Shown: positions 1 to 64,000 of the stretch, piece after piece
Layout: every line of letters begins with the position of its first letter
How positions within the stretch are numbered: position 1 is the first letter of the stretch
NCBI GenBank assembly: GCA_028819845.1
Contig: JAPPKS010000012.1
Span: 62,001-126,000 of the forward strand
Direction of reading: 5' to 3'
DNA from: Candidatus Poribacteria bacterium
GTDB lineage: Bacteria > Poribacteria > WGA-4E > PCPOR2b
DNA: 64,000 nucleotides
Translations under genes and position numbers: made by a program
The notes under the pieces: model-generated
The model's input: the letters and a program-made list of their open reading frames with translations, nothing else
What the model was told of the DNA's origin: nothing
Database searches by the model: none

Positions 1-121
1 GCTTTGCGTCGCAAAACACCGCTACGGCAAAGCAAACATGCACAATGATCGAAAGTACCGCAAAACAGATTCCGTACGCCTCAAGAAAATCTGTCCCCAA
101 AATCTGAAATAGATACGCCAT
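1..121 (-). CDS. N-terminus of a small membrane protein (cut by window edge)
   Basis: Reading the minus strand from an ATG at 121-119 gives 40 uninterrupted codons to the window edge. The residues begin MAYLFQILGTDFLEAYGICF and continue into a strongly hydrophobic stretch (about residues 17-37), so this is the start of a membrane or exported protein. The start is well supported: a purine-rich GGAGGAGG lies just upstream (about 128-138 on the minus strand). It diverges from the ankyrin gene at 424. The family cannot be named from 40 residues, and the rest lies outside the window. Confidence 0.6.
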   Translation of the reverse strand, partial: MAYLFQILGTDFLEAYGICFAVLSIIVHVCFAVAVFCDAK

Positions 122-423
122 CTCCGTTTTCCTCCTCCGGATGAACACTACCCTCTTTTACACAAGTTCGGATGCACTTTTGAAGGCGTTGCGTGAAAAT
201 TAACGACACTCATGCGTTCCTAGTCAGCGAACCTTGATGCCCAACTGAAACATTATAGTTGTGCGTTACTCTGAATTCAAGCAAAAACTCTCCGCACGCA
301 TACGAGCGGCTGCATAATATTGCTTTCATGTGATACAATAAATCCCCAATCGCACACCGTGTTCTGATACTGTGTAAAACCTCTCGGTTCCATTCGATTC
401 AAAGCCATAGGAGATTAAGTGAC
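122..423. other. Divergent intergenic region
   Basis: This 302-bp stretch separates two divergently transcribed genes, so it must carry promoters for both. No promoter matching both consensus boxes with 16-18 bp spacing was found, and there is no convincing hairpin, repeat or reading frame. The ribosome binding sites of both flanking genes lie at its ends. Confidence 0.4.
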
Positions 424-2100
424 ATGTGTTCAAAAATGCCGCCGCCAAAATCCGGCACTGACAATCGCACACCGAAGGAAAAAATTGACGCCATCCACCG
501 CCCGAAGTGGTGCATTGACACAGACGACGGCAGGCTTTACTGGGACCTAATCTGTGCGGCAATTCGCAACGATGAAAAGACGCTCGCTGAACATCTGGAG
601 AGAAACCCAGACTGCGCACGCCTTGAGTTCTGGTATACGCCGCCGATTCATTTTGCAGTACGCGAGGGGAATTTGGAGGCAACGCGGCTGTTATGGAATA
701 CCTATGCCTACGAAGACGTGACCAAGCTCATCGCCATGGCGGACGACCGCGGCCATGCCGTGGTAGCGGAGTTTTTGCGCGGTTCAATCCGAAATGGATT
801 TGCCGACGCGGATTTCCGCCTTCACAAGGTCGTTCAGACCCGAAATTACGGCGCCGTGGGACGGCTGTTAAGAACTCATCGGGAAACCGCCGAACACCGC
901 GATTCAAAAGGCAGAACCGCGCTCCACCTGGCGGTCATCTCCGACAACCTGCACGCTGCGCGTTCTCTATTAGCCGCCGGTGTGGAGATTGACTCCGTCG
1001 ATCACTTCGGCTTTCGGCCAGTTCACTACACCTGCTGGAAAAACCAATACTGGGCATGCGTTAAAGGCGGCGCCGCCCTCCTAAATGCCCTGCTCGACAC
1101 TGGCACCGCCGACAGTGTTACGCTCGCGGCAGCCCGCGGAGACCTAAACTCTGTCCGTGCATTCGTCGAGGCGAATGCGGCGGCTGTAAATGACGGTGAG
1201 TCGCTCCAGAAACGGCCCCTATCTGCAGCGGTGGAGCGCGGCCACCGCGAAATCGTGCGTTACCTGCTTGACCGCGGCGCCGATCCGACACTGTCGGAGA
1301 GCCGGCTCTGCCCGCACGGTTCCGCACTCATGACGGCATCGGTAAACGATTATGTAGAGATTGCCCGATGGCTGTTGGACGCTGGCGCCAACCCCAACCA
1401 CGGAATCGACTCGTCGGGAACGCCTGCGACTCGCGCATCGTCAGATGAAATGCGTGGGCTAATGTACGAATACGGCGGGCGCCCCGAAGCCGCCTGGGGC
1501 GTCGCTCAACGCGGTGACCTTGAAACCTTAGCTGTGATTTTGAGTTACTGCGACGATCCTTTCAGGATTACGGAGAGTGAATTTCTTTCGACGCCTTACA
1601 CTGCCATAGTGAGCGGCTGCGGACGCCGCCTCGATAGGGGAGAGTCTACTGCTGGCTGCGAAGCCATGCTGCGCATTTTCTTGCAACGCCAGTTTCCCAT
1701 GCCCAAGGTGCTAACCGAGTGCAAGAGTTACCTGTACCATGTGCCGCACATGACGCGGCAGCTGCTGGAGAACGGACTCGACCCCAACTTGCACGACTGG
1801 CAGCGGCGCACGCCGCTGCACGACCTGTGCGCCGGATTGCGGCACGTCGCGGATTCAGCGCAGTTGGTGCAGATGTTTATCCAACACGGCGCCGATGTCA
1901 ACGCGATTGACGAAGAAGATTTGTCAACCCCGCTTGGCATCGCGGTGCGTGAAGGGAATGCGGCGCTCGTCAAACTGCTACTGGAGAACGGAGCAGACCC
2001 AAACGGCGCTGGCGCAAACTGGGCTAAACCGCTGGCATGGGCGCAGCGGCGGGGGCACGATATGATTGAGGCGACATTGCGTGAGTGCGGCGCTAACTAG
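424..2100 (+). CDS. Ankyrin-repeat protein
   Basis: This 558-residue protein is built largely of ankyrin repeats, a helix-turn-helix-loop scaffold for protein binding. Clear copies begin near residue 162 (GRTALHLAVISDNLHAARSL), 263 (RPLSAAVERGHREIVRYLL), 298 (ALMTASVNDYVEIARWLLDA), 462 (TPLHDLCAGLRH) and 501 (TPLGIAVREGNAALVKLL). Each helical pair is followed by the usual GADPN/GANPN-like loop. More degenerate copies fill the spaces between them. There is no signal peptide or membrane segment, so it is probably cytoplasmic. An AGGAG-type site about 10 bases upstream supports the ATG. There is no enzymatic domain, the partner is unknown, and it stands alone with no operon. Confidence 0.85.
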   Translation: MCSKMPPPKSGTDNRTPKEKIDAIHRPKWCIDTDDGRLYWDLICAAIRNDEKTLAEHLERNPDCARLEFWYTPPIHFAVREGNLEATRLLWNTYAYEDVTKLIAMADDRGHAVVAEFLRGSIRNGFADADFRLHKVVQTRNYGAVGRLLRTHRETAEHRDSKGRTALHLAVISDNLHAARSLLAAGVEIDSVDHFGFRPVHYTCWKNQYWACVKGGAALLNALLDTGTADSVTLAAARGDLNSVRAFVEANAAAVNDGESLQKRPLSAAVERGHREIVRYLLDRGADPTLSESRLCPHGSALMTASVNDYVEIARWLLDAGANPNHGIDSSGTPATRASSDEMRGLMYEYGGRPEAAWGVAQRGDLETLAVILSYCDDPFRITESEFLSTPYTAIVSGCGRRLDRGESTAGCEAMLRIFLQRQFPMPKVLTECKSYLYHVPHMTRQLLENGLDPNLHDWQRRTPLHDLCAGLRHVADSAQLVQMFIQHGADVNAIDEEDLSTPLGIAVREGNAALVKLLLENGADPNGAGANWAKPLAWAQRRGHDMIEATLRECGAN

Positions 2101-2232
2101 ACCTCGCATCCTGCCTGCATAGGTTCTCCCGCGTAATGTGAGATGCGTGGTGGTCATTGTCTGAACTTTGAAATTTAGGATTCAAGGGTTTGCAGAACTA
2201 GCGGCACTTCTGGATTGAGAATCCTCAATCAA

Positions 2233-2298
2233 GCAAAAAAAATGCGGAGCCAACCCGGACGGACGGTATCTTACTTCCCGTTCGGGCTGAACTCCGCA
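2233..2298 (-). terminator. Rho-independent terminator of the His/Lys-rich protein gene
   Basis: Reading the minus strand, TGCGGAG (2298-2292) pairs with CTCCGCA (2249-2243). An inner CCCG/CGGG pairing extends the imperfect stem, and a run of eight T residues follows (2241-2234). It lies about 15 bases beyond the stop of the 2313-3107 gene, where its terminator would be expected. Confidence 0.8.
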
Positions 2299-2312
2299 CC
2301 TAAATTTCCAAC

Positions 2313-3107
2313 CTAATAATCTTGGTCGGACTTGTCATGATCATGTTTCGACTTGTCATAGTCGTGTTTTGGTTTCCCATGTTCATGGTCATGTTTCCAC
2401 TTGCCATAACCATAGTCGTGTTTCGACTTGCCGTGTCCACAATCGCGCTTCGACTTGCCATGGTCATCATAGTGTTTCGACCTGCCATGTCCTTGGCGGC
2501 GATGCCGCCGGTCCCGCCGATGATCACGATCCTTAAATTTTTTCTTGCCGTGTCCACGCCAGTCTTTAAACATCTCGAAACCGCCGCGTTTGCCGGCGAC
2601 GCCGGAAAGCGTCAGTAACGCTTCCTGCCGCGGGGTTAACCCTTCAAGAAGAGAGGCCTCCAACGCCTTTAATTCTGTCTCTAGCGCGGACCGCTTATTT
2701 TTGAATTCATCAAGTGTAGACGCGACCGTCGCGTCATCGCCCGCGACCATGGTTTTCTTGAGGTCTTTTAACATCGGCCCTAACGCCTTGGCGCGCATCA
2801 TTCGATGCTGTAGCACAGCTTCAATCTTCGGCGCTAGGCTTTTTGCGTCTTCGTCCGAGAGATTCAGCTTCGCAAGGACTTTCTTCGTTTTCCATTCGAT
2901 ACGTTTCGCAGCCTTTAGCTTCGCCATCTCCATTTTCTCAGCCTTTTCCTGCTCCCACTTCTCGGATTCAGAATCTTCTGTTTCAGCTTCCGCATGCGCG
3001 AGGAAGAAGCAGCTCCCGGCGAGAACAAAGGCAATCGTTACCAAAAGCGCAATTGAACGATTAAATGCCAACTTAGACAACTTAGGTTTGTGCGACAAAA
3101 TAGACAT
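2313..3107 (-). CDS. Exported protein with coiled-coil body and His/Lys/Asp-rich repetitive tail
   Basis: This 264-residue protein has a hydrophobic signal segment (about residues 18-38, ending near AHA), so it is probably periplasmic. Residues 45-160 are charged and helical, with a shape reminiscent of Spy/LTXXQ-like periplasmic proteins ("LNLSDEDAKSLAPKIEAVL", "LTPRQEALLTL"), though that link is only suggestive. From about residue 190 the chain becomes a repetitive tail made of variants of HGKSKHDYG, very rich in His, Lys, Asp and Tyr. Such tails often bind metal or polyanions; that is inference. A GGAGGA site precedes the ATG and a terminator follows. Codon use in the tail is repetitive (AAGTCGAAACATGAC-like units), which suggests growth by repeat expansion. 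Confidence 0.75.
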   Translation of the reverse strand: MSILSHKPKLSKLAFNRSIALLVTIAFVLAGSCFFLAHAEAETEDSESEKWEQEKAEKMEMAKLKAAKRIEWKTKKVLAKLNLSDEDAKSLAPKIEAVLQHRMMRAKALGPMLKDLKKTMVAGDDATVASTLDEFKNKRSALETELKALEASLLEGLTPRQEALLTLSGVAGKRGGFEMFKDWRGHGKKKFKDRDHRRDRRHRRQGHGRSKHYDDHGKSKRDCGHGKSKHDYGYGKWKHDHEHGKPKHDYDKSKHDHDKSDQDY

Positions 3108-4063
3108 CTTCTTTTCCTCCGTAGTTTAGTGAATTCTGTTGATTCGTTGTGATACAACCCGTGTCACTGTCCCTTTTGACAAATGGTGTCACAAAATGTT
3201 CGCAGTTTCCGCAAAAAGAAAAAAGACGTTCCTTTTCCTCACCATTTACTAAAGGGGAGCGACAGGGGGTTTTGTGCGCGGCGAATTTGGGCAGCTGGCA
3301 CACATAAAACACAGTTTTTACAGTCTACAAAAAAGGGGGTAAATTTGTGCAAGATTTCGTAGATTGGGTAGAGCGGGAATGATTGAGATGACCCCGAGAT
3401 TTACAAATGGTGAGAATTTTGAGGTCGATGGCAAGTGTTAATGGCGTAGCGAAACCCAACGTTTTTGAGGCGTCTGGTTAATGGAGCGGCGAAAACGAAC
3501 CAGGAAGATGGCTTCAAGAACTGGTATGCTGGGAATTGACGTACCTTCGAAATTCAAGGTAACCAAAAAAAAAAGATCGGTATTGAACTCGATGTCACAA
3601 ATCTTAACATTTTGTCAAGTTTTGTCACATTACGTTACGTGCCCTGTAACATGTGAACTTCGTGATTCGAAAAGGCGGCAGATCCGCTTGTAATGCAGGT
3701 TTATTGTATGTTTATGTTTGAAAACATTTTGGGTTTAAATCACACCATGCCGTTTTTTTGAGTCGCCTTTAAGACGCAAACCCGTCCACATAAAAACTAC
3801 CAAATTCCGATATTCACGGCGTTTTTTAGGATTGTTGGTTACCTTTAAACGCCAATAAATGTCACAACATTTCGCATTGTCGGAAATTTCGGCTGATTTG
3901 GGATTTGCAGCATATTGGATTGATACAGGAGGAGATTTTGACCCTGATTTCAGCGCGTTAGATGGGGGTGCCCGCTAGCAGATTATGGGCATGAGGGATA
4001 CCAAGCCGTATGCGGCGAACAGCAAACTTAAATCATTATCACTGTAGGTTCATCAGGATTCGG
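3108..4063. other. Long AT-rich intergenic region
   Basis: No convincing gene is present in this 956-bp stretch. The open frames (for example plus strand 3481-3693) lack a ribosome binding site and resemble no known protein. A TGTCACAA-type word recurs at 3187, 3593 and 3860. GTTAC/GTAAC arms lie at 3634-3650, and GGCGTTT/AAACGCC arms enclose 3818-3853. These could be regulatory, or simply AT-rich sequence. Confidence 0.35.
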
Positions 4064-4435
4064 TTAAGACCCGAATCGTAGGATGTGACCGTCTGGGTCC
4101 TCGACTCTTAGCTCGTATGCCCACGGATAGTTTGTCGGCGTTTCTCGAAACGCCGCGCCCTTGGCTTTGAATTCCTCATAAATTGCGTCTGTATCCGAAA
4201 CGCCAATCCAGAGCCAGGTGCCGGGCTGGCCTTGTCCCCCTTCGCATAGCAAGATGGGAAAATCATCGCGAGACACACTTGCGAAGTTGGGCGGATCGCC
4301 CCAGTCCCATTCTTTTTTAAAGCCGAGGCGGTTAATATAATAGTCAACGCTCACAGCGACGTCCTTAACATATAAAATGGGTGTGATGCACTCTAACTCA
4401 ATTCTAGTTTCTTTTTTATCGTTTGTTTCCGACAT
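4064..4435 (-). CDS. VOC-superfamily (glyoxalase/bleomycin-resistance-like) protein
   Basis: At 123 residues this is a single VOC module pair with the standard pattern. ITPILYVKDVAVSVDYYINR forms the first beta-alpha unit, LLCEGGQGQPGTWLWIGVSD lies in the middle, and YELRVEDPDGHILRFGS is the C-terminal strand bearing the DPDGH metal-site signature. The family includes glyoxalases, extradiol dioxygenases and antibiotic-binding proteins, and sequence alone does not show which activity this is. It is cytoplasmic with no signal. An AGGAG site sits 9 bases before the ATG. It is monocistronic, flanked by long gene-poor stretches. Confidence 0.85.
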   Translation of the reverse strand: MSETNDKKETRIELECITPILYVKDVAVSVDYYINRLGFKKEWDWGDPPNFASVSRDDFPILLCEGGQGQPGTWLWIGVSDTDAIYEEFKAKGAAFRETPTNYPWAYELRVEDPDGHILRFGS

Positions 4436-4671
4436 TTGAAGATTCTCCTTTGTTTACAATTCGCATAGTCATATTGAAACGTTACTTCGCTTTTTTAGAT
4501 GCAACGATACTTTAACCATGTTTAAATTATATCCGAAATCTAATACGTTTTGAAAGAAACCGAGTTTTGAAGAAAAAACTCCGTTTCACTGCTGGTCATT
4601 GTGTGATTGTGGAAGCGTTAAAATTGCGCTAAAGCGGCACGTTTGATGTTTCAAAAACGGCTGAGCGCTTC
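4436..4671. other. Spacer between VOC gene and BrnA remnant
   Basis: Apart from the ribosome binding site of the VOC gene at its left edge, nothing recognisable is seen here. It is AT-rich with no hairpin followed by T residues. Confidence 0.3.
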
Positions 4672-4981
4672 CTATTGATGTGCTTCCATATACGCCCGCA
4701 ACACGGCGTTCATGCGGGGCTGGTAACCTTTTCCCTGAGATTTGAATCACTTGAGCACATCGCTGTCAGGGATTATTATCGCGCGGAAAATCCTATCGCC
4801 TTCGCTATTCGCTCAGTTGATCCTCATCTTTCGGCTGAGCGTCGGGGTCCGATACCGCTGCCGCGTTAATTTCGGCCTCGGTCATATTTTTGACCCTCTC
4901 CCAATCGGTTTGCGTGTTTTTCGGGAGGTTTTTGAGAGAAACTCTCAAGGTACGTTCTTCTTTCACGGCAATTCGCTCCAC
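4672..4981 (-). pseudogene. BrnA-type antitoxin pseudogene (frameshift plus nonsense)
   Basis: Reading the minus strand from about 4981 (GTG) gives RVSLKNLPKNTQTDWERVKN, then MTEAEINAAAVSDPDAQP, then a stop near 4808. This matches the start of BrnA antitoxins, whose N-termini carry a TDWERV..MTDEEIEAA..DDPDA pattern. One frame over, downstream, the BrnA C-terminus resumes as IIPDSDVLK*FKSQGKGYQ, then PRMNAVLRAYMEAHQ and a proper stop at 4674-4672. The internal stop is TGA exactly where the family has Trp (usual VLDWFKAQGKGYQTR). One frameshift and a TGG-to-TGA change therefore appear to have killed the gene. No BrnT toxin gene lies upstream, although a promoter does. Confidence 0.72.
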
Positions 4982-5011
4982 TTGTTGAAATGATGAGGCC
5001 GACCTACAAAT

Positions 5012-5040
5012 AGTCTACAATGTGTACATACAAATGTCAA
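5012..5040 (-). promoter_or_regulatory. Sigma70-like promoter of the BrnA remnant
   Basis: A perfect -35 TTGACA (5040-5035) and a -10 TAGACT (5017-5012) are separated by 17 bases on the minus strand, about 30 bases before the first possible start of the BrnA pseudogene. The spacer holds TGTA-TG-TACA, a small palindrome that could be an operator, as toxin-antitoxin loci are usually autoregulated. Confidence 0.6.
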
Positions 5041-5107
5041 ACATATGTGGGCTACCCCATGAAACGGTATCCCTATTCAATCTCAACTCTTTGCCTCGAG
5101 TAAAAAC

Positions 5108-5374
5108 CTCTACCACGATGGAAAATGGACTGAAGGCTTTTTCATTCCAGCGCAGATGTCATAATTTCGCGCGGCAGTATCAATCTCTACCGCGATGAAA
5201 ATCGAATTGGTAGCTTTTTCATTCCAGCGTAGATGTCATATTTTCGCGTGACAGCAACAGCTTTTACCGCGTGAATAGCGGACTGACGGCTTTTCATTCC
5301 AGCGTACCTGTCATATTTTCCCATGACAGTAACAACCTCTACCGCGAGGAAAATCGGACTGAAAGTTTTATTCA
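5108..5374. repeat. Tandem repeat, 76-77 bp unit, about 3.5 copies
   Basis: Copies start near 5108, 5185, 5261 and 5337 (the last truncated). Each runs CTCTACCGCGATGAAAATCG, then a GGACTGAAGGCTTTTTCATT-like part, then CCAGCGTAGATGTCATATTT. The units diverge by substitutions and single-base indels, so they are old. Each complete unit holds a dyad TGTCA-N10-TGACA; it is intact in copies 2 and 3 and decayed in copy 1. No reading frame with coding character runs through them. They lie between the BrnA remnant and the 3' end of the symporter gene. Confidence 0.8.
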
Positions 5375-5493
5375 ATAATGCACAATGCGTAACCCGTAAA
5401 GAGTAACAACATTTAATGCTAGGTAAGGCGATAGTCTTGCCTGTTGAACTTCAGTCCGCCTCCAACGCAAAGTGATTAAGTGGGCTGGATATC

Positions 5494-6966
5494 CTACCGT
5501 GAACGCCGAGCGCCGGAACCTCTTGAGACGAGTCCAACTGTCAGGAAATTGGCGGCTAGCCCCCAAACCCCGGCGTGGATACCCATGGGTTTCGTTGCGA
5601 TTCCCAGCCCAGCAAGGTTGGCGAACATGATTGCCAGTGCAACGCAGGTTCCGATCACGAGCCCCGACAAAACCGCATCGGAACGCAGCGATTTCAAATG
5701 TACGCCGAGAAAGATCGCGGGCGCGGCTTGACACAACAGTTCGAGTTTAATCTCTGTTAACCGCCAGAGTGTTTGTGGGAGTTGAATTGCCAGAATCACG
5801 AGTATTGCCATAAGCCCCCACGAGAAAACTTTACCCGTGACGGTCAGGCGATGCTGAGAAGACTTTGGACGAATCCGCATATACAGGTCCTGCGTGAATA
5901 CGGAGGAGATCGCGAGGAGCGCGGAGTCAACGGTAGACATAATGGCAGCCACAGCGGCTGAAAGAAAGAGGATGAGCAGAAATCGCACGCTGGGAAGCCG
6001 TTCCGCAATGTCATTGAGCAAGAACAGAGTAACCTGCTCACTGCCTTGTTTATCTAAGCCCGGAAACTGTGCCGCGCCGACGAGACCGACAACAAACATA
6101 AAAAAGGTAGTGAAGATTGGCATGAAGACCATAATTTGGAAAGATCGCCGCAGCGTCAGTTCGTCCTTAGCGGCGTAGATGCGCTGGACGGCGTGCGGGT
6201 AGATTGACGGGCCAAAAAATACGATGATCAATGTGCTCAGCCAAGTGAACTTTTGCTGCAGCGATGGCGGACGCCAAAAGGCGGGTTGGGCCGTCATGAG
6301 TTTCTCCGCGGCGGCGGACAATCCGCCGTATTGGTAACTAATGACGCCAAAGATAAAAATGCACCCCGCCGCCAGAAGAATTCCTTGGATAGCATCTGTC
6401 CAGGCGACACTTCGAAGCCCACCAAGCGTTTCATAAACCAGCATAATTAGCGATAAAACAACTATGCCTTGAACAAATGTCACGTACCCTCCAGTCGATG
6501 CCTCAACGATGTAACCGATTGCTTTAAGGTTGCTCAGGATGTAATTCCCGAGTGTGATTATGAAAATTACGGTCGAGAGCGACGTCAGCGGGGTAGATTT
6601 GAATCGCTGCTGGATATAGTCGCCGATTGTGATATAACCGTATTGGCGGGAGAGTCGATGCATTTTGGGAGCATATACCAGGTAAGCGCCGACGATTGAC
6701 ATCACAAACGTGACGCTAACCAGAAAAAAATACCCTGTTCGATATACATTTCCCACAAACCCGACTAGCGTGAGGCCGCTGTATTGCGTTGCATACAGGG
6801 TAAGGAATAAGACCATCAGTCCGAGTCCCCGGTTGCCGAGGAAAAAGTCGGACATTGAGTTTTCACGGCGTGCAAATCGTCCAGCAAGTCCTACTACAAT
6901 CAGGGATGTCAAATAGATTCCCATAAAGATTACGCCGCCAGGCCCGAGCAGTGCTGTCGAATTCAT
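5494..6966 (-). CDS. Sodium:solute symporter (SSF family)
   Basis: This 490-residue inner-membrane transporter has the 12-13 hydrophobic segments and sequence marks of the SSF family. These include an N-terminal periplasmic start then GIYLTSLIVVGLAGRFA, the SDFFLGNRGLGL loop, IGDYIQQRF, and ETLGGLRSVAWTDAIQGILL, which corresponds to the conserved GG..av..TD..Q signature. Members import sugars, amino acids, pantothenate or similar solutes with sodium; the substrate cannot be told from sequence. The ATG has only a weak GGAAATG-type site. A small two-helix membrane protein is encoded just upstream on the same strand, the usual arrangement for this type. Confidence 0.92.
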   Translation of the reverse strand: MNSTALLGPGGVIFMGIYLTSLIVVGLAGRFARRENSMSDFFLGNRGLGLMVLFLTLYATQYSGLTLVGFVGNVYRTGYFFLVSVTFVMSIVGAYLVYAPKMHRLSRQYGYITIGDYIQQRFKSTPLTSLSTVIFIITLGNYILSNLKAIGYIVEASTGGYVTFVQGIVVLSLIMLVYETLGGLRSVAWTDAIQGILLAAGCIFIFGVISYQYGGLSAAAEKLMTAQPAFWRPPSLQQKFTWLSTLIIVFFGPSIYPHAVQRIYAAKDELTLRRSFQIMVFMPIFTTFFMFVVGLVGAAQFPGLDKQGSEQVTLFLLNDIAERLPSVRFLLILFLSAAVAAIMSTVDSALLAISSVFTQDLYMRIRPKSSQHRLTVTGKVFSWGLMAILVILAIQLPQTLWRLTEIKLELLCQAAPAIFLGVHLKSLRSDAVLSGLVIGTCVALAIMFANLAGLGIATKPMGIHAGVWGLAANFLTVGLVSRGSGARRSR

Positions 6967-7067
6967 CTAGTGCATTTCCGGAGGTTTGAGCTGCTTAACT
7001 TGGTATGATAATTGACGGTTGCCATAACAGATGAAAACGTGAAGTTGTGTCAGTTTTTGCGGAGGCT

Positions 7068-7286
7068 TTATGATTGAGCGTCGTTGTCGTCCTTGTTGGA
7101 GGATACCGACCAGTAGCGGTGGAGGCAGACCGCGACGATAACGGCGTACAGAATGGTCGTGCAAAAACTATAGAATGCCCAAGGCGGGAACCCGAAAATC
7201 TGAACCGAATGGGATTTTGTGAAGACCCAAGGAACGGTAGCCGCAAGGAAGAAGGTCAATAAAAAGTATAGTTTCTTTCGTGTCAT
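7068..7286 (-). CDS. Small membrane partner of the SSF symporter (DUF3311/DUF997-like)
   Basis: This 72-residue protein has two hydrophobic helices (YFLLTFFLAATVPWVF and FYSFCTTILYAVIVAVCL) separated by a short loop IFGFPPW, and a charged C-terminus. Small two-helix proteins of the DUF3311/DUF997 (YhdT) type are typically encoded directly upstream of SSF permeases, as here (101 bp apart). The ATG at 7286 is preferred over an upstream GTG at 7310, although neither has a strong ribosome binding site. The role is probably assembly or regulation of the symporter; that is inferred from family context. Confidence 0.7.
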   Translation of the reverse strand: MTRKKLYFLLTFFLAATVPWVFTKSHSVQIFGFPPWAFYSFCTTILYAVIVAVCLHRYWSVSSNKDDNDAQS

Positions 7287-7690
7287 AATGTTTGTTGTCT
7301 TCAAACCCACTATAATGTGCGCGTAATCGTCGGAGACAATGCGCGATGATTCGCAGATGGGTGTGATTCAAATAACAGCGGAACACGTTTTTTTGAAGGG
7401 AAAACAAAATCTAAGTCCAATGTCTACACCAACTGGTCCAATTTGGAGACAATCGTGCCAATCCCAGCATATTAACCTGCGTCAATAACTAATTCCTCAA
7501 ACAAGCAAGATGAGCCTATCGGGTTCAATACCCCTAACCATAGCCGATTCTCGTGGGAATGTCAATATTTAAGATTTCTGCCAGCCCATTGCGCTGATGT
7601 CTGAGAACGCCGCATTGCTATTCACACCTTGACGTCAACACCCGCTTACCGCTAAAATATTCGATACAATTCACACATGGGAAGAATTTG
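7287..7690. other. Divergent intergenic region
   Basis: This region holds the promoter of the 7691 gene at 7629-7658. The leftward symporter operon must also start here, but no clear promoter for it is visible. No additional gene, RNA or repeat is recognised. Confidence 0.4.
7629..7658 (+). promoter_or_regulatory. Sigma70-like promoter of the GT/LamG gene
   Basis: TTGACG (7629-7634) and TAAAAT (7653-7658) are separated by 18 bases, about 33 bases ahead of the ATG at 7691. TTGACGTCAA overlapping the -35 box is itself a palindrome (GACGTC core) and might be an operator. Confidence 0.55.
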
Positions 7691-10345
7691 ATGATTCTAA
7701 AGCTGACAATGATGGGTGTCTGTAATCTGTTTATTCTCGGACTAACGGGTTACATTTTCAGATGCCTCCGAACTAAAACCTTTCATCTTGACCTCCCAAT
7801 TTTTGGTTTCTTATGGATTTTCAATGCAACGTTTTTCACATTTCTCTTCGGCGTCGTTGGTGCCTTGAAACCGGCCTTTATGACGCTTGTTAGCCTCATC
7901 GGCTTGTGTGTGATGGCGGTGCATGTCTACCGGCAAAGGCTACTCTCCGCTGCCACACGGACTGCGTTCTTCAATCGGGTAATGGGCACAAAACTCAGCG
8001 TCGTCGGGTGGTTTCTCGCCGCGGCGGCAGTCCTTCAACTGGGGCGCATTGCATTTCATGTTTGGTATATACCGCCTTATGTCCACGACACGCTAACCTA
8101 CCATCTTCCCAATGTCGCCGAATGGGTGCAAAACGCTAGAATCCACGCCATCTCAACGCCAGTCATTCGAAGTAACTGGCCCGCGGCGTTTGAGGTGTTT
8201 GAGACCTGGTTCGTCGTTTTCCTACATCACGATCTTCTAATTCAACTCGGCAGCGCCGTTTGCTACCTGCTTGCAGTTGCATCGGTATACGCCATAGGCC
8301 GAGCGTTAGGCATGGGAACGCATCTTGCAGCTGGAGTCGCGTTGCTCTTTGCCTATACACCATCGGTGGCGATTCACGCGACCTCTTGCAAAAACGACCT
8401 CGCTGCAGCGGCCTTTTACCTGTTTTCGATGGCAGTATTGGTGGACCTTTGGCGAAACGGAGACAATGCCAATTTTCCTTTGAATCGCCGGTTGCTGCTA
8501 TTGGCGATGGCGTTTACTTTCGGTGTGGGCACTAAGGCATATACGGTTTTTATTGCGCCGGGTCTAATTCTCTTGGTAATTCTTGCGTTGTGCAAACATC
8601 GGTTGTTAAGAGCCAGCATCAGTGTGCTGCATCCCAGGAATTTGCCATCAAAACGGCTACTCTTGCTTTATGCTAGCCTTCTCTTAAGCAGCGGGATTTT
8701 GGCGTGCTACTGGTATGTGCGCAACTACCTGGTCTTTGATAATCCGTTCTATCCGGCCGATTTTCGGCTCTTTGGGCATCTTATTTTTGGATCGGGAAAT
8801 CCGCCCAACCCCGCCATATCTGCCCAATCTTCCTTTAGCTTGCACTCCATGTGGCAGAACACACGGCACCTCGTGTCTTTCAAGATTTTCGATCAACTCC
8901 GATATTACGCAGATTTACATCGCATTACCGGCTGGGGCTGGTTTTGTTTTGCGTGTGGAATTTCGTCCGTAATTTACGGTGCAGTGTTTGAAAAAGAGGT
9001 ACGCGCTCTCATCTTCTGTTTTTTTCTTTCCTTGTTGTCGATGCTGGGTTGGATATTCGTTGATGATTGGCACGGGCGGTTCCTTCATTTTTTCCCGCCC
9101 ATCTTTGCGATTGCATTTGGTGCAATGCTGATGCATCTGCGAATTCGCTGGGTTTGGGCGCCGTTATCGGTGTTTGCGGCTATCTGCAGCCTTTGCAACT
9201 TCGTTGCGGTGCTCAATGTCGGTGTATTTGATAAAGGAAGCATGAAACATCTTATGAACACGCCTCCGCTAGAGCGCTCTGCTTCGCACCGAAGTATACG
9301 CTGGTCTGCTGGCGGCGCATATCAAAGGGTACATAACCGAGTTCCAAAGGACGAAGTTATCGGCTATAACGTTGGAAAAAACCACGTTATCTATCCTCTA
9401 TATGACAGCGACCTATCCCGCCGTCTCCACTACATTCCCAATTCCATCGAAAACGTCAGAGATTATATGATATCTGAGGGAATCCACTACCTGTACGCCC
9501 CCGAAACGGGAGAACGTGGCGCGTGGGCAGATCCTTATGTCGGTCATCAAATTGGCATTCGGAACGGCAGAATGGCAACATGGTTCAACGTTCAGTCGGT
9601 CAACCGCGAGTACGATTCCGGAACTATTCGCGCCGACGAATGGACACACCTGGCATTTACCTTCAATGGGCGAGAGACCGCATCTTACGTGAATGGCGAA
9701 GCTGCAGCAAAACATACAGACCGGCGAGGAAAAATTGAATTTAGGGAAAATCCACATTTTGTTATCGGAGACCGGTCTAACGCCGTGCCGGGCGAGCCTT
9801 TCAAGGGTTTGGTCGATGAAGTCACACTGTTCAATCGTGCGTTACGTCAACAGGAAATTGAGGCGGTAATGAACCGCGGAGTTTTTCCAGCTGTACGTAT
9901 CGATAACACATCAGCCGTGAATTCAGCGAACTTTGATGGTCTGGTAGCTTACTATCGATTTGATCAAGGCACTATAGACGTGTCCGGGAATAGCCACGAT
10001 GGAAAAATTGCCGGCGTTGTGGAGTTAGTTCCAGATGATGGAGCACCCATTCCAAATGGCAATGGATGTGTCCGGTTTTTGGGTCGTCCGGGCATGGTTG
10101 TGGATTGCGGCAACGCACCAGAACTCCGAATTGCGCAAAATTTGACGTTGATGGCATGGGTCAAAGCCGAGACAGTTGGTCCGACACAGTTCGTTGCAGG
10201 TGCAGCTTACGCTGGTGGAAAATGGTATAAAAATTCGCACATTCGAAATGCGATTCGCAATGGGGAACTCACTAAACTAACGGAGCATCTTTATGCACTT
10301 AAATCGACTGAAACAAATCGTCGGTTTTATGATTCTACCGATTAA
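7691..10345 (+). CDS. GT-C type membrane glycosyltransferase-like protein fused to incomplete LamG domains
   Basis: Residues 1 to about 500 of 884 contain about ten membrane helices. Near residue 130 lies YVHDTLTYHLPNVAEW, with the early Asp-rich loop expected of GT-C enzymes (PMT/ArnT type), which transfer sugars from lipid-linked donors on the outer face. From about residue 611 the chain enters the second half of a LamG/concanavalin-like domain (GHQIGIRNGRMATWFN, then EWTHLAFTFNG and GLVDEVTLFNRAL). From about 751 comes the first half of another (LVAYYRFDQGTIDVSGNSHD to LTLMAWVKAETVG). Neither is complete. The last 50 residues match nothing. GGGAAG 6 bases before the ATG at 7691 favours it over a TTG one codon earlier. 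The donor and acceptor are unknown. Confidence 0.75.
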   Translation: MILKLTMMGVCNLFILGLTGYIFRCLRTKTFHLDLPIFGFLWIFNATFFTFLFGVVGALKPAFMTLVSLIGLCVMAVHVYRQRLLSAATRTAFFNRVMGTKLSVVGWFLAAAAVLQLGRIAFHVWYIPPYVHDTLTYHLPNVAEWVQNARIHAISTPVIRSNWPAAFEVFETWFVVFLHHDLLIQLGSAVCYLLAVASVYAIGRALGMGTHLAAGVALLFAYTPSVAIHATSCKNDLAAAAFYLFSMAVLVDLWRNGDNANFPLNRRLLLLAMAFTFGVGTKAYTVFIAPGLILLVILALCKHRLLRASISVLHPRNLPSKRLLLLYASLLLSSGILACYWYVRNYLVFDNPFYPADFRLFGHLIFGSGNPPNPAISAQSSFSLHSMWQNTRHLVSFKIFDQLRYYADLHRITGWGWFCFACGISSVIYGAVFEKEVRALIFCFFLSLLSMLGWIFVDDWHGRFLHFFPPIFAIAFGAMLMHLRIRWVWAPLSVFAAICSLCNFVAVLNVGVFDKGSMKHLMNTPPLERSASHRSIRWSAGGAYQRVHNRVPKDEVIGYNVGKNHVIYPLYDSDLSRRLHYIPNSIENVRDYMISEGIHYLYAPETGERGAWADPYVGHQIGIRNGRMATWFNVQSVNREYDSGTIRADEWTHLAFTFNGRETASYVNGEAAAKHTDRRGKIEFRENPHFVIGDRSNAVPGEPFKGLVDEVTLFNRALRQQEIEAVMNRGVFPAVRIDNTSAVNSANFDGLVAYYRFDQGTIDVSGNSHDGKIAGVVELVPDDGAPIPNGNGCVRFLGRPGMVVDCGNAPELRIAQNLTLMAWVKAETVGPTQFVAGAAYAGGKWYKNSHIRNAIRNGELTKLTEHLYALKSTETNRRFYDSTD

Positions 10346-10424
10346 TTTGTGTTTATTTTACGTGTACTTCACCAAGCAAGCCAAGTTCTCGTTCGAGTTC
10401 ATATTGTCACTGTTGCGGCGTTGA
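10293..10424 (+). CDS. Small single-helix membrane protein overlapping the previous gene
   Basis: An ATG at 10293, seven bases after GGAG, opens a 43-residue frame overlapping the last 53 bases of the preceding gene in another frame. The product (MHLNRLKQIVGFMILPINLC, then LFYVYFTKQAKFSFEFILSL and LRR) has one hydrophobic helix flanked by positive charge. The good ribosome binding site and membrane-like composition favour a real gene. The alternative is that it is the frameshifted tail of its neighbour. The family is not recognised. Confidence 0.4.
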   Translation: MHLNRLKQIVGFMILPINLCLFYVYFTKQAKFSFEFILSLLRR

Positions 10425-10491
10425 GTCAGTTGACCACGAATTCGTATAGTAGACGGCACATGCAGTGTACTTGCTGCTTTATGTTTTTTGC

Positions 10492-10520
10492 TTGACCGAC
10501 CTACCTCCAAGTGATATGAT
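10492..10520 (+). promoter_or_regulatory. Sigma70-like promoter of def
   Basis: TTGACC (10492-10497) and TATGAT (10515-10520) are spaced by 17 bases, giving a leader of about 48 bases to the def ATG at 10575. The match is five of six at both boxes. Confidence 0.6.
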
Positions 10521-10574
10521 TAGTGTCTATTTCAAGGGAAATTTCATGAACTAAGGCAGGGTGTTTTCCTAGCG

Positions 10575-11186
10575 ATGGCAAAGCGCGGACGAAACAAAAG
10601 GACAGCCTCGCCCCCAAGGCCGAGGTTTTCCCGAACGCCGGAGGATGACGTATCGAACTACAACAGTACAGGGCCTCTCCCCATTCGACTCTATGGAGAT
10701 CCCGTATTGCGCCAAAAAGCGCTGCCCATTCGGAAAATAACCGACGTTGAGCAGAAACTTGCTAAAGACATGTTGGCGACAATGTATGCCGCTCCAAACG
10801 GCGTTGGGCTAGCAGCACCACAAGTGGGCGTTTTGAAGCGATTGATTGTAATTGACCTGAATCGAGATGATGTATCTAGCAAACCGTTAGTGTTGATTAA
10901 TCCTGAAACACAGCGTCTTGACGGCGAATCAATTGAAGATGAAGGCTGCTTAAGCATACCTAATATTACGGCGGAAGTCAAACGCGCCAACGAGGCGGTA
11001 GTTTCTGCGTTGGACTTGAATGAAGAGACAGTCTCCGTCGAGACTGAAGGCTTGCTCGCGCGCGTTTTGCAGCATGAAATCGACCATCTTGACGGCGTCC
11101 TATTTATCGATCGCGTTAAGGGTTTTAGGCGCCAGGTCTTGCGAAAGAAATTACGGAAACTCAAAAATAACACGCTACGCCAGTAA
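10575..11186 (+). CDS. def: Peptide deformylase
   Basis: It removes the formyl group from the N-terminal methionine of nascent proteins, using a metal ion held by one Cys and two His. All three motifs are present: GVGLAAPQ (motif I), EGCLSIP (II, metal Cys) and QHEIDHLDG (III, HExxH-type with catalytic Glu). The 203 residues include an N-terminal extension of about 35 charged residues (MAKRGRNKRTASPPRPRF) compared with typical enzymes, which begin near LPIRLYGDPVLR. There is no in-frame ATG at that point, so the extension seems genuine. A promoter lies 48 bases upstream. Neighbouring larE and glcF follow on the same strand but after gaps, so co-transcription is uncertain. Confidence 0.95.
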   Translation: MAKRGRNKRTASPPRPRFSRTPEDDVSNYNSTGPLPIRLYGDPVLRQKALPIRKITDVEQKLAKDMLATMYAAPNGVGLAAPQVGVLKRLIVIDLNRDDVSSKPLVLINPETQRLDGESIEDEGCLSIPNITAEVKRANEAVVSALDLNEETVSVETEGLLARVLQHEIDHLDGVLFIDRVKGFRRQVLRKKLRKLKNNTLRQ

Positions 11187-11320
11187 AGTGTTAACACGGC
11201 ACAACGGATTGATACAAAGACGGGACAGTCACGTGAGTTCAGAATTCCCACTTGAATATTTTAAATTTGAGGTCAAGTCATTTTACCAAGAATGGCTGTG
11301 ATGCCACGCAAGTGTTGTCT

Positions 11321-12157
11321 ATGACAAAGAAAGTTGAATCTTTCAATACCAATCAGAAGTTAAGTTTGCTTCTTGAGCGATTAAAGTCCTACCGAAGTGT
11401 AATTGTGGCTTTTTCAGGTGGGGTTGATAGCACGTTCTTAGCTGAATGTGCCCACCGTGCGATCGGGAAGGACGCCCTTGCCGTGACAGCGATCTCGGAT
11501 TCTTACCCCGAACGCGAGATGAAAGCGGCACTGGAAATTGCCGAATTGATAGGCATTCGACTTGAAACGATACATACGGAAGAACTTGAGATTGAAGGAT
11601 ATACAAGCAATCCCTCAAACCGTTGTTACTTTTGCAAGACTGAACTATTTGATAAACTCCGCCCCATCGCTGAGAAATATCAAATTGGCACAGTTGTTTA
11701 CGGCGCAATCCCAGATGACATCGGGGATTTTCGGCCCGGCATGGAGGCAGCCAAAGCCATGGGCGTTCAAGCGCCTCTCATTGATGTAGGTTTGACAAAA
11801 GCAGAAATTCGGGAACTATTAAGAGATTGGGGCTTCCCGATATGGGATAAACCCGCGTTCGCTTGTTTGTCATCTCGATTTCCTTACGGGACGAGAATTA
11901 CTCGCCAAAACCTGCGGCGCATTGATGCGGCGGAGCAGATTTTGTATGATTTGGGAATTCGTCAATTCCGCGTGCGTCATCATGAAAACCTCGCAAGGAT
12001 TGAAATTAATCCAGAAGAGATTGAACACATGGCCGGCAAACAGATTCGTGCCCAAATCTATGAAGAGTTTACGTCTCTGGGTTATCAGTTCGTCACCCTG
12101 GATTTACAGGGGTATAGGCCGGGAAGTTTAAACGAGGGTCTGCAAATTTCGACATAG
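11321..12157 (+). CDS. larE: LarE-type ATP-dependent sacrificial sulfur transferase
   Basis: This 278-residue PP-loop enzyme has SGGVDSTFL near residue 32, the ATP pyrophosphatase loop. LarE proteins donate sulfur to build the nickel-pincer nucleotide cofactor of lactate racemase and related enzymes. C182 in AFACLSSRFPYGTRIT matches the position of the sulfur-donating Cys in that family. C102 and C105 (RCYFCK) add the pair seen in the three-cysteine, iron-sulfur-dependent subgroup. The ATG at 11321 gives the usual family length; an upstream in-frame TTG at 11252 would add 23 unlikely residues. Its stop is six bases before the glcF start, so the two are probably co-transcribed. No larB, larC or racemase gene is in the window. 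Confidence 0.85.
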   Translation: MTKKVESFNTNQKLSLLLERLKSYRSVIVAFSGGVDSTFLAECAHRAIGKDALAVTAISDSYPEREMKAALEIAELIGIRLETIHTEELEIEGYTSNPSNRCYFCKTELFDKLRPIAEKYQIGTVVYGAIPDDIGDFRPGMEAAKAMGVQAPLIDVGLTKAEIRELLRDWGFPIWDKPAFACLSSRFPYGTRITRQNLRRIDAAEQILYDLGIRQFRVRHHENLARIEINPEEIEHMAGKQIRAQIYEEFTSLGYQFVTLDLQGYRPGSLNEGLQIST

Positions 12158-12163
12158 CAGCAG

Positions 12164-13543
12164 GTGGTCGTCAATGCTGCAAAAAAAATTAACTGGGAAA
12201 AAACAGTGCTGCAACAACAAACGGAATCCGTTCGACCAGCAGAACCGATGATTGGCGCCGAGATATTCAATTGGACCAAATGGGATGCGTGTACCCACTG
12301 CGGTTTGTGCCTGCCGACTTGTCCTACGTACCGCGAGCTGGGCCTGGAAACCGATTCCCCGCGCGGCAGACTATATCTTATGGGTGCTGCATTTAGGGCT
12401 GGAGATCCCGTTCCTCTCAATGAGAACTGGGCGAAGTATATGTACCGCTGCTTGGATTGCCGTGCATGCGAAACAGCGTGTCCTTCCGGGGTGCATTTTG
12501 GAGAGATAATGGAGGAAGCGCGCGCGATTTACGAACTGAATACGAACCGTCCTGCAGAAGAAAAGTTTTGGAGGCGATTTGCGTTCAAGGAGATTCTCCC
12601 GCACAAGAAGCGGTTGGATTTTATCTTCGGTGCGCTGTGGCTGTATCAACGGCTGGGAATTCGTTGGTTTGCCCAAAAGTCGGGTTTGCTTAGGTTAATG
12701 GGGAAACTAGGAGAAGTGGAGCCGCTCATGCCCACGGTTTCCAATCCGTACCTAAAATCCAAACTTCAGGAATTCACACCGTCAAAAGGAAAAGCTCGAT
12801 ATCGGGTTGGGTTAATTTCCGGATGTGTCATGAATCAGGTATTTGCAGAGACGAACTTGGCAACTGTCCGCGTACTAATCGAGAACGGCTGCGATGTCAT
12901 CACGCCGGCTGGGCAAACTTGCTGCGGCGCATTGCATGTCCACAATGGTGTGCGTGATGTTGGCTTGGACCTTGCGCGACAGAATATTGATACGTTCAAT
13001 ACGGAAGACCTAGACGCGATAATTATAAACGCAGCAGGATGCGGCGCCACGCTCAAAGAATACGGGAGTTTGTTGGAACGCGATCCCATGTATGCCGAAA
13101 AATCGAAGGCGTTTAGTGCGAAGATAAGGGACATCAGCGAGTTCCTTACCGAGATTGGCATGAAGCCGCCTGAAGGCGTGATTAATCGCCGCGTGACGTA
13201 CGACGAACCGTGCCATCTCGTACATGGGCAGGGAAGTCGACTCCAGCCTCGCAGTGTGCTGCAGTCTATTCCGGGACTGGATTTTATCGAATTGCATGAA
13301 TCAGAATGGTGTTGCGGCAGTGCGGGGATTTATAACATTACGCAACCAGAGATGTCGGCGCGGATACTGAAGCGTAAGATGGAACACATTGCGGAAGTTG
13401 ACGCAGAAGTCGTCGCTACGGGCAATCCGGGTTGTGTATTGCAACTGCAACTAGGCATTCAAAAACACAACTTGCCGATGAAAGTAATGCACCCGATTGA
13501 ACTTCTTGATTGTTCTTATCGGGGGATAGATCCGCTTGGGTAA
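12164..13543 (+). CDS. glcF: Glycolate oxidase iron-sulfur subunit-like protein
   Basis: This 459-residue protein has two ferredoxin-like [4Fe-4S] motifs (CTHCGLCLPTCPTY near residue 43 and CLDCRACETACPSGV near 95) followed by two CCG domains (GQTCCGALHVH near 250 and EWCCGSAGIY near 382). That is the layout of GlcF, which passes electrons from the flavin subunits GlcD/GlcE towards the quinone pool. A matching glcE-glcD pair lies on the opposite strand at 36.9-39.7 kb. It starts with GTG six bases after larE; an internal ATG at 12249 would still keep the first cluster. GlcF-like proteins also serve other 2-hydroxyacid oxidases, so the substrate is not certain. Confidence 0.85.
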   Translation: MVVNAAKKINWEKTVLQQQTESVRPAEPMIGAEIFNWTKWDACTHCGLCLPTCPTYRELGLETDSPRGRLYLMGAAFRAGDPVPLNENWAKYMYRCLDCRACETACPSGVHFGEIMEEARAIYELNTNRPAEEKFWRRFAFKEILPHKKRLDFIFGALWLYQRLGIRWFAQKSGLLRLMGKLGEVEPLMPTVSNPYLKSKLQEFTPSKGKARYRVGLISGCVMNQVFAETNLATVRVLIENGCDVITPAGQTCCGALHVHNGVRDVGLDLARQNIDTFNTEDLDAIIINAAGCGATLKEYGSLLERDPMYAEKSKAFSAKIRDISEFLTEIGMKPPEGVINRRVTYDEPCHLVHGQGSRLQPRSVLQSIPGLDFIELHESEWCCGSAGIYNITQPEMSARILKRKMEHIAEVDAEVVATGNPGCVLQLQLGIQKHNLPMKVMHPIELLDCSYRGIDPLG

Positions 13544-13637
13544 TTCGGCGCGTATATATTAGCTCCACCGAGATTGAATTTACTTTTGCAGTTTACCGGT
13601 ATTTCTTCCTACAGACAGCTTACACCAGTTTCACTTC

Positions 13638-14921
13638 CTACCATTGCGAAGCCAATTCATTTTTGACGAACTTGCCTTCAATCATAACTGCTTTGGGGTT
13701 CAATTCGGCGTCTAGAATGACAAGATCCGCGTCTTTTCCGGGTGCAATAGACCCCTTCTGATTATCCAATTTGAGACTTTTCGCGGGCGTGAGGGTCGCC
13801 ATAGCCACGGCTTCCTCTAAGGAATATCCCCAACTGACGACGTTTCGCAATCCCTCCATCAGCGTAATCATCCCACCATAGAGTCTCGCGTCGCGTTCCC
13901 CCAGGTTTATCCAGACGGCTCGGTTTTTGATGAAATAGTTAAGATTGGAGCCGGCGGATAATTTTTCCCAATCTAGCCGGTAAGCGTCGAGATCAGGCTC
14001 ATACACGGAATGTTGTATCCACTCCTCTTTTGAAATACCCGCCGAGGCGGTACTATCCGTAACAAGTCCTACGCCGTCAATCCCTTTCCACATAATTAGC
14101 GTTTTCGCCCAAATTGGATTGACATGTATTCCATCGACGATGATTTCCGCATGTATCTTGGGATGCTTAAAGATTGCTTCGACTGCGCCGAGATTTCGGT
14201 GGTGCATGCCGCTCATGCCATTAAATGTGTGAGTCGCTCGTGTAATCCCAGCATCTATTGCCGCCATGGCTTGGTCATACGTTGCGTTGGTGTGTCCCAT
14301 CGCAACGGTGATGTTATTGTAGGTTTCTTCACTGTAAGTAGCAAGGTGTTTCGTGAATTTTAGCCCGTCATCATCTTCCGGCGCAATTGATATTATTTTA
14401 ATGGTGCCATCTGAAGCCGCCCACATGGCGTGGAAATCTTCAAAATTCGGGGAACAAATGTACTCTAAATTTTGAGCACCCCGCTTTTCACGGCTCCCGA
14501 ATTTCCCTTCCACGTAGGATCCCAGAATTCGCGCACCGCCTTCAACGGGATTGTTTACGAGGTATCCCACCGCGTCTAGCGCGTGATTGATTTGTTCCAT
14601 GCTAGCTGATGAGATTGTTAATACGATTGAAGTGACGCCTTGCGCGGCGTGCGCTCGAGCTGTTTTTTCTAAATCCTTAGCATTGCTGAAAAGTGTGTCG
14701 GCACCGCCACCCCCGTGAACCAGCGTATCGATTAAGCCAGGAATCACGATGCAATCCGCCGCGTTGACAACAGTTGCCGATTGGTATTCGGATGCGTCGA
14801 ACGATTCAGTACCAATCGAATCAATCTTGTTACCTCGAATGAAGATGTTGCTTTCCGACTGATATGCGGGAGCATAAACGTCGCCGCCGATAATGGCGAT
14901 TTTTGTATCATCTGGTGTCAT
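13638..14921 (-). CDS. N-acetylglucosamine-6-phosphate deacetylase-like amidohydrolase
   Basis: This 427-residue metal-dependent hydrolase has the NagA layout: a small beta-sandwich at both ends and a TIM barrel between them. Recognisable are PGLIDTLVHGGGGADT, the metal Glu in YVEGKFG, MGHTNATYDQ and THTFNGMSG with metal His residues, EIIVDGIHV, and the catalytic Asp in LVTDSTA. Several motifs deviate from classical NagA (EGKF for EGPF, DGIH for DGHH, TDST for TDAM), so the substrate may be a different N-acyl sugar or related amide. It is cytoplasmic. A weak GGAAT site precedes the ATG. It converges with glcF and has no sugar-phosphate partner nearby. Confidence 0.82.
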   Translation of the reverse strand: MTPDDTKIAIIGGDVYAPAYQSESNIFIRGNKIDSIGTESFDASEYQSATVVNAADCIVIPGLIDTLVHGGGGADTLFSNAKDLEKTARAHAAQGVTSIVLTISSASMEQINHALDAVGYLVNNPVEGGARILGSYVEGKFGSREKRGAQNLEYICSPNFEDFHAMWAASDGTIKIISIAPEDDDGLKFTKHLATYSEETYNNITVAMGHTNATYDQAMAAIDAGITRATHTFNGMSGMHHRNLGAVEAIFKHPKIHAEIIVDGIHVNPIWAKTLIMWKGIDGVGLVTDSTASAGISKEEWIQHSVYEPDLDAYRLDWEKLSAGSNLNYFIKNRAVWINLGERDARLYGGMITLMEGLRNVVSWGYSLEEAVAMATLTPAKSLKLDNQKGSIAPGKDADLVILDAELNPKAVMIEGKFVKNELASQW

Positions 14922-15132
14922 TTAGCATTCCATTTGATAGTTAAGATATTTTTCAATGGATTCGGAGTGGCGACTACGCGTCCATCTAGCAACGGGGTTG
15001 CAAGAGATTAACCATGTATTCAAGATTTACTAACTCAGTGAATTTAACCCGCGTTTCAGCTAACATAGGCTGAGTGTTTTGGGGTAATTGGGTATTGACG
15101 GTGAATCGAAGGATTTCCATTTCTAGAAAAAC

Positions 15133-15879
15133 TCAATACGTTGCTCTGCCGCCACTCACATCGTAACACTGCCCGGTAACGAAACTAGCGTCGTCCGAAG
15201 CCAAGAAATGAACGACAGCGGCAACTTCCTCGGGCTTTCCCACTCGGCCTAACGGAATCTTGCTGACCATATAATCAATCGTAGACTGGCTTACTTGTTC
15301 GAGGATGCTTGTATCAATAACGGCTGGCGAGACACAATTAACGCATAAATTGTGCGCCGTGACCTCTTTGGCAAGTGCTTTAGTCAGGCAAATGACACCT
15401 GCCTTGGAAGCAGAGTAAGGAATAAGCGTTGGATTTCCTTCCTTGCCCGCGATTGAGGCAACATTCACAATCTTGCCGTATTTTCGTTGAATCATATGAT
15501 TGATGACGGCTTTGCAACAGAGGAAAACACCTTTTAAATTCAAATCAATGACCCTATCCCAATCGGATTCATCCAATTCCGTCAGCAGCGCAGTTTTGCC
15601 AGCGATGCCTGCGTTGTTTATCAGAATATCAATCTGATTCAACGTGTTCAATGTCCGGTGGACCATTTCTTGAATCTCATCTCGTTTTGAGACATCTGCC
15701 TGGATGGGCAGCGCACGGCACTGCAATTCTTCAATCTCTCGAGCTACCTCTTTTAAGCTCGCCAAATCAATATCTACCGGGACTACATCCGCTCCAGCTT
15801 GTGCGAAACGAAGTGAGATCGCCCGCCCAATCCCTTTTCCTGCGCCAGTTACAATAGCAACCTTTCCGCTTAAGTTCAT
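15133..15879 (-). CDS. Short-chain dehydrogenase/reductase (FabG-like)
   Basis: This 248-residue classical SDR is an NAD(P)-dependent oxidoreductase. It has the glycine-rich nucleotide loop VTGAGKGIGRAIS at residues 10-22 and NNAGIAG near 88. The catalytic Ser lies in NVASIAG near 140 and YSASKAG, the Tyr-Lys pair, near 154. The C-terminal DVSGGRATY is the usual family end. The sequence is closest in feel to 3-oxoacyl-ACP reductase/glucose dehydrogenase types, but the substrate is not determined, and no fatty-acid genes surround it. A strong GGAGGGG site lies before the ATG. It appears monocistronic. Confidence 0.92.
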   Translation of the reverse strand: MNLSGKVAIVTGAGKGIGRAISLRFAQAGADVVPVDIDLASLKEVAREIEELQCRALPIQADVSKRDEIQEMVHRTLNTLNQIDILINNAGIAGKTALLTELDESDWDRVIDLNLKGVFLCCKAVINHMIQRKYGKIVNVASIAGKEGNPTLIPYSASKAGVICLTKALAKEVTAHNLCVNCVSPAVIDTSILEQVSQSTIDYMVSKIPLGRVGKPEEVAAVVHFLASDDASFVTGQCYDVSGGRATY

Positions 15880-16036
15880 ATGCCCCTCCTTGTGTCAATT
15901 GAGTCTGTTGCTGTCGTACAAAACCAACATTGAATGTTGGGATGAATGTAAATTGTGTTTATCCGCATGGGTTGGATTCTCGGTGAATATTGTGAATATA
16001 GGCAAATAACCGGTGGAAACTAATTCTAAGGATGCA

Positions 16037-16804
16037 TTAACCAATGACCCGAAAATCATGCAGACCGTGACGGAATATTACAACCCCGTTCATGTTAGTT
16101 ATATTGATTTTTATCTCATATCGACTGAACCAAGCAACAAACCCTGTTATAATTTCGCCTCCATGGAGCGTCGCCGTCACCAAAATTCTATCTTTGCAGC
16201 ATTTATTGAGGATGCTGTCCTCAACGTGGAATCGATCGGATTTTGGGACGATGGCGTCTAGCTTCCGGCGTTTCAATGCTTCATCGAAAGCAATGCGCGG
16301 CAAAATTTGAAATGCTTGATTTCGCTTATACATGTATTTGATGCTTATTTTTTCAATACGCCGCATCTTCCCGTCGGATAAAACATCGAAAGCGTAAGTC
16401 ATCCGGCGAATGATAACACCTACAAGCGTTTCGCCGTACCGTGCAAAAACCATGAGTGTCTTCTTTCGAATCTGCTTTTGCACGTAGGAACGACCAAATC
16501 CTTCTGCACGGATCTGCGCCAACAATTTTGGGGCTAATTGACGGCGTGCCGGTGTATTCCAAGATTTACTATTCTTTTGCCTCCGTGCTTGTCCGTACGA
16601 GACTTGGGACTGGGTGAAATACATCTGTTCTGCAGAAACTGAACCCCGTGAATCGCTTTGAGGGCGCCAGAAACTGGTTATCGGAATCACCATTAGCGAG
16701 TTGAGTTCCTTATATCGGTTGAATGCGGCATCGGCGGCGGTGGATAATCCAGAAACGTGTATGTTCCAGATCGTTAAATCGACTAGTGCGGTGTATTGGA
16801 ACAC
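16037..16804 (-). CDS. Protein with two Sm/Hfq-like domains
   Basis: The 255-residue frame ends in a convincing Hfq-like fold: a short helix HVEDSILNKCCKDR, strand ILVTATLHGG, bent strand EIITGFVAWFSRYEIKIN, and final strand NGVVIFRHGLHDF, where FRHG sits where Hfq has YKHA (about residues 190-253). Residues 112-160 (RKKTLMVFARYGETLVGVII, then FDVLSDG and RIEKISIKYMYK) repeat the same strand pattern, suggesting a tandem Sm module. Hfq binds small RNAs and mRNAs, so RNA binding is a reasonable inference. The GTG start has no clear ribosome binding site; an ATG at 16624-16622 (residue 61) may be the true start. It stands alone. Confidence 0.6.
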   Translation of the reverse strand: MFQYTALVDLTIWNIHVSGLSTAADAAFNRYKELNSLMVIPITSFWRPQSDSRGSVSAEQMYFTQSQVSYGQARRQKNSKSWNTPARRQLAPKLLAQIRAEGFGRSYVQKQIRKKTLMVFARYGETLVGVIIRRMTYAFDVLSDGKMRRIEKISIKYMYKRNQAFQILPRIAFDEALKRRKLDAIVPKSDRFHVEDSILNKCCKDRILVTATLHGGEIITGFVAWFSRYEIKINITNMNGVVIFRHGLHDFRVIG

Positions 16805-16955
16805 GCAGCGATGTCTCTGCAGGCAAAATTAAACTTCTCTATCGCGGGTACGCCCGTGCACGTTTTTACCGTTTATGCAATAAAATCCGATTAAAATACG
16901 TCTTGAAATAGTAACGTCTAATGAGTTTCATACTCGGTCAATATCCTGAATTATG

Positions 16956-16984
16956 TTGATAACGCATAGGAATTTTGGTATAAT
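16956..16984 (+). promoter_or_regulatory. Sigma70 promoter of the DUF1232 gene
   Basis: TTGATA (16956-16961) and a perfect TATAAT (16979-16984) are spaced by 17 bases. The predicted transcript starts near 16991, only about ten bases before the first ATG at 17001, so the mRNA would be nearly leaderless. Confidence 0.7.
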
Positions 16985-17000
16985 TCGTCTGTTTTAACTT

Positions 17001-17375
17001 ATGCAGTCACGGTATGGTGCAACTATGCGATCGCCTTTTTTCGGCGGAAAAACTCCTAGGACGTTCCAATTTCTACGCTTCCTTTATCACCTTCCGAATT
17101 TCGTTAAACTGACCTGGCGTTTGTTTTGGGACCCGCGTGTACCGGTTCATCGTAAGGCAATTCTCGTGATTTTTTGCATGCTCGCAATCGTTCTGTCAGT
17201 GGCTTACTTTTATCTTCCCTTTGACGCGATTCCTGATTTCCTTCCCATTGGAAGAGGCGACGATCTGCTCATTGGAATTTTCTTGATTTTGGTTCCAGGT
17301 GCATGGTTGTTCATCAAATTTTGCCCGGAAGATATCGTGAATGAACATGTTGACCAGATTTCAAAACGGCATTGA
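17001..17375 (+). CDS. DUF1232 (YkvA-like) membrane protein
   Basis: This 124-residue protein has the DUF1232 signature YFYLPFDAIPDFLP followed by GRGDDLLIG. Two hydrophobic helices (ILVIFCMLAIVLSVAYFY and LLIGIFLILVPGAWLFI) surround it. The family is widespread and of unknown function in the cytoplasmic membrane. No Shine-Dalgarno site precedes ATG 17001 or the in-frame ATG 17025. The strong promoter just upstream implies a very short leader, so leaderless initiation is possible. The N-terminal 40 residues are basic and precede the first helix. Confidence 0.85.
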   Translation: MQSRYGATMRSPFFGGKTPRTFQFLRFLYHLPNFVKLTWRLFWDPRVPVHRKAILVIFCMLAIVLSVAYFYLPFDAIPDFLPIGRGDDLLIGIFLILVPGAWLFIKFCPEDIVNEHVDQISKRH

Positions 17376-17536
17376 AACCGCCACACAGATAATCATTGCG
17401 GGGCGGAAGGTACCAATATATTTCACGACTGGCGCCAGCGCTAACTCCGTGTACGACTAAAAAAAGAATACCACGACATTGAAAAACACGCAACTAGAAA
17501 TTAAAGGGATAAGCGTATGCTGATGTCCCTTTCGTC

Positions 17537-17565
17537 TTGATGTGTGAGTCTGGATTTGCTAAAAT
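17537..17565 (+). promoter_or_regulatory. Sigma70-like promoter of the M20 hydrolase gene
   Basis: TTGATG (17537-17542) and TAAAAT (17560-17565) are separated by 17 bases, with a leader of about 100 bases to the ATG. Just upstream, AAAGGGA (17503-17509) and TCCCTTT (17526-17532) form a 7-bp inverted repeat abutting the -35 box, placed where an operator would act. Confidence 0.55.
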
Positions 17566-17673
17566 AGTCGCGTTGTTGAGAATCTCATGAATTCGTCTTC
17601 TGCGCCAGTTGAAGCAAAGATTTTTGAACATCGCTTTTGTTGTGAATTTGGGGAATAAATGAAGGAGAAGCCT

Positions 17674-18846
17674 ATGAGTAGATCGTGGATCCGAAGCGGC
17701 AATGAAGTGCTTGCAACTCTGCAAGATGTTGTGGCAATTGAAAGCGTGAACCCCGATTTGCCCGGCGGCTGCCGCGGCGAGATTGACATGGTGGAATATA
17801 TCTCTGATTTCTTCGACGCCGCCGGGATCCCTTCTGAAACACATGAAGTCCTACCGGGGCGAAGTAACATTGTCGCAACACTTGAGGGTGTAAACCCCGA
17901 TCGTGTGTTGTTGTTTGAATGCCATATGGACACAGCTAGCGCCGACATCATGACGATTCCGCCCTTTGAACCGCACATCCGTGATGACTTGTTGTACGGG
18001 CGCGGTGCGTCTGACACGAAAGCCGGTGGGGTTGCGATGATGCATGCCATGAAACGGCTGAAATCGGCGGGCGTCACGCCGCCGTGCACCATCAAATACG
18101 CGGGCGCCGTGGATGAAGAATACCGCTTTCGAGGCGCGCTGCACCTTGCGGCAACCGTCAAGGCAGACGCGGCGATTATTGCGGAACCGACTGAACTCGC
18201 TGTCATCCGAGCGCACAAGGGTATTGCACGTTTTCGAATTGTAGTTAAGGGTATCGCGGCACACAGTTCTAAGCCGCAGCTCGGTGTCAACGCCATATCT
18301 AAGATGGCTCGGATTATCAGCGCAATTGAAAGCGAAATTGTGCCGATGTACAAAAAGAGTGTCCATCCTCTAGTCGGTAGTCCAACCGTGAATGTTGGCG
18401 TTATTTCTGGCGGAACGCAGTTTAACTTTGTTCCCGACCGATGCGTCATTGAGGTTGACCGGCGTGTCATTCCCGGACAGACTCCGGAGGCGGCTCTTGA
18501 TGAGTTTCGCCAACTGTTGTCACGCGCTCAAGCGGTGGATCCGGAGTTAGACGCGTTTTTAGAGGAACCGTTTTTGCTGGATGGCGCCATGGAAACACCT
18601 GAAAGCGCGGCCATTGTTCAGATTGCAATCAATGCCTGCCGCGTTGTGCAAGGCGACGCGGCAATCACGGGCGTTCCCTATGGCACCGATGCCAGCAAAT
18701 TTACGGCAGTCGGCATTCCTGCGATTGTCTTCGGTCCGGGCAGCATTGACCAAGCCCACGCCGCCGTGGAATGGATATCTTGTGAACAAGTTTTAACGGC
18801 TGTAGACATTTATCAACAGATAATGATGACTGACCTTGCCGTTTGA
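17674..18846 (+). CDS. M20-family metallohydrolase (ArgE/DapE/ACY1 type)
   Basis: This 390-residue zinc amidohydrolase has the M20 metal ligands in order: His and Asp in FECHMDTA, Asp in YGRGASDTKAG, Glu pair in AVDEEYRF, Glu in AEPTELAV, and His near the end in IDQAHAAVEW. Residues between about 175 and 290 form the dimerisation lid (HKGIARFRIVVKGIAAHSSK). Family members cleave N-acyl amino acids or N-succinyl-diaminopimelate; ArgE or DapE cannot be decided from sequence. AAGGAGAA six bases before the ATG at 17674 fixes this start over one five codons earlier. The downstream VOC gene follows closely and is probably co-transcribed. Confidence 0.88.
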   Translation: MSRSWIRSGNEVLATLQDVVAIESVNPDLPGGCRGEIDMVEYISDFFDAAGIPSETHEVLPGRSNIVATLEGVNPDRVLLFECHMDTASADIMTIPPFEPHIRDDLLYGRGASDTKAGGVAMMHAMKRLKSAGVTPPCTIKYAGAVDEEYRFRGALHLAATVKADAAIIAEPTELAVIRAHKGIARFRIVVKGIAAHSSKPQLGVNAISKMARIISAIESEIVPMYKKSVHPLVGSPTVNVGVISGGTQFNFVPDRCVIEVDRRVIPGQTPEAALDEFRQLLSRAQAVDPELDAFLEEPFLLDGAMETPESAAIVQIAINACRVVQGDAAITGVPYGTDASKFTAVGIPAIVFGPGSIDQAHAAVEWISCEQVLTAVDIYQQIMMTDLAV

Positions 18847-18878
18847 TTGTTAGGATTTTCGAACAGGAGGAAAAAGAT

Positions 18879-19349
18879 ATGTTTTCGGTAAAGCAACTGG
18901 GACATGTAGGGATATTTTGCACGGACCTGCAGAGATCAAAGGAGTTCTATACCCGTAATCTAGGTCTCACCGTCACCGACGAGGATCCCGAAGGCCGCTT
19001 AATATTTCTCAGCGCACGGCCTGAAGAGGAGCACCATGAAGTCGCCCTCTGCCCGGGCAGGGATACGCCGCCGGGGGCGAAGGTCATCCAGCAGATTTCC
19101 TTCATTGTGGAGGATCTTGCTACACTGAAACAGATTTACCAACATCTCAAGCAAAATGGGGTGCGCTTCCGAAGCGTCGTGAGCCACGGCATGTGCATCG
19201 CTATCTATTTTTACGATCCCGACGATAATGTCCTTGAGGTTTACGCGAAGACTCCGTACCGAACGCCGCAGCCATATATAGAGGACGTAAATCTCGATCT
19301 GACAGAACAGGAGTTGCTAGCCATTGCTGAAGCAAGCCTCCGGTCTTAG
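18879..19349 (+). CDS. VOC-family extradiol dioxygenase/lyase-like protein
   Basis: At 156 residues it has two beta-alpha-beta-beta-beta modules. LGHVGIFCTDLQRSKEFYTR carries the first metal His, EEHHEVALCPG lies mid-domain, and IYFYDPDDNVLEVYAK carries the metal Glu in the last strand, as in catechol 2,3-dioxygenase-like proteins. A GGAGGAAAAAG site directly before ATG 18879 supports that start. It begins 32 bases after the M20 hydrolase gene on the same strand, so the pair is likely one operon acting on a common aromatic or amino-acid-like compound. The substrate is unknown. Confidence 0.85.
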   Translation: MFSVKQLGHVGIFCTDLQRSKEFYTRNLGLTVTDEDPEGRLIFLSARPEEEHHEVALCPGRDTPPGAKVIQQISFIVEDLATLKQIYQHLKQNGVRFRSVVSHGMCIAIYFYDPDDNVLEVYAKTPYRTPQPYIEDVNLDLTEQELLAIAEASLRS

Positions 19350-19425
19350 CTTTACTACTCTCAAATTTATTTTGTATAGCGTTATAGTGTTATACTAACT
19401 GAAATGAATACTAGGAGATTATTCG

Positions 19426-20736
19426 ATGACTGAAAGACGCAAACCGTATGTATATGTTACGCTAGAAGGCCCTGATGATGGCGGTGATTTTGGGCCGAAT
19501 ACACCGGGAACCAAAACGAGCGGTTTTCAAGAAGCCATAGATTACGCACACGAAATTTGTAGGGATGTTTACGTCTTTGGGGGGAGAGGCGGAATGCACG
19601 GCGGGGAAGGCATTCCACACAATGTGTATACGCTTGATGAGACGTTACGGATTCCTTGGAGTCAAGATTTTCGAATGGACGGCGGGAATTATCTGTTGGC
19701 CTATCAGCCGTCTAGCGGTGATGCCATACATATTGACAGCCAGATGAATTGCAGGTACAAGCTTGGTCTCCTTACCTGTGCTTCCGATGGCGCCACCGTC
19801 CGAATTAAACCGGAGACACCAGGTCCTGACGATTTTGTTGCTATTACTGCCAGTATTTTTGATTTCTCTGCGGTCTGTTCTCAGGGAACCGGAATTGTTA
19901 TTGATTCCTCTGAAGGGCTCATTATCAATAGTAAAGTCTTCGCCGAAGAAACGAACACACGCAAGCAGGGAGTCTATGTCACCGACGACGGCGGATCGGG
20001 GCAATGGATTAGCAACAATCACATACAAGTAATGTATGGAAACCAATATCACGCCCATGCGAACTGCACCGGACTTCAGCTGGGCGACCCCGGATCAAAA
20101 AAGATTGTAAACAATACGTTTGAGATGTCGTTCCATTCGCCGAGAGGCGCATACTTGGATCCGGAGACCAAGAGATATCTGACTGCTGAAGACTTTGTCC
20201 CGGAAAATGCGGTAGGGACAGATATTTACGCTCAACGGAATGTGCTGCACTTGTCATTTTACGGTAAGAGGTCTTCTGGACAGGACATAATTTTTGAGCC
20301 AGAATCGAGGGATAATACCATACACGCCTTCAACCTACCGAATGGAATCACAAACCGGGCTACGGTGCCTACGAATCGAATCGTACCCAATTGGCCTATC
20401 GGTTTCGATTTGCCCACTCCACCAGTTCCGGCGTCGGGAGAATCGCTGGTGAATACCACCCCATACACTGCGCAAATCATCATTCTTGCAACGGGAGAAG
20501 TTTCAAGTTGGACGCTAACAGATGCCGAAAGCCCCAATCAGACCTATCCACGAAACCTCAGTCTCGCGGACAATCTGAATCGACCGCAACTAACGGCGCC
20601 ACCGCCCAGGGCACCAATTAACCAAACTATTTCTGCAGGCTTTTTCCCCGGACAGACAATTGTTTTGGAACCTGGGGAACACATCCAACTCACGTATTCA
20701 CAAGCGCCTACCTGGAGATGGAAGGCGTTAAGATGA
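19426..20736 (+). CDS. Right-handed beta-helix (pectate-lyase-like) protein
   Basis: This 436-residue protein opens with a glycosidase/lyase-like segment (GFQEAIDYAHEICRDVYVFG, then GIPHNVYTLDETLRIPW) that resembles the start of pectate-lyase superfamily coils. Turn-like repeats follow (GTGIVIDSSEGLIINSKVF, GQWISNNHIQV, GSKKIVNNTFEM). The C-terminal 100 residues (from about 330) are Pro/Thr-rich and beta-like. No signal peptide is seen at the AGGAG-supported ATG. It could be a polysaccharide-modifying enzyme or a structural protein; catalytic residues cannot be assigned and the exact family is not recognised. Confidence 0.6.
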   Translation: MTERRKPYVYVTLEGPDDGGDFGPNTPGTKTSGFQEAIDYAHEICRDVYVFGGRGGMHGGEGIPHNVYTLDETLRIPWSQDFRMDGGNYLLAYQPSSGDAIHIDSQMNCRYKLGLLTCASDGATVRIKPETPGPDDFVAITASIFDFSAVCSQGTGIVIDSSEGLIINSKVFAEETNTRKQGVYVTDDGGSGQWISNNHIQVMYGNQYHAHANCTGLQLGDPGSKKIVNNTFEMSFHSPRGAYLDPETKRYLTAEDFVPENAVGTDIYAQRNVLHLSFYGKRSSGQDIIFEPESRDNTIHAFNLPNGITNRATVPTNRIVPNWPIGFDLPTPPVPASGESLVNTTPYTAQIIILATGEVSSWTLTDAESPNQTYPRNLSLADNLNRPQLTAPPPRAPINQTISAGFFPGQTIVLEPGEHIQLTYSQAPTWRWKALR

Positions 20737-20862
20737 TTCTGCTGCGTCCGCGTATCCCAATGCAGCAAACAGAGCGAGTGTTCTGTATGGTTGGAAAAGC
20801 TATCGACCGAATACGTGAAATTTCTTAGGCGGCGGAAAGAAGAAACGGCTTAATCGACTCTG

Positions 20863-22086
20863 CTAATAAGTTGCTTGGATAGTAAGCGAAGCGATGTGGT
20901 TGGTAAATTTCAGAAAGTCGAAAATTCTGGCTGTTTCGTTAGTACCGTTTTTAGTGAGTTGGTAATCACCGAGTAGGTTAAGCCGGTCCCGGAGTTTCCA
21001 GTTGAATCGGAGATTTAAGCCGATCTGATTGTCCTTGCGTTTCTCGGCGTTTTCGTTTAGAACGAGCCCCTCGCCGCGTACTTCTCGCTCATCGAAATAA
21101 ATGCCTAAACGGGACAGGCGCACGCGAGCCCAATTATTGCTGTCAATTTTATAGAATGCGCTCATCGCTATTTCGATACTGGAATAGTCGTAGAAGCCGA
21201 CATCAGAGTTGTTCAAGAACAGATTTAATTCTTCTTGCAATACAAAATGATCGGTCGGGATTTCGACCAGCTTGGCGGATAGAAATTGGCGCAGATCTGT
21301 TCGCGATTCATCCCCTTGCAAGCCCGCAATAAATTGCACAAGATTGTTAAGATTATTTTTGTAATTCTCTCCTTCAATCGAATATTCAAACTTTCCCAAC
21401 AAACGATTCACTATCCCCACCTGTATCCGTGCCACGCCCTGATGACTTGTGGATCCGACAAGCAGAAAATCCTCGCGCCTTGTCAGGTCATCATCGAATG
21501 AGCGCGCGCGGAGGTTGTATTCCAATAACTTACCGAACCGGAAATTGATTTGGCGCTGTATGCTATCATAGGTGTCATCCTGCCGATCTAATCGCTGGAG
21601 TTGGTGTGATAAGCTAAGAAGCGGAAGTTTATCAGTCGGACGAAAATTAAGTTCAGTCAGAAAGAGATCTGTGAACGCATCAAATTCGTTGAGTTGTCCG
21701 TTTTCGCCGCTATAGTTTTCCAGTTGCGGAAAATACTGAAAATTCAACCCGAAATGAGATCCAAGCGGCAGAGTTCCTTGAAAGTTGACTCCGGCTTGAT
21801 TGACAATTCCTTGAAGTTGCGGGCTTTCGCGTCCCGCAAGGCTACTAGTATTGGGATCGATGCTCAAACCAAATTCGAGATGATTATTGAACGTATTGCT
21901 AAGCTGATAATCAACGGTTAACTCGGGTTCAAAGACTGCCGGTTCTTCAATCTCTTGTTCAAACAATTCTTGGCCAAATTGCCTTTGAATCTGCGCCGAG
22001 GAGTTCAACACGCCGAATGTCAATTGGACGAATATGCAAATCCAGATTGGCAGTTTAAAGCTGGCACGACTTATCTGTTGTTGCAA
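20863..22086 (-). CDS. Probable outer-membrane beta-barrel protein
   Basis: The 407-residue product has a signal peptide (FKLPIWICIFVQLTFGVLNS then SAQ) followed by alternating polar/hydrophobic strands (VDYQLSNTFNNHLEFGLSID, LNLLGDYQLTKNG), and it ends in ASLTIQATY with a C-terminal aromatic, the usual signal for barrel insertion. The TTG at 22086 is chosen because AAGGAATAGGAA lies just upstream and it places the signal peptide at the N-terminus; a GTG at 22161 would add 25 residues. It converges with the beta-helix gene and resembles in style the barrel genes near 46-49 kb, though no clear sequence match to them is seen. Confidence 0.65.
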   Translation of the reverse strand: MQQQISRASFKLPIWICIFVQLTFGVLNSSAQIQRQFGQELFEQEIEEPAVFEPELTVDYQLSNTFNNHLEFGLSIDPNTSSLAGRESPQLQGIVNQAGVNFQGTLPLGSHFGLNFQYFPQLENYSGENGQLNEFDAFTDLFLTELNFRPTDKLPLLSLSHQLQRLDRQDDTYDSIQRQINFRFGKLLEYNLRARSFDDDLTRREDFLLVGSTSHQGVARIQVGIVNRLLGKFEYSIEGENYKNNLNNLVQFIAGLQGDESRTDLRQFLSAKLVEIPTDHFVLQEELNLFLNNSDVGFYDYSSIEIAMSAFYKIDSNNWARVRLSRLGIYFDEREVRGEGLVLNENAEKRKDNQIGLNLRFNWKLRDRLNLLGDYQLTKNGTNETARIFDFLKFTNHIASLTIQATY

Positions 22087-22248
22087 TTGAACGTTCCTAT
22101 TCCTTTCTAAGCTGAAATCAGGGGTTGCAGGGGCATGATTCGCGGTCAAAATATACCACACTCAATTGGCCGGTCATCGTTTATTAATTTCAATACGTCC
22201 GCTCCCTTTTAAACGTAATCTCTTCTTATGCGAGGCAGCGATTCAGTA

Positions 22249-22651
22249 TCATCTGCCAGCGACGCCCATCACACAGGCGAGGCTTCCATCAATGGTTAAA
22301 CTGATCGGGCGATGCGGCGGCAAATGGATTGAGGATATAACTCTGTAATTCTCATCTTCGGCGGCATCTGCTATCAAAAAAACACCGCTGCTACTTGTTC
22401 GAGAGAATAACCTTATTGTTTTTGTTGCTAAATGATGAAAGAGAAATTGAACCGAGAATTCGGGGATTCTGAACATCCGATACATCGAGAATCGACAAGA
22501 CGGTTTGATTATCATTGACTCCTGCGGGCGTTGCTTAGTTCTGTTCAATTCCGATTACACTGCAGCTCAGATGAGCCACCATGATGAGGGTTAAGCACAG
22601 TAACATCAATAAGAATTTAACTACTTGACGATTCACATTACGCGCAGACAT
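22249..22651 (-). pseudogene. Degenerate LVIVD-repeat lipoprotein gene
   Basis: From an ATG at 22651 with an AAGGAC site, the minus strand reads a lipoprotein signal (VKFLLMLLCLTLIMVAHLSC), then a TAA at 22537-22535. The same frame continues as TVLSILDVSDVQNPRILGSI, a typical LVIVD-like repeat, and hits TAG near 22391. In a neighbouring frame, past a run of seven Ts, the repeat pattern resumes (VFLIADAAEDENYRVISSIH and SLTIDGSLACVMGVAGR). The simplest reading is a once-intact LVIVD lipoprotein broken by an in-frame stop and a frameshift. Only about 130 codons remain; the original length is unknown. Confidence 0.55.
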
Positions 22652-22717
22652 TGTTTGTCCTTACCATCGCGTTAAACGAGAGTAGGCTGTTGACCACGTG
22701 TGAGCAGCGTGCAATCA

Positions 22718-22957
22718 TTAATAAATTGTGCAGACGCCGCCTGCGCAACTGCTGCCGGCTTTCTGAGTAATATCTCCGGCGACAGCGGATTCCTCGCTGG
22801 CTTCGAAATCCGCCAGCACTTCAGCGGTTTCATTTGCCGATGGTGAAAAGCCAACCTGAAACTGGCCAGTCGTTGTAAAGGTGGTGACACATCCCGCAAT
22901 ACTGATTGATGCCAAAATTGCAAGAATAACGCAGCAATTCATCAAACGGGTAAGCAT
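22718..22957 (-). CDS. Small lipoprotein
   Basis: This 79-residue protein has a signal peptide of 21 residues ending in the lipobox ISIAGC (lipidated Cys 23), then a short polar domain. It ends in a cysteine pair, CAGGVC, close to the C-terminus (CAGGVCTIY), which could form a disulfide in the periplasm. AAGGGGGT about nine bases before the ATG is a strong ribosome binding site. The family is not recognised. It lies between the broken LVIVD lipoprotein gene and the DUF362 gene, all on the minus strand. Confidence 0.72.
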   Translation of the reverse strand: MLTRLMNCCVILAILASISIAGCVTTFTTTGQFQVGFSPSANETAEVLADFEASEESAVAGDITQKAGSSCAGGVCTIY

Positions 22958-23009
22958 GAAAGTAACCCCCTTATAACTACGTTTTTGCAGGATACGTGAT
23001 TCTTAACGT

Positions 23010-24182
23010 TCATAACTTCACCTGCTGATAATCCACTTCATCAAGGTTATTCGTGCCGAGTCCCAATCGCCATGAAGACCGAATGTATTTGGTAGATTGA
23101 GCAGGCTCTAACCCTTCCTCTTGGCGCTTCTCATTTATCGTTTCCAACGCAATCTGGTCGACTGCAACTGGGTCGGGGCTTACCAGTAGACCTCCATATT
23201 TCCACACGCCGTTTGGATCATATACCGGTCCTCCGTTAAACGCGGCAAGCAATCCATCGGCGATATTTAACACGACCTTGTCTTGAATAACTGGGTGGGC
23301 AAATATTTCCCCAATTGCAGGGTCACAATTCAGCGGGTTTGAGTGGAACCTGGATGTATTGTCAACACTTCCAAATGCAAGGTTTTTCAAGCAGCCGCTA
23401 ATCCCGGTAATCGCATGGTGTTTAATTACGGGGACGTTAATGATTGCCGAAACCTTGTCGGTAAGAATCTTGGTGTACCTGGATGCAGTGCTGCCATTCT
23501 CGCGGCGAACTTCAACATCTTTTTCAGTTTCGTAGAAAATTTCGTCGTCATACCCGACACCGGTACTATCTGACGCCAAGCAACGCACGCCTTGGGTGCT
23601 CTGGTTGATTTTGTATCCGGCATTGACCAGGTGCGCTTCAAATCGATCCCAGACGATAACCTGATTGTTTAGAACACCGGCTTGGTAAAGTTGATCAACG
23701 ATCGTATTGACAAGGATCTGATTCGTGCAGAGGCTTTTCCCGCCTATGGGATTAACCTTAATTCCGATAACGTCGTGGGGCAGCACAAACTCTCGCCACG
23801 CCTCCTTCACGGAATCTAGGCCTGTTAGCTTGATCATTGCGCGACTGAGCATTTCTCCGACTATCTGTCCATTGAGCGAATCACCGTCCCACACCGTTTC
23901 GTCGATAACTTCAACCACGGGGGTTAAATCTTGTAAGGTGGATTCATCTAACGGAAGTTGGCCCTCTTGAGCGTAGGAAGGTTCATTTCTCTGAACTAGC
24001 GCGCCTAGCGCTAATCCACTACCAATCACTCCTTTTGCTGTCCGGGCAATAAAGCGGCGCCGATTCACCCGCTTGGTTTTCAAACCGGCTGAATGCGACT
24101 CGCTGTTCCTCTCACGTGAAACGAGGCGGCAATCTTCAATTATCTGTTCCAGAATCGGATCGTTCGATGTCAGCTTCTCCAT
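23010..24182 (-). CDS. DUF362 protein with a Tat signal
   Basis: This 390-residue protein carries a twin-arginine signal (NRRRFIARTAKGVIGSGLAL, residues 41-60) that starts after an unusually long 40-residue leader. Folded export to the periplasm is therefore expected, as for cofactor-containing proteins. The body matches DUF362 (DVIGIKVNPIGG, ILVNTIVDQLYQAGV, IINVPVIKHHAITGISGCLK, LNIADGLLAAFNGGP). DUF362 proteins have no settled function and occur both fused to ferredoxin domains and alone, as here. An AGGAGGAAG site precedes the ATG, somewhat far (13 bases). The signal position suggests the true start could be slightly downstream, but no better ATG exists. Confidence 0.82.
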   Translation of the reverse strand: MEKLTSNDPILEQIIEDCRLVSRERNSESHSAGLKTKRVNRRRFIARTAKGVIGSGLALGALVQRNEPSYAQEGQLPLDESTLQDLTPVVEVIDETVWDGDSLNGQIVGEMLSRAMIKLTGLDSVKEAWREFVLPHDVIGIKVNPIGGKSLCTNQILVNTIVDQLYQAGVLNNQVIVWDRFEAHLVNAGYKINQSTQGVRCLASDSTGVGYDDEIFYETEKDVEVRRENGSTASRYTKILTDKVSAIINVPVIKHHAITGISGCLKNLAFGSVDNTSRFHSNPLNCDPAIGEIFAHPVIQDKVVLNIADGLLAAFNGGPVYDPNGVWKYGGLLVSPDPVAVDQIALETINEKRQEEGLEPAQSTKYIRSSWRLGLGTNNLDEVDYQQVKL

Positions 24183-24710
24183 CGGCCAAGCAACTTCCTC
24201 CTATACTCGCGGCTCATTCCGGTATGTCATTCAATCGTCTTTGAACAAGGGGTTGTAGTTTTCTCAATTCATCAAGAATGGTGAAGGTAGAAATAGAATT
24301 GCCAATCCGAATATCGCCTGACTTCCATCTAACGATTGTTGTTTTGACAAATAATATAGGCATTGCGACCAATACGTCTAATACACCGATTTCATTGATT
24401 GGTTTGTGGGAGAGGCTGCCTAGCCGCGATTAAAAATCAGTCGATTGCTCTTTGTGTGAATGTGAACCGCAATCGTTATAGCTTTCAATCCACAACTTCA
24501 TCCCACACCGTTAATAATACGAAAAGGTGCTCCGCCGCGCGCCAGAATTCCCGTGTAAAACAGCGGTTTTATTGCTTAATGTAAATGTACATAACATCGC
24601 AATCCAGAATGTCAATACGGACGATGGGCAGCGGTGTGTAAAGGAGTTACATAAGAATCCACACAATCTCCCCAGATATCAAGATAACATGCCTGCCGCC
24701 CTACCTCACA
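24183..24710. other. Intergenic region without recognised features
   Basis: This 528-bp AT-rich gap lies between mqnD and the DUF362 gene, both leftward. The open frames crossing it (for example plus strand 24527-24805) overlap the 3' end of mqnD, lack ribosome binding sites and have no coding character. The mqnD terminator should lie here, but no hairpin with a T-run was seen. Confidence 0.35.
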
Positions 24711-25553
24711 TTAAATCTGCACGAATTCAGGTTCTACAGAATCTGAAATTATACCAGATTCGTAACCACGGCGCAGCAGTTCTTTGGCTCCAGCTCTACC
24801 CTTAACGCCGAAGTCAAGCGTGTAGTCATTCACAAACATACCAACAAATTTATCCGCAAGTTCCATTTCCATATCACGTGCATATGTCATTGAATACGCC
24901 AATCCCTGCTCACGGTGTTCGAGCGCGTATCGAATGCTATGTTTTAGGAGCGACGCAAATTTATGTATCCTTTCTTCTCCGATATCTCGGCGGACGGCAT
25001 AAGCCCCAACCGGAAGCGGTAATCCCGATTCTTCATACCACCATTCCCCCAAATCAACAACTTTACACAGACCCGCATGCGCATAAGTTAACAAACCTTC
25101 GTGGATAATTAACCCGGCATCTGTCCGCCCGTCGTTTACGTATTCCGCTATCTTATCAAACGGGACAAACTCAGGTTGGCATTCCGGTTGGAAAAGACGC
25201 AGTGTCAAATAAGCAGTTGTCATCTTTCCGGGAATTGCGACCGTCTTGCCCGCTAGCGCTTCTTGAGACATCGGCTCTTTAGAGACCACAAGCGGACCAA
25301 ATCGATCTCCAACGCTTCCGCCGCAAGGGGTCAAAATGTAGTTGTCTGCAACATAAGGGTAAGCGTGAACAGAAATAGCTGTAACCTCTAGTTCCGCGTT
25401 GAGCGCACGGTGATTTAAACTCTCAATATCTTCAACGACAAACTCAATCTCAAGATTATTGGTAGGTATGTGCCCTTCGGCGAGGGCATAAAACATAAAG
25501 GCGTCATCAGAACCTGAATTGTGACCAATTCGTATTTTTTCGGTGTGCGGCAT
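24711..25553 (-). CDS. mqnD: 1,4-dihydroxy-6-naphthoate synthase (futalosine menaquinone pathway)
   Basis: At 280 residues this is a periplasmic-binding-protein-like enzyme of the MqnD type. It converts cyclic dehypoxanthinyl-futalosine to 1,4-dihydroxy-6-naphthoate in the futalosine route to menaquinone. Characteristic parts are IRIGHNSGSDDAFMFYALAE at the N-terminus, ITAISVHAYPYVADNYILTP-like strand segments, GDRFGPLVVSKEPMSQEALA, and TTAYLTLRLF. AGGAG precedes the ATG closely. No other menaquinone genes are in the window. The sister enzyme MqnA shares the fold, but the DDAFMFYAL signature favours MqnD. Confidence 0.85.
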   Translation of the reverse strand: MPHTEKIRIGHNSGSDDAFMFYALAEGHIPTNNLEIEFVVEDIESLNHRALNAELEVTAISVHAYPYVADNYILTPCGGSVGDRFGPLVVSKEPMSQEALAGKTVAIPGKMTTAYLTLRLFQPECQPEFVPFDKIAEYVNDGRTDAGLIIHEGLLTYAHAGLCKVVDLGEWWYEESGLPLPVGAYAVRRDIGEERIHKFASLLKHSIRYALEHREQGLAYSMTYARDMEMELADKFVGMFVNDYTLDFGVKGRAGAKELLRRGYESGIISDSVEPEFVQI

Positions 25554-26062
25554 TGCTTTCTCCTAAGACCATTCAAAATCGCATTTGTTGACTATAATTG
25601 ACGTTGCTCGCTTTGAGCAAAAGTGTGCAAATTATAGCAGACTGAAAGAGTCAAGTCAAGGCTTGGCTAAACCGGAAGGCTCGCAATCGAGGAAAAGATC
25701 GATCTATTCCTCAGCCTGAATTAGGCAATTGTTTAAGCGCGGTTAGATTAGGGGTTTTGTGCTCAAGTATGATACCGCTCCTACCCTTAAGCGGCCATTC
25801 AGTGCAAACTATGCCCCTATCGGATGAATTCGTTAGACTTCCCATACAAAAATGAGTTCAGAATACCTGAGATGGTAGATTAGCGTGAGAATTTGAGGGC
25901 GGATTGGGTTGCCCGAAGGACTTACGCCGTTATCAACAAATTGCTAATCTAACATAACATGGACACTGCCGTTTTTTGAACCTGCGCTTGTTCGCAATTC
26001 GTTAATGAGTATGTGGACAGTGTTGCAAATCTTCCTGTTAACTGAACCGCAATCCACTCAGA
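25554..26062. other. Divergent intergenic region
   Basis: This gap of about 500 bases lies between the leftward mqnD and rightward MFS genes, so both promoters should be here. Only weak candidates are visible (for mqnD, TTGCTC-N17-TTATAG on the minus strand near 25590-25620). No repeat, hairpin or gene remnant is recognised. Confidence 0.35.
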
Positions 26063-27409
26063 ATGATCAAGGAAACAGAAGATGACCACGATACCGTTCC
26101 AATAAAGATTCCAATCCTCAAAAGCGGCGGCATTTTCATGAACAATATTGAAAATACATCTCAACCTCATGAAAAACACAACTTCACTGTATTTGTTGTG
26201 AATCAGGTATTGGGGCGCATTGGCTGGATATTTAAGAACGAAACTGTAATCATCCCGCGATTCTTCGATTTTCACAGCTCGTTGGGCGTCATGCGTGGGT
26301 TGCTCCCACTAATCATTGGAGTCGGGCAAAGTTTGCCGCAGTTTCTCATTGCATACCCTGTTTCAAAGATGACTAGAAAAAAGGGCGTGTTCACACTTTC
26401 TGCATTTGGCATCGCCATCCCTTGGTTTATTTTGGCGGTGATATTAGAATGGACAAATTACGCTGGACCTGTCGTCATTGGTTTTTTTTTGGTTTCGCAC
26501 TCACTAAGCTGGTTAATGCAGGGCTGCAATGGCCTTGCAGTGGGCGTCCTGCAGGGAAAGCTAATTCGTATCGATCAACGTGGTCGGCTATTAGCTTATG
26601 ACAACAGTATCGGGTGTCTCCTCGCAATCGCTGCTTTTTGGCTGGTCATGCCGCATTGGCTTAGAGAAGGAAATACAAATTATGCGTGGATATTCGGCAC
26701 CGCCGGGTGCTTCTTCGGTCTATCCGCATGCGCCAGTTTCTATTTTCGGGAGACGCCGGATTGGTATTCTTGGGACTCTGCCGATTCATCGGCTTCTCCC
26801 ACTCTTTCAAAGTTTCTTGGTTCCGGATTGATGCTAATACGTTATGACCGAAACATTCAATTATTGGCGATTATTATCGTGTTGTTCTATTTTGCTCGGG
26901 TGCTTGTCCCGCACTACACGGTATTTGGGATGCGGAGACTAGGGTTGGCATCAGAGAATTTTTTCACAATAATCACGGTACAGAATATCGCAAACGCGCT
27001 CGGTTATTGGGCGATAGGTAACATAGCCGACCGAAGAGGCAACCGAATCGTGTTGCGCATGGTAATATTCATTGGTGCTTTCGCCCCGTTTGTAGCAATT
27101 GTTATCAGCCGGTTGCCCAATGGAGCGGACTTGTATTGGTTTGTGTACGCATTTCTGGGATTCTTTCCGACATCGTACCGTGTTGTGATGAACTATACGC
27201 TTGAGATCGCGCCGCGTGAAAGGCACGCACAATATTTGGGAGTGATGAATCTAATTCAAGCTTGCTCGCTGATTGCATCGCCGTTGATTGGACTATTAAT
27301 TGATGGATTCTCTTTTGAACCGGTATTTATCTCCTGCGGCATATTGGCGCTTTCGGCGGCATTGCTGACTTTCCGGATGACGGACCCCAGGCACTCTCGT
27401 TTTCTTTAG
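26063..27409 (+). CDS. Major facilitator superfamily transporter
   Basis: This 448-residue permease has 12 predicted helices in two halves, with the loop 2-3 signature in degenerate form (YPVSKMTRKKGVFTLSA) and its repeat in the second half (GNIADRRGNRIVLRMVIFIG). The latter is a clear MFS G-x-x-x-D-R-x-G-R/N-R motif. The substrate is unknown. The ATG at 26063 and the in-frame ATG at 26138 both lack strong ribosome binding sites; the second would begin nearer the first helix. It ends exactly where the convergent TlpA-like gene ends (27409/27410), leaving no room for a private terminator. Confidence 0.85.
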   Translation: MIKETEDDHDTVPIKIPILKSGGIFMNNIENTSQPHEKHNFTVFVVNQVLGRIGWIFKNETVIIPRFFDFHSSLGVMRGLLPLIIGVGQSLPQFLIAYPVSKMTRKKGVFTLSAFGIAIPWFILAVILEWTNYAGPVVIGFFLVSHSLSWLMQGCNGLAVGVLQGKLIRIDQRGRLLAYDNSIGCLLAIAAFWLVMPHWLREGNTNYAWIFGTAGCFFGLSACASFYFRETPDWYSWDSADSSASPTLSKFLGSGLMLIRYDRNIQLLAIIIVLFYFARVLVPHYTVFGMRRLGLASENFFTIITVQNIANALGYWAIGNIADRRGNRIVLRMVIFIGAFAPFVAIVISRLPNGADLYWFVYAFLGFFPTSYRVVMNYTLEIAPRERHAQYLGVMNLIQACSLIASPLIGLLIDGFSFEPVFISCGILALSAALLTFRMTDPRHSRFL

Positions 27410-27988
27410 TCAAAATAATTCTTGCAATGCCTTTTCATAAATTGCTTTTTCGCCCTGCGCCCCGTCAAACACTTGCACGACTCTACCAACGCGATTAATG
27501 AGGTACGCAGAAGGTATAGCTGTAAGTTTGTATTCCTCGACAATACCGGGCTCAGCCAACAGAATGGTATAGTTTACCCCCAGTCTCTCAATGAATGGTT
27601 TTACGACTTCAAGCCCCTCTTCATCAAGAGAAATACCGAGCATCTCAAACCCTTGCGCGCGATATCGGTCGTAGAGTTCGACGAAAATGGGAATCTCCTC
27701 TTCGCACGGTTTACACCAGGTTGCCCAGAAATCCAAAAGGACGATTTTACCCTCATAGTCCGAAAGGCTGACTTCTTCAAACTCGGTGCTTGCCAACGTA
27801 AAAGCGGGAGCAAGCGGAAAAGATTCGTCAACGGCGAGTCCGGGCTCCATCGTGTCGTCACCATTAACCGCATTACCATTTGTCATTTTTTCATCATCCG
27901 GGTCCACTATCTTGTCCGTATCAGAACAACCCATAACCACTAGAACCCAGAGAACCAGAGAGAAAATACTCAACAATCTTGAACGCAT
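27410..27988 (-). CDS. TlpA/ResA-like thioredoxin lipoprotein
   Basis: This 192-residue protein has a signal peptide ending at the lipobox VVMGC, so it is membrane-anchored and periplasmic. An acidic linker follows, then a thioredoxin fold with the active site FWATWCKPCEEE and the cis-Pro loop TAIPSAYLI. It would reduce or rearrange disulfides of exported proteins, like ResA/TlpA in cytochrome c maturation, and could be supplied with electrons by the DsbD encoded at 34-36 kb. A GGGAGGCGACGC site before ATG 27988 favours it over one seven codons earlier. Confidence 0.9.
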   Translation of the reverse strand: MRSRLLSIFSLVLWVLVVMGCSDTDKIVDPDDEKMTNGNAVNGDDTMEPGLAVDESFPLAPAFTLASTEFEEVSLSDYEGKIVLLDFWATWCKPCEEEIPIFVELYDRYRAQGFEMLGISLDEEGLEVVKPFIERLGVNYTILLAEPGIVEEYKLTAIPSAYLINRVGRVVQVFDGAQGEKAIYEKALQELF

Positions 27989-28122
27989 GCGTCGCCTCCC
28001 AATAAGCATTTCTACTTGTTAAATTATATCCCCAAAGATGCTAAGATTACGACATTTTATTTGGATGCAAAACAGGGACTTGATTCACCGGTAAAACTAA
28101 CGCCTCCCAACTCAAGACCCGC

Positions 28123-29061
28123 TTACCCACGTAACCGTAATATGGTCCCATTTGCTCCGACAATCCAGCCTCGATTCTTATAGAGGCAAATATCAAGCAG
28201 GTTTTGTTTTGCTATGTTCGGTTGCGGTGCCCAAGTTTGTCCACCATCGGTTGTGTGCAATATCAATCCGTGTTCTCCCACGGCCCATCCCTTTCGATCA
28301 TTGTGAAATGCGACAGCCCGTAAAGTTTTCCTAGTATTGCTTTTTTGCAGCGTCCAGGTCGCTCCACCATCCACCGTGTTCAATATCAAGCCGTTCACGC
28401 CGACAATCCACCCGTTCTGCACATCGGCAAAAAAGACACTGAACAGTGGTTCTTCCGTGTTGCTCTCCTGTTCGCGCCAGGATGCGCCCCTGTTTGACGT
28501 AAATGCGACTTTGCCTTGCTCTCCGACGATCCATCCATTCTGATCGTCAACAAAATTCACCGCCCATGCGTGCACGCCCGTCGGCGATTGCTGATTTTCC
28601 CACCGACGTCCGCCGTTGTTCGTGTAGAGAATAGTACCACTGCCTCCAACTGTCCAACCTTCAGCCGGACTTACGAAGTAGAGGTCCAACAAACCAGCCT
28701 GCTTGGCATTGGCTTGTCTTGTCCAAGTCTTGCCGCCGCTTGCTGTATAGAAAATTTGTCCCACTGCATTGACAACCCAGCCGTGGGTTGAGCTTGTAAA
28801 ATGCACGTTATTAATTACAGATTTGGAATTTGCGTCGTTAACCGGCCGAATTGCCCACGTCGCGCCGCCGTCCGTGGTGGCTAAAACCACACTGTCCGCA
28901 CCGACTGCCCATCCTCTCTGGTTATCCACAAAATGGACACCATATAAGTGAGCATCTGTTCCCGATTCAGCGAATTCCCAACGAATTCCCGTTTTATCTC
29001 GATCGCAAGCGGTATGGACGATTATACCAGTCAACACTATCAATGCCGCGCAATGTTTCAT
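28123..29061 (-). CDS. Seven-bladed BNR/Ycf48-like beta-propeller, exported
   Basis: The 312 residues carry seven repeats of about 42 residues, each with a GW-x-VG turn (GWAVGADS, GWVVNAVG, GWTVGGSG, GWIVGEQG, GWIVGVNG, GWAVGEHG, GWIVGANG). Most also have an Asp-box-like S/T-x-DGG-x-TW. This is the architecture of the Ycf48/photosystem-II-assembly-factor propeller family, which in non-photosynthetic bacteria is common and of unknown role. The signal peptide ends at HTAC, an imperfect lipobox, so it may be lipid-anchored. A GGAGG site precedes the ATG. Seven near-equal blades argue that the gene is complete. Confidence 0.88.
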   Translation of the reverse strand: MKHCAALIVLTGIIVHTACDRDKTGIRWEFAESGTDAHLYGVHFVDNQRGWAVGADSVVLATTDGGATWAIRPVNDANSKSVINNVHFTSSTHGWVVNAVGQIFYTASGGKTWTRQANAKQAGLLDLYFVSPAEGWTVGGSGTILYTNNGGRRWENQQSPTGVHAWAVNFVDDQNGWIVGEQGKVAFTSNRGASWREQESNTEEPLFSVFFADVQNGWIVGVNGLILNTVDGGATWTLQKSNTRKTLRAVAFHNDRKGWAVGEHGLILHTTDGGQTWAPQPNIAKQNLLDICLYKNRGWIVGANGTILRLRG

Positions 29062-29245
29062 CTAGTTTTGCCTCCTCGGCCATTTTTCTTAAATTGTTCC
29101 GATTAGATGTACAAATTAACTGGCAAATTAAGCAGTGGCTTTGCGCGAGCTCATCCAGGACACCATAGACCTTATCTTTTTGTTACGAGTTCGCGCAAAA
29201 TGATTCGAGAAAAACAAGTCAGCAGTCAGGAAACTGGAATTTGTG

Positions 29246-29274
29246 TTGACAAACCAACTTGCGTATGCTATGCT
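29246..29274 (+). promoter_or_regulatory. Sigma70 promoter of the dapB leader
   Basis: A perfect TTGACA (29246-29251) is followed after exactly 17 bases by TATGCT (29269-29274). Transcription would begin near 29281, about 235 bases before the dapB start and directly ahead of the structured leader. Confidence 0.72.
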
Positions 29275-29280
29275 ATCACC

Positions 29281-29420
29281 ATCTCAATAAGCGAAAGGGG
29301 GTGATCATTCTGTCATTTAGCGGAATGGTCAAGGGAGGTGCGGCCTCTTGAGGGGCCGTCCCTCCCTTGACTATTAATCCAGCTACAAGGCGGGGCTAAT
29401 TTTTAGCCCCGCTTTTTATT
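29281..29420 (+). ncRNA. Candidate structured leader or small RNA upstream of dapB
   Basis: Downstream of a near-consensus promoter lies a compact 140-nt unit that ends in a terminator. It starts with AAAGGGGGTGATC (29295-29307), very close to the complement of the 16S rRNA 3' end. A hairpin follows in which GTCAAGGGAGG (29328-29338) pairs perfectly with CCTCCCTTGAC (29361-29371), with an inner CGGCC/GGCCG stem. The terminator is at 29390-29420. It could be an attenuator for dapB or an independent small RNA. It matches no riboswitch class recognised by eye. Confidence 0.5.
29390..29420 (+). terminator. Rho-independent terminator in front of dapB
   Basis: GCGGGGCTAA (29390-29399) pairs perfectly with TTAGCCCCGC (29403-29412) across a three-base loop, followed by TTTTTATTT. 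This textbook terminator lies about 100 bases ahead of dapB on the same strand, so transcripts from the 29246 promoter must either stop here or read through into dapB. Confidence 0.85.
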
Positions 29421-29517
29421 TCGAGTTACACATAACGGCAAATACGCCACGCTTCAAAAATGTTGAAAGCATGATTGGGTAAACATCTCATCACGTATGG
29501 ACAAGGAAGAACGCAAG

Positions 29518-30315
29518 ATGATTCGCGTAATTATAGATGGTGTGTGTGGACGAATGGGCAAACTGCTGGCGCAGGGTGTGACCCGGCAGAAGGACATGCA
29601 ACTTGTCGGTTCGGTAGAATTTGCCGGACACCCCAATGTCGGTGAAGATGCTGGCGAGAAGTTGGGAATAGGGTGGCTCGGCGTACCCATAAGCGGGAAC
29701 CTTTCTGAAGTTGTCAGTGACAGCGATGTTGTCATCGAATTTACCAAACCTGAAGCGACCCTTGATAACCTCCGAACAGTAGTTGAAGCAAACCGGGCGA
29801 TGGTAATTGGAACAACCGGTTTTACGGTCAATCAACTCGCCGAAATACAAGCAATAGCGGCGGCAATCCGCTGTGTGATGGCGCCAAATATGAGTGTCGG
29901 CGTCAATGTAATGTTACAAGCGATTCAGCTAGTCGCAAAGGCGCTCGGTGATGATTACGATGTTGAGGTCATTGAGGCGCACCATAACCAAAAGGTAGAC
30001 GCTCCAAGCGGGACAGCGATTCGCATCGCAGAAACCCTATCCGCCACTCTTGACAGAAGTCTACCCGAAGCGGCAGTTTACGGCCGCCATGGGATTATTG
30101 GGGAGCGTACAGAAAAGGAGATTGGGATACACGCCATTCGAGGCGGGGATATCGCTGGCGACCACACAGTACTCTTCGCTGGAGCAGGCGAGCGAATTGA
30201 AATTGTGCATCGCGCACACACGGCCGAAGCTTTTGCGAAAGGGGCAATCCGTGCAGCAAGGTGGGTCGTAGCGGCACCGCCGGGATTGCACGATATTGGT
30301 GAAGTATTGTTTTGA
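29518..30315 (+). CDS. dapB: 4-hydroxy-tetrahydrodipicolinate reductase
   Basis: This 265-residue enzyme performs the NAD(P)H-dependent reduction in the lysine/diaminopimelate pathway. Motifs are the nucleotide loop IDGVCGRMGK at residues 6-15, IEFTKPEATLDNL, GTTGFT, and the catalytic and substrate-binding stretch EAHHNQKVDAPSGTA near residue 150. The GGAAG site 10 bases before ATG 29518 makes it preferable to the ATG seven codons earlier. The upstream terminator hints at control by attenuation. The DapA-family gene at 59-60 kb is probably not its pathway partner, so the true dapA may lie elsewhere. Confidence 0.95.
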   Translation: MIRVIIDGVCGRMGKLLAQGVTRQKDMQLVGSVEFAGHPNVGEDAGEKLGIGWLGVPISGNLSEVVSDSDVVIEFTKPEATLDNLRTVVEANRAMVIGTTGFTVNQLAEIQAIAAAIRCVMAPNMSVGVNVMLQAIQLVAKALGDDYDVEVIEAHHNQKVDAPSGTAIRIAETLSATLDRSLPEAAVYGRHGIIGERTEKEIGIHAIRGGDIAGDHTVLFAGAGERIEIVHRAHTAEAFAKGAIRAARWVVAAPPGLHDIGEVLF

Positions 30316-30348
30316 CAAACAAATGGTTGAGTGACATGTTTTACGACT

Positions 30349-31056
30349 TCAACTGGGGTCAATCATTTTGGGGTTTGGAGGTGACGATTTTACACCTTTC
30401 TGCAGATGTTCCTGTTTATCCCGTAATTTTGCGATTGAGTGCATAATAAGTTCTCCGATTCGCCGCTGAGCTTCTCGTCTGTCCACAATTCCGAGAATCT
30501 TTTTGAAATCTATGGGCTGACCAAATGTCACGGAAAGTTTCGCCGGTTTCAACCATTTCGCATCGCGGGGCATCATCTGTTCCGCCCCCTTAAGAAAGAC
30601 AGGAATTGTAGGGACATTAGCGCGATAAGCGATGAAACTCGCACCACCGAGCGCCTTGCCCAAGACGCCGCCAACACCGCGTGTACCTTCGGGAAAGATG
30701 AGAACGGCCTTGCCCATCTTCAAAAGTGACAACGTGTGTTTGAGAGCGGCTCGATCGGCTGCCCCTCGATGCACAGGGTAAGCATTTAGCGCGGTAATTA
30801 GCCAACTTAGTCCCGGAATCCTAAACACGTCGTGTCTAGCCATATAATGGAGTTCTCGGTTGGCAGCAGTTCCAATAATGACAGGGTCGGGGAGGCTAAC
30901 GTGATTCGACACCAAAAGAACGCCGCCTTGCATCGGAACATTCTCACTGCCGTAGGATTCAAGTTTTCCCAAGGCATTGAAGAAAAATGTGGTTATTCGG
31001 TGTGACCGACGGTACACAGGTTGATCTGTCCGAAAGCTGTATTTCCGCCGTTGCAT
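30349..31056 (-). CDS. plsC: 1-acyl-sn-glycerol-3-phosphate acyltransferase
   Basis: This 235-residue enzyme is from the PlsC family of membrane-bound acyltransferases that make phosphatidic acid. It carries the two signature blocks: SNHVSLPDP (the catalytic NHxxxxD) near residue 51 and IFPEGTRGVGG near 120. A hydrophobic helix near residue 22 (ITTFFFNALGKLESYG) and the VPTIPVFLKGAEQM strand are also typical. Its ATG overlaps the last base of the cmk stop (TAATG), showing translational coupling. Together with tyrA it forms a three-gene operon. In many bacteria cmk and plsC are neighbours, consistent with this call. Confidence 0.93.
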   Translation of the reverse strand: MQRRKYSFRTDQPVYRRSHRITTFFFNALGKLESYGSENVPMQGGVLLVSNHVSLPDPVIIGTAANRELHYMARHDVFRIPGLSWLITALNAYPVHRGAADRAALKHTLSLLKMGKAVLIFPEGTRGVGGVLGKALGGASFIAYRANVPTIPVFLKGAEQMMPRDAKWLKPAKLSVTFGQPIDFKKILGIVDRREAQRRIGELIMHSIAKLRDKQEHLQKGVKSSPPNPKMIDPS

Positions 31057-31706
31057 TATAGACCTCGAATTCGCCCTAGTACAAAATCAACGACTTGATC
31101 GATGGTCATATCGGTTGTGTTGACAACGATAGCATCTTCGGCTGTTCGAAGGGGGCTATGTTCACGGGAGCAATCCTTGGTATCCCGGTCACAAATTTCC
31201 TCTTGTATCCCGTTTAGCGTGGCATCAATCCCTTTAGCTTGCAGTTCAGCAAACCGTCGTCTTGCGCGTGCTTCAACCGAGGCGGTCAAAAAAAATTTGT
31301 AGTCCGCATTCGGGAACACAACTGTAGTAACGTCGCGACCCTCCGCGACAATCGAAATATCCGCACCAATTCTGCGCTGCTGTTTGACAATTTCTTGACG
31401 CAGTTCGGGGATCTTTGAAACATCGGATACCACACTGTTAATTTCCGGCGTTCGAATTGCATCTGAGACATCCTCGCCATCAAGCAATGCAATCTTTCCG
31501 TTCTCAGCGAAATTGATTTTACACGATTTCACCAGCCTTATCAACTCCGGTACATTTGCCCAATCTACCCCGGTGCGAATTGAATGCAGGGTCACCGTGC
31601 GGTACATCGCACCGGAATCAAGGTAGAGACAATTCAATTTTTCAGCGAGGCGTCGAGCAACTGTGCTCTTGCCTGAGCCAGCAGGTCCATCAATTGCGAG
31701 CGTCAA
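31056..31706 (-). CDS. cmk: Cytidylate kinase
   Basis: It phosphorylates CMP and dCMP. The 216 residues open with LTLAIDGPAGSGKSTVARRL, including the P-loop, followed by YLDSGAMYRTVTLHS and VAEGRDVTTVVFPNADYKFF (EGRD nucleotide-binding motif). RRRFAELQ lies in the lid. The TTG at 31706 overlaps the tyrA TGA (TTGA), a coupling arrangement that fits typical enzyme length; a TTG eight codons earlier is also possible. It lies in the middle of the tyrA-cmk-plsC operon. Confidence 0.93.
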   Translation of the reverse strand: MTLAIDGPAGSGKSTVARRLAEKLNCLYLDSGAMYRTVTLHSIRTGVDWANVPELIRLVKSCKINFAENGKIALLDGEDVSDAIRTPEINSVVSDVSKIPELRQEIVKQQRRIGADISIVAEGRDVTTVVFPNADYKFFLTASVEARARRRFAELQAKGIDATLNGIQEEICDRDTKDCSREHSPLRTAEDAIVVNTTDMTIDQVVDFVLGRIRGL

Positions 31707-32623
31707 GTGTTTGATTGTCTTACCTCCCAAGCGTCCCGAATGGATTTGGACGCTATCAGAATACGTTCAATCTCAACTGCGTCGCCATTTTCGAGGAGCG
31801 ATTTAAATTGGGCAAGGTTCTCAATGACGGTATCAATCATCGGTTGCAGTGCAGGGGCGTTTTGCATAAAAATGCCTCTCCAAATCTCCGGCGAACCCGA
31901 TGCAATACGTGTAGTGTCACGGAAACCGCTTGCTGCGTAGTCCGATGCACAAACTGAATCACCTTCTATTTCCGCCACCGTCTTCGTCAAAATTGACGCA
32001 ATCAGGTGTGGAAGATGGCTGGCGCCTGCGATGAGATGGTCGTGCAGATTTGGATCGAGCAGATGTACATTTGCCCCAACAAACTTCCATAGTTCGACAA
32101 CACATGCTAACGCCTGTGAATCGGTGTTCTCAGTTGGGGTTACGATGCATTTCGCTCCATTGAATAGATCGGCACGCGCCGCAGCGACTCCAGTTTTTTC
32201 CGATCCTGCCATTGGATGGGATCCGACGAATTGCACGCATTTAGATTTTTCGACTTGCAGGAAACTATTGACTTCTTTAATGATCTGCCCTTTGACGCCA
32301 GCGACATCGGTGACACACAAGGTGGCTGCGTCATCCCTGACACGCTTGGCGCAGTCTGAGATACGCCGCACGGTATCGGATACACAATCCACCGGAGTCC
32401 CAATGATGACCAAATCTGTTTCACGGATGGCTGTAGAGATTTCTGTTGTAGCACGGTCAATGGCGTTGTATTGGAGAGCGACTTCTAGTGTGCTCATCCG
32501 CCTTCCGAGCCCGGTGATTGTTCCTCGGAATCCTCTGGCTTTCAAGGCCAATCCGAGTGAGCCGCCAATCAGGCCGGCGCCAAAGATTGTAATATTTCGA
32601 ATCTTCCGAAAGTCATCAGCCAT
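31703..32623 (-). CDS. tyrA: Prephenate dehydrogenase
   Basis: The 306-residue enzyme oxidises prephenate to hydroxyphenylpyruvate in tyrosine synthesis. It has a Rossmann loop IFGAGLIGGSLGLALK at residues 13-28, GTPVD, the substrate-binding and catalytic stretch VGSHPMAGSEKTGV, and the helical SHLPHLIAS (catalytic His region) in the C-terminal domain. It has no chorismate mutase or ACT domain, so it is the monofunctional form. Whether it prefers prephenate or arogenate is not determined. No clear ribosome binding site precedes the ATG. A perfect promoter lies about 180 bases upstream. Confidence 0.93.
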   Translation of the reverse strand: MADDFRKIRNITIFGAGLIGGSLGLALKARGFRGTITGLGRRMSTLEVALQYNAIDRATTEISTAIRETDLVIIGTPVDCVSDTVRRISDCAKRVRDDAATLCVTDVAGVKGQIIKEVNSFLQVEKSKCVQFVGSHPMAGSEKTGVAAARADLFNGAKCIVTPTENTDSQALACVVELWKFVGANVHLLDPNLHDHLIAGASHLPHLIASILTKTVAEIEGDSVCASDYAASGFRDTTRIASGSPEIWRGIFMQNAPALQPMIDTVIENLAQFKSLLENGDAVEIERILIASKSIRDAWEVRQSNT

Positions 32624-33082
32624 ATTATGCGTAGGTGTTTTGACCTGTCAACTGGGCGGGTCTGTGTAAAGACAAACCAGCAATTTCTCGGGAGAGCGGT
32701 TTCCTTCCTGCTGTAAGAAGTCCTGAAATCAACGCGCTTGAATGAGTCCATCTCAAGCTGCAGCGTCAAAACTAAAACTCTTATAGATTGTTACTGGTGC
32801 TGGCATTATATCATTCTGGTGATACCGTGTCAACCACAAACCTTTTCGTGAAAGTGTTGAGAGATGTGCAGAACCGTGCGGCTTTAGAGACCGCGGCCGC
32901 CCACCCAATGGAAGTAACCTACAACTTCATGGGATACTCACTGGTGTTGCTGTCAGCGAAATTTTGACGGCGCAACACCATGGTCACATTGTGAAGAATT
33001 AAGGTCGGATAATAAGAGGAATCTAACTCCAGGGAGGAGGGCGGGGAGGAAATGACACACGCGAGAAATTGTACTTCGAGTC
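32624..33082. other. Gene-free interval containing the tyrA promoter
   Basis: Besides the promoter at 32805-32833 it holds the leader of the tyrA operon and the 3' flank of the TPR gene. No reading frame with support, repeat or terminator with a T-run was found. Confidence 0.4.
32805..32833 (-). promoter_or_regulatory. Consensus sigma70 promoter of tyrA-cmk-plsC
   Basis: On the minus strand TTGACA (32833-32828) and TATAAT (32810-32805) are separated by exactly 17 bases, a full consensus match. The leader to tyrA is about 175 bases, long enough for regulation, though no hairpin plus T-run is seen in it. Confidence 0.85.
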
Positions 33083-34144
33083 TTACTCAGGTATTTGGAT
33101 TTGCAAGTCTTCTTGAATGCTCTTAATTGCTGCGAGAATGCCCGGATCTGGATAAAGCTGATAGGCGTTTTGGTATGCTTCAAGGGCGGATTCTGGCTCC
33201 TGGAGGAAACCAAGATTAATCTCTCCCATTTGCCGCCATGCATCAACTTGGTTTGCATCGAGTTCGACAATTTGTTCATATATTTCGAGTGCTTCCCCGT
33301 AAAACCGAACATCTCCCTCACCCCGCTCAAGACTTTGTGCTTGAACGTAGAGCAAATCAATAAGGTCGTCTTTAGCGTCGGTAAAGTTAGGTTCTTGAGC
33401 CACAGCTTCCTTGAGCAGCTCAATAGCCTTATCCGTTAACTCTCCAATTTCAGAAAGTTCTTCGGCTGACAGGGCGCGGCCGCCATAGGTGTAATCATGT
33501 ACAATGCGCCTATAGGTCCGAGATAGTTGCAGGCGAGCAAGCAAGCCAAACGGCGCCGATTCAAACGGCAATGGAATTAATGCGGCGTCATTTTCGATAG
33601 CCTGTTTGTAGTAGTGAATGGCTTCCTTGTATTGCTGGGCGCCTTGATATAACAATCCTAAGGTATAGTGTGCTTCGGAATTAGTTGGGTCCTTTTCGAG
33701 CACATGAAGCAACGCTTCCGTAGCAGCAGCTTTTTCGCCATACCCGTATAGCAACTTTCCACGGAGTAGATGCACGCCAATATGATCCGGCTGCTCCTTT
33801 GCTACACGTTCAAGGTGTGCTTCTGCGTCTTCGTTCCAGTTGCTGTGAAAGTAAATCTCAGCGACTCGCAAATGGGCATTCAACAAGCTTTTTTCCAATT
33901 GATTCCCTGTGTCTGACCGTCCTTCCTTTGCAGTTTCAATCGAATTTATTGCACCCCAGTAGGAGACCAATGCTTTCACTAAATCCTGTTTGGCAAATTC
34001 GGCATCGCCGCGTTCCATTAACGTTTGCGCTTGCGCTAAAGGCTGTGGATTTTCCTCGGTGCCAGCTACTTTTACATGCAGAAACATCAGGACGAAAAAT
34101 AACGCCAAGACGATTGTTTCAAGGTACAGCAACCATTTGTGCAT
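33083..34144 (-). CDS. Membrane-anchored TPR protein
   Basis: This 353-residue protein has one N-terminal helix (WLLYLETIVLALFFVLMFLH) acting as signal anchor, then tetratricopeptide repeats (AVAYWGAIN-type: DLVKALVSYWGAI, AHLRVAEIYFHSNWNEDAEA, AHYTLGLLYQGAQQYKEAIH, VDAWRQMGEINLGFLQEPES). TPR arrays mediate protein-protein contacts, so it probably tethers a periplasmic complex; the partner is unknown. GGGA six bases before ATG 34144 makes this start preferable to TTG/ATG codons four to six positions earlier. It lies directly downstream of dsbD (62 bases), so the two may share a transcript. Confidence 0.8.
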   Translation of the reverse strand: MHKWLLYLETIVLALFFVLMFLHVKVAGTEENPQPLAQAQTLMERGDAEFAKQDLVKALVSYWGAINSIETAKEGRSDTGNQLEKSLLNAHLRVAEIYFHSNWNEDAEAHLERVAKEQPDHIGVHLLRGKLLYGYGEKAAATEALLHVLEKDPTNSEAHYTLGLLYQGAQQYKEAIHYYKQAIENDAALIPLPFESAPFGLLARLQLSRTYRRIVHDYTYGGRALSAEELSEIGELTDKAIELLKEAVAQEPNFTDAKDDLIDLLYVQAQSLERGEGDVRFYGEALEIYEQIVELDANQVDAWRQMGEINLGFLQEPESALEAYQNAYQLYPDPGILAAIKSIQEDLQIQIPE

Positions 34145-34206
34145 ACAGATTCCCATAATCAATACAACGACATTTAAGGTTCAAGAATTGACTTAGGTCG
34201 TCTCTA

Positions 34207-36060
34207 CTACTGAACATCCGCCACAAGTTCCAAGAATTGCTCGGCATCAACGAATTGTTCAATGCGTTTCTGCTTTAATTGATTGCCATTTGAGTCATAA
34301 AAAATTACAACAGGCAATCCCACAATGCTGTACTTTTCCTTTAGCCGCTCGGATTCGTCTGAATTTTTAGTGAAGTCTAGCTTGATGTTAACAAATTGCG
34401 AAAGTTTCGATTGCACCGCGGGATGGGAGAATGTCTTGTGGTCTAGTTCTTTGCACGCAGCGCACCATGTTGCATAAAAATCCAGCATGGCGGGTTTCCC
34501 TTCGCTTCGGGCAATTTCTAATCCTCTTTCTTCGCTGGCAATCCAGTTTAAGTCGCTTTCCACCGCTGTCAGCCCGCCAAATATCATATACAATCCAACA
34601 ACTGCCAATAAAATACCAAAAGCCTTCCGAAACCGCGCCAGACTTGACAGGTCTTTAAACCGTTGCGTAAATCGTCCCAAAAATACACCGAGTAGCAGAA
34701 ACACGCCGGCAATAACGAAAAATTCCCAAGAATGTCTTAGGAAACCTCGCAGCGGTTCGATTACGTCTTTGAGAAAATATAATGCTACCGTAATAATCGC
34801 GACACCAAATATGTTCTCCAGCACATACATCCAGGTACCGGATCTCGGTAGAATGACGCCGGAAAATGTACCGATTACGATGAACAGCAATCCCATACCG
34901 ATGGCATATGTGAGCATCAGCCAAAATCCGAGAAAAATGTCGCTGGTAGTTGCAATATAAGCAAGCACCGCACCCAATGCGGGACCCGTGCAAGGTGCAG
35001 CGATTATTCCCGCCACGGTACCCATACCAAATGCGCCGGCAAATCCGACGCCTCCGACGCGATTTAGCTTGTTCTGCACTGCGTATGGAAGGCGAATCTC
35101 GTAAACGCCAAGCATTGCCAAGCCGAGCGCAATTAAGATTACGCAAACCGGAATTATGACTCTTGCATCCGCCATCACTTCCCCAAAAACTGCTCCGGTT
35201 TGTGCGGCAGCCATACCGAGGATTGCATAAGTCAGAGCAATACCTAACACGTAGGTTACAGATAAAAGAAAAGACCTCCAGCGGTTGGTAGATCCACCTG
35301 CCCCAAACACGGAGACGGTAATCGGAATCAGTGGATATACACATGGTGTGAGGCTTGTGAGTATTCCGCCGCCAAACACCAAGAGAAACGCCCAAAAAAG
35401 ACCTTTCGACAACGCTTGAGACAACTTCCCGCTCTCGCTGGTGGCAATCTCCGCACCACCCAAATTGTCAAATTTTATTTCAGAAAAAACCTCATCGTTA
35501 ATGGGTTGGATCGACTCGTTTAATCCAACCACCTCAATTGGCACATCTACCGTGATAGTTTTTGGCAATCGACATGTTTCGTCGCTGCACGCTTGGTATT
35601 TCAATTGAAGAGGCAGTATTTTCTCACCCAGTTGAGCGGTTTTACTCAAGACTGCGTGGATGCCGATTGTCACTTTATCATGGTAGACAGGCACAGGGGC
35701 TTCGCCGAGGGACTCAATTTTCAATAGATCGCCCTGCGGATATACAATTTCTCCGAAAGTCACATCTGGTGTGTTCGGCGGATTAGCTTCCGTCGGAATC
35801 AGGTAATCGCCTCCGGAAGGATTCGCATTTGCGTGCCACCCTTCCGCAAAATCCATCACGAGACCTATGAGGAACATGCTGCCAGGTTGCACCTTATCGA
35901 TCGACAACACACCATGCACTTTAACAACCTCGGTTGCGCCGCTATTTTTCTGCGGTAGTCCAAGGTTTGATTGCTGTGCTTCAGTAGTTACAGGCATGCC
36001 GATGTATTCGGAGAAATAAAGTAAGCACAGTCCGGCGACGAAAACCCACTTTCTAATCAT
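34207..36060 (-). CDS. dsbD: Thiol:disulfide interchange protein DsbD
   Basis: At 617 residues it is slightly longer than typical. It moves electrons from cytoplasmic thioredoxin to periplasmic thiol proteins through three domains, all with their cysteine pairs. The N-terminal domain has YQACSDETCRLP (near residue 150). The eight-helix membrane domain has LTPCVYPLIPI and AAPCTGPALGAV. The C-terminal thioredoxin domain has YATWCAACKELD near residue 525. A signal peptide precedes the first domain. The periplasmic TlpA-like lipoprotein at 27 kb is a plausible client. No strong ribosome binding site stands out before the ATG. Confidence 0.94.
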   Translation of the reverse strand: MIRKWVFVAGLCLLYFSEYIGMPVTTEAQQSNLGLPQKNSGATEVVKVHGVLSIDKVQPGSMFLIGLVMDFAEGWHANANPSGGDYLIPTEANPPNTPDVTFGEIVYPQGDLLKIESLGEAPVPVYHDKVTIGIHAVLSKTAQLGEKILPLQLKYQACSDETCRLPKTITVDVPIEVVGLNESIQPINDEVFSEIKFDNLGGAEIATSESGKLSQALSKGLFWAFLLVFGGGILTSLTPCVYPLIPITVSVFGAGGSTNRWRSFLLSVTYVLGIALTYAILGMAAAQTGAVFGEVMADARVIIPVCVILIALGLAMLGVYEIRLPYAVQNKLNRVGGVGFAGAFGMGTVAGIIAAPCTGPALGAVLAYIATTSDIFLGFWLMLTYAIGMGLLFIVIGTFSGVILPRSGTWMYVLENIFGVAIITVALYFLKDVIEPLRGFLRHSWEFFVIAGVFLLLGVFLGRFTQRFKDLSSLARFRKAFGILLAVVGLYMIFGGLTAVESDLNWIASEERGLEIARSEGKPAMLDFYATWCAACKELDHKTFSHPAVQSKLSQFVNIKLDFTKNSDESERLKEKYSIVGLPVVIFYDSNGNQLKQKRIEQFVDAEQFLELVADVQ

Positions 36061-36217
36061 CGTAAAGGCTCCATTTGTGGATGAATTATATCATGCATTG
36101 GTGAACAGATTGCTGCGATGCGGCTCACGGCGTCTCCCAGCTATGGTATACGCGCCAAATAGCAGGATTTTAAATGCTGGTTTTACTGCGAATCCATCAA
36201 TAATTGCTGATCTGTTT

Positions 36218-36823
36218 CTAATTCTCGTGTCCCATTCTCCCTGCGAGTTTCTTTATGACCGCGGCTTGCAATTCTCCACGGTATCTCAATCCGGGAGCCT
36301 TGGCGTTCTGCAGACTCAATAACAGGTGCGTCTTTAACTCCTCAAAGGATGCCCAGCGAGCGTCCGCAATTTCTTTTGTATCCACAGGTTGTAGGTTACC
36401 GCCGACTGCTTGAGCGGTAAACACATGCGAAGTCCAGAAAACTTCCGTATCTTCATACGAAAAGTTAACTAATACCTTCAGGAGATATTGCCGAAGTAGT
36501 ATTTTTAATCCCGTCTCTTCGAATGCTTCCCGGTGAACTCCGTCTTCAAAATCCTCCCCCGGTTCGATACCGCCGCTAGGCGGACGGAATACACCGGGAG
36601 GATAGCTGGGTTTTCGGATAACGGCGATGTTATCTCCATCGAAGATAAACGGTGTTACATCGTGAGCCCGTCCATGCCTCATACTCCATTCAAGCAATTC
36701 AAACGAGCGCTTGTCCATCGTATAAGCCGTGCGAAGGATTTGCGGTACCCCGTACTTCCGTTCGATTTGATACAACACTTTCTCGGTGATATACATGACG
36801 CCGCACTTATGCCGGAATCGCAT
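36218..36823 (-). CDS. Nudix hydrolase
   Basis: This 201-residue protein has a complete Nudix box, GGIEPGEDFEDGVHREAFEE followed by TGL, which matches GX5EX7REUXEEXGU. The box binds magnesium and cleaves a nucleoside diphosphate linked to some moiety; the substrate cannot be inferred. VFRPPSGGIEPGE and the helical C-terminus are usual for the family. The start is uncertain: neither the first ATG nor the one at residue 10 (MYITEKVLYQ) has a clear ribosome binding site. It is not overlapped by its neighbours. Confidence 0.9.
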   Translation of the reverse strand: MRFRHKCGVMYITEKVLYQIERKYGVPQILRTAYTMDKRSFELLEWSMRHGRAHDVTPFIFDGDNIAVIRKPSYPPGVFRPPSGGIEPGEDFEDGVHREAFEETGLKILLRQYLLKVLVNFSYEDTEVFWTSHVFTAQAVGGNLQPVDTKEIADARWASFEELKTHLLLSLQNAKAPGLRYRGELQAAVIKKLAGRMGHEN

Positions 36824-36877
36824 GCGGTAAACCGCAACGTAGAAAATGAAATGACTAATCTGCGGGGCACCAATTTG

Positions 36878-38206
36878 TTAAATTCCTGAAACAAATCGTC
36901 CCGGACAAAAAAGATTGAGCGGATCAAGCCTTGCTTTAATCTGCTGCATTAACTTTAGGCTACTGCCGATTTCACCCCAAACGTCAACATGACGTTTAAT
37001 TGACGTTGGAGCTGATTCGACAATCAGATTACCCCCAACATTTCGGGCGTGATTACGCAATTCAGCAATCACAATTGAAGCGAATTTTGCTGAGGCAGTG
37101 TCGGCTGAAGGTACAGAGAAGGCAAAATAAACTACGCCGTTACCGATGAGTCCCAAGACTCGCAAGTCCAGCAAATCACTGCATTGATCGAGTGCCGCCG
37201 TGATGAATTTTTCTACGTCGGTCATTCGGAGATGAGCTTTACAGACAACCATCTGAGGATTAGATTCGGGAAACGCCGACATTGATGTCCGGACATCTCG
37301 CTGATACGCGCCATCTTTAACTTCCACACCTGTTGCGTCATTTAGGTTCGCGGCGGCACGAATTTGATTCATCTGCCAATCTACAGTTTCGTGGTGGCCG
37401 TCTATTCCAATCACAAGGCAGGGATCGACAATGTCAACCGATGGGGCGCCCCCGACAATCAAATTTAGAAAGATTGGCAGAAGTTGGGAATCCGCTATCT
37501 CAATAGCTGCGCGTGAAGCTTGTGTAACGCTCTTGAAGGTAATTAACATGGTTCGCTCGACCTCTGGCAACGGGTTCAGCTTGAAGGTAATTTCCGTAAT
37601 GATGCCTAAGGTGCCGAACGATCCAATGTACAACTTATTGAGATCGTACCCTGCAACATTTTTTACAACCTTTCCGCCGCATTTTACGGCGGCACCGTTC
37701 GACTGCACAAGTTGCATACCAAGCACACGATTCCGGGAATTGCCATAGTAGAGTGATGATGGGCCGCTAGAATTTGCCGCGACAATACCGCCGAGCGTTG
37801 CCCGATTAAGGTAAGGTGGATCGAAAGGCAGACACTGCCCGTTTTCCGCTAGTTTAGCCTGAAGGTCGGCAAGTCGAACTCCAGATTGTACTGTGGCGGT
37901 TAAATCACCCGGCTCGTATTCGAGCACCTCGTTAAGGCCTAATGTCGAAACAACCAGATCGACGCGCTCAGGGGGATTCCCAATACCCAGCTTCGTACCG
38001 CTGCCAGCAGGAATAACAGAGAGCTTGTTGTCAGCGGCATAATTCAAAACATCTCGAATTTCACCGACGGAATCGGGCAAAGTAACTGCTTTGGGTAGTA
38101 GGTCGTCAACACCATAAAGATTATCTTGATCGTCGTGCAGTATACCGTTTTCGCCAACGAGTTGGCTCAATTCGACGCGCAGCCGGTTATTGACAGGTTC
38201 AGTCAT
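36878..38206 (-). CDS. glcE: Glycolate oxidase FAD-binding subunit-like protein
   Basis: This 442-residue protein is of the PCMH-type FAD-linked oxidase family. The FAD-binding fold has VIPAGSGTKLGIGNPP near residue 62, the loop ATLGGIVAANSSGPSSLYYG near 132, and GGKVVKNVAGYDLNKLYIGS near 173, which is very close to GlcE. It ends in FCPGRFVSGI, the usual FNPG-type finish. It lies 95 bp after glcD on the same strand. With GlcD and the iron-sulfur GlcF (12.2 kb) it would form glycolate oxidase. Other 2-hydroxyacids are possible. Confidence 0.88.
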   Translation of the reverse strand: MTEPVNNRLRVELSQLVGENGILHDDQDNLYGVDDLLPKAVTLPDSVGEIRDVLNYAADNKLSVIPAGSGTKLGIGNPPERVDLVVSTLGLNEVLEYEPGDLTATVQSGVRLADLQAKLAENGQCLPFDPPYLNRATLGGIVAANSSGPSSLYYGNSRNRVLGMQLVQSNGAAVKCGGKVVKNVAGYDLNKLYIGSFGTLGIITEITFKLNPLPEVERTMLITFKSVTQASRAAIEIADSQLLPIFLNLIVGGAPSVDIVDPCLVIGIDGHHETVDWQMNQIRAAANLNDATGVEVKDGAYQRDVRTSMSAFPESNPQMVVCKAHLRMTDVEKFITAALDQCSDLLDLRVLGLIGNGVVYFAFSVPSADTASAKFASIVIAELRNHARNVGGNLIVESAPTSIKRHVDVWGEIGSSLKLMQQIKARLDPLNLFCPGRFVSGI

Positions 38207-38301
38207 CTTGAGATAAAATAGCTGGGAAAGAAGTTTTCACTTCTTCTTTTCATTCTTTCTTCATCAACAGGGAATGATTCACTGTTACGGAACTCTTCAC
38301 A

Positions 38302-39726
38302 TTAAACAGTTGGGCTTTCAATCCCAAGCTTCACATAGGATTCCGTGGTTGGGAAAATTTTGCCGGGATTGCACAGTTTTGAGGGATTAAAAATGTCTCT
38401 GACGGTTGTCATCACTAAGAGGTCCTCCGGGCTATAAATCAGCGGCATGTAATCCATCTTTTCAACTCCGATGCCATGCTCACCCGTGATTGTGCCTCCG
38501 ACTTCAGCGCACACTGTCAGAATCTCCATGTTTACCGCATCAACCCGTTCGCACTGGTCGGGATCCCGCTCATCGAAAAGAACGACGGGATGGATATTAC
38601 CGTCTCCTGCATGAAAAACATTAGCTATAGGAATGCTGTATTTTTCAGAGATTTCTGCAACGCGGCGGAGCACCTTGGGTAGTTGGGTGCGAGGCACTAC
38701 ACCGTCTTGCGTGATGTAACTTGGCGCGAGCCGACCGAACGAACCAAAAGCGCTCTTGCGTGATTTCCAAATGTTCTGCCGGTCTGTTTCATCTTTCGCG
38801 CGATGAATTTCACGGCAGTTGTGGGAATTGAAGATTTCAGTGATCTGTTCGGCCTGATGCCGCATTCCCGCACTGATACCGTCTAATTCAACGATGAGAA
38901 CTGCGCCGGCATCAAGCGGAAAACCCCAATGAAAGGCTTCCTCAACCGTTTTGATTACCAAGCTGTCCATCATTTCAAGGGCAGCCGGGATCATTCCCGC
39001 ACCAATAATTTTGGACACTGCGCTTGATGCATCATCAATGGTTTCAAATACTCCCAACAATGTTTGATAGGCTTGCGGTTTGCGCGTGAGCCGTACAATT
39101 GCCTTTGTGACGATTCCAAATGTCCCTTCACAGCCTACCATCAATCCGCGAAGATCGTAACCCGGCGTCTCTTCAACATAACCCCCAAATTCAACGATTT
39201 CCCCGTCAGGCATCACGACTTCTAGGCCGGTTACGTGGTCCGTCGTAACACCGTACTTTAGAGTGTGAGGCCCCCCTGAGTTCTCTGCGATGTTACCACC
39301 GATTGTGCAGGCTTTTTGGCTGGATGGATCCGGAGCGAAATAGTAACCCCGATCTTCTACCGCCTGGGTTAGCAGAAGATTAACGACACCCGGTTCAACT
39401 ACTGCACGTTGATTCTTGACATCAATTTCGAGAATACGGTCCATTCGATTTAGAGCGATGATAATGCCGCCGTTGACAGGAAGCATACCCCCACTTAAAC
39501 CGGTACCGCCGCCCCGTGCGATAAAAGGCACACTGAACTTATTGGCGAGCCTTACAATCTTTGAGACATGCTCTGTCGATTCAGCGAACACCACGATATC
39601 AGGTGACGCTTTAAACAGTGTTGCTCCGTCGCACTCATAGACTGAAAGCGCAGTTGAATCAGTGAGAACATTTGCCGCCCCGACAAGATCTGATAATTCA
39701 GAAGTTATGCGATTTTTTTCTATCAT
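38302..39726 (-). CDS. glcD: Glycolate oxidase catalytic subunit GlcD-like
   Basis: This 474-residue FAD-linked oxidase has the FAD domain PFIARGGGTGLSGGMLPVNG, SSQKACTIGGNIAENSGGPH, and VEETPGYDLRGLMVGCEGTF. The C-terminal half carries NVFHAGDGNIHPVVLFD and GGTITGEHGIGVEKMDYM, both signatures of GlcD/D-lactate-dehydrogenase-type enzymes. It oxidises a 2-hydroxyacid, presumably glycolate given the glcE neighbour. A GGAGG site lies before the ATG. glcD-glcE form an operon, but glcF is distant, so subunit stoichiometry would rest on separate promoters. Confidence 0.9.
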   Translation of the reverse strand: MIEKNRITSELSDLVGAANVLTDSTALSVYECDGATLFKASPDIVVFAESTEHVSKIVRLANKFSVPFIARGGGTGLSGGMLPVNGGIIIALNRMDRILEIDVKNQRAVVEPGVVNLLLTQAVEDRGYYFAPDPSSQKACTIGGNIAENSGGPHTLKYGVTTDHVTGLEVVMPDGEIVEFGGYVEETPGYDLRGLMVGCEGTFGIVTKAIVRLTRKPQAYQTLLGVFETIDDASSAVSKIIGAGMIPAALEMMDSLVIKTVEEAFHWGFPLDAGAVLIVELDGISAGMRHQAEQITEIFNSHNCREIHRAKDETDRQNIWKSRKSAFGSFGRLAPSYITQDGVVPRTQLPKVLRRVAEISEKYSIPIANVFHAGDGNIHPVVLFDERDPDQCERVDAVNMEILTVCAEVGGTITGEHGIGVEKMDYMPLIYSPEDLLVMTTVRDIFNPSKLCNPGKIFPTTESYVKLGIESPTV

Positions 39727-39946
39727 CTAAGATGCCTCCAAGTCGTGTCCAAAGTCACCCATTAACGTATTGTTTTGAACACGAATTATCTTGCAATTGT
39801 GTATTTTCCAATTGGAATGCTTAAATTTTGATCGGCAGTGCAACGCGACTCAACATTGGACGGCGTACAAATTTTTGTTTGCACTATCGGCAAAATTAGG
39901 AAATATTACGTAAACAATCCGTCAGTCGCGTCAAGTTATTGGCTTT

Positions 39947-42900
39947 TCAAACATAGCTGTTAAATTTTCGCTGTTCCCCGACACGAGTAGTACGATTGCT
40001 GGGCTTAACGGAATTACTGCCGAAGAGTTCTTCAATTTGTGAGATTAGCTTGGGTTGAAATGGAATGCTGTAGCGGTCGTCGCACTTAGCAATAACCTCC
40101 CCATACTTGGGGCTCATCAGATGCAGGATGAGGTCACATTTGCCGCTGTTCTGTAAACAGAGGTCTTTTAAAGCACCAATCTTCTCCTTTTCATTGATGT
40201 CTGATTCCGGAATGGTAACTTCGACAGCCGATGTCATTTTATCGACGACCTGATCGATTGGCTGTACTTCAGAAGCCTGAATTTGACGTACGTCTTCTTC
40301 CATTTCATCGTCATTTCGCTGATTTCTCTGTCTTCCAGAACCGACATTGCCGCGTATCCATACGATATTCCCTGCATCTATAGCGGACCTTGCATTCTTG
40401 TAAGCTTCCGGAAACACAACGACATCAGTGGCACCTTCCAAATCTTCGATGACCATAATTGCCATTGGCTCGCCCTTTTTGGTATCGGTGAGATGCACTG
40501 AAGCTATTAAACCTGCCACGTATACTTCGGTGCCGTTGAAGTGTTCAACAAGGGATTGGCTGGACGCAGTTGTATAATATTTGAGGACATCGTCGTGTGC
40601 TTCCAATGGATGCCCGGAGAGATAGAAACCTAGTTGCTCCTTTTCATTCCTAAGCAGTTCATTATATGACCACGGCGGCACGTCATCAAGCACAATCTGT
40701 GAAATTGGCATGACCTGTTCACCCGCGCCAAAAAGGTTCATCTGCCCCTTTTCACGATCGGATTGCGTGCTTTGCGCCATTTTCATCACTTGCTCCAAGT
40801 TCGCCAAGTGTTGGGCTCTGTGTCCTTCAAATGAATCAAATGCACCTGCCATAATCAGGCTTTCAATAACTCGTTTGCTTACGGACTTTGAATCAACGCG
40901 TTCGCAGAAATCTTGCAGCGACGTGAATGAACCATCCTGTTCTCGGGCTTTCACTATGGCTTCAATCGCCCCTTCATTGACATTCTTGACCGCAGCTAAC
41001 CCAAAGCGAATGTCCTCACCGTCAACGGTGAAGTCCCAACCGCTGCTGTTCACGTCGGGCGGCAGCACGTCCATCTTTATGTTAAGAAACTCGGATAATT
41101 CTCGGCATTCAGCGATATACTTCACGATCTTTTCACTAGAACCGGATTCGCCGCTCATCATTGACGACATGAACTCGCGGGGATAGTGAGTTTTCAGATA
41201 GGCTGTCTGATACGACATAATCGAATAAGCGACTGTGTGTGCACGGTTAAACGCGTATCGCCCGAACGGTTCAAGATAGTCGAATATTTCCTCTGCCTTT
41301 GCCGCTTTGATTCCATTATTTACAGCGCCGTCAATGAATTTTGCGCGTTGCATTTTGACAATATCCATTTTCTTTTTGCTCATTGCATCGCAGAGAACGG
41401 CGGCTTCGCCAAGCGTAAATCCTGCCATATCCCGAGCAATTTGCATCACCTGTTCTTGATAGATGCATACGCCGTAGGTATTCTTCAGTGCATTTTCCAA
41501 TGTTGGATGAAGAGATGTCGCCTTTTCAACCTTAAGTTTTCGGCGGATGTATTGATCCATCATACCGCTGTCAAGGGGGCCGGGCCGGTAAAGCGCAGAA
41601 ATCGGTATGAAATCCTCAAAGTTGTTGGGTTTAATCTGCATGATGAGGCGGCGCATTCCCGGTGAGGTTTCCAACTGAAATAGTCCCGCGACAAGGCCGT
41701 GGCTAATAAGCTCGTATGTTTTTTCGTCATCGAGTGGAATCTCTTCGAGCACAAGTTCAACACCGTGCCGCTCCTTAATCTGTGCGAGACAGTGAAAAAC
41801 TTCACTCAACGTTCGTAGGCCGAGCAAGTCGAATTTGACCATGCCGACATCTTCAAGCATCTTGAGATTGTATTGTGTTGCAATGCGGTCGTTCTTGTCT
41901 TTGAAAAGCGGGACATATTCAGTAAGAGGACCGTTTGCCAAAACAATGCCGCATGCGTGGATTGAAACATGCCGCTTCATGCCCTCAATCGACCTAGCGA
42001 CCTTCATCATATCGCGATTGTCCGCGGCATCGGCAAGCTCCTGAAACCGCGGAACATTTTCCAACGACTCGTTGAGCGTGACCCCCGGAACGGTGGGAAT
42101 CAATTGCGTCACTCTGCGAACATCCGAGACCGGCATGTCGAGTGCACGACCGACATCAGTAACAGCCGCTTTTGCAGCGAACGTACTAAATGTTGCGACT
42201 TGCCCAACGCACTCAGCCCCGTACTTTTCCGTTAGGTAATCAATTACAATTTTGCGGTGTTCATCGCTGAAGTCGACGTCAATATCTGGCAGGCTAACGC
42301 GTTCAAGATTTAGGAATCGCTCGAACAGACAATCGTATTCTATCGGATTGTAGGTTGTCACCCCAAGCGCATACATCGCCAAACTGCCACCTGACGATCC
42401 GCGGCCGATGAAGGGAATGTTCTGCTTTCGTGCAAAGCTGGCATAATCCCAAACAATCAGAAAATAGCCGGCGTATCCTGTTTTTTGGATTACCTCCAGT
42501 TCATTGTCCAGCCGCGTTTTCATCTCAGTGGAGATTTCACCGTACTTTTCACGGAGTGCCGTATGGCAAAGTTCCGCAAGGTAAGAATCTGCGGTGTAAC
42601 CGTCGGGAACTTCGTATTTCGGCATAATGTGTTCCCCATAGTCGAGTTCAAGCTGGCAGCGTTTGGCAATCTCAAGCGTATTGGTAATCGCTTCGGGTGG
42701 AAAATCTCTTAACGCCTCATGCATCTCATCCGTGTTCTTAAAGTAGAACTCGTTGCGAAAGCGGAGCCGATTTTCTTCATTCACCGTACGTTTCATCTGG
42801 ATACACAATAACACATCATGCATCGTGTGATCCGATGCGTCAAGGTAATGGCAATCATTTGTCCCGACGATAGGCAGACCATGTTCCTGTGCGAGCTGCA

Positions 42901-43474
42901 CCATCACCTCATAGGCACGTTTCTCCTCGGGAATACCGTGGTTCTGAACTTCGACGTATAAGTTGCCACGCCCCATGACATCCTGAAGCACCCTGAAATT
43001 CTTTACCGCCGTTTCGCGCTGGTTAGATGCCAATAACGCCGGGACATACCCCTGTATACATCCTGTCAGCGCGATGATGCCGTCACGGTATTCGCGTAAG
43101 ATTTCCATATCGATTCTCGGCTTTGAATAAAACCCTTCAAGATAGCCGAGCGAAACAAGCTTCATTAGGTTTCGATAGCCTGTGGCATTCTCCGCAAGCA
43201 AGGTCAGGTGATAGGGGCTGCCTTGCTCTTTACCACGCTCGTGCCGGCTTTCAGGGGCAACATAGACCTCACATCCAACAATCGGATTGACGCCTTTTTC
43301 CTTTGCCTGCCTGTAAAACTCCCAAGTACCAAACATGTTGCCATGGTCCGTCAGGGCAACTGCTTGAGTACTCGTTTGATAAGCCCAGTCAATCATGTCC
43401 GAGATTCGGCATGCACCATCAAGCAGGCTGTATTCGCTGTGATTATGTAGATGAATAAACTCTGGAATTGACAT
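39947..43474 (-). CDS. dnaE: DNA polymerase III alpha subunit
   Basis: This 1175-residue replicative polymerase starts with an intact PHP domain (FIHLHNHSEYSLLDGA, VALTDHGNMFG, GTNDCHYL), whose metal-binding His and Asp residues appear preserved. The palm domain has LPDIDVDFSDEHR with two catalytic Asp and KFDLLGLRTLS with the third. The helix-hairpin-helix and OB-fold regions follow (EVYVAGLIASVHLTDTKKGE, then residues after 1000). The length is near the E. coli protein. The intact PHP site suggests it may retain proofreading activity, as in some bacteria lacking a separate epsilon subunit. A GGTGAG site lies before the ATG. It is transcribed alone. Confidence 0.97.
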   Translation of the reverse strand: MSIPEFIHLHNHSEYSLLDGACRISDMIDWAYQTSTQAVALTDHGNMFGTWEFYRQAKEKGVNPIVGCEVYVAPESRHERGKEQGSPYHLTLLAENATGYRNLMKLVSLGYLEGFYSKPRIDMEILREYRDGIIALTGCIQGYVPALLASNQRETAVKNFRVLQDVMGRGNLYVEVQNHGIPEEKRAYEVMVQLAQEHGLPIVGTNDCHYLDASDHTMHDVLLCIQMKRTVNEENRLRFRNEFYFKNTDEMHEALRDFPPEAITNTLEIAKRCQLELDYGEHIMPKYEVPDGYTADSYLAELCHTALREKYGEISTEMKTRLDNELEVIQKTGYAGYFLIVWDYASFARKQNIPFIGRGSSGGSLAMYALGVTTYNPIEYDCLFERFLNLERVSLPDIDVDFSDEHRKIVIDYLTEKYGAECVGQVATFSTFAAKAAVTDVGRALDMPVSDVRRVTQLIPTVPGVTLNESLENVPRFQELADAADNRDMMKVARSIEGMKRHVSIHACGIVLANGPLTEYVPLFKDKNDRIATQYNLKMLEDVGMVKFDLLGLRTLSEVFHCLAQIKERHGVELVLEEIPLDDEKTYELISHGLVAGLFQLETSPGMRRLIMQIKPNNFEDFIPISALYRPGPLDSGMMDQYIRRKLKVEKATSLHPTLENALKNTYGVCIYQEQVMQIARDMAGFTLGEAAVLCDAMSKKKMDIVKMQRAKFIDGAVNNGIKAAKAEEIFDYLEPFGRYAFNRAHTVAYSIMSYQTAYLKTHYPREFMSSMMSGESGSSEKIVKYIAECRELSEFLNIKMDVLPPDVNSSGWDFTVDGEDIRFGLAAVKNVNEGAIEAIVKAREQDGSFTSLQDFCERVDSKSVSKRVIESLIMAGAFDSFEGHRAQHLANLEQVMKMAQSTQSDREKGQMNLFGAGEQVMPISQIVLDDVPPWSYNELLRNEKEQLGFYLSGHPLEAHDDVLKYYTTASSQSLVEHFNGTEVYVAGLIASVHLTDTKKGEPMAIMVIEDLEGATDVVVFPEAYKNARSAIDAGNIVWIRGNVGSGRQRNQRNDDEMEEDVRQIQASEVQPIDQVVDKMTSAVEVTIPESDINEKEKIGALKDLCLQNSGKCDLILHLMSPKYGEVIAKCDDRYSIPFQPKLISQIEELFGSNSVKPSNRTTRVGEQRKFNSYV

Positions 43475-43672
43475 TTCTCACCGTTAGCTATTGGTGTTTG
43501 ACATTCGTGATTTTTGGAAGGTAGCAAATGTGAATGTTGCAGAAAAAAATTTACAGATGTATTTGTTCACTGTTTTGCAACTTTTGAGCAACATATGACA
43601 TCTTAATCCTTTTAAATTTACCTAGCTGACTCGTTTTTTCACCGCCAACTCTTTTGGACGGATGGATTTCTA

Positions 43673-44500
43673 TTACCGCCGCTTAGGAGGCGGAAGCCGC
43701 TTCTTAACCTCGCGGAATCGAAGAGAATCCTTTCGAAGATTGGGCTTTCGCGGTTGACGAGCAATTTGGGTGCGCACATTCTGAATTCGTTCATCAGTCG
43801 GGGGATGGGTGGAAAAAAACTGTTCAAGTTGACCCGGTTGTCTCTTATGTAATTGGCGCAGCGTTTCAAAAAACGTTGCTATACCTGCCGGGTCAATACC
43901 GGCATCCCACATTTGACGGACAGCGTAAGCGTCAGCTTCTCTTTCAGCATCGCGGCTGTATTTCATCAGCGCGCCAGTCCTAGCGATAGTGCCCGCAAGC
44001 TTCTCAAATTCGTTTGGATTTTTACCCAGGACTATCTGTTCCAAAGCTGCGAACCCGAGCTGTTTGGTTAACTGCTTTGCACCGTGACTGCCCACAACGT
44101 GACCAATTTCGTGCCCCATCACCCCCGCTAACTCGGCCTCATTTTCAGCAGCTCGGATGAGTCCAAGGTTGACGTACACATAGCCGCCGGGTAACGCAAA
44201 AGCATTTACCTCTTCGGCGTCAACTACTTTGAAATGAAAAGCGATGTTTGTCCGTTTAGAGTGCCGAACGAGACGCGCACCCAGTTGCCTGATGTATTCG
44301 CTAACGACAGGGTCCCGCTTATACAGCGTAAGATCTTTTTCAATCTCTTTCGAGAAACGATTCCCAAGCTCTACCTCATCTTCATCATTGAAAATATTGA
44401 CATCGCTTAATACTGCGGCGCAGTTCGATAATCCACCGACTAAAATCACTGCGAATATGAGGTGCATGGTCATTGGGACGCGGAAACATATTTTTCGCAT
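43673..44500 (-). CDS. M48-family lipoprotein metallopeptidase
   Basis: This 275-residue protein has a signal peptide ending in the lipobox GLSNC, so it is anchored in a membrane and faces the periplasm. The M48 zinc site is GVMGHEIGHVVGSHG, with a third ligand in DAEREADAYAVR (Glu) downstream. It resembles the YggG/LoiP/BepA-type periplasmic peptidases that degrade or refold outer-membrane proteins. NAFALPGGYVYVNLGLIR is another family signature. The C-terminal tail is basic (KKRLPPPKRR). The presumed role is envelope quality control. Confidence 0.92.
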   Translation of the reverse strand: MRKICFRVPMTMHLIFAVILVGGLSNCAAVLSDVNIFNDEDEVELGNRFSKEIEKDLTLYKRDPVVSEYIRQLGARLVRHSKRTNIAFHFKVVDAEEVNAFALPGGYVYVNLGLIRAAENEAELAGVMGHEIGHVVGSHGAKQLTKQLGFAALEQIVLGKNPNEFEKLAGTIARTGALMKYSRDAEREADAYAVRQMWDAGIDPAGIATFFETLRQLHKRQPGQLEQFFSTHPPTDERIQNVRTQIARQPRKPNLRKDSLRFREVKKRLPPPKRR

Positions 44501-44941
44501 TGAAGAACTGCACCTATAGGAGAGTTATACCCGTTGTATTAAATTTGCGCCTGGCTCGAATTATCCGTGAGTTTCGAGTAATTTCAAAAAGAAAGTTGAT
44601 TGCGTATTATTAATAGCGTTTTTATCAGACATCTTTCCAAAATAATTCCACCGCCCGATAGCCCCATAGGGTTGACAGTTATATAGAAGTCAATGTTAAA
44701 CATTAATATCTAGCCCCAGCGGGGAGGCAGGTGTAAAACGACTACCCTTATATTGGACCAATATGCTGTAGGGACAACCCTTGTGGTTGCCCTTAACGAT
44801 TCGGTTTTGTCAATCACATTGAGATAATTAGGTAAGATGTCTATTGATATATAGGCGATATTATAACCGATTTTCGAATGGCTGTAAAGCGGTGCGTTTG
44901 TCTAAACAAAAACTCCCAACAAACTAATGAGACTATTGAAT
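44501..44941. other. Intergenic region with a short palindromic repeat
   Basis: This 441-bp AT-rich gap holds the hairpin unit at 44766-44795 and a smaller GCCCC-AG-CGGGG palindrome around 44714-44726. No gene or terminator with a T-run is recognised. Confidence 0.4.
44766..44795. repeat. Short palindromic intergenic element
   Basis: GGGACAACC (44771-44779) can pair with GGTTGCCC (44784-44791) across a small loop inside TGTAGGGACAACCCTTGTGG then TTGCCC. Units of this style (a tagggacaaccc..ggttgccct core) occur dispersed between genes in several bacterial phyla. Only one copy is seen in this window, so calling it a dispersed repeat is inference. Confidence 0.45.
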
Positions 44942-45607
44942 TTATGGTTTCGCAGCTTTGAAATATAGGCAGTGCGCCGTAAAAGCGCATTCATGGCATG
45001 CAGGATTTCGGGCATGGCAAATTCCACGCCCAAATGTAATTAAGTTCATGTGAAACGGCAACGACTTCCCCGCCGGCACGATCTGCGCCATGACTTCGTG
45101 AGCTTTCTCAGCCGTACAATTTGAAGGTACTAAACCTAGTCGCCGACTAATCCGCAAAACGTGTGTATCGACAGGAAAAACCTCATGTCCGCATGCGAAA
45201 GTGAGTGTGACTGAAGCAGTTTTAATGCCGATTCCTTTGTGCTGACACAAGTATTGGATTGCGTCCGCTGTTTCCATTTCGCATATAAATTCCAAATCCA
45301 GTTCCCCATGATTGGCTTTAAGCCATGTTAGGAAATTTTTGATTGTCCGGCTTTTCTGTACATGCAGGCCCGCGATTCTAATTGCCTCTCCTATCTCCTC
45401 GACATCCGCTTTCTGTGCCTCTTCCCATGTAGGAAACCGCTCCTGGAGCGCCGTGAAACCCTTGTCACGATTTACGTCGTTTGTGTTTTGAGACAGAACA
45501 GTGCGAATTAAGCAATCCAAGACATTCTCATCCGCTTTACGTTCAGGAATGCCGTAAAGTTTTTCTAAAGCGTCAGAAATTCTCCGCGTTTTATTTTTCA
45601 GATTCAA
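44942..45607 (-). CDS. nth: Endonuclease III-like DNA glycosylase
   Basis: This 221-residue HhH-GPD base-excision repair enzyme removes oxidised pyrimidines and nicks the strand. The helix-hairpin-helix HKGIGIKTASVTLTF carries the catalytic Lys, followed by FPVDTHVLRISRRLG with the catalytic Asp. The C-terminal [4Fe-4S] loop reads C-x6-C-x2-C-x5-C (CHARNPACHECAFTAHC), as in Nth. It is slightly divergent around the hairpin (LPGVGRKTA-like in E. coli), so it may be an Nth-family paralog. GGAGG lies before the ATG. It is on the minus strand, with the barrel gene upstream. Confidence 0.88.
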   Translation of the reverse strand: MNLKNKTRRISDALEKLYGIPERKADENVLDCLIRTVLSQNTNDVNRDKGFTALQERFPTWEEAQKADVEEIGEAIRIAGLHVQKSRTIKNFLTWLKANHGELDLEFICEMETADAIQYLCQHKGIGIKTASVTLTFACGHEVFPVDTHVLRISRRLGLVPSNCTAEKAHEVMAQIVPAGKSLPFHMNLITFGRGICHARNPACHECAFTAHCLYFKAAKP

Positions 45608-45672
45608 ACGATACCTCCAAAAAGCACCCTAGATTTATTCATTTAAGCGTGTTGTCCTTACAACATTTTTCG

Positions 45673-46818
45673 TTAAAATACGCGATAGTTAAGCGTCATC
45701 AGATAGTTCTGTTCGAGCTTGGACTTCTCATACTTTTTCAGTTCTATACTCGTTGTCAAATTGATTTGGTTTTCAACAAAGAAGACAAATAGCAGTTTCA
45801 AGGAATTGCTAATCTGTGTGTCATCGTCTTTTGAGCGTTTTTCTACATTTACCAGATGGCGCATGACGAAATCTATACGATTGGTCACTTCGTAGGAGAA
45901 ATCGCTCGCTGAAATGATATTGTACGTTTTGAGAAAATTTCCTCCAACTTGGCTGTTGGCGGTAAATCGCTCGTTAAATTGGGCACGCCAATTTATCGGC
46001 AAAGAATACCTTGCGGTAATATCCGCCGCAGGAGCGACGCGTTTTTCTGAGGATTCCGACGTCAGCAATTCGAGCTTTGCGCCCAAAGTGATATCCCAAC
46101 CATAAAATCGATCTGAAATATTTTCTCTAAATAACACCTCGTCCATTCTCAAAATTCCCACAGCGTCGATTTCCTCACCTTTCAACATGTTAGAATGTTT
46201 GATTATTCCTGCCATGTCGTCGTACCAATACCGCTTAAACGCCTCTCGATAGCGCGTTCTATACTCATCCCGCTTTTCAATAATTTGGCCCAAACTCACC
46301 ATGGTCTCAGCGGGAAGATCGTCGTGCAGTTGGTCAGAAAACAATAGGAAATCTTCAATTCGTACAGCCTTCGCTAAGGCTGTGGCATTAATAAAGCGAC
46401 CGAACCCAAAGCCAATCGTGACATCCAAAGTCGGCCGATCATATCCTTTTAGGTATGCACTATGCGGATTAACCGATGCGAAGAAATTTCGATGCGGCCA
46501 AACATATCGCCTTAACCGCCAATCCATGTCTGCATTGTAGTCGTTCGCTCGTCTCTCCCTTGACGCCGACCAAATCAGGTCAAATGAATATCCGTAGGTC
46601 AACGATTCGTAAAAGGTGTTGTAGACCGTTCCAATTCTACCGTGATTACTAGTTGTCTCCTTTCCGTCGCTCGCATAATTGTAGTTTAAATCAATAAGGA
46701 AGCTATGTGCCGAACTAACGGGAACTTTATAGTCTTTGATTAATAAATTTTGTGAAAAAGCCTCGGTTCCTGTGATTACATAAGTTACAAAAATAAGAGT
46801 CGTCGAAATGTGTTTCAT
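45673..46818 (-). CDS. Outer-membrane beta-barrel protein, paralog of the 47.7-48.9 kb gene
   Basis: This 381-residue protein has a signal peptide (STTLIFVTYVITGTEAFSQ) and an N-terminal LIKDYKVPVSSAHSFLIDLN strand. Extended beta segments follow and the protein ends in LNYRVF, with an aromatic C-terminus typical of barrels. It is a clear paralog of the gene two positions upstream, sharing ATALAKAVRIE near residue 148, WYDDM, AVGILRMDEVL, DRFYGWDITLGAKL and the identical last residues. No named family is recognised. The role may be a pore or an adhesin, but nothing shows which. Confidence 0.72.
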   Translation of the reverse strand: MKHISTTLIFVTYVITGTEAFSQNLLIKDYKVPVSSAHSFLIDLNYNYASDGKETTSNHGRIGTVYNTFYESLTYGYSFDLIWSASRERRANDYNADMDWRLRRYVWPHRNFFASVNPHSAYLKGYDRPTLDVTIGFGFGRFINATALAKAVRIEDFLLFSDQLHDDLPAETMVSLGQIIEKRDEYRTRYREAFKRYWYDDMAGIIKHSNMLKGEEIDAVGILRMDEVLFRENISDRFYGWDITLGAKLELLTSESSEKRVAPAADITARYSLPINWRAQFNERFTANSQVGGNFLKTYNIISASDFSYEVTNRIDFVMRHLVNVEKRSKDDDTQISNSLKLLFVFFVENQINLTTSIELKKYEKSKLEQNYLMTLNYRVF

Positions 46819-46928
46819 ATCAGATTATCCAAGTAGATACAGCAGGGGAATAATGCAATTCCTGAAGCAAATAGTATTGGTTTGCGCTCCTAGGTTTTCG
46901 TTGTCTCCACAACTCAATCTTCACATTC

Positions 46929-47714
46929 CTACCGCGCATCGGTAAGGACCTCGTATTTCACCAGTGTAATGATATTTTCTCCTTTTGAGTCCTCTTGCTT
47001 AATTATTCGATACGGATGTTCCTTTTCTACCCAAAACAGGTATTTGGTTTTAATGACTTTCCCTTTGAGACCGGATACGCCTGACTCTATGAAGTAACAG
47101 TCGAAAATACCTAACGGTGTCGTGACTTTTTGTTCGGCTTTAATTTTCGCATATACTCCTACCACGTGGTCGGTTGTGACAAGTATGAATTTCACCTTCT
47201 CCTTATTGAATGGATATCCGCGAATCACTTCTAGAATCGTATTGACATCATAACTATCCTCTCGAATCTCCTTCACTACATTTCGCTTTGGGCCGGGGTA
47301 GATGAAACGGACGCGCTGCTCGGCGCGGTGTTTATAGTATTCGATGGAGTATTTTTGCTGTCCGGCATCGTCGCGCTGTTCAATCAAGATTGGCCGCAGG
47401 TCATTTGCCCTGACAACCATATTCTGGGAATCCGTCGAAATAACATATACAAACTGACCGTCGAAATTTTCGCGTGAAATTTTATGGATTGAGAAATGGA
47501 TTTTGCCCTTTTGGTTAACCTCATAAGTTGACTTCTCTACGGTAGGGAAATGGGGGTCACGGAATGGTGGCAGTTTAACGTCACACAACCCAGTCGAACT
47601 GAAAACGGTAGGCAATAATATTAACCCACTGAACACTATGTGAGAAAAGGGAAGCGTATAATGAGCAATGAAAACTCTCGAATTAGCAAATCCAAAACAT
47701 CTTCCCATGTGCAT
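46929..47714 (-). CDS. Exported DUF3108-like protein
   Basis: The 261-residue product has a signal segment (FIAHYTLPFSHIVFSGLILL) and then a beta-rich body with EKSTYEVNQKGKIHFSIHKI, DRAEQRVRFIYPGP-like strands, and GYPFNKEKVKFILVTTD. Late comes TTPLGIFDCYFIESGVSG then LFWVEKEHPYRIIKQE, the pattern of DUF3108 periplasmic proteins. The annotated start is ATG 47714; a TTG at 47747 abuts the neighbouring stop directly. It is sandwiched between two paralogous barrel genes, so it may assist or act with them; that is inferred. Confidence 0.65.
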   Translation of the reverse strand: MHMGRCFGFANSRVFIAHYTLPFSHIVFSGLILLPTVFSSTGLCDVKLPPFRDPHFPTVEKSTYEVNQKGKIHFSIHKISRENFDGQFVYVISTDSQNMVVRANDLRPILIEQRDDAGQQKYSIEYYKHRAEQRVRFIYPGPKRNVVKEIREDSYDVNTILEVIRGYPFNKEKVKFILVTTDHVVGVYAKIKAEQKVTTPLGIFDCYFIESGVSGLKGKVIKTKYLFWVEKEHPYRIIKQEDSKGENIITLVKYEVLTDAR

Positions 47715-47747
47715 CTTTGCCCATTGTCCGATTCGCGTTTCAGCCAA

Positions 47748-48923
47748 CTAGAAAACGCGGTAGTTGAGTGCAATGGTAAAATTGGTAGTGATGCTTTCCT
47801 CTGGCGCCTTTTCGATCTGTTGCGTTGCCACCAAGTTTACGTGGTTCTCAATGTAATAAAGGAACGAAAGTCCGAATGAATGGCTAGCCACTGTGTCCGC
47901 TGCTTCGGGTTTTTCTACGCGAATCAGATGTCGAAGGCGAAGGTCAACACGGTTGGACAGTTCGTACGAAATATCGCTCGACAGCGAAGACGAGAAGGCT
48001 TTCCCCAACCCATCAAATGGTGTGTTGATGGAAATGCGCTCGCTGACCTGCCACCGCCACGTTATAGGGCGGGCATAGCTCGCGCTCACATCAAGATTGA
48101 CGGGTGGACGATTTTCGTCGGCAAACGGTCTCGAGATATCGAATTTGGAACCGAGTGTTAAGTCCCATCCGTAAAACCGATCGGCGACGTGCTCACGTTC
48201 AAGGACTTCCTCAATGCGAAGAATTCCAACTGCGCCGAGTGCATCTTCCTTGAGAAGCCCGGACGCACGCATGATCGCTTCCATGTCATCATACCACTCT
48301 TTTTCGTAGGTCTCTCCAAATCTGTCTTCATATTCTCTTTCACGATTGATAATTTTGCTAATTTCAAGGATTGCTGTTTTCGGCAGATGGTCTCTGAGTT
48401 CTCCCTCTCTAATGAGAAATGCCTCAATTCGAACGGCTTTTGCGAGAGCGGTTGCTTCAATTAATCGCCCATATCCTACACCAACAGTGACCGCAGAAGC
48501 GGGCTGACCGTACACCCTGCGCAAGTTCGAATTGACACGCACGGAACCAAATAAATCTTTGAGGGACTCATGATTCTGCATAAGATACTTCTTGACACGC
48601 GCATCTGCGTCCGCATGATAATCTGTTTTATACACCTGTTTTTCTATGTTTCTATCAACTAACCCTGAGCCAATAATGTCAATGGAATATCCGAACGGCA
48701 AGGAATCATAAAACCTATTGTAAACACTGCCAATGCTCCCCGTGCTGGTAGTAATAGTCGAGCCCGTTGCGGCGTGGTTCACGGAGAAATCAATAAAGAG
48801 GCGATCTGCTGTGCTAACCGGCACTTGATAGTCGGAAATAGACACCCTCTGCGCGGAAACGCCGCTAACGGCAAGGATAGAGATTGTGATAATCATAATG
48901 CGCCAACTCAATCCAACGACCAT
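47748..48923 (-). CDS. Outer-membrane beta-barrel protein, paralog of the 45.7-46.8 kb gene
   Basis: The 391-residue protein has a signal peptide (MVVGLSWRIMIITISILAVS then GVSAQ), a mature start VSISDYQVPVSTADRLFIDF, and an end IALNYRVF. Shared blocks with the paralog are ATALAKAVRIEAFL, EKEWYDDMEAIMRASGLLKE, AVGILRIEEVLERE, and DRFYGWDLTLGSK. AAGGGAGAGGT right before ATG 48923 decides this start; a longer frame from 49007 would place 28 polar residues before the signal peptide. The operon order is this gene, the DUF3108-like gene, then the paralog. Confidence 0.74.
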   Translation of the reverse strand: MVVGLSWRIMIITISILAVSGVSAQRVSISDYQVPVSTADRLFIDFSVNHAATGSTITTSTGSIGSVYNRFYDSLPFGYSIDIIGSGLVDRNIEKQVYKTDYHADADARVKKYLMQNHESLKDLFGSVRVNSNLRRVYGQPASAVTVGVGYGRLIEATALAKAVRIEAFLIREGELRDHLPKTAILEISKIINREREYEDRFGETYEKEWYDDMEAIMRASGLLKEDALGAVGILRIEEVLEREHVADRFYGWDLTLGSKFDISRPFADENRPPVNLDVSASYARPITWRWQVSERISINTPFDGLGKAFSSSLSSDISYELSNRVDLRLRHLIRVEKPEAADTVASHSFGLSFLYYIENHVNLVATQQIEKAPEESITTNFTIALNYRVF

Positions 48924-49130
48924 ACCTCTCCCTTGGAAATAACAACGGTTAGTTGCTAAGGCGGTTTTCAGTTCACTGCAAGTGTTACTACTACTGCGGT
49001 AGAACATCCACGATTAATGCGATTGCGCTTGAAAGTCCGATTCGCCGGATTGCCCGGCATGTATTGAAATGTGACTTCTTAAAATTGCAAGATGGGTTGG
49101 ATTTTGTTATTCACCTTTCTTGTGCAAGCA

Positions 49131-50546
49131 TTAGGGAAAAATTCCTAATTCTAGATAAGAGCGGGCAATTTTGTTGATTGCACTGATGAAAGAAGCTATT
49201 CTGAGATCTACATCTTTTCCGTGTTGTTTATGGATTTCCCTGATTTCGTGGTAGGCATCAATCATAGTGTCCTCAAGGCCAGAGTTAACGAGGTCGAGTT
49301 CGCCCGCACCGCGCGACAATCGGCTGACTTCTTTTTCTGGAAACGCCTTTCCTGTTATTTTTTCGATTGCGTTCAGCATGTTTTGGTTCGAACTCTCTTC
49401 AAAACGTTTCTCCAACCGTCCAAACCGCACATGCGATAGATTCTTAAGCCATTCGAAATAGGAAACCGTTACCCCACCGGCATTCAGAAACGAATCGGGG
49501 ATAATCATTGCGCCTTTCTCTTTGAGTATGTCGTGTGCGGCAGGGGTAGTCGGGCCGTTTGCCGCTTCACCGATAATCTTAGCCTGAATGCGCGGTGCGT
49601 TCTCATGAGTAATCTGGTTTTCCAATGCGGCGGGAATAAGGATGTCACATGGCAACTCAAGCGCTCTTGAGGACGGCTCGATATTGGTGGCGCCGGGATA
49701 ATCAAGGATTGATCCGTTTTCACGTCTATGTTCCATAACGCTTTCGAGATCCAATCCCTTTGGATTGTAGGTTGCCCCCTCGTACTCCGCCAACCCGCAA
49801 ATGACCGCACCGCTTTCTTGCATGAACTTCGCCACGTGGTATCCTACATTTCCAAGCCCCTGTACGACGACCGATTTTCCTTCTAGTCCCGACGATAGAC
49901 CGAGCGGTTTCATATCTTTCGCTAGGCCGCAAGCCTCCCGGATGCCGAAGTAAACGCCCCGGCCGGTCGCTTCTTTCCTTCCACGGATTCCGCCTTGTGA
50001 TATAGGTTTACCAGTGACACATGCCATTACCTCTAACTTCTCTGAAGCTAACGCGTTGTACGTCCCGAACATCCACGCCATTTCTCGGGCACCTGTTCCG
50101 TAGTCCGGTGCCGGCACGTCTACGCCTGGACCGATGAAATTCTTCATCACCATTTCATAGGTAAATCGCCGTGTGATTCGTTCTAGCTCTTCGGTAGAAT
50201 ATTTCCATTTTGCAATTTTGATCCCGCCTTTGGCACCCCCGAACGGTACATCAACGATGGCGCATTTGTATGTCATTAGTGCCGCGAGCGCCATTACCTC
50301 ATCTTCATTGACCAACATACTGTAGCGAATGCCACCCTTGGTCGGCAGTTTGTGGTGGCTGTGTTCCGCCCTCCATGCGTGAATCGTCTCGATAGTACCG
50401 TCGTCTTTTTCGAGAGGAAATGTTATGTGGTAAACGCTGTTACAAATTTTAATCTGCTCTAACAGGCCGGGGTGATGGGGAGTTAGCCTAGCGGCTCTGT
50501 CGAAGTTCAGATTGACCTGTTCAAAAAAAGGCGTAGTCTCTGTCAT
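49131..50546 (-). CDS. gdhA: Glutamate dehydrogenase
   Basis: This 471-residue protein is of the Glu/Leu/Phe/Val dehydrogenase family. [13 protein letters not shown] and [13 protein letters not shown] hold the substrate-binding and catalytic lysines (near residues 70-105), [15 protein letters not shown] follows, and [20 protein letters not shown] is the NAD(P)-binding loop near residue 215. It interconverts glutamate and 2-oxoglutarate plus ammonia. It is somewhat longer than typical hexameric enzymes. AGGAG lies before the ATG, and a promoter lies about 100 bases upstream. Coenzyme preference cannot be read with certainty. Confidence 0.93.
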
Positions 50547-50659
50547 AGCGCATGCTCCTGTAAAAATAAATGTCCCGTGTAATTGCGGGGCGTATGATGC
50601 TCCTTGCTTGTTACAAATCCGCCGTATTGCTCAACGATATCCTAAATGGGTTGGATTTT

Positions 50660-50688
50660 ATCATAACACAAACAGAAAACAAAAACAA
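50660..50688 (-). promoter_or_regulatory. Sigma70-like promoter of gdhA
   Basis: On the minus strand TTGTTT (50688-50683) and TATGAT (50665-50660) are spaced by 17 bases, about 115 bases ahead of the gdhA ATG. Confidence 0.5.
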
Positions 50689-51080
50689 CGGTTCGATAGT
50701 CCCTTAATAAAAGAATACAAGGTTGCTTCCTAGAATCCACGAGGCGAGCAGTAATACCCTCATTCGCTGGCCAGCGATGAACAGGGTGGAAGGCGGATTC
50801 CGGCGCCAATATGGTCAGGTTGGATCGGCGAAAATCAATGGTAATTCACATCGTGCGGAATTAGATGAATGAACCGTTGCCGGAAATACAACTTCTATAC
50901 GGGAATGTGGCTAGGAGGAAGGCATAAACACAGGGGATGATTGGTGATTTAGGGCATGGATGATAATTGAGGTAGGCATGTCCCCTGGCAAACTCTCGCG
51001 GTTGGAAAAGTAGAATTAGAGGGCTAAATAGAGAGAGGTAGTTTTTTTGAATACGCACTTGTATTCTGATAAAGAGATAA

Positions 51081-51203
51081 TAACGCCGGCGCGCGGCGTT
51101 AATGCCCGCGGTTCATGATGACGGGGTTATCGGAACCGTGATTTCTTACTACACCCGAGTCTAGACGATTCGGTAATCACAACAATACGGATACCGAATC
51201 GTC
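51081..51203. repeat. Pair of perfect inverted repeats
   Basis: TAACGCCG (51081-51088) pairs with CGGCGTTA (51094-51101) over a 5-base loop. About 60 bases on, GACGATTCGGTA (51164-51175) pairs with TACCGAATCGTC (51192-51203) over 16 bases. Neither is followed by a T-run on either strand, so they are not simple intrinsic terminators. Confidence 0.6.
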
Positions 51204-51324
51204 AAGGTTCGCGTTGGTTATTACGCACGGGTGGTACATTTGAATTCCATAGAGAATTGCATACACCTCAATAGTTTCTAAACTATCCCTAATCCCCAAG
51301 TGCGATTTTTACGCGGTGTTTCAC

Positions 51325-52920
51325 TCAATCTAAACGCCTCATTTCTCCGGATTTGTAGCGGCCCCAATAGTCCTGCACTTTCACCAAAACTCTTGGCGCG
51401 AGAATTATACTGCCTACTATATTTGGGAAAGCCATGCTGAGGATTAGCAAATCAGAAAAATCAAGTACATCAGTCAATGTGTTGACCGCTCCGAGAATAA
51501 TAAAACCGACAAAAATGATCCTGAAAACGATAACCGATTTCAAACCAACCCCGCCGAAGTGATCCAACAGATAAACCCAACCGCGTTCGCCATAGTAACA
51601 CCAAGCAATCATCGTGGAGTACGCGAAAAGCCCAATGCTTATGGTGAGGATATAAGGAAACCATCCAATTGCACTACCGAATGCTGCTGTCGTTAGCGCA
51701 ACACCAGCATTTTGCGGGATGCTCGGATTAATCCACGCCCCTGTGATTATCACTACCAATGCGGTCATTGTGCATACTATGATAGTATCAATGAAAGGAC
51801 CAATCATGCCGATGATTCCCTCCCGGACAGGTTCATCGGTCTTCGCCGCGGCATGGGCGATAGCTGCGCTGCCAAGCCCAGCTTCGTTGGAAAACGAAGC
51901 GCGTCTAATGCCCCATACAAACACGCCAACTATACCGCCGTAAAACGCATTGTCCGCGAACGCCATAGTAAAAATCAAACCGATAGTCTCAGGCACCTTG
52001 GTAATGTTCGTAAGAATGATGAAGAGCGAAGCGACTACGTAAATGCCGCACATCGCCGGAACGATTTTGGATGTTGCCGCGCCAATCCGCTTAATCCCAC
52101 CAATAATGACAATCCCGACCAGTACCGCCATGATGATACCAATGAGCCAGTTGAAGCTCTCCGAAATCCCGAACGTACTCCGAAACGCTTCGGCAGTTTG
52201 GTTGGCTTGGAACATGTTGCCGCCGCCGATGGCGCCGCACATGATCATCAGCGCGTACATTACGCCAAGGACTTTCCCTATCGGCTTCCAGGACCCGCCC
52301 ATCTGTTTCAATCCCAAGTCAACATAATACATCGCACCACCCGAAATTGAACCATCGGCGTTTACCCGGCGGTGCATCTGCGATAGAACGCAGGTGCAGA
52401 ATTTTTCGGACATCCCAAATACCGCGGCGAACATCATCCAGAACACCGCACCTGGGCCGCCCAATTGAATCGCGATTGCGACGCCTGCGATGTTGCCGAG
52501 CCCAACTGTCGCAGAAAGCGCGCTTGTCAAGGCGCGGAAATGGGAAATCTCGCCGGTGTCTTCCGGCTTGTCATACTTCCCGCGAATGACATCAATCGAG
52601 TGTTTTAGCCCTCGAATGTTGATCCAGCGATACCAAAACGTGAAAAAGATACCTCCTAAAATGAGAAGCATCACGAGAAATGGAACTGGAATAACGCGCT
52701 TCACCGGATTGCCCATCTCGTCGTAAATCGGCATACCCTCCCGATCCACTTGGTTTTGCTGGACTGCGCCAAAGGCGATATCAAAGAACAGGACGGCTGA
52801 AACGGCTTTATTTACCGTAGCGAGGATTGTCGGTGTTTCCTCCGCTTCCGCCCACGCGGACGTAACAAGTGGAATTGTCAGCAATACCAGAATTACAGCT
52901 AACATCTTACTGTAAAGCAA
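51325..52920 (-). CDS. Sodium:alanine/glycine symporter (AGCS family)
   Basis: This permease of about 531 residues has a long N-terminal segment (signal-like helix SKMLAVILVLLTIPLVTSAWA) before the membrane core. AGCS signatures include TALSATVGLGNIAGVAIAIQ, GGPGAVFWMMFAAVFGM, VWGIRRASFSNEAGLGSA and AHAAAKTDEPVREG. These transporters take up alanine or glycine with sodium. The TTG at 52920 is preferred because AAAGGAGAA sits within the preceding codons; the ATG at 52938 has no site before it. Immediately upstream is the Tyr/His-rich lipoprotein gene, which may be in the same transcript. Confidence 0.9.
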   Translation of the reverse strand: MLYSKMLAVILVLLTIPLVTSAWAEAEETPTILATVNKAVSAVLFFDIAFGAVQQNQVDREGMPIYDEMGNPVKRVIPVPFLVMLLILGGIFFTFWYRWINIRGLKHSIDVIRGKYDKPEDTGEISHFRALTSALSATVGLGNIAGVAIAIQLGGPGAVFWMMFAAVFGMSEKFCTCVLSQMHRRVNADGSISGGAMYYVDLGLKQMGGSWKPIGKVLGVMYALMIMCGAIGGGNMFQANQTAEAFRSTFGISESFNWLIGIIMAVLVGIVIIGGIKRIGAATSKIVPAMCGIYVVASLFIILTNITKVPETIGLIFTMAFADNAFYGGIVGVFVWGIRRASFSNEAGLGSAAIAHAAAKTDEPVREGIIGMIGPFIDTIIVCTMTALVVIITGAWINPSIPQNAGVALTTAAFGSAIGWFPYILTISIGLFAYSTMIAWCYYGERGWVYLLDHFGGVGLKSVIVFRIIFVGFIILGAVNTLTDVLDFSDLLILSMAFPNIVGSIILAPRVLVKVQDYWGRYKSGEMRRLD

Positions 52921-52956
52921 TAAGGTTTCTCCTTTCATTTTTGTTTATGCAGAACA

Positions 52957-53760
52957 TTACTCTTCTACAGCAACGACCTGGCGAAAATCAAACTCAAAAT
53001 CAACTTTTGACCGACTCCCTTCCCCATTCATTATTATGACATTGGGAATGATAACGCTCACATCCGTTGCCTCAAGTTCGAGCCGATCAAACACCAATAG
53101 CCCACTGCGTTTGGCGCCCCGAAAAAGTTTCCCGCCTTTGAAGATTGTGTCTCGAGCAACACTACGGGCGTCGTTTAAATCATATGGGTCTGGATAGGTG
53201 TGGTATACTCGGTAAGGTGGATGATAACGGTAGCGATGAAGATGCCCGTAGAAATAGTGGCGGTAAGGGCTGCGGTAAAGCGATTGAGGGTAAGGATAGG
53301 AATACCGATATCCAATATCGTGATAAACTACCGTCCGAGGGCTTGGCGTATCGTAGACATCACTAAAGAAGCTGTACGGCAACGAAGCGTACTGATCCCC
53401 ATGCGCATCAATCAAAAATCCGGTTTCGTCAATAACTACCCGCCTATTATCGACGTTACGTACGCGGACGCCGAAGACTGTATATAAAGGTACTAAGTTT
53501 CGCCCATCCTCAACTACGTAAGGGTTGATGCTAGGGTGTTCTATTAGCTCGGCTAGCTTGGCTGAATCGAGCGGTTCAAGCGTTATACGGACACCCTTCT
53601 GTTCGACCGTTATTGAACCCGCCTGGGGATTGATTTGAGCGTTCTCGCCCTCAGCGACAGGCTCCATGTAGACATCAATATGCTGTTTGAGACCACAGCC
53701 CGACAGATAGCTCGTGGCCGCCACCAAGAAAAGTAAACCCCAAAACTTTCGGTACGTCAT
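52957..53760 (-). CDS. Lipoprotein with Tyr/His/Pro-rich segment
   Basis: The 267-residue product has a signal peptide ending in the lipobox SYLSGC. Two folded beta-like parts (GSITVEQKGVRITLEPLD and VYTVFGVRVRNVDNRRVVID-like, then SVIIPNVIIMNG) surround a low-complexity stretch near residues 165-205 dominated by Tyr, His, Arg and Pro (YPYPQSLYRSPYRHYFYGHL, HRYRYHPPYRVYHTYPDPYD). Tyr/His-rich stretches can bind metals or surfaces; that is inference. The family is not recognised. A GGAG site before ATG 53760 sets the start; a longer frame from 53829 lacks one. Confidence 0.7.
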   Translation of the reverse strand: MTYRKFWGLLFLVAATSYLSGCGLKQHIDVYMEPVAEGENAQINPQAGSITVEQKGVRITLEPLDSAKLAELIEHPSINPYVVEDGRNLVPLYTVFGVRVRNVDNRRVVIDETGFLIDAHGDQYASLPYSFFSDVYDTPSPRTVVYHDIGYRYSYPYPQSLYRSPYRHYFYGHLHRYRYHPPYRVYHTYPDPYDLNDARSVARDTIFKGGKLFRGAKRSGLLVFDRLELEATDVSVIIPNVIIMNGEGSRSKVDFEFDFRQVVAVEE

Positions 53761-54060
53761 TTTTCGCTCCTTCGTTAAGAAATTGAGTGATTTGCTGCTT
53801 CTACCGACACTGAGCAATTTAGATGCCATCGGTCACTCAATAAATGACTAGGGCTAAACGGGGGGCTATAATATGGCACATTAAATCTACTGTGGCAAGC
53901 ACGATACAATACTGTAGCAAAAAAGAAACTAGAAATTAAGTTTGGATTACGATTCAATTAACGCCGAATGTATAACGATTTAGGCGTATGTCCATTTCAC
54001 GAATTCACTTAGTTTAACATAGCACAAGAAAAATTGCAATTGCTTTTCATTTTCTTTCAT
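53761..54060. other. Intergenic region, AT-rich
   Basis: These 300 bases between two leftward genes must carry the promoter of the lipoprotein gene. TTGCCA-N19-TATTAT on the minus strand near 53870-53902 is a weak candidate. No gene, hairpin with T-run or repeat is seen. Confidence 0.35.
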
Positions 54061-54633
54061 TCAGGCGTACTGCCGCCATAAAATTCGCCCTACTATCAGT
54101 CCAACAACGGCAATAATTGCGGTGAATGTGCGTTTTTCACTCTTTAACGCGCGGGAGATGGAAAAATCGTGCTTGGAAGGATTGGCATAACGGCGAATTT
54201 TAGGAAGGAATCGAGGCACTGCCGCAAAATAGGATTCATATACTGAACCACAGAACTTGCGCAGGTAAGCCTCTTCAGAAGCGATAATCGGGAGATACTG
54301 AGCAGCGTAGCCAATGAAGAGCAAGATTATCATCCAGTAGACATTAGCGATTAAACAGATACCGAAACTTAGGAGCAGATTTCCCAAGTAAAGTGGATTT
54401 CGGACATAAGCGTAAGGGCCTGTTGTAATGAGGTTGCGCGCTACGCCTAAATCTTGGGCGCGGGTGGTGCCGCCCGCATAACCTGCGGTCCACAAACGAA
54501 GACACTCACCAATACACAAAAAGGAGATTCCAATCAGAACAGAAATCGGCGTAGGTCGGGAAAAATAGGCTAGGAGCAGAATAAAAGGAATGGGAGTCAG
54601 ACTCCGCAAGCGAAAGAGAAATCTGCCAATCAT
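54061..54633 (-). CDS. Isoprenylcysteine-methyltransferase/PEMT-like membrane protein
   Basis: This 190-residue protein has four hydrophobic helices and the conserved block GPYAYVRNPLYLGNLLLSFG (residues 73-92). ASEEAYLRKFCGSVYESYFA and VPRFLPKI follow. This is the ICMT/phospholipid-methyltransferase (PEMT) signature of integral-membrane S-adenosylmethionine-dependent methyltransferases. The acceptor in bacteria is generally unknown (lipids or quinones are candidates). It starts 19 bases after lptG and probably belongs to the lptF-lptG operon. Confidence 0.8.
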   Translation of the reverse strand: MIGRFLFRLRSLTPIPFILLLAYFSRPTPISVLIGISFLCIGECLRLWTAGYAGGTTRAQDLGVARNLITTGPYAYVRNPLYLGNLLLSFGICLIANVYWMIILLFIGYAAQYLPIIASEEAYLRKFCGSVYESYFAAVPRFLPKIRRYANPSKHDFSISRALKSEKRTFTAIIAVVGLIVGRILWRQYA

Positions 54634-54652
54634 ATTGGATTGCCCATTACGC

Positions 54653-55714
54653 TCACTTGGGAGTTTTCCAAATCAGCACTGCTCCAATGATTGCATAAAT
54701 TGCGTTTGCGCCCCAACACGCTACGATTGGTGAAAGTTTTCCGTTTTCGCCAAGTCCCTCAAGTGTTGCAAACGAGACACCCCAATACAAAAAACTGAGA
54801 AAAAAGGCAATCACCAAACCGGCGAAAAACCCGGCTTTGCCAAATCGGATAGAAATTGGCGCACCGATTAATACAACGACGAACGCTGCAAACGGATAAG
54901 CCAATTTGTGCTGTATCTTCACCTGCTCACGTCGAATGGTTTGGCCCGCGCGCCTTTTATACCGAACCTGCTCCTGCAACTCCGCAAACGTCATCGCGCG
55001 TATATCTTTGTCGTTTCCCGCGAACCGCTCCGGGTTTTCAGAGCGATTAATCTGCTTGGTATCGAACGGCTCAAAAGAAATTTCAACGTCTTTCTCAATG
55101 CGGCGTATAAAACCGTCGACGAGATGCCATTGGGTAGGTGACCATGTTACCGAATGGGCAAAAATCTCCTGCTCAAGATTTCCGATCGAATCAAACTCAT
55201 AAATTGTCATTTTATTGATGTTTTGTTGTTGAAGATCCAAGTTTTGGATGTAGAACAGCCGATTGTGTTGCCCTTTAAACACCACATTTCGACTACGGCG
55301 CAACGGAATTTTCTTTTTCAATTGATTCGCCCGGTGGTAAGCAGGTGCGGCAACCTGATCGTAGAACAGTGAAAAAAGGATGCAAATGAGGAGAGTAGAA
55401 GCGAGAATTGGGGCGATTATACGATACACACTGATGGTCGCCATCTTCATTGCTGTGAGTTCGTTGTTTCTTGCCATGCGCCCTAAAACGAAGAATGTCG
55501 CGAGAAAACTGGCGAGCGGGACAACCTCCATGATTCTGCGCGGAGCCTGAAATAAAACAATCTGGATTGCCGTGGTGTAAGGTACATCTTCATCAAATCG
55601 TTTGATGTCTTTATCAAGCAAGCGAACAACAACCACGAGCGTAATGAAAAATGCAAGCGCCAACACAAAAGTTCTTATATATTCAGCAAAAATGTACCGA
55701 TCTAGGATTCTCAA
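54653..55714 (-). CDS. lptG: LPS export ABC permease LptG-like
   Basis: The 353-residue protein is a YjgP/YjgQ-family permease. Six membrane helices, three at each end, surround a periplasmic beta-jellyroll (FKGQHNRLFYIQNLDLQQQN, EVSFEPFDTKQINRS-like). RILDRYIFAEYIRTFVLAL at the N-terminus and the P-rich FGKAGFFAGLVIAFFLSFLY near the C-terminus are typical. With LptF it forms the membrane part of the transporter that extracts lipopolysaccharide for delivery to the surface. Its ATG overlaps the lptF stop by four bases (ATGA), so translation is coupled. LptB, LptA, LptC and LptD are not in the window. Confidence 0.88.
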   Translation of the reverse strand: MRILDRYIFAEYIRTFVLALAFFITLVVVVRLLDKDIKRFDEDVPYTTAIQIVLFQAPRRIMEVVPLASFLATFFVLGRMARNNELTAMKMATISVYRIIAPILASTLLICILFSLFYDQVAAPAYHRANQLKKKIPLRRSRNVVFKGQHNRLFYIQNLDLQQQNINKMTIYEFDSIGNLEQEIFAHSVTWSPTQWHLVDGFIRRIEKDVEISFEPFDTKQINRSENPERFAGNDKDIRAMTFAELQEQVRYKRRAGQTIRREQVKIQHKLAYPFAAFVVVLIGAPISIRFGKAGFFAGLVIAFFLSFLYWGVSFATLEGLGENGKLSPIVACWGANAIYAIIGAVLIWKTPK

Positions 55715-56931
55715 TCCGATTCCCCGAGATGTTGTACTTCCGGACTTTTCAAATCTACTGGCGGGCTTTCACCCCGCGTTCGCCACGCTGTGAATCTATC
55801 TTCAAAAATCGTCATCACAATGATCCCCATGCCAATTGCTCCGATAGTGATATTCGGCAACCAAATAGAAAAAGCGGGCGACAGCGTTCCATTTTCTCCT
55901 GCCTCCTGCCCGAACTGTAATATCAGATAGTAAACAAGAATTAGAGTCAGCCCAATACCCGCCCCGACCATTTTGCCGCTGCGTTTCACTATCAACCCTA
56001 GCGGCACACCGATTAATCCGAATACAAAACATGCAAACGGGATTGAAAACCTCTTCTGATACTCTACCCGCGCCTTCCTCAACTTATCGATTATTAAGTC
56101 TGAACTGTTCACCTGCGAAACACGGCTTTCAAGTTTTTTCACGTGGGCTTTGAGTTTTTCCATCGACATGGTCCGAGGACTTTCAAATTCGAGTTTTGTC
56201 CGTTCCACAGTCTCGCTCAAATCGAGTGCGATTCGATGTTCAGCAAACGATGTCAACCGGAAACCGTTAGGGGCGGTGGGAACCGGTTCATACGTTAAGC
56301 CGTCGTAGAGTTTTAACCAAGCCTGGCCGTTTTCAATCTCAATGTCCCCTCCAGTTGCATGGATAAAACGAGGCTGCCCCGACCAAATTGAATCCCACAC
56401 CTTAACGTCTTGCAACCTATCCGTGATTGGGGCAGTCGATTCGTACATCCAGAGTTTTCCCTCCCGTTCCAATTCCTTCATAATCACACCCTCCTCTAAC
56501 ACAAAAGCTGGATTCTGCCTGTTTATATCCCGCTTTAACGAAGCATAAGCTACATTGCCGCGGGGCAAAGCGTAGTCCATGAAGAAAAAATCAAAGACGC
56601 CAATTAAGCTTGCAACGACCAAAAGCGGCAAAAGGATTTGATGAAATCCAATTCCGTGCGATTTCATAGCGGCAATTTCATTATCTGTCGAGAGTCTTCC
56701 CAAGGCAAGCAGGATTCCAACGAGGGTTGCCATTGGGATAGTCAAGACTAGTATCACCGGCAAGACATAAATCAGCAGTTCAATCAGATAGCCGAGGTTG
56801 ATTCCCTTTTCCACAAAGCGTTTTGTGAGTCGGAAAATTTCGTCAAGTAACAGGATGGAAGTAAAACAGAGTAGCGCAAGGAAGAAGGGCGGGAAGAACT
56901 CTTTGAGCGCATATCTAGTTAAAATTTTCAA
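55711..56931 (-). CDS. lptF: LPS export ABC permease LptF-like
   Basis: This 406-residue YjgP/YjgQ-family permease has the start LTRYALKEFFPPFFLALLCF and helical blocks LVGILLALGRLSTDNEIAAM, ending in a long basic/acidic tail. Between them lies the periplasmic domain (EGKLWMYESTAPITDRLQDV). Longer than LptG, it fits LptF by gene order. It begins with TTG (56931) after a GGAG site at a slightly long distance, and a promoter lies about 55 bases upstream. The presence of this pair is direct evidence of a lipopolysaccharide-bearing outer membrane. Confidence 0.88.
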   Translation of the reverse strand: MKILTRYALKEFFPPFFLALLCFTSILLLDEIFRLTKRFVEKGINLGYLIELLIYVLPVILVLTIPMATLVGILLALGRLSTDNEIAAMKSHGIGFHQILLPLLVVASLIGVFDFFFMDYALPRGNVAYASLKRDINRQNPAFVLEEGVIMKELEREGKLWMYESTAPITDRLQDVKVWDSIWSGQPRFIHATGGDIEIENGQAWLKLYDGLTYEPVPTAPNGFRLTSFAEHRIALDLSETVERTKLEFESPRTMSMEKLKAHVKKLESRVSQVNSSDLIIDKLRKARVEYQKRFSIPFACFVFGLIGVPLGLIVKRSGKMVGAGIGLTLILVYYLILQFGQEAGENGTLSPAFSIWLPNITIGAIGMGIIVMTIFEDRFTAWRTRGESPPVDLKSPEVQHLGESD

Positions 56932-56980
56932 GCCTATAAAACTCCGATTGCCTGTACAATGTACATCGAATTGTTGGTTT

Positions 56981-57010
56981 ATTTTACACCACGCAAATCA
57001 AAATATGCAA
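56981..57010 (-). promoter_or_regulatory. Sigma70-like promoter of lptF-lptG
   Basis: On the minus strand TTGCAT (57010-57005) and TAAAAT (56986-56981) are spaced by 18 bases, about 50 bases ahead of the lptF start. Confidence 0.5.
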
Positions 57011-57057
57011 GATATTAGTTGCTTCGCAAGAGTTGAATCTTCAGTTACACAATACCT

Positions 57058-57327
57058 TTGACCGTCAACGAGAAGTTCGTCAATACTTGGGTGTTCCTAC
57101 GAGAGTTGCCGGAACTAATAGGCGGCGCGAGAGGGGAACGTGCTAGCCGCGTCGCGGCAAAACTACAACATCATTACTCCGATTCGGTAGATATATTGAT
57201 GCTTTCCTCAGAAGCAGAGGTGTTGGCACATCAGCCGGAGATGGCGCTTCCTTACAGGGGCAGGACACAAGCTTACTTGAGGTTGCTCAATAGAACTTTA
57301 GAAGCCTTTGAAGGAAGATATTTCTGA
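57058..57327 (+). CDS. Small hypothetical protein (uncertain)
   Basis: An open frame of 89 codons from a TTG at 57058 reads MTVNEKFVNTWVFLRELPEL and later VDILMLSSEAEVLAHQPEMA and YLRLLNRTLEAF, with plausible helical composition and no stop until TGA at 57325. No good ribosome binding site is seen, and an ATG at 57201 could be the real start. It is followed by a beta-rich small protein on the same strand. It matches no family known here, and may be a gene remnant. Confidence 0.35.
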   Translation: MTVNEKFVNTWVFLRELPELIGGARGERASRVAAKLQHHYSDSVDILMLSSEAEVLAHQPEMALPYRGRTQAYLRLLNRTLEAFEGRYF

Positions 57328-57351
57328 AAATTAGATGCAAAACCCATCAGT

Positions 57352-57720
57352 TTGGGGAGGAAGTTTAAGGAGGTACTGCATGTTTTTCGCTCATCGGGCA
57401 CGCCAGATTACACGATTGTCGACATTGGCACAATCTCTTTTGAACACGACGGGATACTCTACATTGAGATACAGGTCGGTGGGGGCGAGGCAGCAGGGAC
57501 GTTTGAATTGTTCGATGGTGACACGGAACTTGTTACAGATGAATCTCCTGATGAAGCACTGACGGGAGCGTGGAATATCCCGCCCGGAGGAACTGGACAC
57601 ATTATGTACGGCTTCAAACGGGGGCGGCGTTTTAAGTTGACTGCTGCCGGGGGTAGATCAACCAAGTCGGGGTGCATCAACGCATTTATCGCGCATATTT
57701 ATGTGGTCGACGAGGTGTGA
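57352..57720 (+). CDS. Small beta-rich hypothetical protein with an uncertain or frameshifted start
   Basis: The frame reads VVDIG-type strands (YTIVDIGTISFEHDGILYIE), then FELFDGDTELV, GAWNIPPGGTGHIMYGFKRG and FIAHIYVVDEV, which have real-protein character. A strong AAGGAGGTACTGC precedes an ATG at 57380, but that ATG is one base out of phase with this frame; a five-T run (57382-57386) directly follows it. If one T were added, the protein would start MFF and run into RSSGTPDYTI. Otherwise the start must be TTG 57352 or CTG 57376. It matches no recognised family. Confidence 0.45.
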   Translation: MGRKFKEVLHVFRSSGTPDYTIVDIGTISFEHDGILYIEIQVGGGEAAGTFELFDGDTELVTDESPDEALTGAWNIPPGGTGHIMYGFKRGRRFKLTAAGGRSTKSGCINAFIAHIYVVDEV

Positions 57721-57871
57721 AAGTATTGGCAGTTGCCGCAGTAATCCGATTGACGCCTTGGTTCTGTCGGATTACAGCCCAGAAAGATTGTACACGTTGC
57801 TGCAAATTGCGCGCGTAATCCAGGCGAACGTAAATAGACATTTAGGACGTTACTCTTGTGGTACAGCGAAT

Positions 57872-59140
57872 TTAATTCAACGACTGCAATACATCAAAGT
57901 AAGTCGGGAAGGTTTTGTTGACGCAACTAGGATTTTTTATTCGAATACCCGGCACTTTCAATCCAATCAGAGAGAAACTCATGGCGATTCGGTGATCGTT
58001 ATACGTGTCAATTGCCGCAGGCGTAATCCTCGACGGAGAAATTTCGACACCGTCCTTGCCCTCGACAACTTTCACACCCAGTTTTCGTAGTTCTGTGACC
58101 GTGGCGTGAATGCGGTCTGATTCTTGCCAGCGAGTATGTCCAATATTGCGAATGCCCACTTTGCTGGCGGCGAAAGGAGCGATTGCAGCCAACGTGGGCC
58201 AAGTGTCCGAAATTGCGTTCATGTCTATATCTATCCCCTTAAGCTGCTTAGCTCCAATTACTTCACACCCACCACGTTTCCAATTGACCTGGCACCCCAT
58301 TTTTTCCAGCACATCTACGAAATGCACATCTCCCTGAACAGAGTCCGTATTGAGGTTATCTACTTCGACGCGGCCGCCTGTGAGCGCCGCGGCTGCAAAG
58401 AAGTAGGATGCGCTTGAGGCGTCAGGTTCAATTAAAAACTCGCAGGCTTGATACTTCTGTCTACCTTCAATGTGGAAGGACCGATAGTTGTCGTGGGTCA
58501 CAGCCACACCGAACGCCTTCATTACGGACAGGGTCATGTCAATATACGGCGTTTTAATTTTGTCTGTGATTTCGACCTCTATACCTTCTTTTGTATATGG
58601 TGCAACGAGCATTATCGATGTCAAGAACTGGCTACTTTTGTTGGTATTCAGTCGGGTTTTTCCACCTTCAAATCCATTTGCATTGACAATGGCAGGAAGA
58701 AATCCGTTGTCGTATACTGAGCGCACATCAACGCCAAGTTGCTGCAGCGCATCGAGCAGATTAGCGATCGGACGGGTCCGGCGCATGGGTTCGTCACCAT
58801 CAATGACGAAATTGCCTTTCCCGAGCGCAACATAACTCACAAGTGACCGCGATGTCGTTCCGGAATTGCCGACGTAGAGTTCAGCGTGATTGACAGGGAT
58901 TTTACCGCCGTTGCCAGCAACCCAAAACGTGCACCGATCTTCGTTCGCTTCGATCTCTACCCCGAGTTCTCGCAGGGCGGTGCACATGTAACGGGTGTCA
59001 TCGCTGAATAGCGCCCCGGTTAGCTGAGAACGCCCTTCAGCGAGCGCAGCAACCAACAACGCCCGGTTTGTGAAACTCTTGGAACCGGGAATTGCGACTG
59101 CCGCATCAATTGAGCTCTTAACGGGTTGAATCTCGATCAT
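57872..59140 (-). CDS. aroA: 5-enolpyruvylshikimate-3-phosphate synthase
   Basis: This 422-residue enzyme joins shikimate-3-phosphate and phosphoenolpyruvate in the sixth step of the shikimate pathway. Motifs in order are IPGSKSFTNRALLVAAL near residue 17, YVGNSGTTSRSL near 90, the lysine-rich and acidic active-site parts GDEPMRRTRPIANLL, EPDASSASYFFAAAALTGG, and IDTYNDHRIAMSFSLIGL then PSCVNKTFPTYFDVL at the end. The GNSGTTSRS block differs from the usual GNAGTAMRP. No ribosome binding site is obvious, and the gene stands alone between hypothetical genes and the DapA-family gene. Phosphate ligands look intact. Confidence 0.95.
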   Translation of the reverse strand: MIEIQPVKSSIDAAVAIPGSKSFTNRALLVAALAEGRSQLTGALFSDDTRYMCTALRELGVEIEANEDRCTFWVAGNGGKIPVNHAELYVGNSGTTSRSLVSYVALGKGNFVIDGDEPMRRTRPIANLLDALQQLGVDVRSVYDNGFLPAIVNANGFEGGKTRLNTNKSSQFLTSIMLVAPYTKEGIEVEITDKIKTPYIDMTLSVMKAFGVAVTHDNYRSFHIEGRQKYQACEFLIEPDASSASYFFAAAALTGGRVEVDNLNTDSVQGDVHFVDVLEKMGCQVNWKRGGCEVIGAKQLKGIDIDMNAISDTWPTLAAIAPFAASKVGIRNIGHTRWQESDRIHATVTELRKLGVKVVEGKDGVEISPSRITPAAIDTYNDHRIAMSFSLIGLKVPGIRIKNPSCVNKTFPTYFDVLQSLN

Positions 59141-59289
59141 GCTTTTGCGGATTTTCAGCTTAAGTCAGTGTACATTTCTTGTCGGCTCGATTTCACCATT
59201 AAACGTTGTGATACTGTCGAATCCACAGAATCGGGAATTGAGTTCTACTTTCCATAGTCCGAGAATTAAGCGGTGAATTTTAGCAATAT

Positions 59290-60186
59290 TTAGACCAGTC
59301 CGTGTTCAACCAACAGCTTTCTCAATTCACCTTTCGCGCCGTCATTGAGCGGCATTAGAGGGCTCGTCGTGTAATCACGGCAGATGTCTAGGATTTGCAT
59401 GCATGCCTTCATACAACTGACTCCAGCGCCATAGGCGTAGAGCTTGCTCAGCTTTAGCAACCGTGCTTGCAAACGCTGCACCTCATCAAAATTTCGGTTT
59501 TTCGCGGCGTCATATAGCTGGACTGAGGTTTTTGGATCAATATTCGATATTGAGATTACCGCACCTTCTGCGCCGAATGTAATCGCCGCACCTGCCATTG
59601 TGTACGAGCCAATCAGTATTGAAAAACGTCCGTCATCTCCTAGATAGGTGAACATTTTGAGAAAATTTGTCCAATCCCCGGAACTATCTTTGATTCCAAC
59701 GATGTTTTTATGCCGTACCGCCAAGTCTCTGACAATCTCTGGCTTAATCGCGGTTTTGACCATCATTGGAATGTTGTAAATGACAAAAGGTAAATCGGTG
59801 CTCTGGGCGGCCGTACTGTAAAAAGTCTTGATGTCATCATCGCTGCTTGATGGGTAGTAGTATGGAGGCGTTGAGGCAACCGCATCAACCTTGAGTTCTT
59901 GCGCCATCTCGATATTTTGAATGACGCGACGGGTACTCGAATCCATCACCCCACAAATAATCGGCACACGTCCGCCGATTGTGTTTACCGCAATTTCGAT
60001 TGCCCGTTGACGCTCCGCATTGGTGAGCGAAACGAACTCGCCGGAACTGCCCAGCAAGTAGATGCCGTGTACACCGCTGTCGATTAAACGGTTGAGATGC
60101 CTTACAAACCCTAATTCATCAACGCGTTCTTTCGCGTCTAGCGGCGTTATCGTCGGTGTAAAAATGCCTTCAAATCGTACGTCCAT
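59290..60186 (-). CDS. DapA/NAL-superfamily lyase (probably not true DapA)
   Basis: This 298-residue TIM-barrel class I lyase forms a Schiff base with Lys in VGIKDSSGDW. The activating Tyr is in VIYNIP, and a GSSGEF loop near residue 46 holds the carboxylate. These are shared by dihydrodipicolinate synthase, N-acetylneuraminate lyase and sugar-acid aldolases. Where dihydrodipicolinate synthases carry an Arg (VP-x-RT after YN), this protein has YNIPMMVKTA, so a pyruvate-yielding aldolase on a sugar acid is more likely. A GAGGAG site lies before the ATG. It diverges from the RuBisCO-like gene with a shared control region. Confidence 0.8.
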   Translation of the reverse strand: MDVRFEGIFTPTITPLDAKERVDELGFVRHLNRLIDSGVHGIYLLGSSGEFVSLTNAERQRAIEIAVNTIGGRVPIICGVMDSSTRRVIQNIEMAQELKVDAVASTPPYYYPSSSDDDIKTFYSTAAQSTDLPFVIYNIPMMVKTAIKPEIVRDLAVRHKNIVGIKDSSGDWTNFLKMFTYLGDDGRFSILIGSYTMAGAAITFGAEGAVISISNIDPKTSVQLYDAAKNRNFDEVQRLQARLLKLSKLYAYGAGVSCMKACMQILDICRDYTTSPLMPLNDGAKGELRKLLVEHGLV

Positions 60187-60222
60187 GATGATTATCTCCT
60201 CATTTTATGCAATGATAAACTT

Positions 60223-60252
60223 AGTTTAACAGAAAAATTAACCTAGTGTCAA
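60223..60252 (-). promoter_or_regulatory. Sigma70-like promoter of the DapA-like gene
   Basis: On the minus strand TTGACA (60252-60247) and TAAACT (60228-60223) are separated by 18 bases, with a leader of about 35 bases. Confidence 0.5.
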
Positions 60253-60313
60253 TAACTTGCGTTGGGCTACTCTTTCCAAAAATATAATCCCATTGGCATG
60301 CCCTAAACGATTG

Positions 60314-60342
60314 TTGACTTACCCAATAATCTGTGGTATGAT
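60314..60342 (+). promoter_or_regulatory. Sigma70-like promoter of the RuBisCO-like gene
   Basis: TTGACT (60314-60319) and TATGAT (60337-60342) are spaced by 17 bases. Together with the minus-strand promoter at 60223-60252 it marks a compact divergent control region; the two sites are about 60 bases apart and could share a regulator. Confidence 0.65.
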
Positions 60343-60456
60343 TGATTTTGCCTGACAGTCAATTTCACAGTCCAATTACACCCGTTCCCATTTCGGATTC
60401 TACGACCCGAATCGTTACCGTTATTAACTCTTGAACGCACACAGAAAAAATACATT

Positions 60457-61884
60457 ATGACACTCGTCGAAACCACAAAGCTTGAATTACTCTTGAGCGA
60501 CGGAGACGCGCGTGAAATGTGTCTCCGCGAGATTGTCGAAGAACGGCTCACAACAACACCGCCGCCGGTTTTAGAGGGTTACATTGTAGCGACCTACTTT
60601 CTGTCCCTCCGCACACTAACGCTGCAGGAGGCGGCCGAAGAGATTAGCTATCACGCCAGCAGCGGTGACAGACACCCGCCAGCGGGTTCATTATTGGAAG
60701 AGTGCACCGCCAAGGTAGTCGGTGTTGATGAGTTCGATTGCAGCAAACGGCTGGGTCTGTTGCACATGGCATTTCCCTTGAAAATGATGTCCCAACCTGA
60801 CGGTCATTTAACCTCTTGTGACATGCTCCACACAATGGCAGGCGCAATTATTTTTGATGTTTATGAAAATCAGGATGCCCGGCTAGTTTCCTTGAATATC
60901 CCGGAGAAGGTAATCCAAACCTTTCCGGGGCCTGCGCACGGCATGAGAGGAATTCGGCAGCTTACGGGATTTCCGTCCGCCCAACCCGCTTTTGGCACAA
61001 TCCTAAAACCGACCGCCGGAATTACTCCGAATGAGGTTGGCCAGCTTGTAGAAGAAGTAGCGAGATGTCCTCTATTTCTCTTCGTAAAGGAAGACGAAAA
61101 CCTCTACCCCAACCTAGATTATTCCCCGGCCGCCGAACGCACACGACAAGCTGTGGACGCCATTGAGCGCGCCCAGGATGAGCGTGGTGGACTAGGACTC
61201 ATTTTCGCACCGCATATCAGCGGTGCGCCACATGAGATTTTGGAAACGGTACATGCCGTGCTAGATGCGGGTGCCAGCGGTGTTATGTTCAGCGAGACAT
61301 TTGCAGGCGGAACTGTTCGCATGGTGCGCGAAGCCACAAAAAACCTAAGTACGCCCCCAATCATCTATGGCCACAACGCGGGAATTGGCGTAAAGACGCG
61401 TGCAATATGGCGCGAGATTATCGATCTGCTAGCACGGCTAGACGGAATTGATTTACGCCAGACATCGCCGGTACGACCGGGAACACCATTTTTGCGACCT
61501 TACGGCGCAGAATGGGAGGCATCCGAGGAAATTCTCACCCGCCGGTTGTCTGGTATTCACCCAACCGCAATCGTTCGTGCAGGTTCACTAGATCAGGGCA
61601 ACATTTGTATCAATCTGGCGGACGCCGAGAAACGCGGACGCCGCGAAAACGTCATGTTTGTGTCGGGGTCCGCAATTAACTCCATCAAAAATTCAGCAGG
61701 CAAAACCGACCCAAGAATTGGCGTGGAAGCGATGCTGCAAGCTATAGAGGTTCATGACTCGAATGAATTACGGGACGTACCAATGGAGGATCACGTCGCA
61801 GCGCTGATGGCGATTGCAGAACACAAACAGCTCAAGGCTTTACGCGAATCGCTGCGTCAACGGTATCCCGGTAAAACAGTTTAA
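60457..61884 (+). CDS. RuBisCO-like protein (form IV type)
   Basis: This 475-residue protein has the RuBisCO large-subunit fold. The N-terminal domain ends before FGTILKPTAGITPNEV, which carries the Lys of the KPK block but Thr in place of its second Lys. LFLFVKEDENLYP keeps the carbamylated Lys and the metal Asp-Glu. GHNAGIGVKTRAIW corresponds to the region around His294, with Asn in place of the adjacent Arg. The loop-6 Lys is not visible (SPVRPGTPF). Carboxylase activity is therefore unlikely; form IV proteins act as enolases, isomerases or decarboxylases on sugar or thio-sugar phosphates. The ATG has no Shine-Dalgarno site. Next to it is a Gfo/Idh gene. Confidence 0.85.
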   Translation: MTLVETTKLELLLSDGDAREMCLREIVEERLTTTPPPVLEGYIVATYFLSLRTLTLQEAAEEISYHASSGDRHPPAGSLLEECTAKVVGVDEFDCSKRLGLLHMAFPLKMMSQPDGHLTSCDMLHTMAGAIIFDVYENQDARLVSLNIPEKVIQTFPGPAHGMRGIRQLTGFPSAQPAFGTILKPTAGITPNEVGQLVEEVARCPLFLFVKEDENLYPNLDYSPAAERTRQAVDAIERAQDERGGLGLIFAPHISGAPHEILETVHAVLDAGASGVMFSETFAGGTVRMVREATKNLSTPPIIYGHNAGIGVKTRAIWREIIDLLARLDGIDLRQTSPVRPGTPFLRPYGAEWEASEEILTRRLSGIHPTAIVRAGSLDQGNICINLADAEKRGRRENVMFVSGSAINSIKNSAGKTDPRIGVEAMLQAIEVHDSNELRDVPMEDHVAALMAIAEHKQLKALRESLRQRYPGKTV

Positions 61885-61918
61885 CCTCGTCGCTGACCAA
61901 TTACTTCAAATTATTATC

Positions 61919-62992
61919 ATGAGCAGAGAAACACGACGCTTGCGAATCGGCGTATTGGGGTGCGGTCCGGTCGCGCAGATTGCACACCTTGACGCCTGCC
62001 GCAAAGCCCGCAACGTAGAACTATACGCTATCTGTGATGTTGCCGAGGACTTACTAAAAAAAATGTCGGCAGTCCATGAACCGCGAGTCGTCTATCGAAA
62101 TTATGATGACATGCTCGATGACCAGCAGGTAGAGGCAATCATCATTGCGGCGGCAGACCAATTTCACGTAACTCTTTGCCGTCAGGCGGTCGATGCGGGA
62201 AAACATGTATTCATCGAAAAACCCCTCGGTGTAACTGTTGAGGAATGTGAAGATTTGCTTCGTCGGATTCAAAACACCGGGCTAACGCTTCAAGTAGGTA
62301 ACAACAGGCGTTTCGATCCTGCAATAGACCACGCACACTCATTCATCAAAGAGGAAATAGGACAAATCATCGCGATTAAGTCGTGGTATTACGATTCGAC
62401 CGACCGTTATACCATGACCGACAACTTACAGCCTATCCCTGTGACTAGCGTAAGCGTGAAACGTCCCGAAGGTAATCCAAAGGCGGACAAATACCAATAT
62501 TTCATACTCGGACACGGCAGCCATTTAGTGGACACCGCGCGTTTTCTGGGCGGAGAGATTTTGAGTGTTCATGCCCGGTTTCTTGAACGGTTTGGGAGCT
62601 ACTGTTGGTTTGTGAGCGTTGACTTTACAAACGGCAGCTTAGGACACTTCGACTTAATCATTGCCATACGCGGGGATTTTGAGGAGGGGTTTCAGGTTTT
62701 CGGCGAATATGGCAGCGTCCGGGGAAGAATTTACCTGCCGTGGTACCACAAGTCTGGCCACGTTGAATGCTTCTCGGTTAAGGATGGATTGTTTCGCCGC
62801 CCACTGGGGGCGGACGCCTACACCTACAAACTACAAATCGAAGGTTTCGCAGACACAATCCTTAATGGGGCTCCTATGCACGGTGCAAGTGTTGAGGATG
62901 GCGTCGCTGCTATGCGGGCGATGGTTGCTATTGCCCGTTCAGCAAAAACCGGCGAAAAGGTACGGCTATCGGATGTCACGGGGGGTGTCTAA
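61919..62992 (+). CDS. Gfo/Idh/MocA-family oxidoreductase
   Basis: This 357-residue NAD(P)-dependent sugar dehydrogenase has the Rossmann loop IGVLGCGPVAQIAHLDACRK near the N-terminus, VEAIIIAAADQFH, and the conserved FIEKPLGVTVEEC that carries the Lys of the active site. YFILGHGSHLVDTARFLGG in the C-terminal domain gives the substrate-pocket His. The 34-bp gap after the RuBisCO-like gene makes an operon likely. ATG 61919 is chosen because the longer frame would overlap the previous gene by 71 bases. Substrates of the family are sugars, inositols or sugar acids. Confidence 0.88.
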   Translation: MSRETRRLRIGVLGCGPVAQIAHLDACRKARNVELYAICDVAEDLLKKMSAVHEPRVVYRNYDDMLDDQQVEAIIIAAADQFHVTLCRQAVDAGKHVFIEKPLGVTVEECEDLLRRIQNTGLTLQVGNNRRFDPAIDHAHSFIKEEIGQIIAIKSWYYDSTDRYTMTDNLQPIPVTSVSVKRPEGNPKADKYQYFILGHGSHLVDTARFLGGEILSVHARFLERFGSYCWFVSVDFTNGSLGHFDLIIAIRGDFEEGFQVFGEYGSVRGRIYLPWYHKSGHVECFSVKDGLFRRPLGADAYTYKLQIEGFADTILNGAPMHGASVEDGVAAMRAMVAIARSAKTGEKVRLSDVTGGV

Positions 62993-63226
62993 TGCAAATC
63001 TCCGTATCGGGTTCACGTTAAACTAGCTTGAAGACATTAACAAGAATCAAACAATCACGACAGTCGGCAAATATGATTGTTATTCGACGTCATTACATGG
63101 TCTCACCGAACGCTTGAAATGGTGAATCTGGAGAGTTGATAGCTGCCGTATTACATTGAATTCAGCGGAGACATCGGGAAATCGTCCGATAAGATTTTAA
63201 CCACATATACTAATTGGTGTCCTCTA

Positions 63227-64000
63227 ATGTGCTTCCAACGACCGGCTAGAAATTGTGCGCGTATTGAAGAGCGGAGTCGCCTGAGCTTGTATCCAACACT
63301 GGGGTACGTCCTTTCGGTAATTTTGATTGGGGTGGTGCTCACTACGAATTTAGCTTTTGCGGGCACAGCCGGGACGGAGCATTTAGTGAAACGACACTTC
63401 GAGCAGGGGGTGCATTTTGTTGAAATTGGCGTATACGACCAAGCCCTCGCTGAGATTCAAAAAGTGTTAGAACTCCAGCCGAATAATAGCGAGGCGTATT
63501 GCTTTCTTGGCGACGTGTATCAATACCAGGAGATGTATAATGAGGCGGCGGACGCCTATCAACGAGCGCTTACACTCAATGGATCAATTCAAACACGTGG
63601 GATAGCGAACTGGTGTCTGGGCATCATCTACAATAAACAAGGTAAATTCTTAGAGGCGGAGAAATACGGAAAGGAAGCCGTTTCATTGCTTCCAGACGCG
63701 GCTTGGACTCACTATAGATTGGGCAACATCTACACACAACGCGGGAAATTAGACGAAGCAACTGGCGCGTATCAAAAAGCGATTCAATTGAATCCGGAAC
63801 TAGCCGAAGCATATCGTGGACTTGGGCGTACTGCGCTCATGCAAGATGATCCAGAGACCGCAATTCAATATTACCACAGCGCAGTTCAGCGAAACCCTTA
63901 TGAGGAAAGTGCATACTACAATCTCGCCAAAGCGTACCGGCGTGCAAATCAATTTGAACAGGCAAAATCCCAGATGGAGTTATTCAGGGAGGTTAAAGCG
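63227..64000 (+). CDS. Exported TPR protein, 5' part (runs off the window)
   Basis: From ATG 63227 there are 258 uninterrupted codons to the window edge. A signal helix (YVLSVILIGVVLTTNLAFAG, residues 27-46) is followed by tetratricopeptide repeats: DQALAEIQKVLELQPNNSEA, FLGDVYQYQEMYNEAADAYQ, RLGNIYTQRGKLDEATGAYQ, LGRTALMQDDPETAIQYYHS, and AYYNLAKAYRRANQFEQAKS. It therefore appears to be a periplasmic scaffold protein, similar in kind to the TPR protein at 33-34 kb. The start has no strong ribosome binding site. The C-terminus, and any catalytic domain there, lies outside the window. Confidence 0.78.
   Translation, partial: MCFQRPARNCARIEERSRLSLYPTLGYVLSVILIGVVLTTNLAFAGTAGTEHLVKRHFEQGVHFVEIGVYDQALAEIQKVLELQPNNSEAYCFLGDVYQYQEMYNEAADAYQRALTLNGSIQTRGIANWCLGIIYNKQGKFLEAEKYGKEAVSLLPDAAWTHYRLGNIYTQRGKLDEATGAYQKAIQLNPELAEAYRGLGRTALMQDDPETAIQYYHSAVQRNPYEESAYYNLAKAYRRANQFEQAKSQMELFREVKA

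Follow-up and report, generated by a model that had tools for sequence, protein, structure and literature searches.

The window, a stretch of 64,000 nucleotides from a poribacterial contig, carries an open reading frame of 255 codons with a GTG start (16037..16804, minus strand, as are all features of this gene given below) that encodes a tandem Sm/Hfq-like protein. Its true start is likely the ATG at 16693 (M38), which would give a coding sequence of 218 residues (16037..16693). Residues 1-37 of the longest frame have no counterpart in the homologues, whose N-termini (MAARSKTSVW, MTSFKTLVWRP or MQKGKILAW) align near M38, and an AAGGA sequence is located at 16711-16707, 13 nt 5' of this ATG. 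About 100 nt 3' of the stop codon there is a terminator-like hairpin, assigned by pattern match only (15924..15940), and no structured RNA was found near the gene. Between closely related genes of this type, a comparison to which the window copy itself does not belong, dN/dS is about 0.11-0.24, and hence the type is under purifying selection.

Because the homologues start near M38, the N-terminal part of the protein, which an earlier note on this DNA had taken to be 110 residues long and unexplained, shrinks to about 65 residues. It consists of a conserved W-R/T-P motif and a basic disordered tail. The motif, TSFWRP (residues 43-48, 16661..16678), was delineated by conservation; its consensus [ST]xxW[RT]P is common to the tail-type members of several poribacterial families, in which it appears as LVWRA, LIWRP, RVWTP or SVWTP. 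The tail (residues 49-102, 16499..16660) is predicted to be disordered from its pLDDT and is rich in K/R. Residues 37-86 are unstructured in the AlphaFold2 model (pLDDT <50), and K/R outnumber D/E in the tails of all tail-type members examined, where about 45-130 basic-tail residues follow the motif.

The AlphaFold2 model, calculated from a 46-sequence alignment, contains two successive complete alpha-beta5 Sm units with a pLDDT of about 95 and nearly equal element lengths. Module 1 (residues 103-160, 16325..16498), delimited by the model and by a module-1 HMM, comprises a helix at 105-113 and strands at 117-122, 126-134, 138-143, 146-151 and 155-160. Module 2 (residues 192-255, 16040..16231), delimited by the TIGR02383 model, matches to Hfq in the PDB and AlphaFold2, is of the Hfq type and comprises a helix at 196-204 and strands at 208-213, 217-226, 230-234, 240-244 and 248-253. 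The modelled linker between them (residues 161-191, 16232..16324) forms two helices, 161-170 and 175-180. A model of L034, a paralogue with a cold-shock domain, shows the same Sm tandem; its cold-shock domain is poorly modelled, yet it is strongly recognised by Pfam. The best 50 Foldseek matches of the window protein model are all Hfq (E of 9e-5 to 4e-4, TM by target of 0.71-0.89), and so are the best 50 matches of the L034 model. As the Foldseek output does not specify which module was aligned, these matches directly support at least one Sm fold, and the second follows from the secondary structure and from a sequence bridge through the single-Sm protein L153 (see below). The model and the Foldseek matches thus bear out the proposal of two Sm/Hfq modules in tandem.

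The C-terminal module had been said to follow the Hfq pattern with FRHG in place of YKHA, and this is corroborated by above-chance matches to two family models: TIGR02383 (NCBIfam Hfq) over residues 193-246 (E=3.2e-5, 23.7 bits; the equivalog cut-off is 61.7 bits) and Pfam Hfq over residues 196-246 (E=5.5e-4). The window protein was not reported by Hfq_1 (PF21979), which has a gathering cut-off of 27 bits. Searched with the window sequence alone, Hfq chains in the PDB matched at 0.11 or worse; the family profile found the Hfq-like chain 5dy9 (2.4e-6), M. jannaschii MJ1435 (3.6e-6) and Caulobacter Hfq (8.6e-5). The FRHG motif occupies residues 244-247 (16064..16075) and corresponds to YKHA of E. 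coli Hfq. In E. coli Hfq, F42, K56 and H57 form the uridine pocket of the proximal face, and Y25 is the distal-face aromatic residue on which purines stack. In the alignment, module 2 has Y229 for F42, R245 for K56 and H246 for H57, so that both the proximal pocket and a YKH-type motif are present, whereas module 1 keeps K152 alone. The position of Y25 is taken by T212. Among the 46 sequences F244 is invariant and H246 nearly so; Y229 is invariant in the family, and position 245 is either R or Q.

Module 1 of the window protein matches no library model of its own (Pfam, NCBIfam). The suggestion that it repeats the Sm strand order agrees with the AlphaFold2 model, but the accompanying equation of ISIKYMYK with YKHA does not hold. 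In the alignments it is IEK (residues 150-152) that stands opposite YKH, which makes YMYK part of strand 5; the Sm2-motif equivalent is the longer segment IEK-ISIKYMYK (residues 150-160, 16325..16357), in which K152, K156, Y157, Y159 and K160 are invariant. An HMM built from diverse module-1 sequences finds L153 with E=4e-7 across the whole Sm region. L153 is a 93-residue single-Sm protein of the early-branching genome G060, and it scores above the Pfam cut-offs of Hfq_1 (40.7 bits) and of Hfq (29.6 bits). The same HMM scored the Hfq proteins of S. aureus, B. subtilis and L. monocytogenes above 1500 of 1500 shuffles and that of C. crescentus above 1499 of 1500, all in the same register, and could not distinguish E. 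coli, Thermotoga and Aquifex Hfq from shuffles; some of these canonical sequences came from the PDB-chain search, and the Hfq family model verified that of E. coli. With a narrow alignment, hhalign gave module 1 versus Hfq a probability of 2.9%. By sequence, module 1 thus resembles canonical Hfq weakly.

A repeat visible in the sequence, as the earlier note had it, was not borne out: the likeness of the two modules is one of fold only. Neither module's HMM recognises the other module better than shuffled sequences, and hhalign gives a probability of 0.2%, so a tandem duplication that shows in the sequence was rejected. Single-Sm proteins are encoded in early-branching poribacteria at L153:2152-2433(-) and L152:2005-2385, and a protein from another poribacterial family (L175:2116-2700(-)) joins just one Sm unit to a cold-shock domain; these three are likely stages that preceded the tandem. 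As G060 has separate proteins resembling module 1 (L153) and module 2 (L152), the tandem is no less likely to have arisen by the fusion of two Hfq-like genes than by a duplication.

In the host genome, which measures 4.6 Mb and is 97% complete, the family has one tail-type member, the window gene, and one cold-shock-type paralogue, L002. The latter is a protein of 324 residues with an N-terminal cold-shock-like domain, which shows the N-terminal sequence of the cold-shock-type relatives, followed by the same two Sm modules. A cold-shock domain precedes the tandem in most family members: PF00313 was found in all 38 cold-shock-type paralogues scanned (best E of 5e-21), and a Pfam scan found none in the window protein. 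L002 reaches 24.3 bits against Hfq_1, under the cut-off of 27, and its paralogues in other genomes pass. Altogether, 22 poribacterial genomes have module-2 or single-Sm proteins that do so; among these are many of the cold-shock type, by their module 2, and the single-Sm proteins of G060. In a tree, most of the cold-shock and tail types separate from each other; the basal branches are not resolved and long branches were flagged. A third, diverged tandem subfamily with the pattern VRFVTYTG...YRHGL was observed in order-level relatives (L172:113-571, with L150, L151 and L171), and the second module of L172 passes the Pfam Hfq cut-off (38.7 versus 27 bits).

A conserved operon around the window gene was considered and rejected, as seven homologous loci share only the window gene between 6 and 27 kb. 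In sister genera the tail-type gene does have conserved neighbours; the window gene lacks them and stands alone. The neighbourhood of the cold-shock-type gene is conserved, including at L002. In loci L034-L087 (at about 5500-6900), it usually lies beside genes whose families were named by eye, namely a gene for a Cys-rich protein (49 of 54), a short DUF971-like gene (47 of 54) and a ferredoxin gene (35 of 54).

A match to the tandem family was found in 80 of 85 poribacterial genomes and in all 56 good ones (>=90% complete, <=5% contaminated), although a few of the latter contain diverged copies only and G060 contains weak single-module matches only. The initial kinship search likewise gave a match in each of 59 genomes, so the homologues that were to be sought in related genomes are present in nearly all of them. 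Across 84,980 prokaryote species, a scan with module-1 peptide patterns, which distant relatives elsewhere could escape, returned 62 loci, all titled Poribacteria. As far as searched, the family appears confined to Poribacteria. A mobile or viral origin was rejected, as relatives were absent from the viral contigs and plasmids searched. The equivalog cut-off of TIGR02383 was reached in none of the 85 poribacterial genomes and in 4 of 14 control genomes, and the weak matches to this model within the phylum coincide very largely with matches of the tandem-family profile.

Large poribacterial proteins that contain sacsin, GmrSD_N, UvrD-helicase or RNase_H_2 domains (L156:5080-8703(-), L157:2036-5758, L158:2063-6076, L159:4237-6930(-), L162:2216-5593 and L167:2876-3961(-)) also bear diverged Sm tandems, at their C-terminus or close to it. 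In several of them a cold-shock or S1 domain follows the tandem. These proteins possibly represent a defence-related use of the Hfq module. PADLOC gave no match for the window protein.

Hfq normally has one Sm domain per chain and assembles into a hexameric ring. The window protein shares with it (TIGR02383, PF17209) the alpha-beta5 Sm fold, the [YF][KR]H motif and the aromatic and basic proximal-pocket positions in module 2, and the general type of a small basic RNA binder. It differs in having two Sm units per chain, in scoring far below the equivalog cut-off, in having its extension at the N-terminus, where Hfq has a C-terminal tail, and in missing the distal residue of the Y25 type. The 'Hfq related' model Hfq_1 (PF21979; also Hfq_rel_Cyano, NF047718), whose cut-off is passed or approached by cold-shock-type module 2 and by single-Sm poribacterial proteins, describes one Sm unit in 61 positions and no tandem. 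Cold-shock proteins (PF00313) share a genuine domain with the start of the commoner paralogue, but not with the window protein. Archaeal and eukaryotic Sm/LSm proteins (PF01423) have the same fold and ring logic, but module 2 is closest to Hfq and to the M. jannaschii Hfq-like protein. Set against two joined Hfq domains, NF010691 (176 positions) was an ambiguous candidate for a model of a tandem Hfq. The Hfq and Sm folds are already known; in the open-access literature searched, we found no tandem Hfq, no cold-shock-Hfq fusion, no phylum-wide form of this kind and no report of Hfq or small RNAs in Poribacteria. A 2002 survey of Hfq distribution reportedly may mention double Hfq genes.

The explanation that we favour, and to which we give somewhat better than even chances, is that Poribacteria use this protein, an RNA binder with tandem Sm units, in the place of Hfq. 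Since the family is nearly universal in a phylum that lacks an ordinary Hfq, it is probably the poribacterial version of this RNA chaperone. The fold, the homology to Hfq, the phylum-wide conservation, the purifying selection and the lack of any above-cut-off Hfq all support this reading; the replacement of Y25 by T and the lack of the H of YKH in module 1, as judged from the alignments, speak against it, as does the weak sequence likeness of module 1 to canonical Hfq. Each chain would consist of two Hfq-type Sm folds, and a pseudo-hexameric ring would probably be made of three chains, with two different Sm surfaces following each other in turn around it. Module 2 would bind uridine through the retained proximal-face pocket (Y229, R245 and H246), and module 1 together with the altered distal face (T212) would provide a second, different contact with RNA. 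An additional grip on single-stranded RNA would come from the basic disordered tail in the window paralogue or from the cold-shock domain in the commoner one, which would allow the protein to hold and anneal two RNAs or to shield an mRNA. This model predicts an RNA specificity, a chaperone activity and a division of labour between the paralogues.

One could argue instead that the protein is a scaffold or a binder of partners and that the Sm ring is an oligomerisation platform for the attached domain, not an RNA annealer. The occurrence of similar Sm units on such different proteins as those with GmrSD_N, sacsin-like, UvrD-helicase or RNase_H_2 domains suggests a general add-on, and several RNA-contact residues of Hfq are not conserved. 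However, module 2 retains the aromatic residue, the R/K and the H of the proximal pocket, and the attached domains themselves bind nucleic acid, so we regard this explanation as unlikely. An RNA binder of another stoichiometry, in which the two modules are folded onto one another or assemble into rings that are not trimers (e.g. a tetramer with eight units), is improbable to much the same degree. The linker is indeed long, with about 31 residues and two helices, and as the modules differ in sequence, the contacts within a ring could depart from those of Hfq. Nevertheless, all five strands are kept in both modules, including strands 4 and 5, through which Sm proteins touch one another in their rings. 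Least credible by far is a chain in which the C-terminal module alone has the Sm fold and module 1 is some other small beta barrel: the missing library match and the weak hhalign result for module 1 are outweighed by the close agreement of the helix-5-strand pattern and turn lengths between the confidently modelled modules, by the bridge through L153 and by the Hfq proteins of four species that beat at least 1499 of 1500 shuffles in one register.

Returning to a tandem-Sm protein in the role of Hfq, a wider and more tentative scenario, to which we would give somewhat less than even odds, is that the phylum has swapped the homohexameric, one-domain Hfq for chains that pair two different Sm units and are joined to either a cold-shock domain or a W-R/T-P motif and a basic tail. 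The result would be an asymmetric pseudo-hexameric RNA chaperone whose two kinds of binding surface alternate, the tandem would have been used also in large defence-like proteins, and its origin would have been the suggested fusion.

A genome in which the standard model fails is usually recorded as lacking Hfq. A nearly universal two-module relative in a phylum with no above-cut-off Hfq means that sRNA regulation may exist where it was thought to be missing. Furthermore, such a chain, with its two dissimilar Sm units, would be a bacterial counterpart of the eukaryotic hetero-oligomeric LSm rings. Single-domain and fused forms occur inside one phylum, which makes the history of that step testable.

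Follow-up and report, generated by a model that had tools for sequence, protein, structure and literature searches.

What is encoded between dapB and the divergent gene next to it in a Candidatus Poribacteria genome, and does it control the gene behind it? The locus lies in a window of 64,000 nucleotides, the whole stretch of DNA analysed here, which is part of a 4.6-Mb, 35-contig genome (G000:C26:62001-126000). On one side of the element is a divergent YCF48-like gene (PF14870, 28123-29061, minus strand), and on the other is dapB, whose closest relatives are found in Candidatus Poribacteria MAGs. A gene resembling this YCF48-like gene lies directly 3' of dapB in family f2, and many f3 genomes carry a tandem pair of adjacent dapB matches (for example, G032:C57:27824-29502). 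An earlier note on this DNA proposed a structured leader or small RNA ending in a terminator, perhaps an attenuator of lysine synthesis, and named compensatory changes in the stems as a check.

Much of the anatomy described in that note was borne out (Table 1). The promoter is indeed near consensus, with the -35 hexamer at 29246-29251, a spacer of 17 and the -10 hexamer at 29269-29274; the perfect 11-bp hairpin is present, pairing GTCAAGGGAGG (29328-29338) with CCTCCCTTGAC (29361-29371) and enclosing an inner stem; and the terminator stands ahead of dapB, about 80-100 nt 5' of the start of the gene. The description of one segment as 'anti-Shine-Dalgarno-like' has to be reversed: AAAGGGGGTGATC is itself SD-like, and most relatives have the form AAAGGAGGTGATC here. 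Two features had been overlooked, namely hairpin P1 and a frame of 14 codons including the stop (13 residues). Across the copies described below, the promoter scores 8-11 of 12 (9-11 in 12 of 15 copies, and 8 in G007, G011 and G014), a terminator was read in every case, and the leader measures from about 140 nt in the window up to about 230 nt in relatives.

Table 1. Features of the element and the next gene, in window positions
Feature	Positions	Strand	Basis
Promoter TTGACA-17-TATGCT, extended -10 (TG)	29246-29274	+	10/12 consensus matches
SD1, AAAGGGGGTGATC	29294-29306	+	Complementary over its full length to the 16S 3' tail (one G.U wobble)
Hairpin P1, GATCATTC/GAATGGTC	29303-29330	+	Compensatory changes; 5' strand extends to the start codon
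Micro-ORF CTG...TGA, MSFSGMVKGGAAS then stop	29310-29351	+	In-frame NTG 5-9 nt past SD1 and frame open in 14/14 copies with SD1
Hairpin P2	29328-29371	+	Folding, compensatory changes; stop codon in the apical loop region
SD2, internal GGAGG	29334-29338	+	7 nt ahead of the last sense codon
Intrinsic terminator and T-run	29387-29419	+	Stem 29387-29415, T-run to about 29419; -20.7 kcal/mol
dapB, next gene	29497-30315	+	PF01113/PF05173; conserved start probably 29518 (the start used in relatives)

Both folding and comparison with relatives support a structured RNA, as the earlier note had proposed. The stretch 29280-29420 folds at -73.7 kcal/mol, against -42.2 +/- 3.8 kcal/mol for shuffles (z -8.36), and none of 200 shuffles did as well. 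P1 pairs the end of the SD and the start region with the strand that precedes P2, and P2 is built around GGGAGG. In 8 aligned sequences, 98.1% of the stem cells are paired and 4 pairs have changed on both sides, the compensatory pattern that the note had named, compared with 37-62% and 0-2 pairs in slid controls. With two f4 sequences added, 93.5% of the cells are paired and 5 pairs have changed on both sides (1-5 in slid controls); the version slid by -3 ties at 5 double-changed pairs, and in this enlarged test weight is placed on the percentage paired and the covariation score. In G067, P1 is made of different letters with the pairing kept. Genus g2 and G002 have a second, similar hairpin arm after P2, and G003 has an inserted inner hairpin. 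The least conserved part is the P1 loop, which varies in length and letters. A conserved unpaired seed for pairing in trans is absent, the SD being the only conserved unpaired stretch.

Could the RNA be a sponge that binds CsrA through its GGA motifs? The element does contain repeated AnGGAnG-like motifs, which resemble the CsrA-binding consensus. However, these motifs lie mainly in stems, and PF02599 was matched in just 3 of the 15 carriers (G002, G003 and G067) and in none of the other 12, the window's genome among them. The absence of CsrA from 12 of 15 carriers largely refutes the idea, which we consider scarcely credible.

The element is carried by 15 of 84 genomes of the phylum: all 9 of family f1, both of f2, all 3 of f4 and the single f8 genome. 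It was accepted in none of the 58 f3, 2 f5, 1 f6, 6 f7, 1 f9 and 1 f10 genomes. A DNA search gave a match in 10 of 58 genomes, one of which is that of the window. With up to 2 mismatches allowed, each of the 9 f1 and 2 f2 genomes has a single copy of the core GGAATGRTCAAGGGAGGTGC; covariance models added G011, G014, G016 and G067, each confirmed by reading. Essentially, each genome has one clear copy. A further copy in G014 (L210, G014:C58:2356-2443; frame MTMRGVIS, then stop) is degenerate and was left out of the counts. From the g2 copy in G007 (L017, G007:C84) some 40 nt are missing, SD1 and the 5' strand of P1 among them, by deletion or assembly error; a promoter spacing of TTGACA-17-TATCAT can be read over the resulting join. 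Lacking SD1, this copy was left out of the counts on the reading frame, which refer to 14 copies and not 15.

Other candidates were discarded. In f3, weak model matches (G013, G068, G077) and two-mismatch pattern matches (G035, G075) were rejected on reading, and pattern matches in G058, G059, G061, G065, G012:C7 and G007:C152 were dropped as chance or coding. A search of 386 genomes, Poribacteria included, under filters strict enough to miss the known G016 copy, gave one weak match outside the phylum (G360), which was rejected for want of an SD. A phage origin was also considered: ATGRTCAWGGGAGGTGY gave 17 stretches in viral contigs, none of which, by eye, has the SD-hairpin arrangement, and these are read as chance. 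Two of the 17 have a loose AAGGRGG-like word upstream without the element.

Is the frame translated? Across copies the micro-ORF has 13-16 codons and begins with NTG at 5-9 nt from the SD. The f4 copies start with ATG, 7 nt past the SD, and their frames read MSNYDMIMGGAVS, MSNYDMIMGGVIS and MCLSQTVVGGNCSF, each followed by a stop; the other copies (f1, f2, f8) start with CTG or TTG at 5-9 nt and read, for example, MSFSGMVKGGAAS in the window, MLPSSGMIKGGAVF in genus g2, MLADFSGMVKGGADS in f2, MLLPSCSGMIMGGAVS in G003 and MIDSQMTKGGLRFS in G067, again each with a stop. The stop codons differ (TGA, TAG, TAA) yet stay stops at the same place, in or beside the P2 loop, in all 14 copies that retain the SD, and the distance from the GGAGG of SD2 to the last sense codon is 7 nt in 12 of the 14 and 10 nt in the other 2. 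Among 7 compared sequences, the GGA-GGT frame is the only one of the three that is open in all, and its substitution score is the highest and the only clearly positive one (0.42, against -0.76 and 0.02). An in-frame NTG at 5-10 nt is found in 8 of 8 sequences, where spacer shuffling gives 7-11% for each, although the sequences are not independent. Variable sites are spread over codon positions 1, 2 and 3. The signal for a translated micro-ORF is comparative and consists of an open frame, an SD and an in-frame NTG.

The SD1 13-mer is used elsewhere in these genomes. Eight further sites in relatives were read: four are rRNA, where the opposite strand gives the 16S 3' end, and in the other four the 13-mer lies ahead of the start codon, ATG or TTG, of an ordinary gene. 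An SD of the form AAAGGAGGTGATC stands ahead of a small basic protein (L168, L172) that starts with ATG in G004 and TTG in G012.

Stem pairing can account for some of the conservation seen in the peptide. It might then be asked whether the frame is simply a by-product of stem conservation and GGAGG-rich sequence, in an RNA that is a purely non-coding leader or small RNA. Compensatory changes do cover many of the substitutions, GGAGG is conserved at the nucleotide level, and the starts in f1, f2 and f8 are not ATG. Against this stand the ATG of the f4 copies, 7 nt from the SD, the three different stop codons at one place and the in-frame NTG in all 14 copies, and we regard a non-coding RNA as unlikely.

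The gene behind the element is not always dapB. It is dapB in G000, G002, G003, G009 and G012 (5 genomes of two families), a PF06439 hydrolase in six g2 genomes (Pfam was run on one of the six g2 proteins), a LamG protein (PF13385) in G011 and G014, tyrA in G016, followed by cmk and then an acyltransferase-like gene, and EutN_CcmL (PF03319; EutN/CcmL) in G067. With five kinds of downstream gene among 15 carriers, there is no conserved tie to one pathway. This result bears directly on the proposal of an attenuator for lysine synthesis: the next gene is something other than dapB in 10 of 15 carriers. Moreover, a run of Lys codons was not found in the 14 frames read, each peptide having 0 or 1 Lys (one in the window, none in G003, G011, G014 and G016). 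At all of 25 inspected dapB loci that lack the element, no upstream terminator was found by a simple scan, one that also misses the two long f2 terminators. Lysine control is therefore not supported as the role of the element. What survives of the proposal is a possible attenuator in a looser sense, a terminated leader that would supply the one promoter that can be seen for the gene behind it.

Several observations nevertheless tie the element to whatever gene follows. The next gene is co-directional in 15 of 15 carriers, and its ATG lies 12-20 nt from the end of the T-run in 8 of 15. After or over the terminator, the best promoter score is 0-8 of 12, which is not above random (for 130 nt, median 7 and 90th percentile 8). 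By contrast, 17 of the 25 element-free dapB loci reach 9-10 for a promoter, a rough contrast as the stretches differ in length. Among PF06439 loci, a start motif was seen in 7 of 12 read, one of them a carrier; of the six others (all f3), five appear by eye to have a promoter of the TTGACA type immediately upstream, and the element is missing from all six. The upstream neighbors of the dapB carriers differ (YCF48-like, no Pfam match, aldo/keto reductase, glyoxalase-like; that of G012 was untyped), while the pairing of element and dapB persists. Co-direction, the short gaps, the lack of a later promoter above chance and this persistence suggest that the element is transcribed as a single unit with the gene behind it, even though the gene is of five kinds across lineages.

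If the neighbor can change, however, need it matter at all? The element might be a stand-alone small mRNA or dual-function RNA whose peptide and/or RNA acts in trans, the neighbor being incidental and reached by terminator leakage. One clear copy per genome with changing neighbors is what would be expected, as are an intergenic position with its own promoter and terminator (to judge by sequence), a conserved micro-ORF and the failure to find an antiterminator (see below). The same linkage to the next gene argues the other way, since it is co-directional throughout and within 20 nt in 8 of 15 carriers, and dapB outlasts the upstream neighbors; the P1 loop, a possible seed site, is also the least conserved part. 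We consider action in trans a serious contender, though somewhat less probable than the cis leader described next; the two readings are close in weight.

Our tentative preference, at a little short of an even chance, is that the element is a translated, attenuator-like, terminator-ended 5' leader, with read-through supplying transcripts of the next gene. From the anatomy and its conservation we infer that the RNA is transcribed, translated and predominantly terminated. Transcription would mostly stop at the terminator, leaving a stable small RNA, and would continue into the next gene in a minority of cases. The loading of ribosomes onto the micro-ORF and their slow termination there would set the folding of P1 and P2, and hence RNA lifetime and/or read-through, the ribosome acting at the start codon in P1 and at the GGAGG ahead of the stop in P2. 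Internal SD-like sequences can slow ribosomes, and the spacing of SD2 suggests that one may be held at the P2 stop codon. The target would have been switched in evolution (dapB, PF06439, LamG, the tyrA operon, EutN), and because it changed, the leader may sense something general, such as translation state, rather than lysine.

Some observations speak against such a leader. In 9 of 9 copies tested, upstream pairing with the terminator arm is no better than in shuffles, and classical antitermination is therefore unsupported. In the window, the micro-ORF stop lies about 35 nt from the terminator stem, a distance at which a ribosome terminating there would not reach the stem to open it. This counts against the leader reading, as does the loss of SD1 and the P1 5' strand in G007. 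It is also odd for a cis regulator to stand before five unrelated genes at about one copy per genome. Perhaps the element is a portable ribosome-holding RNA that reports or buffers ribosome availability, so that an operon behind a leaky terminator is tuned to translation state. SD1 would load a ribosome by up to 13 base pairs onto a micro-ORF of just 13-16 codons, and the GGAGG, at an initiation-like spacing of 7 nt, would hold the terminating ribosome at the hairpin stop codon. We rate this idea improbable. The 5' leader that we favor would in any case offer a compact test case for the influence of an internal SD just ahead of a stop codon on termination, on the stability of the RNA and on transcriptional read-through.

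How does the element compare with known systems? Neither the window nor 9 element loci gave an Rfam match at the gathering threshold, the best sub-threshold match being CC2171 (24.8 bits, against a gathering threshold of 75). Like the lysine riboswitch (RF00168), the element lies upstream of a lysine gene; unlike it, as the earlier note had anticipated, it gave no match to that family at gathering, nor is the family among the 16 matches listed up to E 10. The element represents a conserved RNA family without an Rfam match, in a phylum for which a search of the open-access literature on small RNAs and RNA motifs listed no paper on regulatory RNAs. Its features suggest a small regulatory leader or mini-gene of a kind not described before, and not a lysine switch.

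With ribosome-dependent amino-acid attenuators the element shares a predicted promoter ahead of a leader and an intrinsic terminator before a gene. In arrest-peptide leaders of the TnaC and ErmBL type, regulatory RNA structure goes together with a short, conserved peptide close to a stop codon. The element seems to share this design, but no known arrest motif was recognised in it and its conservation is largely at the nucleotide level (GGAGG, stems). Dual-function sRNAs such as Spot 42/SpfP and SR1/SR1P have their own promoter and terminator and a micro-ORF, and the element resembles them as a putative small transcript of the same design; it differs in having no conserved single-stranded seed and in its tight linkage to a promoterless downstream gene. 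In Sinorhizobium meliloti, rnTrpL/peTrpL is a leader-peptide attenuator released as a small RNA, and the likeness extends to a short RNA with an SD and hairpins, to a micro-ORF of about the same length, and to an intrinsic terminator ahead of a gene. One report describes the leader peptide as required for regulation beyond attenuation (PMC7298713). Compared with rnTrpL/peTrpL, the element has no regulatory codon run, no antiterminator pairing and no conserved downstream gene; the same apparently translated, terminated leader stands before five unrelated genes, as if leader function had been uncoupled from a fixed target.
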